From assembly GCA_030527825.1 (NCBI GenBank), contig JAUNAC010000002.1:382001-446000 (forward strand): a stretch of 64,000 nt of DNA. Reading direction: 5' to 3'. Position 1 is the stretch's first letter. Each line of letters begins with the position of its first letter. The notes beneath the pieces were generated by a model. That model did not search any database. It saw only the letters and a list, made by a program, of their open reading frames with translations, and was not told the origin of the DNA. Below, piece by piece: positions 1 through 64,000 of the stretch. Source of the stretch: Lautropia sp. (GTDB taxonomy: Bacteria > Pseudomonadota > Gammaproteobacteria > Burkholderiales > Burkholderiaceae_E). The position numbers and the translations under genes were made by a program.

Positions 1-100
1 GGGCAATGGGCAGCTGGGTGGTGGCAGTCAGCCCCAGCACCATGAGAAACAGGGCAACGACCCAGGCAAAAATGGGTCGGTGAATGAAAAAATTGGCCAT
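1..100 (-). CDS. RND efflux pump inner-membrane transporter, N-terminal fragment
   Basis: Only the first 33 codons lie in the window; the gene runs off the left edge. The translation begins MANFFIHRPIFAWVVALFL, the usual N-terminus of AcrB/MexB-type hydrophobic-amphiphilic efflux RND pumps, including the first transmembrane helix. Known role of the family: proton-driven drug export as a trimer with a periplasmic adaptor and an outer-membrane channel. The adaptor gene sits immediately upstream on the same strand, 17 bp away, and the AGGGAG ribosome-binding site overlaps the adaptor stop codon, so the two are co-transcribed. Substrate cannot be inferred. Confidence 0.85.
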   Translation of the reverse strand, partial: MANFFIHRPIFAWVVALFLMVLGLTATTQLPIA

Positions 101-117
101 GGGTTGCTATATCTCCC

Positions 118-1380
118 TTACTGCTGCCCAGCGGGCTTGGCGCCAGGCGCGGGCTGGGCGGTCCGGGAATCGGCGCCCGGTTTCCAGGGAACGGGAATGA
201 CTTTGTTGACCCGCATCATCTGGACCAGCTGAAAGCCATCGACCATGACTTTTTCGCCGTTTTTCAGGCCATCGGTCACGACCCAGTTCTGGCCGTTGGA
301 GCCCGAGATCTTTACTGCGCGCTGTGACATGGCGCCCTGCTCATCGACCACCGTCAGAGTGTCACCGGCAGCAGTACGGGTGACGGCTTGCTGGGGAACG
401 AGGATGGCTTCGGGGATGGCGGCCTGTTCCAGCTCGGCCCGAACATACATGCCGGGCAGCAGCTCCCCGTTCGGATTGGGCACTTCAGCGCGCAGCGTAA
501 CCTGTCCGGTGCTTTCGTCGACCGTCAGATCCGTGAACAGCAAGGATCCTTTCTGGGGATACTCGCTGCCGTCATCGTAGCGGATGCGCACACTGGCTGC
601 TTCTCCTGCCTGCTGACTGGCAGGCTTGAGGCGGCCACTGTCCAGGCCACTTTTCAGCTTCATGACGGTTGAGGCCGGTTGTGTGATGTTGACGTAGACA
701 GGGTCGATCTGCTGTACGGTGGCCAGCACCGTGGCATCGCCCTGGCCCACCAACGCGCCTTCTGTGACCAGCGCACGGCCAATACGGCCACTGATGGGGG
801 AGGTGACCGATGCATAGGACAGGTTGATCTGGGCCGTTTTGACGGCCGCCCGGGCCACGGCCACATCGGCAGCTGCCTGTTTCTGGGCAGAAACGGCATT
901 GTCATAGTTCTGGCGGCTGATGGCATTGGCTTTCAGCAGCGGAGTGTACCTGGCAACGGTCTGGGCAGAGAGCCGCTCGTTGGTCTGGGCGCGGGCAAGT
1001 GAGGCATTGGCACTGTTGAGCGCTGCGCGAAGCGGGGCGGGATCAATCAGAAAAAGGGGTTGCCCTGCCTTGACATCGCTGCCTTCTTTGAAGAGCCGTT
1101 TTTCAAGAATACCGGCAGCGCGGGCACGGATCTGCGCCACACGGGAGGCTTCCACCCGCCCGGGCAAATTCTGGGATATGCCGACAGGCTTGCGTTCGGC
1201 AATCACCACGCCGACTGGCAGTGCCTGGGGCTTGCTGTTGGCCGCTGCCTGCTGTTGGGAGGTTTCTCCCTGATGGCAGGCAGCAAGCGTAGCCAGCAGC
1301 ATGCTGATGGTCAGTGTTTTGACAGCAAAAGCGAGCTGGCGCGAGTCGCCTGCCGGCCGGGAATAAGGTGTCTGCATCAT
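118..1380 (-). CDS. RND efflux periplasmic adaptor (membrane fusion) lipoprotein, AcrA/MexA type
   Basis: Periplasmic adaptor linking the RND pump to an outer-membrane channel. An N-terminal hydrophobic stretch ends in LAAC, a lipobox, so the mature protein is probably a lipoprotein. Then come the barrel-sandwich hybrid (PGRVEASRVAQIRARAAG), a helical hairpin (SANASLARAQTN region), the return lipoyl half (SPISGRIGRALVTEGALVGQ) and beta-barrel and membrane-proximal domains, ending in a Pro/Ala-rich tail. Length (420 aa) is normal for the family. The start is uncertain: a tandem ATG-ATG at 1380 is chosen over a TTG at 1416 because neither has a strong Shine-Dalgarno and ATG is commoner. It lies directly upstream of the pump gene. 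No adjacent regulator is seen. Confidence 0.88.
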   Translation of the reverse strand: MMQTPYSRPAGDSRQLAFAVKTLTISMLLATLAACHQGETSQQQAAANSKPQALPVGVVIAERKPVGISQNLPGRVEASRVAQIRARAAGILEKRLFKEGSDVKAGQPLFLIDPAPLRAALNSANASLARAQTNERLSAQTVARYTPLLKANAISRQNYDNAVSAQKQAAADVAVARAAVKTAQINLSYASVTSPISGRIGRALVTEGALVGQGDATVLATVQQIDPVYVNITQPASTVMKLKSGLDSGRLKPASQQAGEAASVRIRYDDGSEYPQKGSLLFTDLTVDESTGQVTLRAEVPNPNGELLPGMYVRAELEQAAIPEAILVPQQAVTRTAAGDTLTVVDEQGAMSQRAVKISGSNGQNWVVTDGLKNGEKVMVDGFQLVQMMRVNKVIPVPWKPGADSRTAQPAPGAKPAGQQ

Positions 1381-1589
1381 GAAAAACGTAAGGTTGTGTC
1401 GGTGAACGACGAGCAAAGGGGAGGCGTGATGAACAGCTGGCGTCCTGCTGCAGCATGCTGCGGACGGCAGATGCGGCAGACAGACGCCTTTTCTGGGCCG
1501 AGGGCTTTGTCGGGGTTAGGGCAGCGGGCCCGGGCTGCCGGTCGGGGAAACGTCAGGGAGGCAAGGGAGCCGTGCTGCGAGAAGGTGAA

Positions 1590-2564
1590 TCAGCCATGAG
1601 AGCTTCCCGAAGCGTTGTCAGCTGATCGGGCGGCCGGAGTGTCATCGGAATTGCCGTCCGGTTTGAGGCGCGGGGTATGCCGGATCTGGCGTCGCGGGCG
1701 CCGTAGGCCGGATGGTGACGATTCGTCCAGTACGACAGGTTCGCCGGGACGTCCGGAAACTGGATGCAGCAGGGGGACCAGTGCTGAAAATATCTTGGGA
1801 TTGGCCGCCATAATCTGGCCAGCCTCCAGATAATCGCCATCACCACTGAAATCTCCCACTAGGCCGCCAGCCTCGGTGACCAGCAGACTGCCGGCAGCCA
1901 CATCCCAGGGCTTCAGCCCCACCTCGAAGCAACCGTCATAGCGACCACTGGCCGCGTAGGCCAGGTCAAGGGCGGCGGAACCCGAGCGACGCATGATGGC
2001 GCCCTTGTCCAGCAGGGGACGCAGGACAGTCAGATAGGCATCCTGGTCATGATGCGCGCGGAAAGGGAATCCAGTGCCGATCAGGGCGTCTTCCAGTCGA
2101 AAACGCCGGTTGACGCGGATGCGGCGGTCATTCAGGAAAGCACCACGCCCTCGCGTAGCCGTGAACAGTTCGTTGCGATTTGGATCAAAAATCAGCGCCT
2201 GGGTGATCACACCATATTGCATCAGGGCGATGGAGATGCAGTAGTGCGGCAGGCCATGAATGAAGTTGGTGGTGCCATCCAGAGGATCGATGATCCAGAC
2301 ATGTTCGATTTTTCGCAGCGGGAGATCGGGTGGTGAGTCCTTGCCTGGTTTGAACCCGGATTCCTCCGCTAAGATTGCATGGCCAGGATAGGCTGCCAGC
2401 AGCGTTTCAACGATGGCAGCCTCGGATGCCTTGTCTACCTCGGTGACGAAGTCGTTGCGATCCTTGCGGGTGATTTGCACCGTTTCGATGTCGAGACTGG
2501 CTCGGTTGATCAATCGGCCAGCTTGCCGGGCGGCGCGCACGGCGACATTGAGCATCGGATGCAT
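1590..2564 (-). CDS. suhB: Inositol-1-monophosphatase family protein (SuhB)
   Basis: Mg-dependent inositol monophosphatase fold; in enterobacteria SuhB also works with the NusA/NusB rRNA antitermination complex. Metal-site motifs are present: [19 protein letters not shown] and [15 protein letters not shown]. The ATG at 2564 ([14 protein letters not shown]) matches the normal family N-terminus; the open frame continues upstream to 2951 but that part is antisense to trmJ. At 324 aa it is longer than the usual ~265-270 aa because of a C-terminal tail of about 50 residues rich in Ser, Arg and Pro. It diverges from trmJ with only 41 bp between the start codons. Confidence 0.92.
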
Positions 2565-2605
2565 GATGGTATGTTCAAAAGAGGAATTGCTGGATTCTAC
2601 AACAA

Positions 2606-3478
2606 ATGACCGGGCGTTCAGAAACTCATCGACCCCTGGCTGTCGGATATCAGCGCCTGCTGGATGCCTGCCGCATCGTGCTGATGGCACCCAGTCTGTC
2701 GGCCAATATCGGCTCGGCCATTCGGGCCATGACCACCATGGGGCTGCGGGATTTGGTGGTGGTGGCACCCCGGGATCCGGATTTTCAGACAGACAGTGCC
2801 GCGCTGGCACGTGCCGGGGGCGCCCGCCACCGGCTGGCGGATGTTGCCAGCGCGCCCACGCTGGATGCTGCATTGCACGATTGCCAGTTGGCGGTGGCCG
2901 TGAGCGCCGAAGGGCGGGCGTTCGGCCCCGCCCCCGAGTATCCCGGCCCATTGTGTGCTGATGTGCTGGCGGCGCTGGCCGGCGGGCAGCTGCAGCGGGT
3001 TGCCTTTGTATTCGGAACAGAGCGCAGTGGCCTGCAGTCCTGCGAGATGGCCCGTTGCCAGCGCTGGCTGACTATCCCGGCCGATGCAGAGTACAGCTCC
3101 CTGAATGTGGCGCAGGCCGTTCAGATCGTAGCGTTTTCGTTGCGGCAGGCCGTTCTGGCGGGCGTGGCCGAGGACATGGCCGCTGCTGCCCGGATGCAGC
3201 CCCCATTGGCCCGTCTAGGACACATCGAGGCGTTGTACCGGCATGTAGAACGCAGTCTGGTGGCGTTGGGAACCTTGAATCCGGCCCGGCCGCGCCGGCT
3301 CATGGCCCGGCTGCGCCATCTGTTTGGTCGTACACAGTTGACGCCTGACGAGCTGGATATGCTGCATGGCATTTGCCGAGACATCGAGCGGCGTGTACCG
3401 ACCGCCGTGTCCGCCGCTCGGCAGGGCCCGGCCGTGGCGGGCAGGGAGGACGCTGCCGAGTCGGAGCAGAGCCCGTGA
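2606..3478 (+). CDS. trmJ: tRNA (cytidine/uridine-2'-O-)-methyltransferase TrmJ
   Basis: SPOUT-class SAM-dependent enzyme that 2'-O-methylates nucleotide 32 of certain tRNAs. The SpoU motifs are visible: [20 protein letters not shown] near the N-terminus, [12 protein letters not shown] in the middle and the knot sequence [16 protein letters not shown]. The helical C-terminal extension typical of TrmJ follows, ending in a low-complexity tail. Length 290 aa is slightly over the norm. The ATG at 2606 adds about 20 residues before the conserved core, so a later start is possible. The suhB/trmJ divergent pair is common in Burkholderiales. Confidence 0.9.
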
Positions 3479-3487
3479 TCCGCATGC

Positions 3488-4309
3488 TTAAACCGGTGGC
3501 ATGGCCATGCCCTGGCGGAATGACAGGATGTGTCCCTTCGGTTGCCCGCCCTGTTCGCCCGGCGTCCCGTTTTCGCCGGATACCGCTGTTTCCGTCCAGT
3601 CGGACAGCACCCAGCGGCGGCGCTGGCCGCCCGGATGTGACCATTGATGCAACGCCGGTCGATGGGTATGGCCATGGACCAGGATCCGGCAGTGATGTGC
3701 ATCCATCAGCGCATCGACCGCTGCCTGATTGACATCGGCCAGCATGACGGCGCCTTGCTGTTCCGCATGACTCTGCTGTCGCAGTGACTGGGCGAGGGCG
3801 ATGCGCTCGGGCACACTGCGGGCCAGCAGTGCCTGCTGCCATGCCGGCTGCCGGCATTGGGCGCGCCAGCGCTGATAGGGATGGTCGTCCGTGCACAGCA
3901 GATCTCCATGCGACAGCAGGATCCGTTCCCCCTGGATTTCCACCAGCGTCGGATCAGGCAGCAATGTTGCCCGACAGTGCTGGCTGTAACGGCGCAGCTC
4001 TGGCTGGCCGGGAATGGGTGCGTCCATCAGGAAATCGCGATTGCCATGCATGAGAAAGCTTTGTCCGCCCCTGGCGGCAAAGTCACGCAGGAGCGTGGCT
4101 AGCCGCCAGGCGGCCTGGCCAGGGGCATCATCGCCAATCCAGTACTCGAACAGGTCGCCGAGCAGAAAGAGCGTGCTGCCAGCGGCAGAGGAGCCCTGCA
4201 GGCGTGCAGCCAGTTCATCCAGAAAACGCCCGACCAGCACCGGGTGGCGGTCATCCAGATGCATGTCCGCTGCAAACAGAACCTGGTCCGGGTCGGGCAG
4301 GCACAGCAC
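3488..4309 (-). CDS. lpxH: UDP-2,3-diacylglucosamine diphosphatase (LpxH)
   Basis: Calcineurin-like metallophosphoesterase that hydrolyses UDP-2,3-diacylglucosamine to lipid X in lipid A biosynthesis, peripheral at the inner membrane. All metal-site motifs are present in order: ADMHLDD (Asp15, His17), LLGDLFEYWIGDD, MHGNRDFL, LLSHGDLLCTDD and HGHTHRP. DMH replaces the more usual DLH. The GTG start at 4309 lies 3 bp after the stop of the upstream cyclophilin gene, so translation is probably coupled. Length 273 aa is slightly long owing to a C-terminal tail. It ends 9 bp from trmJ, tail to tail. Confidence 0.93.
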   Translation of the reverse strand: MLCLPDPDQVLFAADMHLDDRHPVLVGRFLDELAARLQGSSAAGSTLFLLGDLFEYWIGDDAPGQAAWRLATLLRDFAARGGQSFLMHGNRDFLMDAPIPGQPELRRYSQHCRATLLPDPTLVEIQGERILLSHGDLLCTDDHPYQRWRAQCRQPAWQQALLARSVPERIALAQSLRQQSHAEQQGAVMLADVNQAAVDALMDAHHCRILVHGHTHRPALHQWSHPGGQRRRWVLSDWTETAVSGENGTPGEQGGQPKGHILSFRQGMAMPPV

Positions 4310-4312
4310 GGC

Positions 4313-4912
4313 TTACTTGATCCGTTCGACGGTTTCGATGATGACGGCATCGCGTGGCACGTCGGCATGCATGCCGGAGCGGGTGGTCTGAACCTTGGCG
4401 ATTTTTTCCACGGTCTCCATGCCCTGAATGACTTTGCCAAAGACGGCATAGCCATTGCCGTCGGGTTGCGGATAGTTCAGGCCGTTGTTGTTGACCGTAT
4501 TGATGAAGAACTGCGAAGTGGCCGAATCCGGAACGCTGGTACGGGCCATGGCAATGGTGCCGACATCGTTTTTCAGGCCGTTGCGTGATTCCAGAGGAAT
4601 GGGATCGCGGGTTGCCTTCTGCTGCATGCGGGCGTCGAAGCCACCGCCCTGAATCATGAAATTACCGATGACGCGGTGAAAGATGGTGCCTTTGTAGAAG
4701 CCGTCATCGACATATTTCAGGAAGTTTTCGACCGTTTTGGGCGCTTTTTCGGGATACAGCTCGATCACCAGATCACCCATCGAGGTTTTCATCAGCACTT
4801 TCGGGGCTGCTTCGGCGGCCGCACCATCGGCCGGGCCGGACATCAGCAGCGCACCGGTCAACAGCGCCAGAACAGGCGAGAACAGGGAGTGAGGACGGGT
4901 GAAACGTGACAT
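4313..4912 (-). CDS. Peptidyl-prolyl cis-trans isomerase, cyclophilin type, exported
   Basis: Cyclophilin of the PpiA kind. Core motifs include FHRVIGNFMIQGGGF and the catalytic/substrate segment around FGKVIQGMETVEKIA. The N-terminal 30 or so residues (MSRFTRPHSLFSPVLALLTG followed by ALLMSGPADGAAA) form a signal peptide, so the protein is probably periplasmic. The ATG at 4912 has an AGGAG sequence about 10 nt upstream; the frame stays open to 4978. It is followed closely by lpxH and preceded by the TPR gene on the same strand, giving the operon TPR-ppi-lpxH diverging from cysS. Confidence 0.92.
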   Translation of the reverse strand: MSRFTRPHSLFSPVLALLTGALLMSGPADGAAAEAAPKVLMKTSMGDLVIELYPEKAPKTVENFLKYVDDGFYKGTIFHRVIGNFMIQGGGFDARMQQKATRDPIPLESRNGLKNDVGTIAMARTSVPDSATSQFFINTVNNNGLNYPQPDGNGYAVFGKVIQGMETVEKIAKVQTTRSGMHADVPRDAVIIETVERIK

Positions 4913-4980
4913 AAGGGTATTGCTCCTGTGGTTGAAGGTAGGGACTGAAGGTATCGAATGGAGGATTCTTTCGGGCAATC

Positions 4981-5772
4981 TCAGGGTTTGCCGGATGATT
5001 TGGCCGCTGGCGTGGCCGCTTTGCCGGAGGCCAACAGGGCATCCAGCGTCTTCAGGCGGCCTGCTCGGGTCGTATTAGATGAAATAGCCTGGGCCTGTCG
5101 CCAGCGCTGAGCGGCTAGCTGCAGATACAGATCCCCCAGATTCTGATAGGCAACTTCGTAGTCTGGCACCGCATGAATGGCCGCTTCCAGCGTATCGCGG
5201 GCAGCTTCCAGCCTTCCCTGGGCGGCCTGGGTGACGGCAAGGTTGTTATAAGGTTCGGGCAGCTCGGGGAAATCCTCAATCAGGGTACTGAATTCGTGCT
5301 CTGCATCCGTCAGGCGCCTGAGCTGAAAGAGGGCGAGACCTTTCAGAAAACGCAGACGGGCATCATCCGGCATTGCCCGCAGCGCTTCCTGTGCGGTGAG
5401 CAGGGCGCGTTCCGGATCATGCCGGTTCAGGGCCGCCTGTGCCTGACGACGTTTGTACTCCAGCCCGGTCTGGGCATCGGCGGCGGGTTGCTGGCCGTCC
5501 TGATCCAGCAGCTGACTGTCGCTCAACCCATCATGGTTTGACGTGCGATTTGCCGGGATGCCGCCCGTGGCGGCCCGTGATGCCTGCGCCGAGGCGGAAT
5601 CGCCCTGTGGGCCAGCGTCGCCGTGCAGATCATGATCGGCGGTAATGGTGCTGTCTAGGCGTTCGGAAGATGCACCGGCGCTGGCTGTCAGGGCAGGACT
5701 GCCCCACAGCAGCATGGCGGACAGCAAAAGCGCTGGACTCAGCGTGGACGGAAAACGGGGAGTGTCTGGCAT
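4981..5772 (-). CDS. Exported tetratricopeptide-repeat protein
   Basis: About 263 aa with an N-terminal signal peptide (MPDTPRFPSTLSPALLLSAM onward, likely cut near ALTASA). A Ser/Ala/Asp-rich linker follows, and then at least three TPR units between residues ~110 and 235 (for example HDPERALLTAQEALRAMPDD, LTDAEHEFSTLIEDFPELPE, GRLEAARDTLEAAIHAVPDY). TPRs mediate protein-protein contacts; the partner is unknown. It is the first gene of the run with the cyclophilin and lpxH, an association common in Burkholderiales, which suggests an envelope role, but nothing specific can be claimed. The start at 5772 is chosen because it begins the signal peptide. Confidence 0.8.
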   Translation of the reverse strand: MPDTPRFPSTLSPALLLSAMLLWGSPALTASAGASSERLDSTITADHDLHGDAGPQGDSASAQASRAATGGIPANRTSNHDGLSDSQLLDQDGQQPAADAQTGLEYKRRQAQAALNRHDPERALLTAQEALRAMPDDARLRFLKGLALFQLRRLTDAEHEFSTLIEDFPELPEPYNNLAVTQAAQGRLEAARDTLEAAIHAVPDYEVAYQNLGDLYLQLAAQRWRQAQAISSNTTRAGRLKTLDALLASGKAATPAAKSSGKP

Positions 5773-6062
5773 GAACAGAAAAACGGGTTGCCGGCAAAAG
5801 AGAGGGAGATGCCTGGGACACGCAGGGAGAAAACCGCCCAAATCCTGTCAGGCAGATATCTGCAGTCGGTTACACTCTGGCCTGGATGCGGCTCCATGGC
5901 TCCATTCTAGAGCCTGTGGCGCGGAAGATGTGCATTTGTCCTTCCGGGCCGACAGATCCCCAGGGCATGGGCCGGGCGTGCTGCGCCGCCGATGGCCGGA
6001 CCGGAGTGTTCGCGAACCGTGCCGTGGTCTTCTTTCATGTCGCCTTTTCCCGTCAATCTTCT

Positions 6063-7484
6063 ATGACCCAGACGTTGAAGCTCTACAACACCCTGACCCG
6101 TCGCAAAGAAGTCTTTCAGCCCCTTGAAGCGGGCAAGGTGGGGTTGTATGTCTGTGGCATGACGGTTTATGACTACTGCCACATCGGCCACGCCCGCATG
6201 TTGCTTGCCTTTGACGTGGTGCAGCGCTGGCTGCGGGCCCGTGGTTTTCAGGTGACGTATGTCCGGAACATCACGGATATTGATGACAAGATCATCCGCC
6301 GGGCCGTTGAAAACGGGGAAAGTCTGTCCAGCCTGACTAACCGTTTCATCGCGGCGATGCACGAAGATGAAGCGGCCCTCGGTATCCAGCGTCCCGATAT
6401 CGAGCCGCGAGCCACCGCCTATGTGCCGCAGATGCTTGATTTGGTGGGCCTGTTGCAGCAGAACGGCTATGCCTATCGGGCCGAAGACGGCGATACCTTG
6501 TTCAGGGTGCGCCGTTTTGCCGGCTATGGCAGGCTGGGTGGCAAGAGTCTCGACGATCTGCGGGCAGGCGAGCGTGTCGCTGTCTCCACTGCCAAGGAGG
6601 ACCCCCTCGATTTTGTGCTCTGGAAGTCTGCCAAGCCCGAAGAGCCAGCCGAAGCCTGCTGGGACGGGCCGTTTGGCCCGGGGCGTCCAGGGTGGCATCT
6701 GGAATGTTCGGCCATGTCCACCTGCCTGCTGGGGCACCAGTTTGATATTCATGGCGGTGGTGCAGATCTGCAGTTTCCACACCACGAAAACGAAATAGCG
6801 CAAAGTGATGGTGCCTATTTCCCGGAAGGGGGGCGCAGCTTTGTCCGCTATTGGCTGCACAACGGCTTCGTTCAGGTCGATGGTGAAAAAATGTCCAAGT
6901 CGCTGGGCAATTTTTTTACCATTCGCGACGTTTTGGCGCAGTTTGATGGCGAGGTCATCCGCTATTTTGTTGTCCGGTCGCACTATCGCAGTCAGGTGAA
7001 CTATTCTGTCGCTGGTCTGGAGGATGCCCGGGACTCCCTGCTGCGACTCTACAACGCACTCTCGACCGACTGGCCAGAGGAACCGGCAGCGCCTGTCGTG
7101 GACTGGCAAGAGCCGCGGGCAAGGGCTTTTGCCCAGGCCATGGACGATGATTTCAACACCCCGATGGCCATTGCGACCCTGTTTGAACTGGCCACCGAGC
7201 TGAACCGGACACGGGCGCCTGCCGTCGAGCGACAGTTGCGGGGGCTGGCTGCGATTCTGGGGTTGCTGGGGCAGGACCCTGCCGCGGTGCGGCGTAGTGG
7301 CCTTAAGGGAACAGCTGTTCAATCGGGCGATCTCGACGATAATGCCATCCAGACCATGGTGGATGCCCGTCTCGCAGCACGCAAGGCGCGGCGCTTTGAC
7401 GAGGCGGATGCCATACGCGAGCAGCTGGCACAGGCCGGCATCACCCTGGAGGATGGTCCCGCCGGGACAACCTGGCGGCGTTGA
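6063..7484 (+). CDS. cysS: Cysteine--tRNA ligase
   Basis: Class I aminoacyl-tRNA synthetase charging tRNA-Cys. The signatures [14 protein letters not shown] (HIGH) and [10 protein letters not shown] (KMSKS) are present, with the zinc-site cysteine in [13 protein letters not shown] and the zinc-ligand region GWHLECSAM. The DALR and C-terminal tRNA-binding parts are complete, ending in a GTTWRR tail. The ATG at 6063 ([11 protein letters not shown]) matches the family start and gives 473 aa; the open frame extends upstream to 5886 without similarity. No clear Shine-Dalgarno is seen. The 290 bp between it and the divergent TPR gene should hold both promoters; none is convincing. Confidence 0.96.
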
Positions 7485-7604
7485 CATCTGGAGTGTTGCG
7501 CCTGTCAGCTGAAACAGAAAGTAGGAGGAGAGCGTGCATCAGGAGATGCTTTGCGCTCGACAATACAGAACAGAACCCGCCGCGCAAGATGGGTATGGAT
7601 GGCC

Positions 7605-8570
7605 ATGAAGACAACTTATCTGGATTTTGAACAACCGGTTGCCGAGCTTGAAAGCAAGATCGAGCAACTGCGGTATGTGCAGGGCGAATCGGCCGTTGAC
7701 ATTGCTGAGGAAATTGACCGTCTGCGCACCAAGTGCGACTCCAAGCTGAAAGACATCTACGAAAAGCTGACCCCATGGCAGACCGCCCTAGTGGCCCGGC
7801 ATCCGCAGCGTCCCTATACACTGGACTATATTCAGGCGTTGATGACCGATTTCCATGAACTGCACGGTGATCGTGCCTTTGCCGACGATCCGGCCATTGT
7901 GGGAGGAGTCGCCCGCTTCGAAGGCCAGAGTGTTGTTGTCATTGGTCACCAGAAGGGACGGGATGCCAAGGAGCGCACCTTCCGGAACTTCGGCATGCCC
8001 CGTCCGGAAGGGTATCGGAAGGCGTTACGCTTGATGAAGCTGGCCGAAAAATTTGGCATGCCCTTGATTACTTTTATCGATACACCGGGCGCTTTCCCCG
8101 GTATGGGGGCCGAGGAACGGGGGCAGTCGGAAGCCATCGGCCGGAACCTCATCGAGATGGCAGCGCTTGAAGTGCCCATCATCAGTGTGGTGATCGGTGA
8201 GGGTGGCTCAGGCGGAGCGCTGGCACTGGGTATTTCCGACGCTTTGATGATGCTCCAGTACAGCGTCTATTCCGTAATTTCTCCCGAGGGCTGTGCGGCT
8301 ATTCTCTGGAAGAGTGCAGACAAGGCATCGGAAGCCGCCGAGATCATGGGTATTACTGCGCCGCGACTGAAAGGGCTGGGTCTTATAGATGACATCATTG
8401 ACGAACCCGTGGGCGGTGCCCATCGTGATCTGCCCGCTATGGCCGAGCGGCTTCGACCTGCCCTGGCCGAGGCGCTGCGGCGGCTCGCTGGTATGAGACG
8501 CGCTGACCTGGTACGTCAGCGGCAGGCCAGGATCGCGGCTTTTGGCAAATTCCGGGAAGTGACAGCCTGA
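7605..8570 (+). CDS. accA: Acetyl-CoA carboxylase carboxyltransferase subunit alpha
   Basis: Alpha subunit of the carboxyltransferase half of acetyl-CoA carboxylase, which makes malonyl-CoA for fatty-acid synthesis. It starts [20 protein letters not shown] and shows the crotonase-type glycine-rich oxyanion stretches ([40 protein letters not shown]). Length 321 aa is normal. An in-frame ATG six bases earlier (7599) is an alternative. It lies between cysS and tilS, the common betaproteobacterial order accA-tilS-lysC. It works with AccD, which is not in the window. Confidence 0.96.
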
Positions 8571-8633
8571 GATTGAATATGAGCGCACCGGATCAGATGC
8601 CATTGCCTTCTCTCCCCTGATGCCATCCCGGCC

Positions 8634-10103
8634 GTGAAGAAAGCGTGTGGCTCACCGGTTGATTGCCTCGCCAGCTGCCTGCAGCAGGCTGAGGCCGGAT
8701 CCGAGGAGCCGGTGCTGCTCGCCTGTTCTGGAGGCCGTGATTCACAGGTTCTTTTGCACGCCGCGGCGGCCCTGCAGCCAGAAGTCAAGGTCGTCGTTGC
8801 ACATGTGCATCATGGCCTGCAGTCCGATGCGGACGCATGGCTGGATTTCTGCGCAGCCGAGGCTGCTGCTTTGAGACTACCTTTCCTGTCGCGACGGCTG
8901 AATCGGGATGCCACCGGGTTTGGCCCCGCGGGGCTGGAAGCATGGGCAAGGGCAGGGCGCTACCGGGCACTGGCGGAGATGGCGATCGCTGCCGGAGCCC
9001 GTTATGTCCTGACCGCACACCATGCCAATGACCAGCTGGAAACGGTGGAGCTGCGCCGTCGTCGGGGGAGCGGCATTCTGGGGCTGTCTGGTATGCGGGT
9101 ATCGTCGTCTTTGCCCTACGCGCCGTCTGGTATGCGATTGCTGCGCCCCTTTCTGGGCCTGTCCCGTCTGCAGCTTGCTGCCTGGGCAAAGGCGCATGGA
9201 GTCTCCTGGGTAGAAGACCCGTCCAACCAGGATCTGCGTTTGGCTCGAAACCGGGTGCGTCGCAACATAGATGCGCGCCTGCAGGCAGAGACGCTGTCAA
9301 TGCCCGACGAACTGCTCTCTATCGGATTGCTGCAGCAAGCATCGGACCGCGTGCAGCGGCAGGCAGAAGCCGATGTCGCCTCCTGCACCGTACACCTGTC
9401 TGAATCTGCCGCCAGCCTTCCGCAGGATGGCCGGGACTCAGGGGCATTGCGCCAGCAGGCTGTTATGCTTTCCAGGGCTGCCTTCATGCGCCTTCCCGGG
9501 CCGCGCCGGGCGCATGCGCTGCGCTGGTGGCTGGGGTATCTCGGTTGCCGCATGCCATCACGCCACAAACTGCAGGAAATTGAAAGACAGCTGCTGATGG
9601 CCACTGCAAGCCAGGCGATGGTACGCCATGATGGGGTTACCCTATTGCGTTATCGGGATCGCCTGGGTGTCTGGCCAACGCTTCCTGCGCTGGTGCCTGT
9701 TGTGCTGCGTTGGCAGGGAGAAAGCCTGATTGAACTGCCAGCTGGACGTCTCTACATCATCCCGGTGCCCGTCGCGGAGGAACAACAGGCGTCTTCGCCT
9801 GTCATGAGCCTCGATGCCCATTGGCTGCGTCATGTCGAGCTCCTGATCGACCAGGGCCGTGGCGGAGAGCGCCTGCGGCTGAGCGCCGATGGCCCCAGCC
9901 GGAGCCTGAAGAAGCTGATGCAGGCGCGTGGCATACCAACCTGCCTGCGTGAAAGCCTGCCGGTATTGCGCCTGAATGGGGTGCCGATATTTGCAGCCCC
10001 GTTTGGGCTGCTGGTCAGTGACGCGCTTGCTGATGCCCGGTCTTCCGGAGAGCGTGTGCGCCTGTCATGGTCGTCCCGCCCGGTGCTTTCAGGATGGATC
10101 TGA
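8634..10103 (+). CDS. tilS: tRNA(Ile)-lysidine synthetase
   Basis: ATP-dependent enzyme that attaches lysine to C34 of the CAU-anticodon tRNA-Ile so that it reads AUA. The PP-loop SGGRDS (residues ~32-37) is clear, as is HHANDQLETVELRRRRGSG, the substrate/ATP segment of the N-type PP-loop domain. The TilS substrate-binding and C-terminal domains follow (GERLRLSADGPSRSLKKLMQ, a typical TilS C-terminal motif). The chosen start is GTG at 8634; no strong ribosome-binding site is seen. Length 489 aa fits betaproteobacterial TilS. Confidence 0.93.
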   Translation: MKKACGSPVDCLASCLQQAEAGSEEPVLLACSGGRDSQVLLHAAAALQPEVKVVVAHVHHGLQSDADAWLDFCAAEAAALRLPFLSRRLNRDATGFGPAGLEAWARAGRYRALAEMAIAAGARYVLTAHHANDQLETVELRRRRGSGILGLSGMRVSSSLPYAPSGMRLLRPFLGLSRLQLAAWAKAHGVSWVEDPSNQDLRLARNRVRRNIDARLQAETLSMPDELLSIGLLQQASDRVQRQAEADVASCTVHLSESAASLPQDGRDSGALRQQAVMLSRAAFMRLPGPRRAHALRWWLGYLGCRMPSRHKLQEIERQLLMATASQAMVRHDGVTLLRYRDRLGVWPTLPALVPVVLRWQGESLIELPAGRLYIIPVPVAEEQQASSPVMSLDAHWLRHVELLIDQGRGGERLRLSADGPSRSLKKLMQARGIPTCLRESLPVLRLNGVPIFAAPFGLLVSDALADARSSGERVRLSWSSRPVLSGWI

Positions 10104-10345
10104 GGCTGCTGCCCGGGCAGAAATGCCGTGATGTGTGGCGATCAGGCTCATTAACCATTTATAACTATATAATCGTGGCCCGATCATCGGAAGGCTGGGC
10201 ACTGGTGGGGGCGGTTTGGATGTGTCTTTGGCGCCGACCTGCTTGCACTGCTGCCGGGCCTTCTCTTTCTTTTTTCGAATCCTGGGCGTCTGCACAGTGT
10301 TACGGCACGGACGGACACCTCCAAGACACAGTTGGATCCACATCA

Positions 10346-11626
10346 ATGGCGCTCATCGTACATAAATATGGCGGAACCTCGATGGGTTCGATCGAACGCA
10401 TTCAGAACGTGGCACGGCGGGTTGCCAAATGGCATCGTGCCGGTCACCGGATGGTTGTCGTTCCTTCGGCCATGGCTGGGGAAACAAACCGTCTGATTGA
10501 CCTGGCCAAGGCCATTCAGGCAGAGCCAGACCGTCGCGAACTCGACATGCTGGCATCCACTGGTGAGCAGGTATCGGTTGCTCTGCTGGCGATGGCGCTC
10601 AAGAGTATGGGGGTTGACGCCATCAGCTTCACCGGCTGGCAGGTGCCGATTCAGACGGATAATGCCTACACCAAGGCCCGAATCGAGACGATCGACGACC
10701 GGCGTATCCGCGAGAATCTGGATCGGGATCGGGTGGTCATCATCACCGGCTTTCAGGGAGTTGACCGGGACGGCAACATCACTACCCTTGGTCGGGGCGG
10801 ATCTGACACATCGGCCGTTGCAGTGGCCGCTGCCATCACGGCTGACGAGTGTCTGATCTACACCGACGTCGACGGTGTGTATACCACCGACCCCCGCATT
10901 GTTTCCAGCGCCCGTCGACTGGATTGCATCACCTTCGAGGAGATGCTCGAAATGGCCAGTATGGGGAGCAAGGTTCTGCAGACCCGTTCAGTCGAGTTTG
11001 CAGGCAAATACAAGGTCAAGACCCGTGTTCTTTCCAGCCTCACGCCGCCGGATATGCCGCTGGAAGAAGAAATGGTTTCGGGCACTTTGATCACCTTTGA
11101 AGAAGAAATGGATGGAACCAATATGGAGCAAGCAGTCATCTCTGGGATCGCCTTTCAGCGCGATGAAGCCAAGATCACACTGAACCGGGTGCCGGATGTG
11201 CCGGGTATTGCTTCGCGCATCCTTGGACCAGTTGCTCGGGCCAACATTGATGTTGACATGATCGTGCAAAATCAGGCGGTTAACGGTACAACCGATTTTT
11301 CTTTCACCGTCAACCAGAACGACTTCAAGCGCACCCTGAAGGTGCTGGAAGAGGAGGTGGTTCCTGGCCTGGGAGGAGGGGAAGTCAACGGCGATGCGTT
11401 GATCGCCAAGGTTTCCATCGTCGGTTTGGGCATGAAAAGTCACGCTGGCATTGCAGCACGCATGTTCGAATGTCTGGCCAGAGAGGGGATCAACATCCGC
11501 ATGATCTCTACCAGCGAGATCAAGACATCCGTGGTCATCGAGGACAAGTACCTGGAACTGGCCGTGCGTGCGCTGCACAAGGCATTTGGCCTGGAAGGTG
11601 AGGCTGTTGAAGAACGGGTTGTTTGA
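10346..11626 (+). CDS. lysC: Aspartate kinase
   Basis: Phosphorylates aspartate, the first step to lysine, threonine and methionine. The N-terminal kinase domain begins MALIVHKYGGTSMGSIERIQ (KYGGTS in place of KFGGTS) and contains TTLGRGGSDTSAVA; two C-terminal ACT domains (about residues 260-420) supply feedback control. Length 426 aa matches the class with alpha/beta regulatory ACT domains. The frame is open from 10067 but that part is not conserved. The 242 bp upstream hold an AT-rich patch with TATAAT at 10168-10173 but no good -35 box, so the promoter is only suspected. Confidence 0.95.
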   Translation: MALIVHKYGGTSMGSIERIQNVARRVAKWHRAGHRMVVVPSAMAGETNRLIDLAKAIQAEPDRRELDMLASTGEQVSVALLAMALKSMGVDAISFTGWQVPIQTDNAYTKARIETIDDRRIRENLDRDRVVIITGFQGVDRDGNITTLGRGGSDTSAVAVAAAITADECLIYTDVDGVYTTDPRIVSSARRLDCITFEEMLEMASMGSKVLQTRSVEFAGKYKVKTRVLSSLTPPDMPLEEEMVSGTLITFEEEMDGTNMEQAVISGIAFQRDEAKITLNRVPDVPGIASRILGPVARANIDVDMIVQNQAVNGTTDFSFTVNQNDFKRTLKVLEEEVVPGLGGGEVNGDALIAKVSIVGLGMKSHAGIAARMFECLAREGINIRMISTSEIKTSVVIEDKYLELAVRALHKAFGLEGEAVEERVV

Positions 11627-11768
11627 TGGTGCCCGCTGCTTCCGGGTTGGGAATACTTGAAAAACGTTCAGTTTTCTGTCATCATCAATCCTTTGAGGGG
11701 GCTTGATATCAGGCTCCCTGTCAATGGATCCCTGCACTATCCCTTTGGGGTGGTTCCGGGGTCTTATC

Positions 11769-11861
11769 GGAGACGTGACCGAGAGGCCGAAGGTGCTCCC
11801 CTGCTAAGGGAGTGTTTGCTCAAAAAGCGAACCGTGGGTTCGAATCCCACCGTCTCCGCCA
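11769..11861 (+). tRNA. tRNA-Ser (GCT)
   Basis: A 93-nt class II tRNA with encoded CCA. The acceptor stem GGAGACG pairs with CGTCTCC, the anticodon loop CTGCTAA gives anticodon GCT, there is a long variable arm, and the T-loop is GTTCGAATC. It lies between lysC and fhs and is followed by a strong terminator. Confidence 0.97.
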
Positions 11862-11866
11862 TATAC

Positions 11867-11901
11867 AGCCCGGATGGCCCTGTGCCTTCCGGGCTTTTTT
11901 C
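11867..11901 (+). terminator. Rho-independent terminator of tRNA-Ser
   Basis: Eight-base perfect stem AGCCCGGA/TCCGGGCT with a 13-nt loop followed by a run of six T. It starts five bases after the tRNA CCA end and stops 48 bp before fhs, so fhs needs its own promoter or readthrough. Confidence 0.9.
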
Positions 11902-11948
11902 ATGCCCAGTTCCTGATGCATCTTCCATTCCCGGAGAATAAGGCTGCT

Positions 11949-13691
11949 ATGCTTTCCGATATAGAAATTGCGCAACGGGCTCACCTCATGCGCATTGATT
12001 GTTTAGCTGCTCAAGCAGGCATTGCTGAAGAGGCGTTGGAACCTTACGGTCACTACAAGGGGAAACTTTCCCTGGATTGGCTGGACAGTCTGCCGGAGCG
12101 TTTCGATAGCCGTTTGATACTGGTCACCGGCATAAGTCCCACCCCGGCAGGGGAAGGCAAAACCACCCTGAGCATAGGCTTGGGAGACGCCCTGAACCGG
12201 ATAGGCAAAAAAGCCATGATTTGCCTGCGTGAGCCTTCCATGGGTCCCGTGTTCGGCATCAAGGGCGGAGCGGCTGGTGGTGGTTATGCCCAGGTTGTGC
12301 CCATGGAGGAGATTAACCTTCATTTCACGGGTGATTTTGCCGCCATCGCACAGGCGCACAACTTGCTCTCCGCTGCCATTGATAACCATATTCATCATGG
12401 CAATGCGCTTGATATTGATCCTGCCCGCATCAGCTGGAAGCGGGTCATCGACATGAATGACCGTGCGCTGCGCAGTACCGTGATCGGTCTTGGTGGTGCC
12501 ATCAATGGACAGCCACGCGAGGATGGTTTCGACATTGTGGTCGCCAGTGAAGTCATGGCCATTTTTTGCCTGGCGACTTCCTTGATGGATTTGCGCGAGC
12601 GTCTGGGACAGATCGTTTTCGGTCTTGATCGCCAGGGCAGACCGTTGCGTGCTCATCAGCTACAGGTGCATGGCGCCATGACGGTACTGTTGCGTGATGC
12701 AATCAAGCCCAACTTGGTGCAGACATTGGAAAACCATCCCGCCCTGATACATGGCGGGCCGTTTGCCAATATTGCTCACGGATGCAGTTCCGTCATTGCT
12801 ACTCGGGCCGGACTCAAGCTGGCGGACTATGTTGTGACGGAAGCGGGCTTCGGGGCAGACCTGGGGGCCGAGAAATTTCTGGATATCAAGTGCCGCAAGG
12901 CGGGTCTGTGGCCAGATGCATGTGTCATCGTCGCGACCATCCGTGCGCTGAAGTACAACGGCGGTTTGGCGATTGGGGCGCTGGGCAGCGAGCATCTGGA
13001 GGCATTGGCGAAAGGGCTGGCGAACCTGGAGCGTCATGCCGAGAACATGGCTGTGCAGTTTGGTCTTCCCACCCTGGTGGCTGTCAATCGTTTCGAGGCG
13101 GACACCGAAGCGGAAATCGAGCTCGTCAGACAGGCCATGCAGCGCCGGGGCATAGAGGTGGTGCTGGCTGAGCAATGGGCGCATGGTGGATCTGGTGCCG
13201 AGACACTCGCGCATGCCGTTGTGCGGGTGGTCGAATCCCGGCAAGCAGAAACAGCTCGGGATGCGACTGTCCCCCGGAAAGTGGCAGAGGCCGGGACGAC
13301 TGTCAGTCGTGATGCCGGATATCACGGACTCTACCCTGACGACATGCCGCTCTGGGAAAAGTTCAGAACAGTTGCCACCCGCATCTACGGCGCCAGCGAT
13401 GTCAGCGCACCGACCAAGGTGCGTCGTCAGATCGAGGAGTGGCAGACGCAGGGCTATGGCCACCTTCCTGTATGCATTGCCAAAACATCTGCCAGTTTTT
13501 CAACAGATCCCTCCCTGTTGGGTGCGCCCACTGGTCATGTCGTCAATGTCCGTGAGGCGCGTCTGGCGGCAGGGGCTGGTTTTGTCGTGATGATCTGTGG
13601 CGATCTGATGACCATGCCAGGGCTGCCGAGGAGCCCGGCAGCACAGCAAATAGATATCGGGTCAGACGGAAGGATCAAGGGCCTCTTTTGA
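11949..13691 (+). CDS. fhs: Formate--tetrahydrofolate ligase
   Basis: Makes 10-formyl-THF from formate, THF and ATP. The P-loop-like ATP site TPAGEGKTT is near residue 63, and the family segments [30 protein letters not shown] and [13 protein letters not shown] are all present. The start at 11949 ([17 protein letters not shown]) has AAGG 8 nt upstream; length 580 aa is close to the usual ~555-560, with an insertion of about 20 residues near residue 430 ([20 protein letters not shown]). folD, which makes the linked methenyl/methylene interconversion, is elsewhere in the window at 56 kb. Not all proteobacteria have fhs. Confidence 0.95.
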
Positions 13692-13710
13692 GTGGCTCAA
13701 GCCCGCATGG

Positions 13711-14604
13711 TCAGACGGGATGGCGGAACCGCTCGATTTCCTCAGCCGAAATCTGTGGCGTCGGGCCAATGTGAGTCGCCACCAGCGCGCCCAGGGCGCA
13801 GGCGAAGTCCAGTGATTCGTCGGGCGAGGCACCATTGAGTTGCTTGTAAAGCAGGCCGGCCAGGAAACTGTCGCCCGATCCGACCGTATCGGCGACTTCC
13901 ACACGGAAACCGGTATGGAAATACATTTCGTCATGGGCAAAATAGAGTGCACCATGAGGACCCAGCGTCACACATACCTGATTGACCCCGGCATACTTGG
14001 CCAGAAACCGTACATTCTGGTCAATGGAGCGGTGCCGGGAGCCCAGGGAAACGGCTAATTCATACAGCTCATCGTCATTGAGCTTGACAAGATCTGCCCG
14101 CTTCATGAGCGACACGATGCGTTCATGGGTATAGTGCGGCGGTCGCATATTGACATCAAAGACCCGGAAGGTGTTCGCAGCCGTTGCCTTGTCGAGCACG
14201 GTTTCCAGGGTATGGCGTGTGACCGGATCCCTGGCACACAGGCTGCCATAGACAAATGCATCTGATTCCGCTACACGCTCCAGTGCATTGGCCTGAATCT
14301 CGATCCGATCCCAGGCGCAAGGATAAACAATGTCATAACTAGCGACACCGCAGTTATTGATCGAGACTTCCACCAGGCTGGTGGGTTGATCGGGACAGAT
14401 CTGCAGGAAACGGGTGGCAACGTCCTTTTCCTGAATTTGCTCAAGCAGGGCTTCACCATTGGCATCATTTCCACGGCTGCTGATGATGGCGCAGTCAGCA
14501 CCAAGTGCACGCAGTCGAACCAGTACGTTGAGTGGTGCACCGCCCAGAACTTTGCCACTAGGCAAGTTGTCCCACAGCACTTCTCCAAAGCTGGTGATCT
14601 TCAT
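13711..14604 (-). CDS. PfkB-family carbohydrate kinase (fructokinase-like)
   Basis: Ribokinase/PfkB sugar kinase. An N-terminal FGEVLWDNLPSGKVLGGAPL matches bacterial fructokinases, and the C-terminal signature is DTVGSGDSFLAGLLY, with the catalytic Asp of GSGDS (Ser replaces the usual Ala in GAGDS). Length 297 aa is normal. It is 95 bp downstream of the sugar aminotransferase gene on the same strand and shares its lower GC, so it may belong to the glycan cluster, though the known pathway needs no such kinase; a fructose-catabolic role is equally possible. It converges on fhs. Confidence 0.85.
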   Translation of the reverse strand: MKITSFGEVLWDNLPSGKVLGGAPLNVLVRLRALGADCAIISSRGNDANGEALLEQIQEKDVATRFLQICPDQPTSLVEVSINNCGVASYDIVYPCAWDRIEIQANALERVAESDAFVYGSLCARDPVTRHTLETVLDKATAANTFRVFDVNMRPPHYTHERIVSLMKRADLVKLNDDELYELAVSLGSRHRSIDQNVRFLAKYAGVNQVCVTLGPHGALYFAHDEMYFHTGFRVEVADTVGSGDSFLAGLLYKQLNGASPDESLDFACALGALVATHIGPTPQISAEEIERFRHPV

Positions 14605-14699
14605 GACGGATATTTCCGGTTGGGGATATGGTCATGAATCTACCCGAATTTTCGTGTACCGATATGAAAAACCCGGGATCCACAGCGCAAGCCGCCAGA

Positions 14700-15893
14700 T
14701 TATGCCGCAATATTCTGTGAAGTAGTCCGACCTCCCGGAAGAGACTGGTGAGCGTATGCACTAGATGCCGCCAATACCTGGCAGGCAGATCGTACCCCAT
14801 CTATGACCCGCAGTACTTGTTGATCCGAGAGTGTTGGGCCCATCGGCAGGCTCAGAACCTCGCGCGCATACTGTTCGGCCAGAGGGTAATCCTGCTGACT
14901 AACCGGATGCTGCCGATAAGCACCCTGTCGATGTACCGGCGTCGGATAGTGGATCAATGTCTGGATCCCTTGCTCGGAAAGGTATGCCGCCAGACGGTCG
15001 CGCTGCGGATGCCTGATTACGAAAAGGTGCCAGGCAGATTGGCAGACCGGAGTGTCCTGCGGTGGCAGTGTCAGGCCGGATAGATCCTGCAGCCCCAGTC
15101 GATAGGTTGTCGCTATATCCATTCTCCGCCGATTGTCTCGATCCAGGGTCTTGAGTTTTTCGTGTAAAAAAGCAGCCTGCAGTTCGTCCATCCGTGAATT
15201 GAATCCGGCGAGTTCATGGACATACTTTTTCTGGGAACCATAGTTACGCAGCAGACGTACCCGGTAGGCCAGCTCATCGTCGTTGGTTGTGACGGCTCCT
15301 GCATCACCCAATGCGCCCAGATTTTTACCGGGATAGAAACTGAATCCTGCTGCATGACCAAGGCTTCCGCATGCATTGCCATGATAGTGTGCCCCGTGTG
15401 CCTGCGCAGCGTCCTCCAGAACCTTCAGCCCGTACCGGTCTGCCAGCGTCATGATGGGTGTCATATCAACCGGGCGACCATACAGATGCACTACGAGAAT
15501 GGCACGGGTTCGCGGAGTAATGGCTGCTTCGATCCGCGACGGATCAATCCCAAAGTCGCCTGGTGCGGGTTCGACCGGAACAGGGGTGGCTCCTGTGGCG
15601 CTGATGGCCAGCCAGGTAGCAATATAAGTATGGCTTGGTACGATGACTTCATCTCCATCACCAATACGCCAGCCACGTAGTGCCAGATGCAGTGCATCAA
15701 GTCCGTTTGCAACCGAAATGCAATGCCGGGTGCCACAATACTCGGCATATGCGGTTTCAAACGCAGTGGTTTCTTCTCCCAGCAAGACCCAGCCGCTGTC
15801 CAGAACACGATCGAATGCTTCACGGAATGCCAGACGGTGACGGTCATTAATGCCTTTCAGATCGAGAAAGGGAATAGGTGATTTCGTATCCAT
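14700..15893 (-). CDS. DegT/DnrJ/EryC1/StrS sugar aminotransferase (FdtB/QdtB-like)
   Basis: PLP-dependent nucleotide-sugar aminotransferase. It shows the N-terminal [24 protein letters not shown], the Asp of [11 protein letters not shown] and the PLP lysine in [16 protein letters not shown]. Next to an FdtA-type ketoisomerase the natural substrate is a dTDP-3-keto-6-deoxyhexose, giving dTDP-3-amino-3,6-dideoxy-galactose or -glucose. Length 397 aa is slightly long because of a C-terminal tail. The ATG at 15893 is chosen over the open frame from 15941 as it begins the conserved domain. Regiospecificity is inferred from context only. Confidence 0.88.
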
Positions 15894-16102
15894 GTGAGCG
15901 TCGTGATGGGAGCGTGGAAAACTGTCGCATGAGAGACGCATATATTGGGTTGACAGCTGCCAGCTTGTGAGGAGAGCACAACTACCCCCGCCATTTGTTG
16001 CAGAGGGGATGAACGGCCTGATGCCGGGACAGCCGGTTCATCGGTCTGCAGCTTTGTGGCGAATTTTGTCAGACCAGCTACCGGTGCCGCCTGGCGTCTC
16101 AT

Positions 16103-16654
16103 TCACTGGATGTTGAGAACTAGCTCTTCGTTGAAAGAATGTCCCTCTCTATGGGCATCCAGTGCTGGCGTGGCCAATGGCACGGTGTCCCCAGGGGGGG
16201 CCGCGACGACAGCATGTGTCAGAGCGTGCTGCTGATTCTGTGCGCGGTGACGGCTATGCACATCCAGCATGAAATCACTGTAATTACGAATGTAGTCGGC
16301 TTCATCGTAGCATTCGGATGCAAGTACCATGCATACACTTCCGGATGAAAAATTGTCGAGCTCCCGCCAGGTCATGGGAGGAATATAGAGCCCTTCATAG
16401 GAGCGGTTCAGGTGGAATCTTTTTCGGTCAAATCCGTCGTCCAGCACAATGTCGAAACTGCCGGAAATAGCAATGATGAACTCATGCAAAGCGCGATGGG
16501 AATGCCCTCCGCGCTCGGAACCACCCGGTACGTCGTACAGATAGTAGACGCGCCGGATATCAAACGGAACCTGCCGTCCACCCTCCACAAAGGTCAGGTT
16601 GCCGCGCGGATCATGAATCTTGGGGAGCTGCAGTGTCACGCAATCGACCAACAT
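16103..16654 (-). CDS. fdtA: dTDP-4-oxo-6-deoxyhexose 3,4-ketoisomerase (FdtA/WxcM-like)
   Basis: Cupin-fold isomerase that turns dTDP-4-keto-6-deoxyglucose into the 3-keto sugar. Family features are LPKIHDPRGNLTFVEGGRQV, the active-site region GGSERGGHSHRALHEF with the paired histidines, DIVLDDG and LYIPPMTWRELDNF, and the ECYDEADYIRNY motif near the end of the domain. FdtA proteins are about 140 aa; here a tail of about 50 residues (after HSRHRAQNQ) is added, without recognised similarity. It starts 23 bp after the stop of the upstream flavoprotein-like gene, suggesting co-transcription. dTDP-glucose synthesis genes (rmlAB) are not in the window. Confidence 0.88.
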   Translation of the reverse strand: MLVDCVTLQLPKIHDPRGNLTFVEGGRQVPFDIRRVYYLYDVPGGSERGGHSHRALHEFIIAISGSFDIVLDDGFDRKRFHLNRSYEGLYIPPMTWRELDNFSSGSVCMVLASECYDEADYIRNYSDFMLDVHSRHRAQNQQHALTHAVVAAPPGDTVPLATPALDAHREGHSFNEELVLNIQ

Positions 16655-16677
16655 AATTTTTTACCTTGCAGTGGTAG

Positions 16678-18264
16678 TTACTGGAAAAGAGAGTGTGCTG
16701 CTGCACAGGGCGTAGAAGTCGCCGGGACAGCGAGCAGTTCGCCCTGATCCAGCATGCTGTGCTTGCTGGCGCGTTGCGCCAATTGGAGTCCCTGCACAAT
16801 CTGGTCAGACAGACCAAATGCAAATGGGCCGGCCGAGGCAGCAAGCAGCTCGACACCAGTCAATACCGACTGCAGCCGGGCACGGTTTTCAAGAAAAGCT
16901 GTGACAGATCGGGAAGTTGGCAGAGGCAAGGCGCCTGAAAATCGCTTGACCTCAAAGTTCTTTACCCGCACATGTGCATTGATCACGCCCGTAAGGCTCA
17001 GGTCATGCAACATCGCTGCCATGACCGCTGCGTCATCATGCAGGTTGATGTCCGGGTGCTGGATGGAAAAACGGTTCGGATTGGCTTCGATCACCAGATG
17101 CATGACACCGGGATCAGTTGGTGCGCCACAGGCTGTGCTGTTGGTGACACGGTAAATGCCGGTATCACCGGATACCATATGCAGCACGCTGATGACATTT
17201 CGAACCTGATCGGTGGGAATGCTGCAGAAACCGATCAGCAGTGGCAGTCTGTCGCCTGATTCGGGCGCGGCAAACTGTGCCGTAACCCGCAATCCGTGGG
17301 CGGGAGTCAGTGCCCAGCCAAGCCGTTCTGTATGAATATCTCCGTGTTGCGCGGTTCGAATGATGAATTCATCCGGAGTGCGCTGAATGTGATGAATCTG
17401 GTCATCGATCAGGCAGATTCGATGATCGGATCGCACCATCAGGGCAAGTTGCTGACAGAGCGCCGATATCGTTCCGTGCACGGGATAATTAAAGACTGTT
17501 GCGGGTAACTGACTAGTGTTGTGATGGTCAGACAGGATATCCAGCAGCGTCTGAGGCCAATACAATGGCAGCCATGGCAGTCGGTGGTATAGCGCGAGGA
17601 TGTCGCTGGCATCGCGGTTCAGAACCTGATGAGCAAACGGTGCAAACAGTGTGTTGTGCAGGGTTTGGCCATGAATATTTCTGGACAGTGTGTCGGCGTC
17701 AAAGGCAGCATGCGGCTGGGTCAGATGCCAGTCAGGCGCAGGGGATCCATCCAGCGGCCACGCGCGTTTGTTGGCGGGATGCCAGATGGCAGTATCGGGT
17801 CTGATCGCCTGGCTGATGACGGACAGCTCACGATGGATGGCGGCTGAATTTGATAGATGATGCAAGGCCGACATACCGTTGGCGAGCATCATGTCGGGCA
17901 GAATTTTTCCATCAACCCACATACGCGGGGAACTGATCGGTCTGGTGGCCTGCATGCCATGTATGTAACGTCGAATGACACTACAAAATCGGCCCACGTC
18001 ATTGCGTACCATTGGATCGTAGCTGTCGAGCCGCGGAGACTGCGATGGCTCGGAAAATGAGCTGAATTCATACAGCACCATGCCGCAGTCAACGCGCCGC
18101 CCTTGTACAGATGCACCGGCAAAATAGCCGCCCAAAGGCCCTCCGGGATTGATGATGGTGGTTGGCAACCCCCGATGAGCACGTTCTGTTGCGGCAATCA
18201 GCACCGATAGTGCATTGCCGACCAGGGTCAGAGACGAGGAATGGCGACATGTGGCGGAGGTCAT
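16678..18264 (-). CDS. Uncharacterised FAD/NAD(P)-binding-like protein in sugar cluster
   Basis: A 528-aa protein I do not recognise with confidence. The N-terminus has a hydrophobic strand and a weakly conserved dinucleotide-binding turn (LTLVGNALSVLIAATE) followed by PTTIINPGGPLGGYFAG and VDCGMVLYEF, a layout like that of UDP-galactopyranose-mutase/amine-oxidase-type flavoproteins, but the canonical GxGxxG is degenerate. The middle and end show no motif I know. The ATG at 18264 is preferred over a TTG at 18276. It lies between the methyltransferase and fdtA, so a step on the same sugar or its acceptor is inferred. Flavin binding is unproven. Confidence 0.6.
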   Translation of the reverse strand: MTSATCRHSSSLTLVGNALSVLIAATERAHRGLPTTIINPGGPLGGYFAGASVQGRRVDCGMVLYEFSSFSEPSQSPRLDSYDPMVRNDVGRFCSVIRRYIHGMQATRPISSPRMWVDGKILPDMMLANGMSALHHLSNSAAIHRELSVISQAIRPDTAIWHPANKRAWPLDGSPAPDWHLTQPHAAFDADTLSRNIHGQTLHNTLFAPFAHQVLNRDASDILALYHRLPWLPLYWPQTLLDILSDHHNTSQLPATVFNYPVHGTISALCQQLALMVRSDHRICLIDDQIHHIQRTPDEFIIRTAQHGDIHTERLGWALTPAHGLRVTAQFAAPESGDRLPLLIGFCSIPTDQVRNVISVLHMVSGDTGIYRVTNSTACGAPTDPGVMHLVIEANPNRFSIQHPDINLHDDAAVMAAMLHDLSLTGVINAHVRVKNFEVKRFSGALPLPTSRSVTAFLENRARLQSVLTGVELLAASAGPFAFGLSDQIVQGLQLAQRASKHSMLDQGELLAVPATSTPCAAAHSLFQ

Positions 18265-18332
18265 TTTGGTTCGCAATGAAGGGCGATCGTGGAAATGGCA
18301 GGGCGATGGATGGTGATGTCTGGAGTTGAGAG

Positions 18333-19112
18333 TTAGCGTAATTCAGGTGCCAGATTCAGGTATATCTCGGAACCTAGACCGGGCATGTATTTTTCGATCC
18401 CCATGAGTCCCTCCAGTATCTGTTCATTGATCAGACCCTGGTTCATAAGTGTTTGCATCTGATCATGAGTAAATGGTTTGATGAAATAGGATCCCTGGCC
18501 GATTACCTGGTATCCACACGCCTGGCACAGGCTGACCAGTTGCTCGATGTCAAAAGTAGCGTGCTGATGCAACAGTTGCTGGCGGTCTGATAGACGATAG
18601 ATATCGTCGATCAATCCCATTTCCAGTGCCAGAAGGCGGTGCACGGAACGTGCATTGGGAACATTGATGTGCAGTCGCGTCTGGGAATCGCAGAGCTCAT
18701 GCAAGTTCATGAGCACATCTTGAGGGTTGGGAATCTCGTGCAGCAGCCCGGATACCACGATGGCATCAAAGGTGCCTGCCGACAATTCTCCTGCCGCACA
18801 GGCGTGTTCAAGATAGTCCGTAATGATTGTGATGCGGGAATCATCTTTCGACAGGTTGCGTGCATTCCGAGAGAATTGTGAGCCTGGCTCAACAATGACG
18901 AAATGCTCGAAGTCGGTATATTCCGTAAAAAGAGGCACCATGCCACAGCCAACTTCCAATACCCGTTTTGCCTGCCAGGATTTGAGCTGTGCAACTACAA
19001 TGCGCTTGCGGAGGGCTGCCTGTATGGGTTCGAACGAAGCCTGTTGATAGGCAGCTTCATAGTGCGCTATGTCCCGGTTGGTCGCGGTAGTCGTACGATT
19101 GGCAGTCAACAT
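18333..19112 (-). CDS. Class I SAM-dependent methyltransferase
   Basis: A Rossmann methyltransferase of about 259 aa. Motif I is VLEVGCGMVPLF (residues ~48-60), followed by HFVIVEPGSQ (acidic residue of motif II) and DAIVVSGLLHEIPNPQDVL (motif IV region). A C-terminal segment of about 80 residues is not recognised. The ATG at 19112 (MLTANRTTTATNRDIAHY) is chosen; the frame is open to 19265. It sits in the low-GC sugar cluster, so O- or N-methylation of a sugar or its carrier is the likely role, by context only. Confidence 0.82.
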   Translation of the reverse strand: MLTANRTTTATNRDIAHYEAAYQQASFEPIQAALRKRIVVAQLKSWQAKRVLEVGCGMVPLFTEYTDFEHFVIVEPGSQFSRNARNLSKDDSRITIITDYLEHACAAGELSAGTFDAIVVSGLLHEIPNPQDVLMNLHELCDSQTRLHINVPNARSVHRLLALEMGLIDDIYRLSDRQQLLHQHATFDIEQLVSLCQACGYQVIGQGSYFIKPFTHDQMQTLMNQGLINEQILEGLMGIEKYMPGLGSEIYLNLAPELR

Positions 19113-19279
19113 ATGGTGTTTGCCTGTGTCAGGACTCTGTCCAGTTCTGAAGCTTTCAGGAAGTGGTTCGACGAACTGAATGGTGCATGATGAAAAATCC
19201 TCTTTGTAAACGGGGAGATTCAGTGGTCCTTGATCCTGTCTGGACGGAGCCAATTGCTGCAACAATCAGACATTCGCAA

Positions 19280-20320
19280 TCAGGACAGATCAAGAACCAG
19301 TGTCTGCAGGATAGTGCTACGGGCCCCAAACATTTCCTTGTGTCGAAGTAGTCCTTCGTTAAGTACGCGTCCTTCATCCTCTGTTGAGGTCCCGAAGCTG
19401 AACCAACGCTGCCCGCGCGCTCTTGCCATGTTTATGCAGTGCTCCAGAATGGCGTGTTGAGCGCGCGTCTCGAAGCCTGCAGGACTCGACGCAAGGTATT
19501 GCGTGTGCGTGACGCCTGCATAGTGGAACAGGACGACACCCGCCTGAATCTTGGACGATGTCACTGGAAGCTGCTCACGAACAGGTGGTGCTTCCGCAGG
19601 GGGCCTGTGTTCACTGATCTGGTCCATGGCGGTCGACTGTGTCTGCCAGGCACCTATCATTTCCAGTTCTGGAAAATTCTGGGCGAGATATTCGATTTCA
19701 GATAGAGAGTGAACCGGGTTCACGCTATGACGACTTCGCAGGGTTTCCGTCAATAGTGGCCAATAGGTGGACCAATGTACGGTGCCAACCGTGATACCGG
19801 CCCGCCGGGCCAGATTCAGCGCGTGATTTTTCTGACTGGACGTTGGTGCAGCGCGGCCCAGATCCAGGGTGCTGGATACCAGTGTCTGGTCGACGCGCGC
19901 GCCCAGACGGTGCAGCGCGTACAGATCATCTTCACTGGGCAAGCGATGGTATATGTGAGGAATGGCTTTGTAACGCAGTTGTGTGAACCCCTGGTGGGGG
20001 AGCCATTCCGCCAGCGCCTGAAAGATGGCCAGCACCTGGGCGCAGCCTATTTTCTCCGCCATGACCATGCCACCAAAGGTTAACCCGCCATGACTGATGC
20101 ACAGGTCGCCGCTCGGCGTGCGCACCCGATTTGCCGGAATAACGGCCAGGATGGCTGCCTTGCTGTCTGTCGCTCGAACAATGATGGATGCATCCTCAAA
20201 GCGATCTGCGTGATAGTCCATGTATTTCCGCTGGAACAGAAATACGCCATTTCGGCTGCGTTGCACGAAAGCATCCCATTCGGACTGCTCAGTGGGGGTG
20301 TAGAACCGGATATTGAACAT
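19280..20320 (-). CDS. FemAB/GNAT-fold acyltransferase-like protein
   Basis: About 346 aa. The N-terminus (MFNIRFYTPTEQSEWDAFVQ) and the block GVFLFQRKYMDYHADRFEDA resemble proteins annotated as GNAT-family acetyltransferases of the FemAB-like superfamily in polysaccharide clusters; the C-terminal half contains a GVVLFHYAGVTHTQYLASS segment that fits a second GNAT-like subdomain with an acyl-acceptor site. In this setting it could acylate the 3-amino sugar, a job done in known Fdt/Qdt pathways by a hexapeptide-repeat transferase that is absent here. Assignment is by pattern and context. Confidence 0.65.
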   Translation of the reverse strand: MFNIRFYTPTEQSEWDAFVQRSRNGVFLFQRKYMDYHADRFEDASIIVRATDSKAAILAVIPANRVRTPSGDLCISHGGLTFGGMVMAEKIGCAQVLAIFQALAEWLPHQGFTQLRYKAIPHIYHRLPSEDDLYALHRLGARVDQTLVSSTLDLGRAAPTSSQKNHALNLARRAGITVGTVHWSTYWPLLTETLRSRHSVNPVHSLSEIEYLAQNFPELEMIGAWQTQSTAMDQISEHRPPAEAPPVREQLPVTSSKIQAGVVLFHYAGVTHTQYLASSPAGFETRAQHAILEHCINMARARGQRWFSFGTSTEDEGRVLNEGLLRHKEMFGARSTILQTLVLDLS

Positions 20321-20407
20321 GGCAGACAAATCCAGAATGTGCCTTGCACCAAACCCTTTCGGGACTCAGAAGGGTGCCAGAAAACAAGCGTATTCAGGCA
20401 CAGCGGA

Positions 20408-22813
20408 TCAGGCCGGTGTGCAGATTTCTGGTGGTCGGGTTATGTGGTTGTGCATTCCACTGGCCTGATGAACAATGTCGCCCAGTTTTTGACAGAAGAT
20501 ATCCCGGCTGAAACGTTGCTCATAGAAATGTCTTGCTTCGGTGCAGAGCGCTTCGTAGCGGTGAGGTATGTCAGTCAGAATTCGAGCCAATGATTCCGGG
20601 TCTTTCCAGGCCAGTGACAGATTGGCATAGGATGAGTAGTCCGCCAGCATCGAACCGTGTTCGAACCCGCAGAAGGGCAAAACCGGATAGCCGCAGCCCT
20701 GTGCTTCAAGAGCCCCCCGGGCTCCTGATACGGGTGCGGATCCCACATAGACATGTGCATCCAGAGAATGAAGTGTTTGCCAGAGGGAGCTCACCTCACC
20801 ATGGCAAACGAAGCGCGCAGGGTCTATACCGAATGATTGCAGATGATCCCGGATTATTCTGATTGCCTGGTCATTCAATGGACCAATGTGATGGAATCGT
20901 CCTGCTATTGAAGTGAGAACTGAACGGACAACAGTCTGCAGCGCAACGGGCCCGGTGAGAATGAATTTTGACTCCCGACCCGCGGTGACGACCGAAAAGG
21001 GATATTTTTTGGAAATCGGTTGCACTTTTCTTGCGCCTTCATCCTTGACGTACAGTGGCAACCAGCTCACCTCGCGACGCAAGTGCTGACGACAGGTTTT
21101 CATCAGTGATTCGGTCAGATCGACATGATGAATACCTGCCAGGGTACATCCCAGGCTGGGGTTGTGATCGCCGTGGTGCACATATATTCGGGCACAGGCT
21201 GGCGCATAGAGTGTGCCAACGAACGGGATCGGATCTTGATGATGCTGCAGGTACCAGATCTGTTCCGGCCTGGCCGTCTGGCACAGCGTGTGCAGTTCCT
21301 TGGCTTTTTCCCAGAGACTGTCTCCCTTGAGGATGATGATGTCTGCCGCTGGAAAACGCTGATGGATCCAGGCCGTTTTTTCCAGGGAAGGTTGGTCGAA
21401 GTTTCCCCATGGATTGGTGATTACGAGCGTGACAGAGCTACGGTTGTTGGATAACTCTTCCAGTACACGTGTATGACCACCAATTTCATAAATTTCGCTG
21501 GCGATCAGCAGGGTTTTGCGAAGCTGGCGTCTTTCGCTGACCGCATCGCAGGATTTTGATGAAGTCGACTCGTCCCGCATGATTGCTGCCAGCGCAAGCA
21601 GCTTTCTGTCCAGATCAGGATAGTACAGTGCATGCTCCGCGATACCGGGTTGATAGAAATGATTGTTAACCCGCAGGAGTATCATGAGCATGGCCAGATC
21701 GAAACGTTTGGCGTCGATCAGCTGATCCACTTCGTGGCAGACATCCGGTAGCGTCTGAAAGATCGGTGCAGGATGCCCCGCATCCTGGGTAATGATGGCG
21801 CTACCCGATGAATCCTGCTCTCGAGGTGATAACGGTATGCCAGGAATGAGTGCTCGCGCAGAGACTTCTGGGCAAGAAGGAAGCGGCATACGTGGGCCGA
21901 TATAGTTATCATCATCGACTAGCGACAAAACGGATTGATGCGCCTGCCATACCCCGCTGGCAAAGGCCACCAGGTCCGCATATTCAGCGACCGGATCTAC
22001 GGTTTCGAAGAGGGTCAACTGTTGCTGTGCAACTTCGTAAAACGTCTGGCTGCCGAAGTCCTGGTGGAACAGACCTTCTAACTGGTCGTTGTTGAACCAC
22101 GTTACGCAGGTGTCGAAAGCCAGGCCGGCACTGGTATTGGCATGGCGTTCCGATAGGACAGGCGTGGCAAGTGACAGGCCAACAAAAGCTCTGACCTGTT
22201 CGAAGCGGGCTGTTTCGTAGAAGTGGAGGTTGAGCAGGGCTTTCGCCTGGAGGATGATGCTGTTGCGGGTATTGCCATAGACAGGAAAAGCCAGGGCACT
22301 CACCCGGCGGCCAGTTGATTCGATGCGCCGGATCAGCTTTTGGCGCCGCTCATTCATGCTGCCGATAAAAATCAGGTCCAGTGGTCGTTTGGCCAGCGGG
22401 AGTGCTTGACTTGGCGTGGGTTTGAGCCATTCAGCGTGGCCAAAGGAAATGATGGGGATATCGTCGGGCTGTGCCGAGTAGGCAGCTGGATTGTTGGCAT
22501 CGTAATCAATGACAACCGCCTGTTTTAAGAGACTCAGGTATTCGCCGGGCAGCGGCGCGCCGCGTTGACCAATCTGTTCCAGATTGACGATGATGCAGCT
22601 GTAGATCTGCAGCAGTTTGGTGTCGAATCCGAGATGGGCGCCAAACACGAAATTGATTGCGTCGTGGCGGAGCAGGTTGCGGGCCAGGCTGACGCGCTGA
22701 CCAAGACGTCTGAACTGCCAATAGAAGTATTGCGCTGGATCCAGCAGGGCGTCGGCGTGAATGTAGCCGGGAGGATTGATCAGACAAATGTGAAAGTCCG
22801 GCAGGTGGGCCAT
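20408..22813 (-). CDS. Large two-module glycosyltransferase-like protein
   Basis: 801 aa. The N-terminal part (residues ~1-330) resembles a GT-B-like module (CLINPPGYIHADALLDPAQY, then LDLIFIGSMNERRQKLIRRI). A linker follows, and then a second part (from ~430) with ASEIYEIGGHTRVLEELS and a C-terminal GARGALEAQGCGYPVLPFCG segment like the nucleotide-sugar site of GT4-type enzymes. It is the first gene of the minus-strand cluster; an upstream hairpin (22933-22970) separates it from the metal genes. Likely role: transfer of the cluster's sugar, perhaps to protein, by analogy with bacterial flagellin glycosylation loci; the acceptor is unknown. Confidence 0.7.
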   Translation of the reverse strand: MAHLPDFHICLINPPGYIHADALLDPAQYFYWQFRRLGQRVSLARNLLRHDAINFVFGAHLGFDTKLLQIYSCIIVNLEQIGQRGAPLPGEYLSLLKQAVVIDYDANNPAAYSAQPDDIPIISFGHAEWLKPTPSQALPLAKRPLDLIFIGSMNERRQKLIRRIESTGRRVSALAFPVYGNTRNSIILQAKALLNLHFYETARFEQVRAFVGLSLATPVLSERHANTSAGLAFDTCVTWFNNDQLEGLFHQDFGSQTFYEVAQQQLTLFETVDPVAEYADLVAFASGVWQAHQSVLSLVDDDNYIGPRMPLPSCPEVSARALIPGIPLSPREQDSSGSAIITQDAGHPAPIFQTLPDVCHEVDQLIDAKRFDLAMLMILLRVNNHFYQPGIAEHALYYPDLDRKLLALAAIMRDESTSSKSCDAVSERRQLRKTLLIASEIYEIGGHTRVLEELSNNRSSVTLVITNPWGNFDQPSLEKTAWIHQRFPAADIIILKGDSLWEKAKELHTLCQTARPEQIWYLQHHQDPIPFVGTLYAPACARIYVHHGDHNPSLGCTLAGIHHVDLTESLMKTCRQHLRREVSWLPLYVKDEGARKVQPISKKYPFSVVTAGRESKFILTGPVALQTVVRSVLTSIAGRFHHIGPLNDQAIRIIRDHLQSFGIDPARFVCHGEVSSLWQTLHSLDAHVYVGSAPVSGARGALEAQGCGYPVLPFCGFEHGSMLADYSSYANLSLAWKDPESLARILTDIPHRYEALCTEARHFYEQRFSRDIFCQKLGDIVHQASGMHNHITRPPEICTPA

Positions 22814-22932
22814 GCGCGTCGCCTTGTCAGGAACGGAAATGGCTAACTTTAGAGTGCCGGGTCAGGGATGGATGTGTGAATAAGGCGGGCTATGGCCGTC
22901 CAGTTCCGAAGCTCTGGCGAGGCGGGTAAAAA

Positions 22933-22970
22933 CAAAGCGCCCTGTCCAGTATGGAAAGCGGGGCGCCTTG
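22933..22970. terminator. Bidirectional hairpin between metal operon and glycan cluster
   Basis: GCGCCC (22937-22942) pairs with GGGCGC (22961-22966), extended by flanking CAA/TTG; the stem is followed on the minus strand by TTTGTTTTT and on the plus strand by TTGTTTT. It most plausibly ends the minus-strand smtB/His-rich transcript. Confidence 0.75.
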
Positions 22971-23013
22971 TTTTCGCTCAGGTTGTGCCGGTCATTCCCG
23001 GCACGGAATGGGA

Positions 23014-23373
23014 TCAGCCTTTGAGGACTTCGATAGGGCCGTGATTGTCGCAATGATCGCCATGGGGATGATGGAGATGACCATCAACCAGGTAATCAAT
23101 GTGATCGCCGTGCGGGACGGCCTCGTGACCGCAACCGGGGCCATGGACGTGGCCAGGTTCATGGCCATTGCAATGGTGCTCAGGCGTGCAACGGTCGGGA
23201 TTTGTGTCAGATACGGCGATTACATGTTCGTCCACGTGGTTTTCATGTGGATGATGAAGATGACCATCGTGCAGATAGTCGATATGCCCTTCGTGACGGA
23301 TGGCGGTATGGCCGCAGTTGGATCCATGAACATGGTCATGATTGGCGTGGTGAGGGAGGTTGCATGTGCTCAT
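23014..23373 (-). CDS. Histidine-rich metal-binding protein with two tandem repeats
   Basis: 119 aa with about 29 histidines and 6 cysteines. Two ~40-residue repeats share HVHGxxCGHxA, then HxxHIDYLxDGHLHHPH and a His/Asp-rich end (DEH or DNH). No signal peptide is visible, so it is probably cytoplasmic. It begins 10 bp after the stop of the ArsR/SmtB regulator, in an operon. The composition and its regulator suggest Zn (or Ni/Co) buffering or delivery; similar small proteins occur beside SmtB-type regulators, but I know of no experimentally defined function. Confidence 0.8.
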   Translation of the reverse strand: MSTCNLPHHANHDHVHGSNCGHTAIRHEGHIDYLHDGHLHHPHENHVDEHVIAVSDTNPDRCTPEHHCNGHEPGHVHGPGCGHEAVPHGDHIDYLVDGHLHHPHGDHCDNHGPIEVLKG

Positions 23374-23383
23374 GGCATTTTCC

Positions 23384-23788
23384 TTATGGAGAGGGGAGTG
23401 GGGCTAAGTGCGGTTGTGACTCGCTGGCATGTTGAAGAACGTTCAGAAGTAACGTTCTGACGTGCTCGTCTGACAGTGAGTAATAGATATGCTTCGCTTG
23501 GCGTCGTCGGGTGACTAGACGAGCGGCGTGTAACTGCTGCAGACGGGCCGATATGCTGCTCAACTTCGCGTTTTCCAAGTGCACTAGTTCGGAGACGCAC
23601 ACTTCACGCTGCGCTAGCCATAGCAGTAAGCGCAGGCGAGAAGGATCACTCATGGCCTGACACATTTGAGCCGCAGCGTCCAGTTGGGCAGTATTGAAGC
23701 CAATTGGGTCTAACCGGATTTCCTGATGGGCATCATGATCACAACCAGTTATTTCTACAGAATGGGAAGGTAGCTGAGTGTGATTCAT
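23384..23788 (-). CDS. ArsR/SmtB-family metalloregulator, zinc (alpha-5) type
   Basis: Winged-helix repressor, 134 aa from the ATG at 23788. The ArsR core AMSDPSRLRLLLWLA and the recognition-helix region KLSSISARLQQLHAARLV are clear. Near the C-terminus Asp107, His109, His120 and Glu123 fall in the spacing D-x-H-x10-H-x2-E, exactly the alpha-5 zinc site of SmtB/CzrA. The arsenic CxC motif is lacking (REVCVSEL). An N-terminal CDHDAH could add ligands. An alternative TTG start at 23821 would overlap a palindrome, so the later start is preferred. It probably represses its own operon with the His-rich gene until zinc is in excess. Confidence 0.88.
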   Translation of the reverse strand: MNHTQLPSHSVEITGCDHDAHQEIRLDPIGFNTAQLDAAAQMCQAMSDPSRLRLLLWLAQREVCVSELVHLENAKLSSISARLQQLHAARLVTRRRQAKHIYYSLSDEHVRTLLLNVLQHASESQPHLAPLPSP

Positions 23789-23818
23789 GCAGGTTGCGGA
23801 CGGATTCAAACAAATCTT

Positions 23819-23832
23819 CAATCCATGGATTG
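23819..23832. promoter_or_regulatory. Perfect 14-bp palindrome, candidate SmtB operator
   Basis: CAATCCATGGATTG is a perfect palindrome 30 bp upstream of the regulator start. A second imperfect one, GGAATGAATTCTATTCC, lies at 23835-23851. Autoregulation is normal for ArsR/SmtB proteins, but neither matches the classic SmtB 12-2-12 operator well. Confidence 0.35.
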
Positions 23833-23968
23833 ATGGAATGAATTCTATTCCCTGCGTAATTTCCTGTCAACCCGGTTTGAAATAGAGAAAAGGCACATGC
23901 CGGACATCTTCGGTATACGTGACAGATGTCTGCTCAACGCCCGCTCAAAATTATAGGTGGTAGTCTGA

Positions 23969-24064
23969 ATGAAAAGGAACAAGGGATTGCCAGAAATAGA
24001 TGGCGCAGAGGGTGAATTGAAACTGGATACGGATCAGTATGTTATAACTTTCGTATTGTTGTAA
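23969..24064 (+). CDS. Possible 31-aa small protein or leader peptide
   Basis: A 31-codon frame starting MKRNKGLPEIDGAEGELKLD and ending in VITFVLL, with AGGTGG 8 nt before the ATG. It is in the AT-rich spacer upstream of adhP, on the same strand. No similarity is known to me. It could be a real small protein, a leader peptide or chance. Confidence 0.3.
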   Translation: MKRNKGLPEIDGAEGELKLDTDQYVITFVLL

Positions 24065-24392
24065 ATTGATATTTTATATCCACGATTTTTATGTCTGGCC
24101 AGATATTATGCTGAATATGCTTTCCGTTATTTATGTTGTACGGGGAAACCCTTCTTTCAATTTTCTTTGAAAAGATAAAGACTTTTATCACGCGGGTGTT
24201 CTATTCATTAATTAATTTCATGAATACGCTCGCTATATGTCTCTTGCTTTTTTTTCAGTTGTCGATCAGACAGGGGGAAGGTGTTTCGGCGATTCGTGTT
24301 CATGCCGATTGACAATAAACCCGTGCCAGAATTGTTTGAATTCTTTGATCGGATGTCTGATGAGCATTGATTTACAATATAAGGAGTATTCA
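24065..24392. other. AT-rich region upstream of adhP
   Basis: About 330 bp, well below the surrounding GC, with homopolymer A/T runs and no supported gene. An inverted repeat ATTCAT(24203-24208)/ATGAAT(24220-24225) could be a regulator site. It presumably carries the adhP promoter; I could not place -35/-10 or sigma-54 elements with correct spacing. Confidence 0.5.
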
Positions 24393-25421
24393 ATGAACAA
24401 AAAAATGAAAGCGGCTATGGTTTATGAATTTGGCAAGCCTCTAGTCATTGAAGATGTTGAAGTCCCTATACCTAATGATGATCAGATTCTAGTTAAGATT
24501 GAAGCATCTGGAGTTTGTCACACTGATCTTCACGCAGCAGAAGGTGATTGGCCGGTGAAGCCGAATCTACCTTTTATTCCTGGTCATGAAGGGGTCGGCT
24601 TTGTCGCTGGTGTTGGCAAGAACGTCAAGCACGTGAAAGAGGGGGATCGTGTAGGAATCCCGTGGCTTTATTCCGCTTGCGGATATTGTACCCACTGCCT
24701 TGGCGGATGGGAGACTCTGTGCGAACAGCAGAAAAATACTGGTTATTCGGTCAATGGTGGGTTTGCAGATTATGCACTTGCAGACCCGAATTATGTGGGC
24801 CACCTTCCGAAAAACGCGCTTTTTACGGACATCGCACCGGTTTTATGTGCAGGCGTGACAGTATATAAGGGTTTGAAAATGACCCATGCCAAGCCTGGCG
24901 ATTGGGTGGTAATCTCGGGCGTTGGTGGTTTGGGGCACATGGCTGTCCAATATGCCAAGGCAATGGGTTTCAATGTGGCCGCAGTGGATGTATCGCAGGA
25001 TAAATTGGCACTGGCTGAGCGCTTGGGCGCGACAGTGACTGTCAATGCGGCCCAAACAGATCCCGCGATTTATTTGCAGCAACAGATTGGCGGCGCTCAC
25101 GCTGTTCTGGTGACAGCAGTTTCACCCAAGGCTTTTGAGCAGGCGCTGGGTATGGTACGGCGTGGCGGAACTATTGCGCTCAATGGCCTGCCACCGGGCG
25201 AATTTCCGCTACCAATCTTTTCAATGGTGCTTAATGGCATTACAGTGAGAGGGTCAATTGTTGGTACCCGCCTGGATTTGCAGGAGTCGCTTGAGTATGC
25301 GGCTGAGGGCAAGGTGAAGGCGACGATTAAGACCGAGAGGCTTGAGGCCATTAATGATGTCTTCGCCCGTATGCACAAAGGTCAGATTGAAGGCCGTATT
25401 GTCATCGATATGGCCGCCTGA
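24393..25421 (+). CDS. adhP: Zinc-dependent alcohol dehydrogenase, AdhP type
   Basis: Medium-chain NAD-dependent alcohol dehydrogenase, 342 aa. The catalytic-zinc motif [12 protein letters not shown] is present with Cys in [15 protein letters not shown]; the structural-zinc cysteines lie in [17 protein letters not shown], and the NAD site is [15 protein letters not shown]. The AAGGAG ribosome-binding site 7 nt before the ATG fixes the start. Likely role: interconversion of ethanol and other primary alcohols with aldehydes. The 5' half has markedly lower GC than the neighbouring housekeeping genes, suggesting recent acquisition. It converges on the LOG gene 17 bp away. Confidence 0.95.
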
Positions 25422-25438
25422 TTGCGATTGAAGAACTA

Positions 25439-26017
25439 TCAGAGATTAACCCCCGACATCCAGCGGGATTGTTCGGGGGGGCGATAGTCATGCATGGCAG
25501 ATAGTAGTGTGCCCGCTTGGCTCTTTACAATCAGCGTATTCCTGTACTGGGGTTTAATGAAACCTTCGGTGGTGACATGGTCTAGGAATCCGGTCAGTCT
25601 GTCGTAGAAGCCATTAATATTAAGCAGGGCACAGGGTTTTTGATGCTGGCCAAGTTGTGCCCATGTCCAGATTTCAAATAGTTCTTCCAGGGTACCGATA
25701 CCGCCGGGTAATGCGATGAAGCCGTTGGCAAGGCCCGCCATCATAGCTTTTCGTTGGTGCATGGAACCAACGACATGTAGCCGAGTCAGTTTTTTGTGGG
25801 CTAGTTCCTTGTCGGCCAGAAACCGGGGGATAACCCCGATGACTTCGCCACCACGAGCCAGGGCAGCGTTTGCCACGATTCCCATCAAGCCGACAGAGGA
25901 ACCGCCATAGACGAGACCTATGCCGGCGTCGGCCATGGCATGGCCCAGTTCAGTCGCAGCCTGCTGATAAGCCGGTGAGTTGCCGGGGGAGGCGCCACAG
26001 AAGACGCAGAATTTCAT
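25439..26017 (-). CDS. LOG family protein (nucleoside 5'-monophosphate phosphoribohydrolase)
   Basis: 192 aa, starting MKFCVFCGASPGNSPAYQQA. The LOG signature LPGGIGTLEELFE (PGGxGTxxE) and the GGSSVGLMG turn are present. Family members cleave N6-modified or plain AMP to base and ribose 5-phosphate; plant-type LOGs activate cytokinins, but many bacterial ones have a housekeeping or unknown role. The ATG at 26017 is chosen, with the frame open to 26095. Confidence 0.92.
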   Translation of the reverse strand: MKFCVFCGASPGNSPAYQQAATELGHAMADAGIGLVYGGSSVGLMGIVANAALARGGEVIGVIPRFLADKELAHKKLTRLHVVGSMHQRKAMMAGLANGFIALPGGIGTLEELFEIWTWAQLGQHQKPCALLNINGFYDRLTGFLDHVTTEGFIKPQYRNTLIVKSQAGTLLSAMHDYRPPEQSRWMSGVNL

Positions 26018-26122
26018 ACGAGTTCCTGTTGAGATGGGATAGGAGAAGAGACCGGACGGTAAGTTGCTGGTTTGAGAAAAGAGGAATCGAACCACTGTGG
26101 AATGGGGCCGGATTGATCCTGT

Positions 26123-27094
26123 TCACTCAAGATTTTGCACCTGTTCACGCAGCTGTTCTATGTGGAGTTTTAATGCCAGGGCGGTGTCCGTGATGAATAT
26201 GGCCATGCTTTTGGATGCGATGGTGTTGGCTTCCCGGTTGAGCTCCTGCATGAGAAAATCGAGCTGTTTGCCGACGGCGCCACCGTTGGTCAGAATGTCC
26301 TCAATTGCCTGCAGATGGACTGATAATCGGTCCAGTTCTTCGGTGATGTCGTCCTTCAGGCTGAGCAGGCTGATTTCCTGGCGGATTCGGGCCGAGGTTT
26401 CTTCCACGGGGATCTGGACGGGCAACCCCTGGATGGCGTTGTGCAGTCGTTCTCGCAGCTTAGCCTCGGCGGCCGCGTGCAGTTCAGGCAGGCGGAGATG
26501 CAATTGCTCGGCCAGCAAACGCATCTGATGGCTTTGTTGCCGGATGACCTGTCCCAGTTGTTGTCCCTCCCGGGTGCGCGTTTCTTGAAAAGTAATCAGA
26601 CAGTTTTTCAATAAGGGTTCGACATGTTGCCAGAGCATGTCGGGATCAGGTGGGCTCCTGTGCGGGTCGTCCATGATTTCCGCAGATTCGGAGGATTGCA
26701 GCCACCGGAGATAGTCGGCTATTGAGGGGGGCGCGGCGTCGGGCACTTGAGTCTGGATCTGTTGTACCAGCGTGAGCAGCCCCGCAAGACGGTTATTGTC
26801 CAGTGGAGGGGGGGTAGCGCCATGGAGGCGTTGCAGACTCAGCCGGCACTCTACCTTGCCACGCTTGACACATGCTGTAATCGCCTTGCGTAAGCGCGGC
26901 TCCAGCGGACGACACTCCTCGGTCAGGCGGAAATGCAGATCACTGAATCGGCTGTTGACTGCCCGGATTTCGATTTCCAGCCTGCCTAACGGGATCTGGG
27001 CGCACTGGTGGACATAGCCCGTCATGCTGCGGATGGTCTTGGTTGATGCCGTCCCATCTGGAAGGGAGGGGCCGTCAAGGGGAACGGGGTTCAT
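26123..27094 (-). CDS. yicC: YicC/YloC family endoribonuclease
   Basis: The N-terminal domain begins at SMTGYVHQCAQIPLGRLEIE with IRAVNSRFSDLHFRL, the hallmark of YicC; the C-terminal DUF1732 part contains EISLLSLKDDITEELDRLSV and QLDFLMQELNREANTIASKS. YicC proteins have been reported as endoribonucleases affecting sRNA turnover. The family usually starts within a few residues of SMTGY, so the start may be at 27025 rather than 27094, which adds 23 residues. It diverges from the kinase gene. Confidence 0.9.
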   Translation of the reverse strand: MNPVPLDGPSLPDGTASTKTIRSMTGYVHQCAQIPLGRLEIEIRAVNSRFSDLHFRLTEECRPLEPRLRKAITACVKRGKVECRLSLQRLHGATPPPLDNNRLAGLLTLVQQIQTQVPDAAPPSIADYLRWLQSSESAEIMDDPHRSPPDPDMLWQHVEPLLKNCLITFQETRTREGQQLGQVIRQQSHQMRLLAEQLHLRLPELHAAAEAKLRERLHNAIQGLPVQIPVEETSARIRQEISLLSLKDDITEELDRLSVHLQAIEDILTNGGAVGKQLDFLMQELNREANTIASKSMAIFITDTALALKLHIEQLREQVQNLE

Positions 27095-27295
27095 GGTTTT
27101 GTAACGGTGAATTATTTGTCGACAGGGAAAGTCAGGCAGAAAGGGAGGGGGTGAATGTCCCGGAATAGCTGATCGTTAGCGGTTTTTGCCGGTAAAGCAG
27201 GGAGGGAACGTCGTTCGTGGGTTGTGCCTGTCCGTCCGGCGCGTCGTAACACGGAAATACAGAGTTTTTCAGTCAGCACTTCTACAATAGCGGCC

Positions 27296-28372
27296 ATGGC
27301 AAACGAGCAGAACGCACCATTGCCGGAGGGCTTCGAGGCAGGTGGCTACCGGATTGTAAGAAAAATCGCTAGTGGCGGTTTCTCGATGGTCTATCTTGCA
27401 CAGGATCAAGATGGGCATCCGGTGGCCATCAAAGAGTATTTGCCAAGTTCTCTGGTTCGTCGATCACCTGGGCAATTGGTGCCCGAGGTGGTGGGCAGCA
27501 ACCTGCCCACTTACCGTAACGGGTTGAAATGTTTCTTCGAAGAAGGACGAGCGCTGTCTCGGGTGATTCACCCGAATGTGGTGCGTGTAGTCAATTTCTT
27601 TCGGGCGAACGAGACGGTTTATATGGTGATGGCCTACGAGAGTGGGCGGAGTCTGCAGGAGTTGGTGATTCACAACCGGAACCGGCCGGGTAAGCGGGTG
27701 CTGCCTGAGCGGCATATCCGCAAGATATTTGCCCAGGTCATGAATGGCCTGCGTGAGGTGCATGCTAATCGTCTGCTGCATCTGGATCTGAAGCCGGCAA
27801 ATATTTACCTGAAAAAGGGCGGGCTGCCCATGCTGCTGGATTTTGGAGCAGCGCGCCAGACGTTGACGCAGGATGCCCCCAAGCTGTTTCCCATGTATAC
27901 CCCAGGGTTTGCTGCGCCGGAGCTCTACAAGAAGAACCAGCAGTTGGGCCCCTGGACGGATATTTATGGACTGGGCGCCAGCATGTATGCCTGCATGGTG
28001 GGGGCGCCGCCCCAGGCTGCCGATCAGCGGATGAAACAGGATAAGGTAGATGCGGCATTGGCCGATCTGGGTGACATCTATTCGCAGCAGTTGCTGGATC
28101 TGGTGCATTGGTGCATGAAGCTCAATCCGCTTGAGCGACCACAAAGTGTATTCGCCTTGCAACGTGCGCTGCGTGAACCTTTTATGCGCGAAGGGGTGGA
28201 AACGCGAAGTTTCTTGCCGTTGCGCTGGCTGGAGGACATCATTTCACCTTTCAAGCGCAGGCGTGACTTACGGGGAGCGCATTCCAGACGGGCGCAAGCG
28301 CAGGTTAGCGCGTCTGCCGCTCCTGAGGCACATGCCGAGTCCACGCTATTGACGGCCCGCAAGGGGAACTGA
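27296..28372 (+). CDS. Hanks-type serine/threonine protein kinase
   Basis: 358 aa, starting MANEQNAPLPEGFEAGGYRI. The kinase domain (residues ~17-290) has the glycine loop IASGGFSMVYLA, the lysine of VAIKEYLP, the catalytic loop LLHLDLKPANIYL (Leu for the usual Arg of HRD) and the DFG Asp in LLDFGAAR. There is no transmembrane segment or sensor domain after the kinase, only a basic C-terminal tail, so it is probably cytosolic. A PP2C phosphatase gene follows 98 bp downstream, a typical kinase/phosphatase pair. Substrates are unknown. Confidence 0.93.
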   Translation: MANEQNAPLPEGFEAGGYRIVRKIASGGFSMVYLAQDQDGHPVAIKEYLPSSLVRRSPGQLVPEVVGSNLPTYRNGLKCFFEEGRALSRVIHPNVVRVVNFFRANETVYMVMAYESGRSLQELVIHNRNRPGKRVLPERHIRKIFAQVMNGLREVHANRLLHLDLKPANIYLKKGGLPMLLDFGAARQTLTQDAPKLFPMYTPGFAAPELYKKNQQLGPWTDIYGLGASMYACMVGAPPQAADQRMKQDKVDAALADLGDIYSQQLLDLVHWCMKLNPLERPQSVFALQRALREPFMREGVETRSFLPLRWLEDIISPFKRRRDLRGAHSRRAQAQVSASAAPEAHAESTLLTARKGN

Positions 28373-28470
28373 TGCCCTGAGTTTTCTGCTGTTCAGTCTA
28401 CAGGCTGGAACCGGGAGTCTGCGGGCAGCAGGCTCGTGCACCACCAAACACTTCAACTCGCTTTCGATCC

Positions 28471-29394
28471 ATGCGTTTTTCCATTTTTCAGGATACTGAT
28501 GTCGGTGGTCGTTCGATCAACCAGGATCGGATGGGATATTGCTTCTCTCGTGAGTCGCTGCTGATGGTGCTGGCAGATGGCATGGGGGGGCATCTGCGAG
28601 GAGAGATTGCGGCACAGATTGCCATGCAGACTGTGGCATCCATGTTCCAGCAGCAGGCCGTACCCAGGTTGCGTGATCCTGTCGCTTTTATTGAACAGGC
28701 TTTTCATGCCAGCCACCGCGAGCTACACCGCTACCGTGAGATGCATGGCATGAGTGAGTGTCCCCGCACGACTATCGTGTCGTGTGTGGTTCAGGATGGT
28801 CATGCCTGGTGGGGGCACGCAGGGGATTCAAGACTGTACCTGCTGCGCAATTCAGACGTGCTATTCCGGACACTGGATCATTCCAAGGTCCAGAGTCTGA
28901 TCAGCCTTGGGTTGATTACCGAGGCTGAGAGCGAGGTGCATCCGGAGCGGAACAAGGTTCTGAATTGCCTGGGGTCGCCCTTCGTTCCTCCTGTGGAAAT
29001 TCATGCCGCTTTCCCATTGAAGGCTGGTGATGTGGTCATGCTGTGCTCGGACGGCCTTTGGAGCGGTGTCCGACGTGATGATCTGATCAGGGAGTTCCGT
29101 GACGAACCGCTGGAGCTGGCGGTACCGCGCCTGATTCAGGCTGCGCTCAATCACAATGGCGTGGGTGCCGATAATACAACGGTGCTGGCGATGAAATGGG
29201 ATACCGAGAGTGCAGATAACGATGGTTTGCCGACGCTATCGTCCATGGGACTGCCCGATGGCGCAGTGACAACGACGATCGCAATCGCCAATAATCTTGA
29301 GGCCGAGTCTGACGATCTGACCGAGGACGAGATTGACAAGACAATTGCGGAGATTCAGGAAGCGATTCAACGCTCGAACAAGGAGTGTCCCTGA
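28471..29394 (+). CDS. PP2C-family serine/threonine phosphatase
   Basis: 307 aa. Mn/Mg-ligand motifs are visible: NQDRMGYCF, LADGMGGHLRGE, HAGDSRLYLLR, LCSDGLWSGV and GADNTTVLAM. This is the bacterial Stp-type PP2C. Length beyond the catalytic domain (about 245 aa) is an acidic linker and helix at the end. The preceding gene is a Ser/Thr kinase, so the pair probably sets the phosphorylation state of shared substrates. The two lie in the conserved betaproteobacterial block before rph-rdgB-hemW. Confidence 0.94.
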   Translation: MRFSIFQDTDVGGRSINQDRMGYCFSRESLLMVLADGMGGHLRGEIAAQIAMQTVASMFQQQAVPRLRDPVAFIEQAFHASHRELHRYREMHGMSECPRTTIVSCVVQDGHAWWGHAGDSRLYLLRNSDVLFRTLDHSKVQSLISLGLITEAESEVHPERNKVLNCLGSPFVPPVEIHAAFPLKAGDVVMLCSDGLWSGVRRDDLIREFRDEPLELAVPRLIQAALNHNGVGADNTTVLAMKWDTESADNDGLPTLSSMGLPDGAVTTTIAIANNLEAESDDLTEDEIDKTIAEIQEAIQRSNKECP

Positions 29395-29447
29395 CCCGAG
29401 GCGTATAGAATGGTAGGCTGATGCCGATTTTCAGGACAGCCTTGTTG

Positions 29448-30266
29448 ATGAGCCATTCGATTTCCCGGTCCAGACACGACGGCCGATCGCCGGATAGTCT
29501 GCGAACGGTGCGCTTTGAGCGCCATTTCACCCGCTACGCAGAGGGGTCTGTGCTGGTGTGTTTTGGTCAGACGCAGGTATTGTGTACTGCCAGCGTGCAG
29601 GAAAGTGTCCCGCCTTTTCTGCGCGGTTGCGGCCAGGGATGGGTGACGGCGGAATATGGGATGTTGCCACGCGCCACACACACCCGAGGTGAACGGGAGG
29701 CGGTTCGCGGCAAACAGTCCGGTCGTACCCAGGAGATTCAACGGTTGATTGGCCGCAGCCTGCGTGCGGTCACTGATTTGAAACGGCTGGGTGAGCGGAG
29801 CATTCATCTGGATTGTGATGTGTTGCAGGCTGATGGCGGCACCCGGACGGCAGCTATTACCGGAGCCTGGGTAGCGTTGCGCGACGCTGTCAATAGGCTG
29901 CTGGCTAACGGTGTGTTGCAGCAGGATCCATTGAGGGAGGCGGTGGCCGCGGTATCGGTGGGTATCGTGCGCACATCATCGGATGTGCTTGCGCAGGATC
30001 AGTCGCCAGGTGCAGCAGAGGCACCTGGCATATGCGTGCTTGATCTGGATTACCGGGAGGATTCCGCATGCGAAACCGACATGAATGTGGTCATGACCGC
30101 TTCAGGCGGCCTGGTGGAGATTCAGGGTACGGCAGAAGGTATACCTTTTTCCAGGTTGCAGGCTGACGCCTTGCTGGATCTGGCTGCCGGCGGCATCGGT
30201 AAATTGATAGCCCTTCAACGGCAGGCATTGCAGCAGGAAGGAGGCTGCCAGGATGGATCGGCGTGA
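29448..30266 (+). CDS. rph: Ribonuclease PH
   Basis: Phosphorolytic 3'-5' exoribonuclease trimming tRNA 3' ends. RNase PH motifs: [55 protein letters not shown] and [20 protein letters not shown], all complete. The ATG at 29448 is chosen; an in-frame ATG at 29421 would add nine residues. It overlaps rdgB by 14 bp, showing tight coupling. Confidence 0.95.
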
Positions 30267-30969
30267 TGTGCTGATGAGGTCACCGCGGCAGCTGTCAGGG
30301 CAGCGTTGGCTGCTGGCATCAGGGAATCCGGGGAAACTGCGGGAGTTTGAGGCGCTTCTGGCACCCCGCGGCGTTTCGCTGTGCAGTCAGAAGGCGCTCG
30401 GGATTGCTGATGCCGAGGAGCCATGGCCCGGGTTTGTGGAGAATGCACTGGCTAAGGCCCGTCATGGTGCAAGACACAGCGGGTTACCCACCCTGGCGGA
30501 TGACTCTGGTCTGTGCGTGCCTGCTCTGGGCGGTGCGCCGGGCGTACGTTCCGCCCGCTTTGCACTGGACTGCGAGCCGGATCCTGCCCTACAGGCCGCC
30601 TGGCAGGCCGAAGGCCGGGCCCGTCTGGATGCCGAAAATATCCGGGCGCTTCTGGCTCGCTGCAAGCCGCTCCAGCAGCCGGTCAGGGCTTATTTCTGCA
30701 GTGTGATCGTGTGGGTGGCCAGCGCGGATGATCCCCGTCCGCTGATTGCGGAAGGGCTGTGGTGGGGCATGCTGCTTGCGCAGCCGCGGGGTGAGGGCGG
30801 GTTTGGTTATGATCCCGTATTCCAGCCAGACGGTTTTGACTGTTCGGCCGCGGAGCTCTCCAGTGCCCAAAAGAACGCCGTGAGTCATCGTCAGCAGGCG
30901 CTGCGCCGCCTGAATGCATTGCTCGACGAGATGTTGGGTGAGGGGGGCGGTTCGCAGGGCCGCTCCTGA
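30253..30969 (+). CDS. rdgB: RdgB/HAM1 family non-canonical purine NTP pyrophosphatase
   Basis: Hydrolyses dITP, ITP and XTP to monophosphates, keeping deaminated purines out of nucleic acids. Signatures: [16 protein letters not shown] near the N-terminus, [35 protein letters not shown] and FGYDPVF. Length 238 aa is somewhat long owing to ~15 extra residues at the start ([14 protein letters not shown]). Translation begins inside the end of rph. Confidence 0.95.
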
Positions 30970-31026
30970 AATGGGCACTGCCCGTTACTGACGGTCCATT
31001 GACCGGGAATTTTTCATCACGCTTCC

Positions 31027-32232
31027 GTGTCTGCCACAGTCTTTCCCATTCGTCTTCATTCTGCCCGCCGGGTGCAGCTGGATGCCCTGCCGCCGCTATC
31101 GCTCTACATTCATATCCCATGGTGTCTGAAAAAGTGCCCTTACTGTGATTTCAATTCACACAACCAGCCCTCGGAAGGGCTGGATGAGGATGGCTATCTG
31201 CGAGCCCTGGAGGCAGATCTTGATGCCAGTCTGCCGCTGATCTGGGGGCGTCGGGTCGTGACGGTGTTCATTGGCGGCGGGACACCGAGTCTGTTCTCGG
31301 GCGAGGGGATTGACCGGTTGCTGGCCAGTGTGCGTGCGCGTCTGCCGCTGCTGGCGGATGTCGAAGTCACGATGGAGGCCAATCCCGGCACGTTCGAGCG
31401 GGCACGTTTTGCTGATTACCGTCAGGCGGGTGTGAATCGTCTGTCGTTGGGCATCCAGAGCTTTTCCGATCAGAAGCTGGCGGCGCTGGGCCGGGTGCAC
31501 GACGCTGCCCAGGCATGTGCAGCGGCCGAAGCCGCTGCCGAGCTGTTCGATACCTTCAATCTAGATCTGATGTATGCCTTGCCGATGCAGACTCTGGCCG
31601 AGCTGCGTGCCGATCTGACGCAAGCACTGGCTTTTGCGCCGCCGCATTTGTCCTGTTATCACCTGACGCTGGAGCCGAACACGCTTTTTGCGCGTTTTCC
31701 ACCCCCGGTGCCGGATGATGATCTGGCTGCCGCGATGCAGGATCTGATTGCCGACATGTTGTCAGCCGAGTATCAGAACTATGAAGTATCCGCCTGGGCA
31801 AGGCCGGGGCATCGTGCGCAGCACAATCTGAATTATTGGATGTTTGGCGATTATCTGGGGATTGGCGCTGGTGCCCACGGCAAGATTTCCTTTCCGGACC
31901 GGATCGTCAGGCAGGCCCGCTTCCGGCATCCCCGCCGTTATATGGAGGCGGCGCTTGCCGGTAATGCCTGTGAGATCGATCGGCAGGTCGGTGTAGCGGA
32001 TCTGCCTTTCGAATTCATGCTGAATGCGCTGCGGCTGCGTGAAGGGGTCGATCTGTCACTGTTTGAGGCGCGCACAGGACTGTCGGCCGCGGTGATCCGG
32101 GTCAAATTGCGCCAGGCGATTGAGCGGGGGTTGTTGGCTGACCGGGTGGATCGTCTGTTACCGACGCCGCTTGGTGCCCGTTTCCTGAATGATCTGTTAG
32201 AGATATTTTTGCCTGAAACAGAAGGTGTTTGA
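31027..32232 (+). CDS. hemW: Radical SAM family heme chaperone HemW
   Basis: Radical SAM protein; the CxxxCxxC cluster motif is in HIPWCLKKCPYCDFNSH (residues ~31-42). GGGTPSLF and MEANPGTFE complete the core, and FGDYLGIGAGAHGKISF and the C-terminal HemN domain are present. HemW inserts heme into respiratory enzymes rather than acting as coproporphyrinogen oxidase. Length 401 aa is normal. The start codon is GTG. It follows rdgB by 57 bp and ends 30 bp before the first NtrC site of glnA. Confidence 0.95.
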   Translation: MSATVFPIRLHSARRVQLDALPPLSLYIHIPWCLKKCPYCDFNSHNQPSEGLDEDGYLRALEADLDASLPLIWGRRVVTVFIGGGTPSLFSGEGIDRLLASVRARLPLLADVEVTMEANPGTFERARFADYRQAGVNRLSLGIQSFSDQKLAALGRVHDAAQACAAAEAAAELFDTFNLDLMYALPMQTLAELRADLTQALAFAPPHLSCYHLTLEPNTLFARFPPPVPDDDLAAAMQDLIADMLSAEYQNYEVSAWARPGHRAQHNLNYWMFGDYLGIGAGAHGKISFPDRIVRQARFRHPRRYMEAALAGNACEIDRQVGVADLPFEFMLNALRLREGVDLSLFEARTGLSAAVIRVKLRQAIERGLLADRVDRLLPTPLGARFLNDLLEIFLPETEGV

Positions 32233-32261
32233 GGAAATAGATCTCATCGAAGTGTGCAAAA

Positions 32262-32278
32262 TGCACTATGATGGTGCA
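32262..32278. promoter_or_regulatory. NtrC enhancer site 1 upstream of glnA
   Basis: TGCACTATGATGGTGCA contains GCAC-N7-GTGC, the same 15-mer layout as the NtrC sites of the enterobacterial glnA promoter. Its centre is about 290 bp upstream of the predicted sigma-54 start. Confidence 0.8.
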
Positions 32279-32304
32279 ACGATGTCGATCAAGTCGCGCC
32301 TTGA

Positions 32305-32321
32305 TGCACAGATTTGGTGCA
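32305..32321. promoter_or_regulatory. NtrC enhancer site 2 upstream of glnA
   Basis: TGCACAGATTTGGTGCA is a second GCAC-N7-GTGC element, centred 43 bp from the first, about four helical turns, suitable for cooperative NtrC binding. Confidence 0.8.
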
Positions 32322-32535
32322 TTGAAAGGCCGGTCAGGAGGATGGCTGCTGGCGAGCAATGCTGCTCTTGGGTAAAGATAGGGGGTAGAAGAGCACGGGT
32401 GGCAAATGGAATTGTCCAGTTTTGTGGGTTTTTGCATAGATTTCGGGGGAAATACCACTCGATATCCGCTACCTTGCTGGAGAAATGGCCAGAATAGTCG
32501 CCGGTTGGGAGATTTTTCTGCGGGAAGTGGATAGT

Positions 32536-32551
32536 TGGCATGTTTCCTGCT
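32536..32551 (+). promoter_or_regulatory. Sigma-54 promoter of glnA
   Basis: TGGCATGTTTCCTGCT matches the -24/-12 consensus TGGCACG-N4-TTGCW with correct GG-to-GC spacing of 10. Transcription would start near 32562, about 80 nt before the glnA ATG. Confidence 0.75.
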
Positions 32552-32640
32552 TGATAATCGGACAAGGGTGATGCAGACAGGTATCACCAGCCCTTGGGGC
32601 CGTCATCCGGTCTATGACCAGTGAACAGGAGCAGTGCAAC

Positions 32641-34053
32641 ATGGCAAGTGCCAAAGAAGTGATGAAAAAGATTGCAGATAACGAAGTGAAATTCGTTGAT
32701 CTGCGTTTTACAGATACGCGCGGCAAAGAGCAGCATATTACGGTGCCTGTCTCGCATTTCGATGAAGATCGCTTCACCGATGGCCAGGCGTTCGACGGCT
32801 CGTCGCTGGCTGGCTGGAAAGGCATTCAGGCTTCGGACATGCTGCTGATCCCGGATGCTGATACAGCGGTCATGGATCCGTTTCGTGAAGAGGCAACCCT
32901 TATTCTGACCTGCGATGTGGTGGAACCAGGAGAGGGTAAGGGTTACGATCGTGATCCGCGCTCGATTGCCCGACGTGCCGAAGCCTATCTCAAGGCGTCC
33001 GGTGTGGGTGATACGGCGTTTTTTGGCCCCGAACCGGAGTTCTTCATTTTTGACTCGGTGACCTGGCAGCAGGACATGTCTGGCAGCTGTGTCCGTATCG
33101 ACTCGGAGGAGGCATCGTGGTCGACCGACAAGAAGTTCAACGGTTTCAACAGCGGTCACCGTCCAGCGGTGAAAGGGGGATATCTGCCGGTGCCGCCGGT
33201 AGACTCGTTCCAGGATATCCGCTCGGAAATGGTGCTGTTGCTGGAGCAGATGGGGGTACCAGTCGAGGTTCATCACCACGAAGTGGCCGGTGCTGGCCAA
33301 TGTGAAATCGGAACCAAGTTTGCTCCGCTGGTTCAGCGGGCTGACTGGTTGCAGCGGATGAAGTACGTTATCCACAATGTTGCGCACGCCTATGGAAAAA
33401 CCGCAACGTTCATGCCCAAGCCCCTGGTGGGTGACAATGGATCGGGCATGCATGTTCACATGTCGATCTGGAAGGACAACAGCAACCTGTTTGCAGGGGA
33501 CAAGTACGCGGGTCTGTCGGACTTTGCGCTCTATTACATTGGTGGCATCATCAAGCATGCCCGTGCGCTGAACGCCTTGACCAATCCAAGTACCAATTCA
33601 TACAAACGGCTGGTGCCGCATTACGAGGCGCCGGTCAAGCTAGCCTATTCGGCACGTAACCGTTCGGCTTCGATCCGGATTCCGTTTGTTTCCAGCGTCA
33701 AGGCTCGCCGCATCGAGGCCCGCTTTCCTGACCCGGCGGCCAATCCCTATCTCGCGTTTGCTGCGCTCCTGATGGCTGGGCTGGATGGTGTGCAGAATCG
33801 TATTCATCCAGGTGATCCCGCCGAGAAAAACCTGTATGACCTGCCGCCGGAAGAAGACGCGAAGATTCCCACGGTCTGCCACTCGCTTGATATGGCGCTG
33901 GAATCGCTCGACCGTGACCGCGAGTTTCTGACGCGGGGTGGCGTCTTCAGCAACGATATGATTGATGCATTCATTGCATTGAAAATGGAAGAGGTGACCC
34001 GTTTGCGGATGGTGCCGCATCCGGTTGAGTTCGATATGTATTACTCCAGTTGA
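32641..34053 (+). CDS. glnA: Glutamine synthetase type I
   Basis: ATP-dependent ammonia assimilation into glutamate, as a dodecamer. Motifs: [30 protein letters not shown], the ATP-site [18 protein letters not shown], and the adenylylation loop NLYDLPPEE with Tyr399, so activity is probably under GlnE control. Length 470 aa is normal for GSI-beta. AGGAG lies 10 nt before the ATG at 32641. It is preceded by two NtrC sites and a sigma-54 promoter, and ntrB/ntrC follow after one small gene. Confidence 0.97.
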
Positions 34054-34098
34054 GTCCAGCCGGAGGGCCGACGCGATCCTGTACCGTCTGTCCGTCCG

Positions 34099-34119
34099 GC
34101 GCCTGTTCCAGACAGGCGC
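34099..34119. repeat. Hairpin downstream of glnA
   Basis: GCGCCTGT and ACAGGCGC pair perfectly with a 5-nt loop. There is no proper T run after it (AGCATTTCAT), so it may slow or protect the glnA transcript rather than end it, or be a weak terminator. Confidence 0.5.
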
Positions 34120-34197
34120 AGCATTTCATCCGATGCCTGGTGTCAGCGTTGTGCCGCTGCCCAGGACAGGCGCCCGGACGTGCCCTTTACCGCTAGA

Positions 34198-34226
34198 CTG
34201 ACAGTATCTGCACTTTTACGGATAAT
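34198..34226 (+). promoter_or_regulatory. Sigma-70-type promoter between glnA and the DUF4124 gene
   Basis: CTGACA (34198-34203), a 17-bp spacer, then GATAAT (34221-34226). The start site would be near 34233, at the first possible ATG (34232), which argues that translation begins at the later ATG at 34340. Confidence 0.6.
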
Positions 34227-34339
34227 GTTGTATGAACAGAATTCATGGCCTGGATCTGTCCGGGCGTAGGATCGGCGGAAACGGACGTGTACGGGAGTTG
34301 CTGGCGCAGGTGGGTCGGGTCAATCAGGTGCCAGGGGCG

Positions 34340-34807
34340 ATGGCTCATGTCCTGGGCCGCTGGTTTGTGCTGGGTGGTTTGTGTCTGGCGGTATTCAGCC
34401 AGGGTGCAATGGCGCAGTCTGCGACGGCGGTTTATCGTTGTGAGGGACGGGACGGCACGCCACTTTATCAGAATGTACCTGGCAAAGGGTGCCGTCAGCT
34501 AGATCTGCCGCCCATCAACAGCGTGCCTGCTGCAAAATTGCCCTTGTCAAGCACTTCCCGTACACCGGATGCCCGGCAGGAAAATCGGGATTCTGATCGG
34601 CGTCGCATTCTGGAGCAGGAGCTGACGCGCGAACAGGCCCGTTTGGATGAAGTACGCAGGGAATACAACGATGGTGCACCAGAACGGCAGGGTGATGAGC
34701 GTAACTATCAGAAGTACCTGGATCGTGTAGCGCATCTGAAGGATCAGTTGAACCAGGCCCAGCAGAATGTCAGTTCGTTGAGACGGGAGATCGACTCGCT
34801 GCACTGA
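34340..34807 (+). CDS. Exported DUF4124 domain protein with coiled coil
   Basis: About 155 aa. The signal peptide MAHVLGRWFVLGGLCLAVFS ends near GAMAQ, followed by a DUF4124 domain (AVYRCEGRDGTPLYQNVPGK) and a long charged helix with coiled-coil character (residues ~90-155). DUF4124 proteins are periplasmic and of unknown function. The gene is regularly found between glnA and ntrB in Burkholderiales. A longer form from 34232 is open, but it would bury the signal peptide and coincide with the predicted transcription start. Confidence 0.8.
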   Translation: MAHVLGRWFVLGGLCLAVFSQGAMAQSATAVYRCEGRDGTPLYQNVPGKGCRQLDLPPINSVPAAKLPLSSTSRTPDARQENRDSDRRRILEQELTREQARLDEVRREYNDGAPERQGDERNYQKYLDRVAHLKDQLNQAQQNVSSLRREIDSLH

Positions 34808-34922
34808 CATTCTGCATGGGAGGGCAGTTGTCCTGGTACCTTTCCTGATGTTGTTTGTCTTGTACCGGTGCGCGATGCGTGCGTCGGCCAGCGCATCGAG
34901 GTACGCGGGGGAAAGCAGATAG

Positions 34923-36026
34923 ATGGCCGGGATCGGAATGGTTCAGGAGCGCTTTTCCGGACTTGACCTCTTGGGGTCAGGTGTGGTGGTGCTGGATGGA
35001 CGAGGATGTGCGCGTTTTATCAACCTGGCTGCCTGTCAGCTGTTGGGGCTGACACCCCGGCGAGTGTTGGGACAGCACTTTGTATCGCTGTTTTTAAATT
35101 CGCAGCCACTGGCTGGCTGGCTGGAGCAGGTTGCCACCCGTGCATTTGGTCAGCAGGGTCTGGATATTTCGCTGACCCTGCCGGGTCATGAGGCGGTGTC
35201 GGTACATTGTCTGGCCGTGGTCCTGGAGGAGCCTTGGCTGGTCGGCTCCGCGGATGCTGGCAAGGGGGAGGGCGGACATTCGGCATTGCTGCTGGAGCTA
35301 CATGAAACGGATCGGCGGCGGCGGCTTGAGCGGGAGCAGTACCTGCATGAAGCGGCTCGGGGGCAGCGCGAGATGTTGCGCAATCTGGCCCATGAGATCC
35401 GGAACCCGCTGGGAGGCATTCGCGGAGCGGCACAGCTGCTGGAATCTGATCCGGAGCCTGGTGAATTGCGTGAATACACGAGTGTCATCATCAAGGAAGC
35501 CGACCGGCTGCAAATGCTGCTGGACCGGTTACTGGTGAGCGATCAGTCCAAACCGCGTCCGATGGCGCCGACCAATATTCATGAGATATGTGAACGGGTC
35601 AGGCTGCTTGTGCAGGCCGAATATACCGATGGATTGACTATCGAACGTGATTTTGATACTAGCCTGCCCGAACTTCAGGCGGATAAAGAGCAGTTAATTC
35701 AGGCACTGTTGAACCTGGTGCGCAATGCGGCCCAGGCAATGCGGGGGGATGGTCATATTCTGCTGAAAACCCGTATTGCCCGACAGGTGGTGATTAATCG
35801 TGTTGGCTATCGTCTGGCACTGGTGCTGCATGTCATTGACGACGGCCCGGGGGTGCCTCCGGAACTGATGGATCGCATTTTCCTGCCGCTGGTCAGCCAT
35901 CGTGAGGGAGGAAGCGGGCTGGGTCTGTCGCTGGCACAGGCATTCGTTGAACGTCATGGAGGCAGTATCGAATGCGAGAGCCGGGTCGGGCGGACGGATT
36001 TTCGGATATTGCTACCCCTGTTGTGA
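34923..36026 (+). CDS. ntrB: Nitrogen regulation sensor kinase NtrB (GlnL)
   Basis: Cytosolic histidine kinase/phosphatase controlling NtrC in response to PII. A PAS domain covers residues ~8-125 (VVVLDGRGCARFINLAACQL), the dimerisation/phosphoacceptor H-box is LRNLAHEIRNPLGGIRGAAQ with His157, and the ATPase domain has the N box (LLNLVRNAAQAM), DDGPGVPPEL and GGSGLGLSLAQ. No membrane segment is seen, as expected. Length 367 aa is normal. Eleven bases separate its stop from the ntrC ATG. Confidence 0.95.
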   Translation: MAGIGMVQERFSGLDLLGSGVVVLDGRGCARFINLAACQLLGLTPRRVLGQHFVSLFLNSQPLAGWLEQVATRAFGQQGLDISLTLPGHEAVSVHCLAVVLEEPWLVGSADAGKGEGGHSALLLELHETDRRRRLEREQYLHEAARGQREMLRNLAHEIRNPLGGIRGAAQLLESDPEPGELREYTSVIIKEADRLQMLLDRLLVSDQSKPRPMAPTNIHEICERVRLLVQAEYTDGLTIERDFDTSLPELQADKEQLIQALLNLVRNAAQAMRGDGHILLKTRIARQVVINRVGYRLALVLHVIDDGPGVPPELMDRIFLPLVSHREGGSGLGLSLAQAFVERHGGSIECESRVGRTDFRILLPLL

Positions 36027-36037
36027 GGGATGTGGTG

Positions 36038-37573
36038 ATGGTGGGTGAGACACAGGCCAGTGTGTGGGTGGTGGATGATGATCAATCGATCCGGTGGGTG
36101 CTGACGCGCGCGCTGAGCCGGGTTGGCTTTCAGGTGCGCAGCTTCCCGGTAGCCGCCGAGGCACTGGCCGCGTTGGAGGAGGGTGGGCCGGATGTGGTGG
36201 TGTCGGATATCCGGATGCCCGGTGCTAGTGGTATTGAATTGCTGTACCAGTTGCGTCAGTGGCGGCGGAGTCTGCCTGTGATCATTATGACCGCTTACTC
36301 CGATCTGGATAGTGCGGTGTCAACCTTCCAGGCTGGTGCATTCGATTATTTGCCAAAGCCTTTCGATCTGGTACAGGCTGTGGAGATGGTCAGGCGTGCT
36401 GCGCAGGTGAGTACGCTGGCGCGAGGGCCACGGGGAGACGTGGCGGATTCTGCCGTTGCCGTTGGCAAAGACAGCGGCATTCTGGGGCGGGCACCATCCA
36501 TGCAGGCCGTATTCCGGGCCATAGGTCGCTTGTCGCAGTCCGCGGCTACGGTACTCGTGACGGGTGAATCGGGTAGTGGCAAGGAGCTGGTTGCGCGTGC
36601 ACTGCACCGGCACAGTGCTCGTGCGGATCGACCTTTTGTGGCACTGAATATGGCAGCCATTCCCCGAGATCTGCTGGAATCGGAGCTGTTCGGTCATGAG
36701 CGGGGGGCCTTTACGGGAGCTCAGTCGATGCGCCGCGGACGGTTTGAGCAGGCGGAGGGAGGGACGCTTTTTCTGGACGAGATCGGTGATATGCCGGCTG
36801 AGCTGCAGACCCGCCTGTTGCGGGTTCTGTCGGAGGGCAGTTTCTATCGGGTCGGGGGCAGTGAGCCGGTGCAGAGCAGCGTGCGGGTTATCGCGGCGAC
36901 TCACCAGGATCTGGAAACACGGGTGTCTGCCGGGCTATTTCGGGGGGATCTTTTTCATCGCCTCAATGTGATTCGGCTGCGATTGCCCCCACTGCGTGAG
37001 CGGGTTGAGGATATTCCGGTGCTGGCCAGACATTTTCTGGGAGTGAGCGCACGGTCAATGGGGATGGAGAGCAAGCAGCTGAGTGTGCCGGCGTTACAGG
37101 CATTGGCTGCTTATTCATGGCCGGGCAATGTGCGTCAGCTGGAGAATGTGTGTCACTGGTTGACCGTGATGACGGCGGCACCAGTCATCATGCCAGATGA
37201 TCTGCCACCTGAGATCAGCGAAGGGATTGGTCTGGGCGAGCATGTGGATGTTATCCAGGCAAAGGAGGATGTTGCGCTAGTCGGAGAATTGGAGCGGGAG
37301 CGGCAATCTGCTGTCCATCTGTCCGGTGACGTGAGTCTGGTGCAGATGACGGACTGGACGCGGGCACTGGCGCAGACGGTTCGACAGTTATTGGCTGATG
37401 CAACGGTGCAGGATGTGATGCCTCGTCTGGGCCAGATATTTGAGCGCACACTGATGCAGGAGGCTTTGCAGCATACCGGCGGTCAACGCGCCGAGGCGGC
37501 ACGTCGGTTAGGGATTGGCCGCAATACCATGACACGCAAAATTCGCGACCTGGGGTTGGATGACGTTATCTGA
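36038..37573 (+). CDS. ntrC: Nitrogen regulation response regulator NtrC (GlnG)
   Basis: Sigma-54 activator. Receiver domain residues 1-120 with VVDDDQ and phosphoacceptor Asp57 (VVSDIRMPG); AAA+ domain with Walker [11 protein letters not shown], the sigma-54 contact motif GAFTGA and Walker [11 protein letters not shown]-terminal Fis-type helix-turn-helix ([20 protein letters not shown]). At 511 aa it is about 40 residues longer than E. coli NtrC, mainly in the linker before the helix-turn-helix. The ATG at 36038 is chosen; a shadow start at 35972 lies inside ntrB. It is predicted to act at the two sites upstream of glnA. Confidence 0.96.
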
Positions 37574-37749
37574 GCCAGATCGTCGTCAAGGGGAATGAGC
37601 GGGCAGTGACGGGTGTTGCAGGCGGGTATCGGGCTTGCGGTAATATTGCTTGGTTTGGGCACCCCACGCTGAGTGCGGGTGATCGTCTGGGTAGCCCGGC
37701 CAGGGGTGTGACCGCCGGCATCGGGGCGTGACTGGTGTGAGGTGGGATC

Positions 37750-38622
37750 ATGGTGTCAGAACGGGGGGCGCCCGATGTACAGCGGCAAGCTGGTGCAAGA
37801 CCGTTGATCCGGCTGGAACGGCTGTGCAAGTCATTCTCGCTGGCGGACGGGGAGCGATTTGATGCCGTGCGTGATGTTTCCCTGCAGGTCAATCAGGGGG
37901 ATGCGCTGGGACTGATTGGGCGCAGTGGTGCTGGTAAATCGACTCTCTTGCGACTTATCAATCTGCTGGAGCGTCCAGATAGCGGTAGGGTGTTTGTAGC
38001 GGAACAGGAGCTGACAGCACTGCGTAAACAGCAGCTGAGGGCGGCCCGACAGCGGATCGGCATGATTTTTCAGCAGTTCAATCTGTTGCAGAACGCTTCT
38101 GTATTTGACAATATCGCTTTCCCTTTGCGCATTCACGGCTCACACAACCGGCAGCAGATCCAAGATCGGGTCCGGGAATGTGTGGAGGTGGTTGGCCTTG
38201 CAGACCGGCTGGATCATTATCCGGCGCAGTTGTCGGGTGGGCAGAAGCAGCGTGTGGCGATTGCCCGGGCTCTGGCACCGTCTCCCAGGGTGTTACTGTG
38301 TGATGAACCCACCTCGGCGCTGGATGCGGAGACCACGCGTTCCGTGCTAGCCACGCTGAAAGAAATCAATCAGCGGCTGGGGGTGACGATTGTGATCGTG
38401 ACACATGAGCTATCGGTTGTGAAGACGCTTTGCCGGCAGGTGGCTGTGATTGAACAGGGCCTGCTGGTTGAGGAGATGAATCTGAACGCAGGCCAGCCGC
38501 TAAAGCCGGTATCTGCGCTTGGTCGCGAGCTGGCGCAGATGCTGAATGATGCGGCTGGACGGACCGATGCGCAGGTGGAGTCGGTACAGCACAATCCCGT
38601 ACGGGGGCAGAACGATGGTTGA
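37750..38622 (+). CDS. metN: Methionine-type ABC transporter ATP-binding protein, MetN-like
   Basis: ABC ATPase with Walker A GRSGAGKSTL, Q-loop FQQFNLL, signature LSGGQKQRVAIARAL and Walker B VLLCDEPTSALD. It is closest in pattern to MetN, but at 290 aa it lacks most of the C-terminal NIL (ACT-like) domain that gives methionine feedback inhibition in full-length MetN of ~340 aa. GAGGTGGG lies 7 nt before the ATG. It overlaps metI by 8 bp. No MetQ-type binding protein gene follows, so substrate is uncertain. Confidence 0.88.
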   Translation: MVSERGAPDVQRQAGARPLIRLERLCKSFSLADGERFDAVRDVSLQVNQGDALGLIGRSGAGKSTLLRLINLLERPDSGRVFVAEQELTALRKQQLRAARQRIGMIFQQFNLLQNASVFDNIAFPLRIHGSHNRQQIQDRVRECVEVVGLADRLDHYPAQLSGGQKQRVAIARALAPSPRVLLCDEPTSALDAETTRSVLATLKEINQRLGVTIVIVTHELSVVKTLCRQVAVIEQGLLVEEMNLNAGQPLKPVSALGRELAQMLNDAAGRTDAQVESVQHNPVRGQNDG

Positions 38623-39301
38623 TTCGATACTGGCGCTGTTGCCGCCCACTATTGTTGATGTGTTGCCTGAGCTCTGGACTGCCATTGGTGAAACCCTGGT
38701 CATGCTGGGTATTGGTCTGTCGGCTGCCGTATTGCTAGGTGGGCCGTTGGGCATCTGGCTGTTCCTGCTCAGTCCCGGGCAGTCCATGCAGAATCGTCTG
38801 CTGTTTGCCGTGGTGGGCTGGCTGGTCAATATGGTGCGCTCTTTCCCGTTCATTATCCTGCTGGTAGCGCTCGTGCCATTCACCCGCTTGCTGGTCGGGA
38901 CATCGATCGGGCCGATGGCCGCGTCTGTTCCACTGGCCTGCGCCGCTATTCCCTATTTTGCCCGCCTGGTGGAGCAGAGCCTGCGGGAGGTGCCGCGTGG
39001 CGTCATCGAGGCAGCTCATGCGATGGGGGCCAGTGAGCGTCAGATCATCTGGCGGGTGCTGCTGGTTGAGGCGCGCTCCGGCATTGTGCAGTCGCTGGTC
39101 GTGCTGTCGATCAGCTTTCTATCCTACACGGCGATTGCTGGCGTGGTGGGCGGCGGCGGGGTGGGTGACCTGGCTATCCGGTATGGTTATCAGCGTTTCC
39201 AGACGGATGTCATGCTGCTGACTGTAGCCATACTGGTGGTGATGGTGCAGTTGATACAGATCATCGGTAACCGGGTTGCGCGGCGCCTGGACAGACGCTG
39301 A
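38615..39301 (+). CDS. metI: Methionine-type ABC transporter permease, MetI-like
   Basis: 228 aa, with about five transmembrane helices and the permease coupling motif VIEAAHAMGASERQIIWRVL (EAA loop). The ATG at 38615 (MVDSILALLPPTIVDVLPEL) fits MetI; the frame is open earlier but overlaps metN. It forms the membrane part of the importer with MetN. The partner binding protein is not adjacent; the next gene (nnrS) is on the other strand. Confidence 0.9.
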   Translation: MVDSILALLPPTIVDVLPELWTAIGETLVMLGIGLSAAVLLGGPLGIWLFLLSPGQSMQNRLLFAVVGWLVNMVRSFPFIILLVALVPFTRLLVGTSIGPMAASVPLACAAIPYFARLVEQSLREVPRGVIEAAHAMGASERQIIWRVLLVEARSGIVQSLVVLSISFLSYTAIAGVVGGGGVGDLAIRYGYQRFQTDVMLLTVAILVVMVQLIQIIGNRVARRLDRR

Positions 39302-39384
39302 GCACGTGCAAGGCGTGTGGGATGGGTAGCACAGCAGGCCCCCTTGATTCATGGCCGGGCTGGGCTGCAGGGGCAGGAAATCTT

Positions 39385-40617
39385 TCAGTTCCGGGCTATG
39401 ACCTTGGGGTGGATGATGGGGCGTCGTCCGGGGACGGCGCGTATTCGCGGACGGATCAGCATAGGGACGAAACGCCACAGATATAGGGCAAATGCCAGGA
39501 TCCAGGCCAGGGCGGCGGTGTGCAGAAACGGGATGGTGAGCGGTGGTTGTACGGCCAGGGCCATCAGGCGTAATGCGGCAGCTACCAACACCAGGATATA
39601 GCTGCATACCATGCTGCGGTCAGTCTGTAGCGCCCTGCCCAGATGGCCTAGGGCGGTTCGGGTCACCATGCCGATGATCAGAACCGAAAAACCGGCAATA
39701 CCGATGATATGCACAGCCCAGACGGGGTGTGCGGTCAGACCGGAACGCTGTGTGGCTGCGACGAGCAGGCCGACGCCCAAACCGAAATACCCCGCATACA
39801 GAACCCACAGAAGAGGTTGAGCGCGAATGCGCCAAGGTTTCCAGCTGAGCAGTTGCCAGAGCGCGATGAGGCCGGCCAGCGCCAGTGTGATGGCCGACAG
39901 GATTGTCCATTGAAGCAGACCGCAGACTATGGCCGCTACCCCGGCAGCCACTTGCCATTGACCGCTTTTGACCTGCATCGGAATTTTCAGTCCGGGAGTG
40001 GCCCGCATGGCAAAAAATGGGGTGACCCGTCGTGCAACCAGCAGGGCGATTACGGCCATCCCGAGCATGGCGGCCTGGAAATGTGCCATGATGCGCTCAT
40101 ATTCTCCATCCCAGGCGGCCAGCAGGAACAGAAGATTGCTGATGCTCAGTAGCAGGATTAGCGGAGGAATGCCATAGTTGCGGCGACTGCGGGACCGGTA
40201 GATGGCGTATGCGAGTGCCAGGGCTGCCCAGGTGAAAAAAAGTGTTTCGCAAGTTGCGGCAATCCAGAAGGCGATATCCGAAGGCAGCAGATAGCAAAGC
40301 CGTGCTACCAGCCACAACAGGCATGCCGCGCCCAGGGCGGGGCCTTTCAGTGGTGTTATGCCTGTCCAGGTGGCACCAGCCGTGAGGAGAAAACCTACGG
40401 CGATCGTGATGATGAAGCCCCACAGCATTTCATGGGCATGCCACAGTACACCACCTAATGGGCCGCCAAGCACTTGCGGGAAGTAGACCCACAGGAAGAT
40501 GGTTATGGCGGCCCAGCCACACCCGAGCAGATAGAGCGGTCGAAAGCCCAGTTCAAGGAATGCCTGCCACTGGGGCGCCGTTGATTCTGGGGAGGGTTCT
40601 TCGATGGAAATCAGCAT
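39385..40617 (-). CDS. nnrS: NnrS family protein
   Basis: 410 aa with about 12 hydrophobic segments. NnrS features: FLELGFRPLYLLGCGWAAIT, LWHAHEMLWGFIITIAVGFL with conserved histidines, and RRVTPFFAMRATPG. NnrS proteins are heme- and copper-containing membrane proteins linked to nitric-oxide stress tolerance and denitrification. No nir or nor genes lie nearby in the window. It converges on metI. The 150 bp between it and dadA carries the dadA promoter. Confidence 0.92.
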   Translation of the reverse strand: MLISIEEPSPESTAPQWQAFLELGFRPLYLLGCGWAAITIFLWVYFPQVLGGPLGGVLWHAHEMLWGFIITIAVGFLLTAGATWTGITPLKGPALGAACLLWLVARLCYLLPSDIAFWIAATCETLFFTWAALALAYAIYRSRSRRNYGIPPLILLLSISNLLFLLAAWDGEYERIMAHFQAAMLGMAVIALLVARRVTPFFAMRATPGLKIPMQVKSGQWQVAAGVAAIVCGLLQWTILSAITLALAGLIALWQLLSWKPWRIRAQPLLWVLYAGYFGLGVGLLVAATQRSGLTAHPVWAVHIIGIAGFSVLIIGMVTRTALGHLGRALQTDRSMVCSYILVLVAAALRLMALAVQPPLTIPFLHTAALAWILAFALYLWRFVPMLIRPRIRAVPGRRPIIHPKVIARN

Positions 40618-40698
40618 GGCGGTCGGAAGAGTGGCCGGTCTTGGCCGTGCCTGATCTATTAATGTCGTCGATGTTAGCGGTTTGTGTTTTAAGCTGGC

Positions 40699-40727
40699 TT
40701 GACAAATGTCGTTCGGGATTCTGATAG
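40699..40727 (+). promoter_or_regulatory. Sigma-70-type promoter of dadA
   Basis: TTGACA (40699-40704), 17-bp spacer, TGATAG (40722-40727). The start would be near 40734, with a 37-nt leader before the ATG. Confidence 0.6.
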
Positions 40728-40770
40728 GCTGTCAGAGTGTGGTGGACGAACCATCAAAAGGAGGGCAGTC

Positions 40771-42021
40771 ATGCATGTCATTGTCATGGGGGCAGGAGTG
40801 GTGGGCGTGGCCACTGCCTGGTATTTGCAACAAGATGGCCATGAAGTGACCGTGCTGGAACGCAATGCCATGGCAGCATGCGAAACCAGTTTTGGCAATG
40901 GGGGACAGATCTCTGTCAGTCACGCTGAGCCATGGGCAAATCCGTCCGCGCCGCTGAAGGTGTTGAAGTGGCTGGGGCGGGAGGATGCACCGTTATTGTT
41001 CCGGATGCGGGCGGATCCCGATCAATGGCGCTGGTGCCTGAAGTTTCTGCTGGAATGCCGTGCTGCACGCACCCGTCACAATATGATCCAGATCATCAAC
41101 CTGGGTACCTACAGCCGGAGTTGCCTGCAGGCGCTGCGTGCTCAGACCGGGTTGCAGTATGACCATTTGTGTCGTGGCATCATGCATTTCTATACCAGTG
41201 CACGGGATTTCGATGCATCCCGTGAGGCGGCGGGAATCATGCAGGATATGGGGATGAATCGTCGTACGCTCACACCGGATCAAGTCGTTGAGATTGAGCC
41301 AGCATTGGCAGCGGCGAGCCGGCAACTGGTTGGCGCGACCTATACGCCGGAAGATGAATCGGGCGATGTGAACCTGTTCACAACCGGATTGGCACGACTG
41401 GCGGCTGAACAAGGGGTGAAGTTTCGTTATGGTGTCCGTATCCAGCGATTGAGGGTAGCTGGTGGGGATATGCTGGGCGTGGAAATCGCCAGTGAGAATG
41501 GGCGCTATGAGGTGTTGACGGCAGATGCATACGTGCTGGCAATGGGCAGTTTCAGTGCCCGGCTGGCACGAGAAATAGGGGTTCGGCTAGATATCTATCC
41601 TGCCAAAGGGTACTCCGTGACCCTGCCGGTGCAGGACGAGGCCAAGGCGCCCTACGTGAGTCTTACGGATGATGAATTCAAACTGGTGTATTCCCGTCTG
41701 GGTGATCGCTTGCGCGTGGCTGGAACTGCCGAATTAAACGGTTTTGATCTGGCATTGAACCCGGTGCGCTGTGAGGCGCTTGTCAAGCGTACCATGATGC
41801 TCTTTCCGGAGATGAGTGATCCGAAGCAAGCCAGCTTCTGGACAGGACTGCGGCCCGCCACGCCCGGTAATGTGCCTTATATAGGCCGCAGCCGTGTGGG
41901 ACGGCTTTACCTGAATACCGGGCACGGTACCTTAGGCTGGACCCATGGCTGTGGTTCCGGCAGAGCCCTGGCAGACCTGATCTCGGGTAGACGGCCGGAG
42001 GTGGATTTCCAGTTTATCTAG
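40771..42021 (+). CDS. dadA: D-amino acid dehydrogenase small subunit
   Basis: FAD-dependent enzyme that oxidises D-alanine and other D-amino acids to keto acids, membrane-associated. The N-terminal dinucleotide motif is VIVMGAGVVGVATAWYLQQD; CETSFGNGGQISVSHAEPWA and the C-terminal TGHGTLGWTHGCGSGRALAD match the family closely. Length 416 aa is normal. AAGGAGGG lies 8 nt before the ATG. No dadX racemase gene is adjacent. It ends 25 bp from terC, separated by a hairpin. Confidence 0.94.
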   Translation: MHVIVMGAGVVGVATAWYLQQDGHEVTVLERNAMAACETSFGNGGQISVSHAEPWANPSAPLKVLKWLGREDAPLLFRMRADPDQWRWCLKFLLECRAARTRHNMIQIINLGTYSRSCLQALRAQTGLQYDHLCRGIMHFYTSARDFDASREAAGIMQDMGMNRRTLTPDQVVEIEPALAAASRQLVGATYTPEDESGDVNLFTTGLARLAAEQGVKFRYGVRIQRLRVAGGDMLGVEIASENGRYEVLTADAYVLAMGSFSARLAREIGVRLDIYPAKGYSVTLPVQDEAKAPYVSLTDDEFKLVYSRLGDRLRVAGTAELNGFDLALNPVRCEALVKRTMMLFPEMSDPKQASFWTGLRPATPGNVPYIGRSRVGRLYLNTGHGTLGWTHGCGSGRALADLISGRRPEVDFQFI

Positions 42022-42028
42022 ATGGTGG

Positions 42029-42051
42029 CCTGAGCGGGAAGAACGCTCAGG
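42029..42051. terminator. Hairpin between convergent dadA and terC
   Basis: CCTGAGCG and CGCTCAGG form a perfect 8-bp stem with a 7-nt loop. Its right arm contains the terC stop codon. No T run follows on either strand, so it is a hairpin candidate for shared termination, not a classic terminator. Confidence 0.45.
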
Positions 42052-42763
42052 ACGGAGGGGGCGTCCTGGAGGAGGTGCGCTGGTTCTGGCGGGTGATCAG
42101 GGCGATAGCCAGGATGAACATTGCGCCAAGGACTTCTGCGCCCCAGTGAGCCAGGGGCATCCAGGGGGCTGCATAGATTTCGATGGCGGGATCCGTGATC
42201 AGCATGCCACCTGCGATCCAGCCCAGCAGCATCCCGCCCAAGGTAACAAGTACCGGAAAGCGGTCCATTAGCCGGATGACAAGCTGGCTTCCCCAGATGA
42301 TGATCGGTACGCTCACCAGTAGCCCAAAAATTACGAGGGGCACTTCGTGTTGACCGCCGGCACTCTGGGCTGCTCCGGCGATGGCGATGACGTTGTCAAT
42401 GCTCATGACCAGGTCGGCGATGATGACGGTACGGACAGCGACCCAGAGCCGCTCTGATCCCGCAATGTTTCCATGGTCATCTTCGTCGCCCGGGATCACC
42501 AGCTTGATGCCGATCCAGAACAGTAGCAGCGCCCCCACGACTTTCAGATAGGGGATCGACAGGAGTGACAAGGCAAAGATGATCAGGACGACCCGCAGAC
42601 CGATGGCGCCGATCGTGCCCCAGACAATGCCGAGCCGGCGTTTGGCCGGGTCGAGTTTGCGTACAGCCAAGGCAATGACGACAGCGTTGTCGCCGCCCAG
42701 CAGAACGTCGATCATCACGATCTGACCAACTGCGACCCAGAAGGCGGGCGAGGTGAAGTCCAT
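42047..42763 (-). CDS. TerC family integral membrane protein
   Basis: 238 aa with about seven transmembrane segments and both TerC acidic motifs: DVLLGGDNAVVIALAVRK in the first half and DLVMSIDNVIAIAGAAQ in the second. TerC-family proteins are thought to export metal ions such as Mn(II) (Alx/YoaE/MeeF type). The ATG at 42763 begins MDFTSPAFWVAVGQIVMIDV, the usual start. No yybP-ykoY-type manganese riboswitch was recognised in the 147 bp upstream. Confidence 0.92.
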   Translation of the reverse strand: MDFTSPAFWVAVGQIVMIDVLLGGDNAVVIALAVRKLDPAKRRLGIVWGTIGAIGLRVVLIIFALSLLSIPYLKVVGALLLFWIGIKLVIPGDEDDHGNIAGSERLWVAVRTVIIADLVMSIDNVIAIAGAAQSAGGQHEVPLVIFGLLVSVPIIIWGSQLVIRLMDRFPVLVTLGGMLLGWIAGGMLITDPAIEIYAAPWMPLAHWGAEVLGAMFILAIALITRQNQRTSSRTPPPS

Positions 42764-42910
42764 GCCAGGTGCTCCAGAGAAAGGATGGCCGAAACGATTG
42801 CCATCGGGGACAACGGAAGGGTGAAGTTTACCCCGCGGTGCGCACACCATGTGGGTCTGTGCGGTTGTTCACGTGTTCGGACGCTGCCCGGCGGGCGGAC
42901 GGGGCTATTT

Positions 42911-43759
42911 TCAGGGCAGGTGTTGTGTGGCGCTGACGCGGTGTTCCAGCCAGGTTTTGAGGATCAGCGTCAGGATGGCCATCAGGGCCAGTATGGCGGC
43001 GGCGGTAAAAGCCGCTGCCGTTTTGTAATCATTGTTCAGCTGCTCGACCAGTAGCGACAGGGTCATGGTCTGGTTGAGCATGGCGCCGGAGACGACCGAG
43101 ACGGCACCGAACTCGCCGATGGCGCGGGCATTGGTCATCATGACCCCGTAGAGCAGCGCCCAGCGGATACGCGGCAGGCTGACTTTCCAGAATATTTGCC
43201 AGCCACTGGCTCCCAGCAGCAGCGCGGCCTGCTCGACCTCATCGCCCTGGGTCTGCATCAGCGGGATGAGCAGCCGGGCGACATAGGGGGAGGTCACGAA
43301 AATAGTGACCATGATGATGCCGGGCCATGCAAACATCAGCTGGATATCGTGTTCGGAGAGCCACTGCCCCAGGAAGGATTCCGCACCGTACAGCAGGAGA
43401 TAGCAGAGCCCGGCCACCACAGGCGAGGTGGCATAGGGAATGTCAATCAGCGCAAGCAGCAGGCGCCGGCCACGGAAGCGATAGTGGGTAATGCACCAGG
43501 CGAAGGCCAGTCCGAAGATCAGATTAATGGGAATGGTGGCCAGGGTGGCCGCCAGGGTCAGTCCCAGGGCATGGTGCAGATAGTCGGCGCCGAGGTTGGC
43601 TATCAACAGGGACCAGCCGCCGGCTGCGACCTTTGCAAAGATCATGGCCAATGGCACCACCAGCATCAGCAGGGCGGCGGCGACGGCCAGTAGAACCAGC
43701 AGCCATTGTCCGGCGTGGGCAGGTGGGCGCCGGGATTGCGTGCGTGATGGGGCGGCCAT
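42911..43759 (-). CDS. cysW: Sulfate/thiosulfate ABC transporter permease CysW
   Basis: 282 aa permease with six predicted helices; the EAA-type loop is EVEQAALLLGASGWQIFWKV, and IGEFGAVSVVSGAM is a CysW hallmark. With CysT it forms the membrane channel of the sulfate importer. It starts 3 bp after the cysT stop, so the two are coupled. It ends the sbp-cysT-cysW run; cysA is separate at 50.4 kb. Confidence 0.95.
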   Translation of the reverse strand: MAAPSRTQSRRPPAHAGQWLLVLLAVAAALLMLVVPLAMIFAKVAAGGWSLLIANLGADYLHHALGLTLAATLATIPINLIFGLAFAWCITHYRFRGRRLLLALIDIPYATSPVVAGLCYLLLYGAESFLGQWLSEHDIQLMFAWPGIIMVTIFVTSPYVARLLIPLMQTQGDEVEQAALLLGASGWQIFWKVSLPRIRWALLYGVMMTNARAIGEFGAVSVVSGAMLNQTMTLSLLVEQLNNDYKTAAAFTAAAILALMAILTLILKTWLEHRVSATQHLP

Positions 43760-43762
43760 GAC

Positions 43763-44608
43763 TTATCCTCCCCGATGCCAGCGCAGCAGCCGGTTCTGCA
43801 GTGACTGCAGGGCAAAGAGCAGCAGCAGGGAGGAGAGCAGCACGACTGATGCAATGGCCGCGGCGGCGGCGTAATCGAATTCCTGCAGGCGCACGAAGAT
43901 CATCAGCGAGGTGATTTCAGTCTGGAAGGGGATGTTGCCGGCAATCATCACGACGGCGCCGAATTCACCCAGGCTCCGGATGAATGCCTGCCCGGCCCCT
44001 GCCAGTACGGCGGGCATCAGGGCCGGCAGGGTGATCCGCCAGAAGATCTGGGCGGGTCGGGCGCCCAGTGTTCGGGCTGCCTCCTCAATGTCGCTGCTCA
44101 GTGCTTCGATGACGGGCTGGACGGTGCGGACGATGAACGGGAGGCTGGTGAAGGTCATGGCGATCACCAGCCCGGGAAAGGCATAGGCGATGCGGATGCC
44201 ATGTGGAGCGAACAGCTGTCCGATCCAGCCGTTGGGCGAGAGCAGGGTAGCCAGCGTCAGGCCGGCTACGGCGGTGGGCAGCGCGAAGGGCAGGTCGATC
44301 AGCGCGTCAATGAGGCGGCGGCCAGGAAATTCGTAGCGAGACAGAACCCAGGCCAGCAGCAGGCCCACCAGCGTCACGATCAGCGTGGACAGCGAGGCAC
44401 CCAGCAGCGTTACCCGGTAGCTGGCCACCACCCGTGGGTCGGTGATGGCAGCCAGATAGGCTGTCCAGCCAAGCCCTGCTGCATACCAGAACAGTCCCAG
44501 CAGCGGGATGAGGATCACGACACTCAGATAAAGTACGCTGAGTCCGAAGCTGGGGCCAAAACCGGGTAAACGGGGCGGGCTGGTAAAAAAACGCGGACGG
44601 ATGCCCAT
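43763..44608 (-). CDS. cysT: Sulfate/thiosulfate ABC transporter permease CysT (CysU)
   Basis: 281 aa, with six helices; the EAA loop is DIEEAARTLGARPAQIFWRI and the CysT-type SLGEFGAVVMIAGNIP follows. It pairs with CysW. It starts 12 bp after the sbp stop on the same strand. The N-terminus (RFFTSPPRLPGFGPSFGLSV) is normal. Confidence 0.95.
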   Translation of the reverse strand: MGIRPRFFTSPPRLPGFGPSFGLSVLYLSVVILIPLLGLFWYAAGLGWTAYLAAITDPRVVASYRVTLLGASLSTLIVTLVGLLLAWVLSRYEFPGRRLIDALIDLPFALPTAVAGLTLATLLSPNGWIGQLFAPHGIRIAYAFPGLVIAMTFTSLPFIVRTVQPVIEALSSDIEEAARTLGARPAQIFWRITLPALMPAVLAGAGQAFIRSLGEFGAVVMIAGNIPFQTEITSLMIFVRLQEFDYAAAAAIASVVLLSSLLLLFALQSLQNRLLRWHRGG

Positions 44609-44620
44609 GGGCGGTCAGGT

Positions 44621-45679
44621 TCAGTGGCGCCCGGCAGCCAGCAGCTGGTCAAGCAGGCCACCGTGCGCGAAATGTGTTTGATGCACACCGTTCCAGCCCC
44701 CGGGGAAGGTGGCTGGATCCACCAGTTTGACTCGTGCGAACTTTTTGGCCGTGGTGGCGACAACTTCGGAATCATGCACCCGCAGGTTGTGTCTGGCCAG
44801 CAGCTGCTGGATCTCCCGGGTGTACTGGAAGGCCAGATAGTCCTGGGCAACGTCTTCGGTACCGCGCGCACGGGCGGTTTTGCTGACAATGGCCACCGGG
44901 AAGGAAGCCATGACGCTGGTGGGTGGCACGACCAGTTCGAAACCCTGGGCCTTGAATTCCGGATTGGCCAGGATATTCATGATTTCGGATTCGAAAGTGA
45001 GCAGCACATCACCCTGTCCGTTCTGGGCAAAGGCGACAGTGGCGCCACGTCCGCCGGTGGGAAAGCTCTCGACATTACCCAGAAAGGCCGTCATGAATCG
45101 TTTGATGGCATCATCGTTGTGGTTGAACTTTTCCTGGGCATGGGCCCAGGCACCCAGATAGGTATAGCGTGCGTTACCGGATGTTTTAGGATTGGGAAAA
45201 ACCAGTTTCACATCCGGGCGGGCCAGATCACTCCAGTCGTGGATATGTTTGGGGTTGCCCTTGCGCACCATGAAGGCGATGGTGCTGTAGTAAGGGGAGC
45301 TTCCGTTGGGGAAGCGGCTTGCCCAATCCGGGCTGACCAGGCCCCGCCTGACCAGAATGTCGATGTCAGTGACCTGATTGAAGGTCACCACATCAGCTTT
45401 TTTGCCCTGGATGATGTCCTGGGCCTGGCGCGTGGTGCCGCCATAGGACTGGTCGATCCGGAAGGGGCCAGGGTGTGCCTTTTGCCAGTGTGCGACGAAC
45501 AGCGGATTGATTTCCGCGAACAGTTCCCGGGCGACATCGTAGCTGGCATTCAGCAGGCTGTCGGGCTGGGCGGTCGAACCGGGGTTGTCCGCGTTCGCGT
45601 GTGTAGGCAGCAGCAAGGCGGTGGCACTGGCTGAGAGCAGGGCCAGCAGACTGCGGCGAAAAGGGGATGCAAGGTTCAT
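44621..45679 (-). CDS. sbp: Periplasmic sulfate-binding protein
   Basis: 352 aa. A signal peptide (MNLASPFRRSLLALLSASAT, cut near THANA) precedes a type II binding-protein fold with SYDVARELFAEINPLFVAHW, IDQSYGGTTRQAQDIIQGKK, FPNPKTSGNARYTYLGAWAH and VESFPTGGRGATVAFAQNGQ, all characteristic of Sbp/CysP. The start at 45679 is chosen; the open frame runs on to 45859. It is the first gene of the operon; the 195 bp upstream hold the promoter, but no clear box was found. CysB control is likely from family knowledge. Confidence 0.95.
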   Translation of the reverse strand: MNLASPFRRSLLALLSASATALLLPTHANADNPGSTAQPDSLLNASYDVARELFAEINPLFVAHWQKAHPGPFRIDQSYGGTTRQAQDIIQGKKADVVTFNQVTDIDILVRRGLVSPDWASRFPNGSSPYYSTIAFMVRKGNPKHIHDWSDLARPDVKLVFPNPKTSGNARYTYLGAWAHAQEKFNHNDDAIKRFMTAFLGNVESFPTGGRGATVAFAQNGQGDVLLTFESEIMNILANPEFKAQGFELVVPPTSVMASFPVAIVSKTARARGTEDVAQDYLAFQYTREIQQLLARHNLRVHDSEVVATTAKKFARVKLVDPATFPGGWNGVHQTHFAHGGLLDQLLAAGRH

Positions 45680-45874
45680 GGTCGACAGATGCCTGGTGTG
45701 ATGACTCAGCTGGAGATCATGCCAGTCTGGGTGCTGGCGCTCAAATGTATTCGCGCGCTCTGAAGCAAAAAACGGATATGGAAGTGCACCGTGCGCATGA
45801 CGGAAGATACTGACAGCCGGATATCGGGTCATCACCAGCACAACGTGCCAGGCGGTCAACCCATGCTCTATGCA

Positions 45875-47134
45875 TCAGGATCCGGCTGGGATATCGGCTG
45901 AAGTGTGGTGGTTACGTCGGGCCTGCGCCTGGGCCAATGTCAACGGACTGGCAGCAGACCAGGCCAGTATGCATTCGATTGCCATCAGCACGACCAGAAA
46001 TGCCAGGCTGTCCGTCCATGATACGAACAGGTCATAGAGTATGCCGCTGCCGAGGGGGCCGAGCATGGCGATGGTGTAGCCCACCGCCTGGGCCATGCCC
46101 GACAGGGCGACCGCCTGCTGCGGATCATCGGTACGTTCGGCAAACAGCAGCATGCAGAGTGAAAAGATCGCTGCCGTGCCATTGCCCAGCAGGACGATCC
46201 ACAGCCACATGGTCTGGAGCGATCCCTGCCATGCCCCCAGTGCGCCCAGAACCAGCATGGCGCTGCTTGCGGCGCTCAGGGGTTGTCGATAATGCTGCAG
46301 ACGGCCAAAAAGTGCGGACGTGAGCAGGGCGCCGATCAGGGAGCTTCCCTGAAACAGGGAAATGTAGTGACCGGCCGCAACGGCGGAGAGCCCCTTTTCA
46401 ACCAGGACCGCCGGCATGAAACTGGCAACGACGTAGTAGGCCAGCGATTGCAGTCCCATGGTCAGGCTGATGACCCAGGCAGCCGGGCTGCGCCAGACGT
46501 TGAGTGCGCCGGGGACGGCGGATGCTGCCGCTGTCTCCGGGCTGGGTGTGCCCTGCGGGCTGGAGGCTGGCCAGGGGCGGCGCAATGGCCACCAGATGGC
46601 GAGGGCGAGTAGCGCGGTGAGCAGCCAGACGCCCAGTGACCAGCGCCAGCCATGCCACTGGGCCACGGGAACCGCCATGGCCGTCGACAGCGCCGATGAA
46701 ATTGTCATGACAGCAGACATCAGGCCAATGGCCAGGCTGGAGCGGTCGGGCAGGCTGCGTTTGATGAGGGCGGGCAACAGGACATTGGCCATGGCAATAC
46801 CCACGGACATAATGGCGGTTCCGGCCAGCAGGGTGGTAAGCGAGGGGATGGCACTGCGCAGTCCGACCCCAAGTATTAACAGCAGCGTGGTAATGAGCAG
46901 GATGTTTTCCAGCCCTGCCCGACGTGCCAGCGGCGCAGCGAACGCAGAGCAGAGCGCAAAAACCAGAACGGGCATGGCAGCTACCAGACCGATGGCACTG
47001 CCGGACAGATTCAGCTCGGTGCGGATGGTGTCAGCCAGCGGGCCCACCGCCACGATGGGCGCACGCAGATTGATGGCAAGTGCTGCGATGGCAGCCAGGA
47101 GCAGAATGGGACGTGCCGCAGCAGGGATTGTCAT
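45875..47134 (-). CDS. MFS transporter, CynX/NimT family
   Basis: 419 aa with 12 hydrophobic segments. The conserved opening NLRAPIVAVGPLADTIRTEL is typical of the CynX/NimT (cyanate/nitroimidazole) MFS group, as is the duplicated fold with a central basic loop. Substrate is unknown; members include exporters and importers. It is 195 bp upstream of sbp on the same strand but separated from it by a long gap, so it is unlikely to be in the same unit. Confidence 0.88.
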   Translation of the reverse strand: MTIPAAARPILLLAAIAALAINLRAPIVAVGPLADTIRTELNLSGSAIGLVAAMPVLVFALCSAFAAPLARRAGLENILLITTLLLILGVGLRSAIPSLTTLLAGTAIMSVGIAMANVLLPALIKRSLPDRSSLAIGLMSAVMTISSALSTAMAVPVAQWHGWRWSLGVWLLTALLALAIWWPLRRPWPASSPQGTPSPETAAASAVPGALNVWRSPAAWVISLTMGLQSLAYYVVASFMPAVLVEKGLSAVAAGHYISLFQGSSLIGALLTSALFGRLQHYRQPLSAASSAMLVLGALGAWQGSLQTMWLWIVLLGNGTAAIFSLCMLLFAERTDDPQQAVALSGMAQAVGYTIAMLGPLGSGILYDLFVSWTDSLAFLVVLMAIECILAWSAASPLTLAQAQARRNHHTSADIPAGS

Positions 47135-47235
47135 GGTGTAGCCAAGGCGACAGACAATAGTCAGTATCTGAAATTTAGCACTGTTGCCTGGAGCCCTCCG
47201 CCTCTGTCCGACCCCTGTCAGGTCAGGCTGCCTGT

Positions 47236-49167
47236 TCAGCCACCTTCAACTGATTCTTGTCTGTCAAAGTTTTCGTCATGTTCAGAGGTGGTCTCAGCGC
47301 TGTCCTTGGGCCAGGTAATGGCCTGATCGTGCAGAAGCTGACGGATCATTCGTTCGGTTTCGGCCATTTCCATGCGCATGATGTCGATCAGGGCCTTGTT
47401 TTCGAAGATACCAATGCTGGGATCATAAGCCTTGGCAGCGATGGCCATGCCATGCCGGTTCCGGTGGAAGTACAGATTGCCCACACCCTCGGCCTTCTGT
47501 TTGGGCATCCCCAGACATTCCAGCGCGCGCTTGCCACAACGGACGGCCGAGTCAAAGGTTTCGCGAACGATTTCATTGGCACCGGCATGGTATAGCTCGT
47601 GGGTCTGTTGGCCATCATAGGATCGTGCAACGATCTTGATGCCAGGGTTGGTCTTGCGGGCAAATTCCGTGATCTGCATGGCCTGTTCATGGTTGTCGAT
47701 GGCTACAACCAGCAGCTTGGCCTGGGCAAGACCGGCGATTAACAGCAGTTCCTGGCGCGAGGCGTCACCGAAATAGGTTTCCACACCGAAGCGCTTGAAG
47801 CCTGCTACGGTGGTGGCATTGTGATCAATCACGGTCGTCTTGTAGCCGCAGGCGGTCACCATCGCGTTGATCACTCGTCCGAAGCGGCCGTGCCCGGCAA
47901 TGATGACCGGATGCTTTTGCTCGATCATGTCGGTACGGTCTGGCTCCGTTGATTTGGCACGTGCGTAGGCGCGGGGGACCATGACCTTGTCATAGAGAAT
48001 GAACAGCAGCGGCGTAAAGAGCATGGACAGGGCGACTGCCAGCAGGAGCTGCTTGGCGATGTGCGTGGGCATCACCCCGTCGCTTTCGACCAGCGACAGC
48101 AGCACGAAACCGAATTCGCCAGCCTGCGCCAGGGCCAGAGCGAAGAGTTGCTGATCCAGCTTCTTCAGGCGGAACGCCTTGCCGAGTACCAGCAGAACCA
48201 GGCCCTTGACGACAATGACGCACAGGGTAATGGCCAGAATCTTGACGCCGCTGTGTGTGAGCAGATTGAAGTCGATGCCCGCGCCCACAGTGATAAAGAA
48301 CAGTCCTAGCAACAGGCCCTTGAATGGTTCGATGTTGCTTTCAAGTTCGTGGCGGTATTCGCTGTTGGCCAGCACGACGCCAGCCAGGAAGGTGCCGAGT
48401 GCAGGCGAGAGTCCGATCAGTGACATCAGTACCGCGATGCCAATGACCAGGGCTAGCGAGACAACGGTGAAAATCTCGCGCAACCGCGCAGCGGCGATAT
48501 AACGAAAGATTGGCCCTGCGAGGAAATGCCCGCCCACGACGATCAGGGAAATGACACCGAAGGTGACGGCTGCTTTTTGATAGCCCGGCAGGTCGGCCAG
48601 CAGGTTGATGCTGTCGGTGTGGTGGGCGGCTTCACTGGCCTGCCCGGCGAGCTCGGGCAGCGCCAGTAACGGCAGCAGGGCGAGCATAGGGATGACGGCA
48701 ATGTCCTGAAACAGGAGCACCGAGAAGCTTGCCTGTCCCCCCTGGCTGGCCAGCAGGTTCTTTTCGCCCAGGGTTTGAAGGACAATCGCAGTCGAAGACA
48801 TGGACAGCACGCAGCCCGCGGCAATCCCGACTGTCCAGGGCAGTCCGGTCAGATAGGCGATACCCGTGATGGCGGCGATCGTGAGCAGCACCTGCAGCCC
48901 GCCCAGACCCAACAGTTGCCAGCGTAACTGCCACAGTTTATGCGGTTCCAGTTCCAGACCGACCAGAAAGAGCATCATCACTACGCCAAATTCGGCGACA
49001 TGCTGGATACTTTCCGTTTCCTGACCTACAAGACCGAAGACCGGGCCGATAAGTATGCCGGCGATCAGATACCCCAGCACTGAGCCCAGGCCCAGACGCT
49101 TGGACAGTGGCACGGCGACGGCAGCTGAGGCCAGATAGATGAAGGCGCTGAGCAGCAGAGATGTCAT
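47236..49167 (-). CDS. CPA2 family K+/H+ antiporter, KefB/KefC-like
   Basis: 643 aa. A Na+/H+-exchanger membrane domain (residues ~1-380; GYLIAGILIGPVFGLVGQET, SMSSTAIVLQTLGEKNLLAS, FLAGVVLANSEYRHELESNI) is followed by an RCK/TrkA-N regulatory domain (VIIAGHGRFGRVINAMVTAC). The layout matches glutathione-gated KefB/KefC. No ancillary kefF/kefG oxidoreductase is next to it. The ATG at 49167 begins MTSLLLSAFIYLASAAVAVP. It diverges from cysE, 227 bp apart. Confidence 0.9.
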   Translation of the reverse strand: MTSLLLSAFIYLASAAVAVPLSKRLGLGSVLGYLIAGILIGPVFGLVGQETESIQHVAEFGVVMMLFLVGLELEPHKLWQLRWQLLGLGGLQVLLTIAAITGIAYLTGLPWTVGIAAGCVLSMSSTAIVLQTLGEKNLLASQGGQASFSVLLFQDIAVIPMLALLPLLALPELAGQASEAAHHTDSINLLADLPGYQKAAVTFGVISLIVVGGHFLAGPIFRYIAAARLREIFTVVSLALVIGIAVLMSLIGLSPALGTFLAGVVLANSEYRHELESNIEPFKGLLLGLFFITVGAGIDFNLLTHSGVKILAITLCVIVVKGLVLLVLGKAFRLKKLDQQLFALALAQAGEFGFVLLSLVESDGVMPTHIAKQLLLAVALSMLFTPLLFILYDKVMVPRAYARAKSTEPDRTDMIEQKHPVIIAGHGRFGRVINAMVTACGYKTTVIDHNATTVAGFKRFGVETYFGDASRQELLLIAGLAQAKLLVVAIDNHEQAMQITEFARKTNPGIKIVARSYDGQQTHELYHAGANEIVRETFDSAVRCGKRALECLGMPKQKAEGVGNLYFHRNRHGMAIAAKAYDPSIGIFENKALIDIMRMEMAETERMIRQLLHDQAITWPKDSAETTSEHDENFDRQESVEGG

Positions 49168-49393
49168 GCTGGAGGATCCTATGGGCGGAGGTGACAGAAT
49201 GCAGGGCAGGGCCGGCGCCCGTATTCGTCCCTGCCGGTCGATTTTAGCGGTTGATGATGCCACTGAACTGACCGGCTGCGACTACCGGACAATTGGCCGG
49301 GACCACTGGTGTGGTGGATCATCCTGATCGTGTGGTGACAGTGCTGCAACGGCGGCGGTATATTCGACCAGATTACGGATTGGGAGGTGTGCA

Positions 49394-50365
49394 ATGGATT
49401 GTGACGGGCAGGGCAAGATGTTGTTTGGCGTGGACGATGTGGTGGCGCAGTTGCGTGATCGACGTGAAAGCGCACTGCGGGCCCGGCAAAATGGCAGTGG
49501 CAAGCCGCCATCGCTGCCATCGCGCCCCGTCCTGGGCGAAGTAGTCAACGGCCTGGCTGCGGCCCTGTTTCCGCATCGTTTAGGCCGGCCCGATCTGTGC
49601 TCGGAAAACATTGATCACTATGTAGGCTACACGCTTGACCTTGCTCTGTCAGCACTGCATCAGCAGGTTCGGCGTGAACTGATGTTCCGCATGCAGAGTC
49701 AGACGCTGAGTGGAGCGGAGGGAGCCCAGGCGATCGAGATCGTCCGTCGCTTTAGCCAGAGCCTGCCCAGAGTGCGGGAACTGATCGACAGCGATGTCAC
49801 CGCAGCCTTCCAGGGTGATCCGGCTGCATCGGGCAAGGATGAGGTGCTCATCTGCTATCCGGGCATATGGGCCATGATTCACCATCGGCTGGCGCACCTG
49901 CTTTATGCGGAGGGTATGACGCTCACCGCCCGGGTGATGGCCGAGCTGGCCCATTCATCGACCGGTATCGATATTCATCCGGGGGCCCAGATTGGCGATC
50001 ATTTTTTCATTGACCATGGTACAGGCGTCGTCATAGGGGAGACGGCCATCATCGGCCGGCGCGTCCGGCTCTACCAGGCCGTGACGCTGGGCGCAAAGCG
50101 CTTTACGCAGGGTGAGGGAGGGGTTCTGGTCAAGGGGGAATCCCGTCATCCTATTGTCGAAGACGAGGTGGTGATCTATGCCGGCGCGACGGTGCTGGGG
50201 CGGGTGACCATTGGGCGGGGGTCGATCATTGGGGGCAATGTCTGGCTGACCCGCAGTGTGCCACCCGGTAGCCTGGTGTCGCAGGCAGGGGTGGTGACTG
50301 CACCGGAAGTCGCGGAGGGGCGTATTCCCGATGATGCCGATCTGTGGCGTGCTTTTGGAATCTAG
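49394..50365 (+). CDS. cysE: Serine O-acetyltransferase (EpsC/SrpH type)
   Basis: Makes O-acetylserine, the carbon acceptor for sulfide in cysteine synthesis. 323 aa. The left-handed beta-helix of hexapeptide repeats spans residues ~195-290, with the catalytic region [20 protein letters not shown] and [20 protein letters not shown]. The N-terminal part is the long form of the EpsC/SrpH branch rather than the short E. coli type. A strong GGAGG lies 8 nt before the ATG. Its stop is 2 bp from cysA, so both are expressed together. Confidence 0.93.
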
Positions 50366-50367
50366 AC

Positions 50368-51483
50368 ATGGGTATACGGGTCGAACATCTGTACAAGCGG
50401 TTTGGCCAGACGGTGGTCTGCGATGATGTGTCACTGAATATCCCATCTGGCTCGCTGGTGGCGCTGCTGGGACCGTCCGGATCAGGCAAGACGTCGCTGT
50501 TGCGGATTCTGGCTGGTCTGGAGACCCCGGACAGGGGGCGGGTGCTCATAGATGGTCGGGATACCACGCTGGCCGATCCCCGCTCGCGGGGCGTGGGCTT
50601 TGTGTTTCAGCATTACGCGCTCTTCAATCACATGACGGTGTTCGAGAATGTAGCGTTCGGGCTGCGGGTGATGCCCCTTCGTCAGCGTCCAGCAGCAAGT
50701 GAGGTGGAGCGTCGTGTCCAGGATCTGCTGCAGCTTGTGCAGCTGGAATATCTGGCCGGACGCTATCCGTCGCAGCTCTCGGGGGGGCAGCGACAGCGCG
50801 TGGCGCTGGCACGGGCACTGGCTGTGCAGCCGCGCATGTTGCTGCTGGATGAGCCGTTTGGGGCACTGGATGCCCAAGTGCGCAAGGACCTGCGCCGCTG
50901 GCTGCGGCGAATGCACGATGACATGCACGTCACCAGCGTCTTTGTGACCCATGACCAGGAGGAGGCGATGGAAGTGGCCGATCAGGTGGTGGTGCTGCAC
51001 CGGGGACGGGTGGAACAGATGGGGCCTCCGGACGAAGTGTATGACCGGCCAGCTACGCCATTCGTTTTGAAATTTCTGGGTGATGTGAACCTGTTCAGGG
51101 GGCATTTCGACGCTGTACAGACAGAGGGTGATCCGGAGCGTACAGGCACTGTCCAACGTGATGACCGTGATGTCGCGGTATATGTACGGCCCCATGAAAT
51201 CGATGTGGTCGATGGGCCGGGTGAAGGCACACTGGCGGTCGCGTTTTCGCAGGCACTGACGGTAGGCCCGCGTACCCGACTGGAATTGCGTCGCCCGGAT
51301 GATGGTACGTTCATTGATGTCGAGCTGCCGCGCGAGGCGTGGCTGCAGCTCAGGCAGCGTCAGCATATTGTGCGGGGAAGCATTCTCCATGTGCGTGCCC
51401 GCCAGCAGACCCGTTTTGAGGCGGGTGCCCAATGGACGCGCGATGAGGCTTGCCTGCCAGTCGATCCAGCCGTGATGATCTAG
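50368..51483 (+). CDS. cysA: Sulfate/thiosulfate ABC transporter ATP-binding protein CysA
   Basis: 371 aa. Walker [13 protein letters not shown]-loop [20 protein letters not shown], signature [15 protein letters not shown], Walker [12 protein letters not shown], and a C-terminal TOBE-like domain (VRPHEIDVV). It energises CysT/CysW, which are encoded 5 kb away. It begins 2 bp after cysE. Its TAG stop overlaps the stop of the facing regulator gene. Confidence 0.94.
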
Positions 51484-52424
51484 ATCTGGAAATCAATACC
51501 CGGTATCTGGCTGGCCGCCTGTTCGACTACATCACGTGTCAGTGGCGAAGCAAATGTTTCAATGAAGTCATATACATAGCTGCGTAAAAAGGTACCGCGT
51601 CGAAAGGCCAGGCGTGTGACGTTGACGGGAAACAGATGACCGGCGTCAATGGCGTGTAGCTGTGTGTCGCGTTCCTCGTCATAGGCTATCGAGGCAATAA
51701 TGCCAATACCGAGTCCAAGTTCAACATAGGTTTTGATGACATCGGCATCCATGGCGGTCAGGACGACATTGGGCTCAAGTGCATGTTTGTGAAATGCCTC
51801 GTCAATATGGATGCGGCCGGTGTAGCCTGGACTGTAGGTGATCACAGGGAAAGCTGCCAGCCGGTCCAGCGTCAGTTCAGGATCGCTCAGTAATGGATGT
51901 CCGGGCGGAACGATTACGCTGTGCGTCCAGCGATAGCAGGACAGGGTGACCAGTCCGTCGTAGTCGGTCAGCGATTCGGTGGCAATCCCGATATCAGCCT
52001 CGCCATTGAGCAGCATCTCTGCCACCTGTTGAGGAGAACCCTGATGCAGATTGAGCTGGACATCAGGGTAGCGGTGTCGAAAATCGTGCACAGCCTCGGG
52101 CAAGGCGTAGCGGGCCTGGGAGTGCGTGGCTGAAATCGACAGTTTTCCGACGGATTGCTGGGCGTACTCCTCACCCACCCGCAGCAGGTTTTCGGCACCG
52201 GCGAGAATGCTGTCAATGATGGGTGCGGCAACTGTACCGGCATGGGTCATGGAGGTCAGGCGTTTGCCGGAACGGACAAAGAGCTCGAATCCAAGCTCCT
52301 GTTCCAGCTCACGGATCTGGCGGCTGACACCGGGCTGTGACGTGTGTAGGGCCCGGGCAACCTCGGTCAGATTGAAGCCACGCCGGACGGCTTCTCGAAC
52401 CGAACGTAATTGCTGGAGATTCAT
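51480..52424 (-). CDS. cysB: LysR-family regulator of sulfur assimilation, CysB/Cbl type
   Basis: 314 aa. The N-terminal winged helix ([20 protein letters not shown], with [20 protein letters not shown]) and a substrate domain typical of CysB ([60 protein letters not shown]). It probably activates cys genes when N- or O-acetylserine accumulates. It converges on cysA with a 4-bp overlap at CTAG. Cbl paralogues look alike, so cysB versus cbl is not certain. Confidence 0.88.
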
Positions 52425-52562
52425 GGTGTCGTATCAGGCAAATCAACGACAGCGATGATAGTCTGCAACCACCGTGGGGTGTTTTTAATCTCATCCAGCC
52501 TGGTCGCTACGGTATGCACCCAACATATGTTGTCATGCGGAAATGACATAAAGTGTCGGTGC

Positions 52563-52585
52563 GGCCAGGCCAGGCCAGGCCAGGC
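52563..52585. repeat. Pentanucleotide tandem repeat (GGCCA)x4
   Basis: Four exact GGCCA copies plus GGC, in the 196-bp gap between the cysB start and the end of the glutaredoxin-like gene. The repeat unit of five is prone to slippage but lies outside any gene I can support. Confidence 0.8.
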
Positions 52586-52620
52586 GTGTGCGTTGCTTCC
52601 GTCCGAGGTACGGTCAAGCT

Positions 52621-53310
52621 TCAGAAGCGGAATGAGTCCTGAGCCATACCCGGATCGCGTGGTGCGCTGCCAGGATCCAGGCGCTGGCCACCAGCAGGTA
52701 GTACCTCGCTTGCGTCCAGAACCTTGGCCGGCCCGTTAAAGGATGTTGCGCCCTGAATGGGCACCTCAGGCGACAGGTTGCTGATGGCGGGATAACGGTA
52801 CGTGGCCGGAAGCTGTGGCTCGTCCGGGTAGTGGGCAGCCTCCAGCATCTTGTGCCAGGCATTGATTTCGAAGCCGATGCTGCGCTCGCTGCCAATGCTG
52901 ATGGCAGGGAACCCGTGGCTGGAGAAACCCAGTTCCTTCAGGCGGGCAAAATCGGCGTTGCTGCTGACTTTCCAGGTCTGGAAGGGAATGCCACGCTGAC
53001 GGAGGTATTGTTCTGCCATCTGGCAGGGCTGACAGTCGTTGGAGACATACAAGGCCACAGGGCTGGCCTGCGCGGCCTGGCGCAGGGCCAGCGGAAAATG
53101 CAGTGTCGGATCCTCCGCCGGGTGAGGCTGGGCCGAGGTGCTGGCGCCTCCCCCGGAGCGGCGCAGGGGGATGGCCCCCTCTGCCGGGGGGTGGTCACCG
53201 TAGACAATATTGCCGTTCTGATCAGTCCATTTGTACTCAGCGGCCACGCCCGGCTGGGCTGACAGGCCACCAACCGCTACCAGGAGCAGAGATGCCGCAA
53301 GAGTCTTCAT
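52621..53310 (-). CDS. Exported DUF4124-glutaredoxin fusion protein
   Basis: 229 aa. A signal peptide (MKTLAASLLLVAVGGLSAQP, cut near VAAEY) is followed by DUF4124 (YKWTDQNGNIVYGDHPPAE), a linker, and a glutaredoxin-like domain with redox motif CQPC in LYVSNDCQPCQMAEQYLRQR (about residue 100) and a conserved Gly-Phe-Pro turn (HGFPAISIG). It is probably a periplasmic thiol-active protein. The ATG at 53310 has GAGGA 6 nt upstream. A Pro/Gly-rich tail of about 60 residues follows. Partners are unknown; it lies just downstream of prlC. Confidence 0.82.
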   Translation of the reverse strand: MKTLAASLLLVAVGGLSAQPGVAAEYKWTDQNGNIVYGDHPPAEGAIPLRRSGGGASTSAQPHPAEDPTLHFPLALRQAAQASPVALYVSNDCQPCQMAEQYLRQRGIPFQTWKVSSNADFARLKELGFSSHGFPAISIGSERSIGFEINAWHKMLEAAHYPDEPQLPATYRYPAISNLSPEVPIQGATSFNGPAKVLDASEVLPAGGQRLDPGSAPRDPGMAQDSFRF

Positions 53311-53332
53311 GGAAATCCTCGTTGTCCAGAAT

Positions 53333-55429
53333 CTAGGCTTCGACCATGCCATTATGTCGGAGCAGGGCATCCAGCGAGGGCTCGCGTCCCCTGAACGACT
53401 TGAATGAGTCGATGGCCGGTCGGCTGCCGCCCACAGAGAGGATTTCTTTCAGGAAGCGCTGGCCAACAGCAGGTTCAAACAAACCTTCTTCCTCGAAAGC
53501 GGCATAGCAATCGGCGGACAGCACTTCGGCCCATGTGTAACTATAGTAGCCGGCCGCGTAGGCGCCAGCGAAGATATGGCTGAAGCTGTTCTGGAAACGG
53601 CTGAAGGCAGGTGGGTGCAGCATCGCCACTTCTTCACGCACGTCGTCGAGGATGCGCTGGACGGGATCGGTTTCGCCATGGGCAAGTGCACTGGCAGCCT
53701 GCTGGTGCAGAACCATGTCGAAGAGTGAGAATTCGATCTGCCGCAGAGTTGACAGCCCGGCCTGGAAGTTGCGTGCCGCCAGCATGCGGTCAAAGAGGGC
53801 GCGAGGCATGGGCTCGCCCGTCTGGACGTGGCGGGTCATCGACTCGACGATCTCCCATTCCCAGGCCCAGTTTTCCATGAACTGGCTGGGCAGCTCCACC
53901 GCGTCCCATTCCACGCCGGAGATGCCGGAGACGGAAAGGGTGTCGACCTGGGTCAGCATGTGATGCAGGCCGTGACCGAATTCGTGGAACAGGGTCGTGA
54001 CATCGTCATGCGTGAGCAGGGCAGGCTGGCCATTGACGGGGGCCTGGAAGTTGCAGACCAGGAAGGCGATGGGGGTCTGGAGGGGCTGGCCTGCCTCGTG
54101 GTGACGTCCACGGCAGTTATCCATCCAGGCACCGGGCTGTTTGGCCTCACGGGCGTACAGATCCAGATAGAACTGACCGACCAGACGTTCACCAGCACTG
54201 ATCCGGTAGAAGCGGACATCGGGGTGCCAGCCTTCGGCCTGATCCTCGGTAATCGACACGCCAAACAGTCGCTCGACCAGTCCGAACAGACCACTCAGCA
54301 CGCGTGGTAGCGGGAAATACTGCTTGACCTCGTTGTCGGAAAACGCGTAGCGTGCCTGCTTCAGGGCTTCGCTTGCGTAGGTCAGATCCCAGGCCTGCGG
54401 GTCGGGCAGATCAAGCTTTTCGGCGGCGAAAGCGCGCAGCTCGGCCAGGTCACGCTCGGCAAAGGGGCGAGCCCGTCTGGCCAGATCCCGCAGGAATCTC
54501 TCGACCTGGGCGGGTGAGTCTGCCATTTTGGACACCAGCGAGAGCTCGGCATAGCTGTTTAAACCAAGCAGTCTGGATTTCTCGTCACGCAAGGTCAGGA
54601 TGCGCTGTATCAGCGTCGAGTTGTCATGCGGGTTGTCTTTGCCGGATGCCCGGGTAACGAAGGCACGATACAGTGTTTCGCGCAGGCTGCGGTCATGGGC
54701 ATACTGAATGACCGGTAAATAGGACGGGATCTGCAAGGTGAAGCGCCAGCCGCTCTGATCATGCCGCTCGGCATCGGCACGGGCTGCCGCAATAGCATCG
54801 TCGGGCAGGCCCGCCAGCCGTGCCCGGCCTTCCTCAGTATCCGGTATCACCAGTTCATAGGCGTTGGTGGCATCCAGTACATTTTCAGAGAATTTTTGTT
54901 GCAGCGCCGCCAGCTCTTCCTGGATGGCTGCAAACCGTTCCCGGGCCGGCGAGACCAGTTTTGCGCCGCCCAGCGTGAAGTCTCGCACCTCGTGGTCGAT
55001 GGTTCTTTGCCGGGCCGAGTCCAGCGCTCTGTAGGCAGGGCTTGCCTGGAAGGACTGGTATTTTTCGAATAGGCCCCGGTTCTGTCCCAGCTGCGTCCAG
55101 AACTCCACGACCCGGGGCAGGTTCTGGTTGAAGGTATCGCGCAGTTCAGGCGTGTCCATCACCGCATTCAGGTGTTGAACGAGGGCCCAGGCGTGTGCCA
55201 GGCGCTCCGTCTCATGCTGAAGGGGCAGGACGAAGTCATTCCATGTCAGCGGTGTATCAGCGGCGGTTGCATGTTCGACCGCCTGCCGCGCCCGCTCCAG
55301 CAGGACATCCAGGGCCGGACTGACATGGGTTGGCCGGATTTCGCTGAAACGGGGCAGCACAGCCGGGTCATCCAGCAGCGGGTTGCCTCCAGCTGAAGGG
55401 GAAGATGGATGCGAAATGGACGTTGTCAT
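53333..55429 (-). CDS. prlC: Oligopeptidase A (M3 family metallopeptidase)
   Basis: 698 aa cytosolic zinc oligopeptidase that degrades short peptides, including signal peptide fragments. The zinc motif HEFGH is in LFHEFGHGLHHMLTQVD, around residue 480; the third ligand region (SQFMENWAWEWE) follows. Length is normal. It starts MTTSISHPSSPSAGGNPLLD. The next gene (DUF4124-glutaredoxin) begins 22 bp after its stop on the same strand. Confidence 0.95.
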   Translation of the reverse strand: MTTSISHPSSPSAGGNPLLDDPAVLPRFSEIRPTHVSPALDVLLERARQAVEHATAADTPLTWNDFVLPLQHETERLAHAWALVQHLNAVMDTPELRDTFNQNLPRVVEFWTQLGQNRGLFEKYQSFQASPAYRALDSARQRTIDHEVRDFTLGGAKLVSPARERFAAIQEELAALQQKFSENVLDATNAYELVIPDTEEGRARLAGLPDDAIAAARADAERHDQSGWRFTLQIPSYLPVIQYAHDRSLRETLYRAFVTRASGKDNPHDNSTLIQRILTLRDEKSRLLGLNSYAELSLVSKMADSPAQVERFLRDLARRARPFAERDLAELRAFAAEKLDLPDPQAWDLTYASEALKQARYAFSDNEVKQYFPLPRVLSGLFGLVERLFGVSITEDQAEGWHPDVRFYRISAGERLVGQFYLDLYAREAKQPGAWMDNCRGRHHEAGQPLQTPIAFLVCNFQAPVNGQPALLTHDDVTTLFHEFGHGLHHMLTQVDTLSVSGISGVEWDAVELPSQFMENWAWEWEIVESMTRHVQTGEPMPRALFDRMLAARNFQAGLSTLRQIEFSLFDMVLHQQAASALAHGETDPVQRILDDVREEVAMLHPPAFSRFQNSFSHIFAGAYAAGYYSYTWAEVLSADCYAAFEEEGLFEPAVGQRFLKEILSVGGSRPAIDSFKSFRGREPSLDALLRHNGMVEA

Positions 55430-55641
55430 AGATTACGAAAAAGGAACAGGGAATGAGACATAGGGGCCAGATACGTGCGGGATCAGCGGGCGAATGTTCG
55501 GTAAACAGAAGAATGGAACAATAAGCGGGTCGGATCTGACCACACGGCTATTTCTGAGCACGCGGTTATCTACCAGCGGACAAGCATACCAGCACCGTGA
55601 TTTATCGGGCAGCTGTCAGTGATTTCCATGAGGACAGGCAA

Positions 55642-56511
55642 TCAGACGGCTGGCAGCAGCTGTTGCCTGGCTGCCGTGATGGTGTTCTGCAAAAGCATGG
55701 CGATGGTCATGGGGCCGACGCCCCCGGGAACGGGGGTGATCCAGCCGGCAACGGTACGGGCATGATCGAAATCAACGTCCCCAGTCAGTTTGCCGTCTGG
55801 AAGACGGTTGATGCCGACATCAATCACCACGGCCCCAGGCCGGATCATATCTGCCGTGATCATGCGCGGACGTCCGGTTGCAACCACCAGAATCTCGGCG
55901 CGCCGTGTATGCGCTCCGAGATCCCTTGTCTTGCTGTTGCACAGGGTCACCGTGGCGCCCGCCTGAAGCAATAGATGCAACTGTGGTTTACCGACCAGAT
56001 TGCTGGCCCCGACAACGACGGCCTCAGCACCCCGCAGCGGAACACCGGTGCTGGCCAGTAGCCGCATCACACCAAGGGGTGTGCAAGGTACCAGACGGGG
56101 GTGGCCTGTCATCAGTGCACCAGCGTTGGACACATGAAAACCGTCCACGTCCTTATCCGGGGAAATGGCGGCAATGACCCGGCGGGGATCGATATGCGCA
56201 GGTAATGGAAGCTGTACCAGGATACCGTGGACCGCAGGGTCACGGTTCAGTGTATCCAGTCGCGCCAGTAGTTCAGCTTCGGTCGTATCGGCTGGCAAAT
56301 GATCGCTGACGGAATGAAAGCCAGCCGCTTCGCAGGCACGGATCTTGTTTCGGACATAGACCTGAGATGCAGCGGCATCCCCGACCAGGATGACCGCCAG
56401 CCCGGGCCGCTGGCCGGTACGGTCCAGAATTGTTTGGGCGGCCACGCGAACCTCTTCTCGAACCTGTGCAGAAATGGCAACGCCATCAATGATTTGTGCA
56501 GTCATGGACAT
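55642..56511 (-). CDS. folD: Bifunctional methylene-THF dehydrogenase/methenyl-THF cyclohydrolase
   Basis: Interconverts 5,10-methylene-, methenyl- and 10-formyl-THF. 289 aa. Catalytic motifs: [14 protein letters not shown] with its Lys, [31 protein letters not shown] and [11 protein letters not shown]; the NADP turn is [11 protein letters not shown] (Ala for the usual Arg of GRSN). [14 protein letters not shown] ends the fold. Either ATG (56511 or 56505) could start it. It complements fhs, 42 kb away, in one-carbon metabolism. Confidence 0.95.
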
Positions 56512-56634
56512 GGAGCAGTTGGACGGAGAAAGTGGAATCGTACCCGTAAGTGGGGGGCAGGCCCGGAAATTCAGGAAAATAAGTGGAAATTTGTTAAATT
56601 AAATCCGGTGTGCCGGGTGTTTTGGAAAACTGGC

Positions 56635-56663
56635 TTGCGTTTTCTGAAAAGCCGGGCTAATAT
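56635..56663 (+). promoter_or_regulatory. Promoter of tRNA-Ala
   Basis: TTGCGT (56635-56640), 17-bp spacer, TAATAT (56658-56663). The start would be near 56670, 11 nt before the mature tRNA. Confidence 0.7.
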
Positions 56664-56680
56664 TCTGTTTCTCGATTGCC

Positions 56681-56756
<76 letters not shown>

Positions 56757-56852
56757 TTTTGGTTCTGGGTGTATTGGAATCAAGATGACGGCGGGAAACG
56801 GGTACTAGTGTTCGTGTTTTTGGTTCCTGTTATCGAGTGGTGTTTCAAGTAT

Positions 56853-56881
56853 TTGATTGGCTTGAACATCTGGTTTATACT
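56853..56881 (+). promoter_or_regulatory. Promoter of tRNA-Glu
   Basis: TTGATT (56853-56858), 17-bp spacer, TATACT (56876-56881); start near 56888, 23 nt before the tRNA. It indicates that the tRNA-Glu gene does not depend on the tRNA-Ala promoter. Confidence 0.6.
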
Positions 56882-56910
56882 GAAGAGCTTCAGTATTGTT
56901 TGGCAAGCAG

Positions 56911-56986
56911 GTCCCGTTCGTCTAGAGGCCTAGGACATCACCCTTTCACGGTGAGTACAGGGGTTCGAATCCCCTACGGGACGCCA
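56911..56986 (+). tRNA. tRNA-Glu (TTC)
   Basis: 76 nt including CCA. Acceptor GTCCCGT pairs with ACGGGAC, the anticodon loop CTTTCAC gives TTC, and the T-loop is GGTTCGAATCC. No clear terminator was found in the 287 bp before the facing hydrolase gene, where I see no other feature. Confidence 0.97.
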
Positions 56987-57273
56987 TACATTATCTTTCC
57001 CAGGCGCTTGCATATTTCCGGGTTGAGATTGCTCGGATCGATTGATCCAGCAGCGCTGGTGATGCCAGGCTGTTGCGTCCCTGCGCCAGCCTTCAATTTT
57101 TCCACTGACAGTTCCGGCTTGTGCCCCTGAAAATCCGGCCGCACAGATACTGTCTGCTTCATGGCCGGAAGTCAGTCTGATCTTCACGAGACAGGCGGAT
57201 TGTCCTGTGTGTTCCGTGTCGTCAGGATCTTTCTGCTGTCCGGCGATGACCGGCATGGATGTTTTTCATTTCT

Positions 57274-58110
57274 TCAATCCGTTCTGATGACGGCGCCGCT
57301 TTCCAGGCGTCGCGGACTTGCCGGGTCATGCGCGTAGAGCGTGACAACGGGATGACGTTCGCACAGTGCCCGTATCTGGCGGGTGGACTCCCGATGCAGT
57401 CTGGCGTTCTGTGCCACGCCGTCGACCATCCCGGCGAGCATGCTGTCTTCACTGTAGCTGGCATCTCCAGCGATCAGCACGATGTCGTGGTCACGTTCGA
57501 TGGCCACGCTCAAGTGGCCCAGGGTATGGCCGGGGGTTGGCACCAGCCGCACGCGTCCATCGCGTGTGAGTCGCGTGCTCGCTGGGAAACTCTCCCACGG
57601 ACCATCCTCAAAGTCGATGACATCTGGCCAGAGCCAGTCGGGATAGTGCATATTCAGGTATCCCTGCAGAGGGCCGCGCCGGGAAAGGCTGGCCTGTGCT
57701 TCATGACGGGACATGATGATCCGGCTCTTAGGGAAGTGCGACAGGCCGCCAGCGTGGTCGCCATGCATGTGGGTCATCACCACCCAGCGGACATCATCCG
57801 TCGACAGGCCCATGGCCTGCAACCGCGGTCCGATTTCCTCGTCGTGCTGTACCCAGCGACGTTCGCAAAAGCGCATGAAGGGACGCCACCACGGTTGGTA
57901 GCCAGGGTCGTTGGCATGGGCGCTCTCGCCGGTATCCACGACAATCAGTCCCTCCGGATGCTCGATCAGGGTGCAGAAAATGGGCAGTCTTGGCGACCAG
58001 TGCCGGTCGAGCATGACATGGGCGGCACGTGCCGCACGGCTTTCGCCGTGTCCGGCCTGGTGGGCCGACTTGATCTGGACGCTCCCGGTCTGGATGATGC
58101 GGACTTTCAT
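57274..58110 (-). CDS. Metallo-beta-lactamase-fold hydrolase, AHL-lactonase-like
   Basis: 278 aa. The HxHxDH zinc motif is in THMHGDHAGGLSHF; further ligands are in VPTPGHTLGHLSV and IAGDASYSEDS. The overall layout (N-terminal TLIEHPEGLIVVDTGESA, zinc motif near residue 115) resembles N-acyl-homoserine-lactone lactonases of the AiiA/AttM group, but the lactonase-specific tyrosine and motif HFDH are not shown (HGDH here), so the substrate may be another lactone or ester. It diverges from a TetR regulator across a multi-half-site operator, so its expression is probably ligand-inducible. Confidence 0.85.
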   Translation of the reverse strand: MKVRIIQTGSVQIKSAHQAGHGESRAARAAHVMLDRHWSPRLPIFCTLIEHPEGLIVVDTGESAHANDPGYQPWWRPFMRFCERRWVQHDEEIGPRLQAMGLSTDDVRWVVMTHMHGDHAGGLSHFPKSRIIMSRHEAQASLSRRGPLQGYLNMHYPDWLWPDVIDFEDGPWESFPASTRLTRDGRVRLVPTPGHTLGHLSVAIERDHDIVLIAGDASYSEDSMLAGMVDGVAQNARLHRESTRQIRALCERHPVVTLYAHDPASPRRLESGAVIRTD

Positions 58111-58120
58111 GGTGATGCTG

Positions 58121-58147
58121 TTAATGCAATTAATGTTGCATTAATTG
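58121..58147. promoter_or_regulatory. Overlapping inverted repeats, TetR operator
   Basis: Two perfect nested inverted repeats: TTAATGCAA (58121-58129)/TTGCATTAA (58136-58144), and CAATTAATG (58127-58135)/CATTAATTG (58139-58147). Together they give three ATTAATG-like half-sites. The element ends 10 bp upstream of the hydrolase start codon and lies between the divergent genes. Confidence 0.8.
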
Positions 58148-58232
58148 TAGGCAGGAGATCCGTGCTGTCAAGATTTGATCTCTGCTGTTTCATATCGTTC
58201 TAGGCTTCGACATTCATTTTGGTCAGATTGCA

Positions 58233-58913
58233 ATGGTTTCTTCTTCTCATCCTCCTGCTGGCTCAGGATCCATGATGTCTCCGACCGTTGGCACGGTGGC
58301 GCTTGACGGTGTCCGGCGACGCACCGGGGGGCGTAGTGCACGGGTGCGGGCCAGCGTCATGCAGGCCCTGCAGGCGGAGTTGGCCGAAAACGGTCTGGCA
58401 AACCTGTCGCATCGGGTTGTTGCCGAGCGTGCCGGGGTGGATCCGGCGACGGTTTATCGGCGCTGGCCGACGCGCCGCCGCCTGCTGGCAGATCTGTTGC
58501 TGACACAGGCGGTATCGCTGGCGCCGCTGCCTGATACGGGCAGTTTGGCTGGGGATTTGTCGGCGTTGCTGGACAGTCTCCTGGCCAATCTGTCCGATCC
58601 GGCGCAGTGTCGGCTCTGGCGTCACTATGTCGGTCTGAGCCTGGATGAGGATCCAGAGGCCAGGGCCGCGCTGGCGGAGCTGTGGCAGGGGCGTTATGAA
58701 GGCATGGCCATGGTGCTGACACGCGCGATGGCCAGGGGGGAGCTGCTGGCAGGACTGGATCCGCAGGATGCCGGGCTGCTCGATGCAGTCGTCGAGGCGC
58801 TGGTGGCACCGGTCTGGTTTCATGCGCTGCTGACGCGCAGGCCGTTCGATGCCGGGCTGAGGCAGCGTTGCCTGTCGGCAGCGCTGGCGATCCTTCACGG
58901 GGTCAGGCGGTGA
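58233..58913 (+). CDS. TetR/AcrR family transcriptional regulator
   Basis: 226 aa. The N-terminal helix-turn-helix is NGLANLSHRVVAERAGVDPA followed by TVYRRWPTRRRLLADLL (YRRW/WPTR is typical of this TetR subgroup); a ligand-binding C-terminal domain follows. An alternative ATG at 58272, with AGGA just before it, would shorten the N-terminus by 13 residues. It diverges from the hydrolase and probably represses it through the repeats between them. The inducer is unknown. Confidence 0.9.
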   Translation: MVSSSHPPAGSGSMMSPTVGTVALDGVRRRTGGRSARVRASVMQALQAELAENGLANLSHRVVAERAGVDPATVYRRWPTRRRLLADLLLTQAVSLAPLPDTGSLAGDLSALLDSLLANLSDPAQCRLWRHYVGLSLDEDPEARAALAELWQGRYEGMAMVLTRAMARGELLAGLDPQDAGLLDAVVEALVAPVWFHALLTRRPFDAGLRQRCLSAALAILHGVRR

Positions 58914-58931
58914 TGGGTCTATGGCGAGCGC

Positions 58932-58965
58932 CAAAAAAAAATCCCGCATGGGCGGGATCTTTTGC
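58932..58965. terminator. Bidirectional terminator between tetR and tRNA-Leu
   Basis: ATCCCGC (58941-58947) and GCGGGAT (58952-58958) form a perfect 7-bp stem with a 4-nt loop. On the minus strand it is followed by nine T, a strong end for tRNA-Leu; on the plus strand by TTTT, a weaker end for the regulator. Confidence 0.9.
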
Positions 58966-59002
58966 CGAGCCAGGCCGTGCAACACGACCTGTATCGAATA
59001 AC

Positions 59003-59089
59003 TGGTGCCCAGAAGAGGACTCGAACCTCCACACCATTGCTGGCGCTAGGACCTGAACCTAGTGCGTCTACCAATTCCGCCATCTGGGC
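59003..59089 (-). tRNA. tRNA-Leu (CAG)
   Basis: 87 nt including CCA, class II with a variable arm. Acceptor GCCCAGA pairs with TCTGGGC; the anticodon loop contains CAG (TTCAGGT). It faces rnr: its 5' end lies 46 bp before the rnr start codon. Confidence 0.97.
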
Positions 59090-59103
59090 AATCAATAAAG
59101 TGT

Positions 59104-59131
59104 ATTCTAAGTCTTTTTATGAGCTTGTCAA
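59104..59131 (-). promoter_or_regulatory. Promoter of tRNA-Leu
   Basis: Read on the minus strand: TTGACA (59131-59126), 16-bp spacer, TAGAAT (59109-59104), giving a start near 59097. The -35 box lies only 4 bp before the rnr ATG. Confidence 0.75.
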
Positions 59132-59135
59132 ATCC

Positions 59136-61835
59136 ATGACGGATCCATCCAACCCTCCCAGCCGGCAGGCTATCCTGGATACGCTGGCCGAAGCGGGCGC
59201 TCCGCTTGGCATTGAGCAACTGATAGCGCGTATGCAGGTGTCACCTGAAGCGCTTGTTGGCATGCGGCGACGGGTTGCAGCCATGCAGCGTGATGGCCAG
59301 ATTCTCGCCGGACGCAAGGGTGACCTGATGCTGGTCAGCCGCATTGATCTCATTGCGGGGCGGGTCTCAGGTCATCGGGATGGTTTCGGTTTTCTGCTGC
59401 CCGATGGCGAGGGGGAGGATCTCTTCCTGCCGCCGCGTGAGATGCAGAAGGTTATGCATGGTGACCGGGTGCTGGTGCGGCGGGTCGGCACTGACCATCG
59501 CGGCCGACCCGAGGGCAAGGTGGTTGAGGTGATCGCGCGCAATCCGCGGCCGGTGGTCGGACGCCTGGTTCAGGAACGGGGCGTACTGATGCTTGCACCC
59601 GAAGATCCACGCATCAAGCATGACATTCTGGTCGAGCCGGAAGGCACCCTGGGGGCGCAGCCCGGCCAGGTGGTGTCGGCCGAGGTCAGTTGGCCGCCTG
59701 GCTGGGGCTCGCCGCCGATTGCCCGCATAACCGAAGTCCTGGGCAGTATAGATGACGCCGGCATGGAAATTGAGATCGCCGTGCGCAAGTTTGATGTGCC
59801 GCACCGTTTTAGTGAGGCTGTGCTGGCGGAGGCGGCGGCGCTGCCTGATGCGCTGCGCCCGACGGATTATCGCCATCGGGTGGACCTGCGCGACGTGCCG
59901 CTGCTCACTATCGATGGCGAGGATGCGCGCGACTTCGATGATGCGGTGTACTGCGAGCCGATGCAGGGCATGGATGGCCGCAAGGCGAAGGGCTGGCGGC
60001 TGCTGGTGGCTATTGCGGATGTCAGCCACTACGTCCGGCCGGGAACGCCATTGGATGCCGAGGCGCAGAACCGTACGACGTCGGTGTACTTCCCTCGTCG
60101 GGTGATTCCGATGTTGCCCGAGAAGCTCTCCAACGGGCTCTGTTCGATCAACCCTGAGGTCGATCGTCTCGTGCTGGTGGCCGACATGGTGGTCGATGGG
60201 GGGGGGGAAATCATCGCCTATCAGTTTTATCCGGCGGTGATGCATTCGGCGGCGCGCCTGACCTATAACGAGGTCTGGGCCATCCTGGCTGGCAGTGATG
60301 CTGAGGCCCTGGCGCGGCGCAGGCCCCTGCTCGGGCAGTTGCGTGACTTGCACGCCCTTTATGAAGCATTACAGAATGCCCGGGCTGACCGGGGGGCCAT
60401 TGAGTTCGAGACGCCTGAAACCAAGATGTTGTGTGACGCCACGGGACGCATCACCGAGATCGTTGCACAACAGCGTAATGATGCCCATCGCCTGATCGAG
60501 GAATGCATGCTCGCGGCCAATACCTGCGCCGCTGACTTTCTGGCACGCAATCATCATCCAGGTCTGTACAGGGTTCACGAGGGACCCAGCGCCGACCGGC
60601 TGGCCAAGCTGCGGGAGTTTCTGGCCGGCACCGGACTGGTGCTTGGCAATGCCGCTGCCGAGGTCCGTGAGAAGCGGGGGCCACGTCCGCAGGACTATCA
60701 GGTGCTCTCGCAGCAGATTGCGGGGCGCCCCGATGCCGCGCTGCTGCAGACGATGATGCTGCGTTCGATGCAGCAGGCCGTCTACACGCCAGAAAACCAG
60801 GGCCACTTCGGTCTGGCCTATGACGCCTATGCGCATTTCACTTCACCGATCCGGCGTTATCCCGACCTGCTCAATCACCGCGCCATCAAGGCGCTGCTGG
60901 AGAATCGCCGCTATGCGCCGGTCATCGAGGCCCAAGAGAACCAGCCTGCCGAGGATGCCGACATCGACGAGCGGGCAGGCCGGAGCAAGGGGATCGGACG
61001 GACTGGTAGCCTGGCAGCCGGTGCCGCCGTTGCCGATGTCCGGCAGGGTGACACACCAGCCGATGCCGTGCCCGGCAAGGGGCGCGGCCGTCGTCGGCGA
61101 CAGCCGGCAACGGTTGAGTCGATGGCAGTCTGGGAGTCGCTCGGCACGTTGTGCTCGGCCAACGAGCGTCGTGCCGACGAGGCTTCCCGGGACGTGCAAT
61201 CCTGGCTCAAGTGCGTCTACATGCGTGACCGGGTGGGCGAGCGTTATCGGGGGCATATCACCGGTGTGGCACCCTTTGGCATCTTCGTCACGCTCGATGA
61301 CCTGTATGTCGAGGGGCTGGTGCACGTTTCCGAGCTGGGCAATGAGTATTTCCGTTTTGATGAAGGCAGCCACATGATGCAGGGCGAGCGCACCGGGCGC
61401 CGCTATGCCCTGACCGATGCCGTGATGGTCGAGGTGTCAGCCGTCAACCTGGAGGGGCGTCGAATCGATTTTCGTCTGCTGGAGAGCGATGGTGCGGCGA
61501 TGCGCGGCCGTCATGACAGCGTGGGGGCTTCCGGACGCACGCGGGGAGCAGGTGCCGTCGCGCCCGGGCCGGGGGCAGATGTCGATGAGGAGCTTGAGGA
61601 TGCCCGGCTGGTTGGACAGCAGGGGCGGTCGTCGGCCGCCAAGTCCCGGCAACGCAAGGCACGGACTGCCGCCAGGGCCGCTGCCCCTGTGGCCGTCGAC
61701 CCGGCAGCCAAGGGCAGGGCAGCTGCTGCTGCCACCCGGGGCGGCGCGTCGCGCAAATCATCCTCGTCCCAGGCCGCCCCTGGCACCGCAAGCCGTCGCA
61801 GCGGGGGCAGCGGCCGCGGGCGTCGCGGCAGCTGA
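59136..61835 (+). CDS. rnr: Ribonuclease R
   Basis: 3'-5' exoribonuclease that degrades structured RNA, 899 aa. The order is N-terminal winged-helix region (RQAILDTLAEAGAPLGIEQL), cold-shock domains, RNB catalytic domain with the metal aspartates in DGEDARDFDDAVYCE, HFTSPIRRYPDLLNHRAIKA, then S1 domain (YRGHITGVAPFGIFVTL). An insert of about 45 residues, basic and Gly/Arg-rich (KGRGRRRRQPATVES), lies between the RNB domain and SANERRADEASRDV. A basic tail of about 120 residues follows the S1. No clear ribosome-binding site is seen. The open frame runs upstream to 58962, through the tRNA gene, and is not used. Confidence 0.94.
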   Translation: MTDPSNPPSRQAILDTLAEAGAPLGIEQLIARMQVSPEALVGMRRRVAAMQRDGQILAGRKGDLMLVSRIDLIAGRVSGHRDGFGFLLPDGEGEDLFLPPREMQKVMHGDRVLVRRVGTDHRGRPEGKVVEVIARNPRPVVGRLVQERGVLMLAPEDPRIKHDILVEPEGTLGAQPGQVVSAEVSWPPGWGSPPIARITEVLGSIDDAGMEIEIAVRKFDVPHRFSEAVLAEAAALPDALRPTDYRHRVDLRDVPLLTIDGEDARDFDDAVYCEPMQGMDGRKAKGWRLLVAIADVSHYVRPGTPLDAEAQNRTTSVYFPRRVIPMLPEKLSNGLCSINPEVDRLVLVADMVVDGGGEIIAYQFYPAVMHSAARLTYNEVWAILAGSDAEALARRRPLLGQLRDLHALYEALQNARADRGAIEFETPETKMLCDATGRITEIVAQQRNDAHRLIEECMLAANTCAADFLARNHHPGLYRVHEGPSADRLAKLREFLAGTGLVLGNAAAEVREKRGPRPQDYQVLSQQIAGRPDAALLQTMMLRSMQQAVYTPENQGHFGLAYDAYAHFTSPIRRYPDLLNHRAIKALLENRRYAPVIEAQENQPAEDADIDERAGRSKGIGRTGSLAAGAAVADVRQGDTPADAVPGKGRGRRRRQPATVESMAVWESLGTLCSANERRADEASRDVQSWLKCVYMRDRVGERYRGHITGVAPFGIFVTLDDLYVEGLVHVSELGNEYFRFDEGSHMMQGERTGRRYALTDAVMVEVSAVNLEGRRIDFRLLESDGAAMRGRHDSVGASGRTRGAGAVAPGPGADVDEELEDARLVGQQGRSSAAKSRQRKARTAARAAAPVAVDPAAKGRAAAAATRGGASRKSSSSQAAPGTASRRSGGSGRGRRGS

Positions 61836-61883
61836 AAAAGTCCGTGCAGGACGGAACGCAGGAACCCGAAAAGGATTTCTTTC

Positions 61884-62645
61884 ATGCAGATCTATGGTTT
61901 TCATGCCGTCATGGCGCGCCTGCGGCAGGCGCCTGGCAGTTTCAAGTCCCTTTATGTGGAGCGTACACGTGATGACAGTCGCGTGCGCGACCTGCTGAAG
62001 CTGGCCGCGCAGCAGGGGGTGCAGGTCGTGCGGGCCGAGCCGGGACGGCTGGATCGCATGGCCGGCGGTCGCCGTCACCAGGGCGTCGTTGCCCAGGTCG
62101 AGACCCGGCAGCTCAATATGGATCTGCCGGCGCTGCTGGATCAGCTGCACGACGGTGGGCGTCCCCCCTTTTTGCTGTTGCTGGACGGGGTGACTGATCC
62201 GCGTAACCTCGGTGCCTGTTTACGGGCGGCGGACGGTGCCGGGGTCGACGCCGTCATTGCGCCGAAGGATCATGCCGCACCGCTCACGGACATCGCCATG
62301 CACACTGCCAGCGGTGCCGGTGAGTCTGTTCCCTATATTCTTGTCACCAACCTGGTGCGCACGATCGAGAAGTTGCAGGACGAAGGCTTCATCGTCTATG
62401 GGCTGGCTGATGAAGCCAGTGCACCGCTCTACCAGACGGCATTTTCCGGCCCGATTGCCATTGTCATGGGGGCAGAGGACAAGGGCATGCGTCGCCTGGT
62501 TCGGGAGCAGTGCGATGCGCTGATCTCCATCCCGATGCAGGGCGATGTCTCCAGTCTCAATGTCTCGGTGGCGACCGGGGTCGTCCTTTATGAGGTGGTG
62601 CGGCAGCGACTGGCGACTGCAGCAGCCCCAGCCTTGCCGGGCTGA
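61884..62645 (+). CDS. rlmB: 23S rRNA (guanosine(2251)-2'-O)-methyltransferase RlmB
   Basis: SPOUT-class 2'-O-methyltransferase for G2251 in the 23S P-loop. SpoU motifs: VTDPRNLGACLRAADGAGVD, IVMGAEDKGMRRLVREQCDA and SIPMQGDVSSLNVSVATGVV. 253 aa, normal length; the N-terminal substrate-binding domain begins MQIYGFHAVMARLRQ. It lies 48 bp downstream of rnr, the usual pairing. Confidence 0.95.
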   Translation: MQIYGFHAVMARLRQAPGSFKSLYVERTRDDSRVRDLLKLAAQQGVQVVRAEPGRLDRMAGGRRHQGVVAQVETRQLNMDLPALLDQLHDGGRPPFLLLLDGVTDPRNLGACLRAADGAGVDAVIAPKDHAAPLTDIAMHTASGAGESVPYILVTNLVRTIEKLQDEGFIVYGLADEASAPLYQTAFSGPIAIVMGAEDKGMRRLVREQCDALISIPMQGDVSSLNVSVATGVVLYEVVRQRLATAAAPALPG

Positions 62646-62691
62646 GGAGCTGACCGGTCAGCCTGCTGACGGGATATCCTGTGCCGGACCT

Positions 62692-63627
62692 TCAGGCCCA
62701 GACGGCGTCCAGATCCTTGGCGGCCAGCAATTTGTCCCGCAACGCATAGCGCGACGACTGCATGCTGACGTCACTGTGCGGCGGGCGAAGGATCGGATCA
62801 ATTGCCCTGGCCGGTTCCTTGAACTGGATCATGTACTTGCCGGTGCCGTCGTAGGGGACGATGCGCGAGATCTCGGCCAGGTGAGTGATCGCAGCGACCG
62901 GGGCGACCTGATAGCCGGCGATGAATTTCAGCTTTGCAATGTGCTTGGCATTGATCCTGATGGCAAACCAGCAGTGCTCGCCGAGAAAGCGCGCCTTGAA
63001 GCCCTCGGCTCTGGCGGGTACTACGATGGTATCGAAATCACCATTTTTCGAATCTACCGGCTGGACTGTTTCATGTGGCAGTGTCTGCCGGGCGGCGCTG
63101 AAGGCATTGATTCCGAGCATGGGCAGGGCCAGCAGCATGTCGGCAAGAAAGGCCCGGGCCGTTGCCCGGGCCACGGGTGACATGCTCGGTTCAGTGGGAG
63201 TGTTCCGGTTGAGCAAGGTGACGCGTTCATGGCGTTTGGCAAGGGAGATCAGCGCGGATTCCAGATACTGGATCTCGGTCTTGCCGATCTTGTGGTTGCG
63301 ATCGAAGAAGTAGACGCCCCATGTCCAGCCTTCCTTGTTGGCGACATGGTTCTTCAGTCGGTCTCCGACAGGGTCTGCTTCACCAATGTAGATCGTTTCC
63401 TCCGCGGCGTTGCCCACGAGGATATAGACGCCCGCCTGGGAAAAACCGGGTTCGTGCTTGAGCCGATGAAATAGCTCCTTGCTGAAAACGATGCCATAAC
63501 CTGACCAGTTTGATTTGTCGACATGCCGGATACCTTCCGGATCGCCGCTTGTGGCAAAGATCGTGATCGAAAAAGGCTGGCGCGCGCCGTGTTCCTGGTT
63601 TTGTACTGGCATCTGGGCATGGTTCAT
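62692..63627 (-). CDS. GIY-YIG nuclease family protein
   Basis: 311 aa. The GIY-YIG core is at residues ~65-105: GVYILVG, then ETIYIGEADPVGDRLKNH with the conserved tyrosines and Arg/Lys, and a later Glu in TEIQYLESAL. The N-terminal ~60 residues and C-terminal ~150 residues (including GKYMIQFKEPARAIDPI) are not recognised as DNA-binding modules. Such proteins occur as single, non-UvrC chromosomal genes of unknown role. It converges on rlmB. Whether it is catalytically active and on what substrate is not known. Confidence 0.83.
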   Translation of the reverse strand: MNHAQMPVQNQEHGARQPFSITIFATSGDPEGIRHVDKSNWSGYGIVFSKELFHRLKHEPGFSQAGVYILVGNAAEETIYIGEADPVGDRLKNHVANKEGWTWGVYFFDRNHKIGKTEIQYLESALISLAKRHERVTLLNRNTPTEPSMSPVARATARAFLADMLLALPMLGINAFSAARQTLPHETVQPVDSKNGDFDTIVVPARAEGFKARFLGEHCWFAIRINAKHIAKLKFIAGYQVAPVAAITHLAEISRIVPYDGTGKYMIQFKEPARAIDPILRPPHSDVSMQSSRYALRDKLLAAKDLDAVWA

Positions 63628-63740
63628 GAGGATCTTCCGCTAGTGCCGCTGCGGTGGACGATCGTAAGCGCATCGGCGCCCGGGCAGGTTTGCCGGATAG
63701 GCGCCCGGTTTGTGCTGGCTGATGGATGAACCGGCAGGGT

Positions 63741-63775
63741 GCCGCCCGGCCGGATCGTGGGTTTCTCCGGGCGGC
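63741..63775. repeat. GC-rich hairpin between the GIY-YIG gene and the ammonium transporter gene
   Basis: GCCGCCCGG and CCGGGCGGC pair perfectly over 9 bp with a 17-nt loop. It lies 45 bp beyond the stop of the ammonium transporter gene. No T run follows it, so it may be a stabilising hairpin or a Rho-linked end. Confidence 0.5.
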
Positions 63776-63819
63776 GGGCTCCGGTGCGGGGGCGGTCGGT
63801 CTTGCTGAACGGGCCGGGA

Positions 63820-64000
63820 TCAGTGGTGATAGGCTGCCTCGCCGTGCGAGCTCAGATCAAGTCCTTCACGTTCTGCATCGGTGCTGACCCGCAGGCCAAC
63901 GGTGAGGCGGGCGATGGTGTAGGCCATGCTTGCGATCACGGCCGAGAGCACCATGGTGATCAATACCCCCTTGATCTGTACCCAGACCTGATGCGGCATG
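63820..64000 (-). CDS. amtB: Ammonium transporter, C-terminal fragment
   Basis: The last ~60 codons lie in the window; the gene continues beyond the right edge. The translation shows a final transmembrane segment (GVLITMVLSAVIASMAYTIA) and the tail EREGLDLSSHGEAAYHH, the usual C-terminus of Amt/AmtB, which contacts GlnK. In many proteobacteria amtB is under NtrC control, in keeping with the nitrogen block in this window. Confidence 0.88.
   Translation of the reverse strand, partial: MPHQVWVQIKGVLITMVLSAVIASMAYTIARLTVGLRVSTDAEREGLDLSSHGEAAYHH

Follow-up and report, generated by a model that had tools for sequence, protein, structure and literature searches.

Bacteria have few known proteins for storing zinc, and the distribution of metallothioneins is patchy. 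In the available text of PMC8790569, cyanobacterial metallothioneins stand under SmtB-type repressors and DxHx10Hx2E is the motif that marks alpha-5 SmtB sensors; in that of PMC9337993, Zur turns on a metallothionein of marine Synechococcus when zinc is high. As SmtB-type and Zur-controlled metallothioneins are both on record in these partial sources, a store of this kind may come under either sensor. Here we describe a two-gene unit in a 64,000-nucleotide stretch of Lautropia sp. DNA (the window), in which an SmtB-type repressor is paired with a histidine-rich protein. We consider it rather probable that the unit is a self-regulated zinc-response operon, derepressed by zinc, whose product is a soluble zinc store or buffer.

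The repressor reading frame is followed, after a gap of 10 bases, by that of the histidine-rich protein, both on the minus strand. This is the arrangement that the initial annotation had reported (a regulator, then a 119-residue reading frame ten bases on), and the unit is, as it also said, free of transporters. The unit and its surroundings comprise the following features.

23384..23821, minus strand: SmtB/ArsR-type repressor gene (matches to NF033788 and to SmtB, 1r1t)
23420..23470, minus strand: alpha-5 metal site D-x-H-x10-H-x2-E, DEHVRTLLLNVLQHASE, found by motif search in the repressor
23014..23373, minus strand: gene for the histidine-rich protein, 119 residues (reading frame, alignment and model)
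22929..22974, minus strand: long hairpin whose 3' arm is rich in U, probably the terminator that closes the unit
24387..25421, plus strand: AdhP-type alcohol dehydrogenase, a divergent neighbour given for context only (family match and comparison among Lautropia)

The hairpin at 22929-22974 probably ends the unit: the minus strand of 22915-23016, which contains a second hairpin as well, folds at -43.4 kcal/mol (z -5.2). A loop-limited terminator scan did not pick up the 22929-22974 hairpin. The next minus-strand reading frame, 20408-22813, begins 200 bases past the histidine-rich protein gene and has no Pfam or NCBIfam match at E 0.1. On the other side, the AdhP-type gene adjoins the unit in six of the seven Lautropia loci compared. 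AdhP-type alcohol dehydrogenases use zinc, and for this reason the enzyme at 24387-25421 is a possible client. The cation-efflux match of this genome lies on a different contig from the unit.

The 119 residues of the histidine-rich protein include 29 histidines, exactly the approximate count given earlier, with 6 cysteines and 18 aspartates and glutamates. Two clearly alike repeats organize the sequence, as had been claimed, but they fall short of the near-identity over about 40 residues that was claimed with them: 21 of 33 residues and 62 of 99 bases are identical, and a DNA repeat finder listed no direct repeat at the gene.

23218..23316, minus strand: repeat 1, residues 20-52, with model strands at 23-27, 30-35, 38-43 and 46-50
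23035..23133, minus strand: repeat 2, residues 81-113, with model strands at 84-88, 91-96, 99-104 and 107-113

Because the protein has no hydrophobic stretch, it is predicted to be soluble and probably cytosolic. Its sequence is under constraint across Lautropia, where five copies differ from the window at 50-59% of third codon positions and keep 96-103 of the 119 residues; dN/dS could be computed for one of these copies only (0.03) because silent sites are saturated in the others. The family alignment and this codon pattern rule out a chance low-complexity histidine run. Membership of the metallothioneins by sequence was excluded by Pfam and NCBIfam searches, which gave no metallothionein match, and the protein has only 6 cysteines in 119 residues.

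The alignment also supports a structural model. Invariant columns number 33 among 81 aligned sequences and 16 in a wider alignment of 93, and AlphaFold2 with the 81 rows, modelling the protein without metal, returned a mean pLDDT of 87.2 and a pTM of 0.80. The model consists of two four-stranded beta-meanders, with strands at matching places in both repeats; without the alignment confidence drops to a pLDDT of 35, yet six strands are placed much alike. Since the alignment-based model is confident, the protein looks folded rather than floppy. We found no relative of solved structure by sequence and no PDB match to the model (best Foldseek E 2.7; none of 231 re-aligned chains reaches Z 2). Among viral models the best match is a cation efflux protein of the giant virus Yasminevirus (E 9e-4, probability 0.99, 28% identity), a weak lead given its geometry (TM 0.34, rmsd 10.7). 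It hints at the module being present in zinc transporters too. Scanning viral contigs with the repeat alone turned up two loci, both in contigs already found. The Foldseek list further includes 2cs7 and 6csl from the pneumococcal histidine triad (Pht) proteins, whose domains are zinc-binding and likewise have His-Gly-Asp-His motifs in short beta structure. With Foldseek E of 7 to 8, a probability of 0.03 and no sequence match, we rejected this resemblance as proof of kinship, as neither sequence nor fold is similar enough.

The histidine-rich protein belongs to no Pfam or NCBIfam family, and 93 aligned members gave only stray weak matches (E 0.0099 or worse, with unrelated names). One scan of bacterial genomes confirmed at least 409 relatives among 591 candidate stretches; the best 80 of these were kept for comparison of loci, and the conservation figures are drawn mainly from them. 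Judged by record titles and plasmid taxonomy, and partly from metagenome bins, the family reaches seven phyla. Titles name groups of Pseudomonadota, Planctomycetota, Myxococcota, Acidobacteria, Verrucomicrobiia and Actinobacteria, many as metagenome bins, and the carriers include the isolates Thalassoglobus neptunius and Silvibacterium bohemicum, which we take to be a planctomycete and an acidobacterium. Bradyrhizobium and Paraburkholderia are carriers too, and in Paraburkholderia sprentiae the copy adjoins znuABC. Thirteen plasmid records extend the family to Bacillota and to isolate Actinomycetota. Closer to home the family is sparse: counting the genome of the window each time, it occurs in 7 of 61 related genomes, all from Lautropia (7 of 9 there), in 9 of 274 genomes of the class and in 7 of 398 of the phylum. 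This sparse yet wide distribution suggests horizontal spread.

Some plasmids of Rhodococcus and Citricoccus encode relatives of about 50 residues with a single repeat, 59-69% identical to repeat 2 (L142:3447-3596, L143:3444-3599 and L144:3441-3599, all Actinomycetota plasmids). Entries from these genera are annotated as 'zinc transporter permease'; they share one copy of the module with the histidine-rich protein and, unlike what their name says, show by eye no membrane segment, only the single repeat. The annotation looks like a misnomer. In the open-licence literature, with subscription journals largely outside its scope, we found no report recognisably concerned with the family, which may be described elsewhere, and the available text of work on zinc limitation in Paracoccus (PMC5387054) and of a Cupriavidus proteome (PMC11647595) held nothing recognisable on it. 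The control logic of the unit is already known, and the effector is apparently from an undescribed family.

To compare contexts we reduced 99 loci to 94 distinct ones, the window included, leaving out L002, L005 and L006 (the same places as L017, L018 and L020) and the partial viral matches L098 and L099. An SmtB-type gene lies directly upstream on the same strand in 41 of the 94, among them the window; no adjacent SmtB gene was found at the other 53, one of which (L013) has only 109 bases of upstream sequence. At L046 (4617 to 5333) and L081 (4602-5333) the regulator and the histidine-rich protein share a single stop-free frame; these are possible sensor-effector fusions, with a second start at the histidine-rich protein also possible.

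Within Lautropia the locus is largely syntenic, running adhP, SmtB where present, the histidine-rich protein gene and, in some genomes, a large reading frame of the 20408-22813 type. Three more loci (L137-L139) have the regulator, as the window does. Three others (L135, L136 and L020) keep the histidine-rich protein gene with no SmtB at the locus, and no relative of the window regulator was found anywhere in these genomes at E 1e-5, one of them being 80% complete. The regulator-less genomes are evidence that the sensor is not strictly required, and Lautropia loci with and without it offer a natural experiment on its role. Upstream of the histidine-rich protein gene of regulator-less L135, at 5571-5894, a 45-base repeat built around CGTTACTTTATATC occurs in five copies (60-100% alike) that are Zur-like in part.

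The pairing also bears on the idea that the histidine-rich protein is a feedback partner, which takes zinc away from SmtB or delivers zinc there and so sets the threshold of the sensor without forming a bulk store. The two single-frame loci and the 41 of 94 pairings fit such intimacy. We nevertheless consider it very improbable: 53 of the 94 loci lack a detected adjacent SmtB gene, and the one-repeat proteins of Actinomycetota plasmids have no SmtB among their listed neighbours, in a gene table that is incomplete.

The regulator scores 69.2 bits against NF033788 (cut-off 55) and 24.6 bits against HTH_5 (cut-off 22), which places it in the ArsR/SmtB winged-helix family, and its closest solved structure by sequence is SmtB itself (1r1t, E 1.3e-15). 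The initial annotation had read an exact D-x-H-x10-H-x2-E site in alpha-5 and no CxC, and both hold: the site is DEHVRTLLLNVLQHASE, and the missing CxC rules out an arsenic-type ArsR. Of 981 reading frames called around the 99 loci, 33 carry the alpha-5 motif, and all 33 are labelled ArsR. The strict motif is kept in 38 of the 41 adjacent regulators, the exceptions being L041, a fragment, L048, which ends in D, and L081, which lacks the last acid. The window regulator also carries CDHDAH and EVCVSEL, which may be parts of a second, alpha3N-like site (N-terminal Cys/His with an alpha-3 Cys). By a crude version of this pattern 20 of 40 regulators have both parts, 13 neither, and 5 and 2 only one (Fisher P 6e-5), with the alpha-3 position unlocated in 5 of the 40 and scored as lacking the cysteine, with a few calls that look wrong by eye, and with sequences that share ancestry. 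We predict from the family match and the alpha-5 motif that the regulator is an alpha-5 zinc-type SmtB sensor.

Several divalent metals can occupy alpha-5 sites and histidine clusters, so that cobalt, nickel or cadmium could be both signal and cargo and the unit a store or detoxifier for that metal. A protein of the HupE/UreJ family, which includes nickel permeases, lies near the partner loci L021 and L022. At the same two loci, however, there are ZnuA, ZnuC and Fur labels as well; cobW and FUR are commoner than HupE_UreJ among the neighbour families listed; and every ligand of the window motif matches the SmtB signature. We regard another metal as quite unlikely and take zinc as the probable one.

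A promoter and an operator are predicted ahead of the repressor gene.

23865..23870, minus strand: predicted -35 box TTGACA (promoter scan)
23842..23847, minus strand: predicted -10 box TAGAAT (promoter scan)
23821..23838, minus strand: predicted operator TTCCATCAATCCATGGAT (de novo motif and leave-one-out scoring)

The two boxes are separated by a 17-base spacer and match 11 of 12 consensus positions, and the operator follows directly after the -10 box. The promoter call rests on position and match quality, because the scan gave two promoter-like sites where shuffled sequence would yield 2.3. The listed TTG start of the regulator (23821) falls inside the predicted operator, with an ATG at 23788 as an alternative start.

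De novo search over 38 promoters (L041, L043 and L088 left out) produced an 18-bp motif whose consensus we render as TTCYATnGATCnATRGAA, with information of 8.9-11.9 in eight runs versus 7.1-7.8 in sets shuffled by simple letter order. The palindrome at 23819-23832 that had been proposed earlier overlaps the operator conserved in relatives but is shifted from it, and motif and scoring together reject that exact palindrome as the operator. In leave-one-out scoring of all 41 SmtB loci against shuffles of two-base blocks, 26 exceed the 99th shuffle percentile, the window included, where 0.4 are expected; the 26 are not independent events, because almost every site had been seen by the starting matrix and some of the loci are closely related. 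The other 15 fall below threshold. The window operator scores 22.7 (22.3 with the site excluded from the matrix) versus 9.3 for the next-best site in the window. It is the sole exact match in its own 2.8-Mb genome, where two further sites lie within the limit at 3 mismatches each, and because of this single exact site the repressor seems to serve its own unit alone.

Loci without an adjacent SmtB gene seldom carry the operator: 4 of the 53 have one above threshold upstream, strong at L009 (22.9) and L092 (20.5) and weaker at two more. With 53 of 94 loci lacking an adjacent SmtB and so few of these bearing the operator, other control is common. At L009 and L092 the solo operators precede the histidine-rich protein gene by about 237 and 155 bases; perhaps a regulator acts on them from elsewhere or has been lost. 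ArsR relatives in the L092 genome are only 31-38% identical to the window regulator.

We propose that at low zinc an SmtB-type dimer would sit on the 18-bp operator past the -10 box and block transcription. When cytosolic zinc rises, the alpha-5 site would fill and the repressor would be released, so that both proteins are made. The histidine-rich protein would then hold several zinc ions in its two histidine-lined beta-meanders, which would bring down the level of free zinc and leave a reserve to draw on.

The genes around other family members point beyond excess zinc. Neighbours were scanned at SmtB loci (136 of 144) and at the others (137 of 180), leaving out long, plasmid and viral neighbours, and the neighbour lists cover loci other than the Lautropia whole-genome loci L001, L003, L004 and L007. 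Labels of znuABC, Fur, COG0523 or DUF1826 type occur at 11 of 41 SmtB loci and 12 of 53 others. These labels come from single-query phmmer searches of reading frames called simply by greatest length, Fur labels need not denote Zur, and at least one label is wrong, the ZnuC label at L024 belonging to another ABC protein. Pfam confirmed ZnuA at L030, cobW at L068 and L092, DUF1826 at L058, FUR at L072 and an ABC-3 permease at a single locus, and at L009, on a Paraburkholderia plasmid, an annotated zinc ABC operon and a GTPase stand beside the histidine-rich protein gene. Two of the 137 neighbours scanned at SmtB-less loci are cation-efflux proteins, and the families listed with at least two members around SmtB loci do not include such proteins; 25 of 139 and 25 of 156 families were listed for the two sets of loci.

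Of 35 genomes, 5 have a COG0523-type gene in the locus, with 0.38 expected from a density of 222 matches in about 205 Mb, an expectation that is conservative because the count may include UreG/HypB-type proteins. The Poisson P of 5e-5 is indicative only, because the 35 genomes (of 80 genome-collection loci, mostly named isolates) were hand-picked after the neighbour map had been seen. Zur-like boxes, from a matrix built on four Caulobacter sites only, exceed the shuffle threshold at 8 of 53 SmtB-less and 8 of 41 SmtB loci, and at some of these divergent uptake genes are close by; the window promoter has none above threshold. In two different organisms, a WD40-repeat protein lies beside a COG0523 GTPase near the histidine-rich protein gene (L010:2568-4699 and L080:1988-4437).

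Uptake-type labels on both sets of loci, the L009 operon with its GTPase, the Pfam-confirmed ZnuA, cobW, DUF1826 and FUR neighbours and the Zur-like boxes of SmtB-less loci are what one would expect if the histidine-rich protein were a zinc allocation or handover chaperone for uptake systems and a COG0523 GTPase, limited by SmtB in some species and by Zur or another regulator elsewhere. This handover role is the main rival to a zinc store, and we give it a modest minority chance. The Zur-like boxes may belong to divergent uptake genes, no scanned reading frame near the unit in the window falls in the zinc-uptake, COG0523, DUF1826 or Fur families, and an SmtB partner of its own implies that the protein is induced at high rather than low zinc.

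The zinc store remains our preferred reading, in a form that differs from the one first suggested, a histidine repeat chelator buffering zinc under a zinc sensor. The closeness of the regulator to SmtB, the alpha-5 motif in 38 of 41 partners, the operator shared by 26 of 41 and the lack of a transporter support that suggestion in part. The effector is no ad hoc repeat chelator, being a conserved and apparently folded family, and buffering of excess zinc may not be its whole role, given that an adjacent SmtB is missing at 53 of 94 loci and that zinc-uptake genes flank some relatives; such neighbours suggest that the protein also has a role when zinc is low. More tentatively, and with slightly less than even confidence, we propose an undescribed, horizontally spread zinc-storage family, a folded histidine counterpart of metallothioneins made of one or two meander modules of about 33 residues, that serves both excess and recovery under exchangeable control: an adjacent SmtB, an in-frame SmtB, a solo SmtB-type operator or a Zur context. 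If this is true, a conserved store built on histidine and paired with a zinc sensor, scattered over phyla and outside the family models searched, would be a new bacterial way to bank zinc. The operator motif, the two possible sensor-effector fusions and the Lautropia genomes with and without the sensor provide a test set.

Several described systems share parts of this design. ZiaR/ZiaA, CzrA/CzrB and other SmtB-type efflux units use the same type of sensor, whereas the window unit has no exporter. Some relatives of the histidine-rich protein sit among genes of the kind found in the Zur-linked COG0523 and DUF1826 clusters of PMC2770081; in the available text of that work, however, the histidine stretches lie inside COG0523 and UreG proteins and not in a separate histidine-rich protein. 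The published operator is a 12-2-12 repeat; the motif TTCYATnGATCnATRGAA was derived from the loci compared here. The closest likenesses, as far as the available text of PMC8790569 goes, are SmtB/SmtA of Synechococcus, AzuR/NmtA and BxmR/BmtA, each of which, like the window unit, joins an SmtB-type repressor to a small metal-binding protein. DxHx10Hx2E is common to SmtB, AzuR and the window regulator, and BxmR/BmtA forms an operon as the window genes do, whereas smtB and smtA form a divergon, azuR is remote from nmtA and the window genes stand in line. The effectors differ most: those of the cyanobacteria are, in the same partial source, cysteine-rich metallothioneins, whereas that of the window is histidine-rich and predicted to be a folded beta protein.
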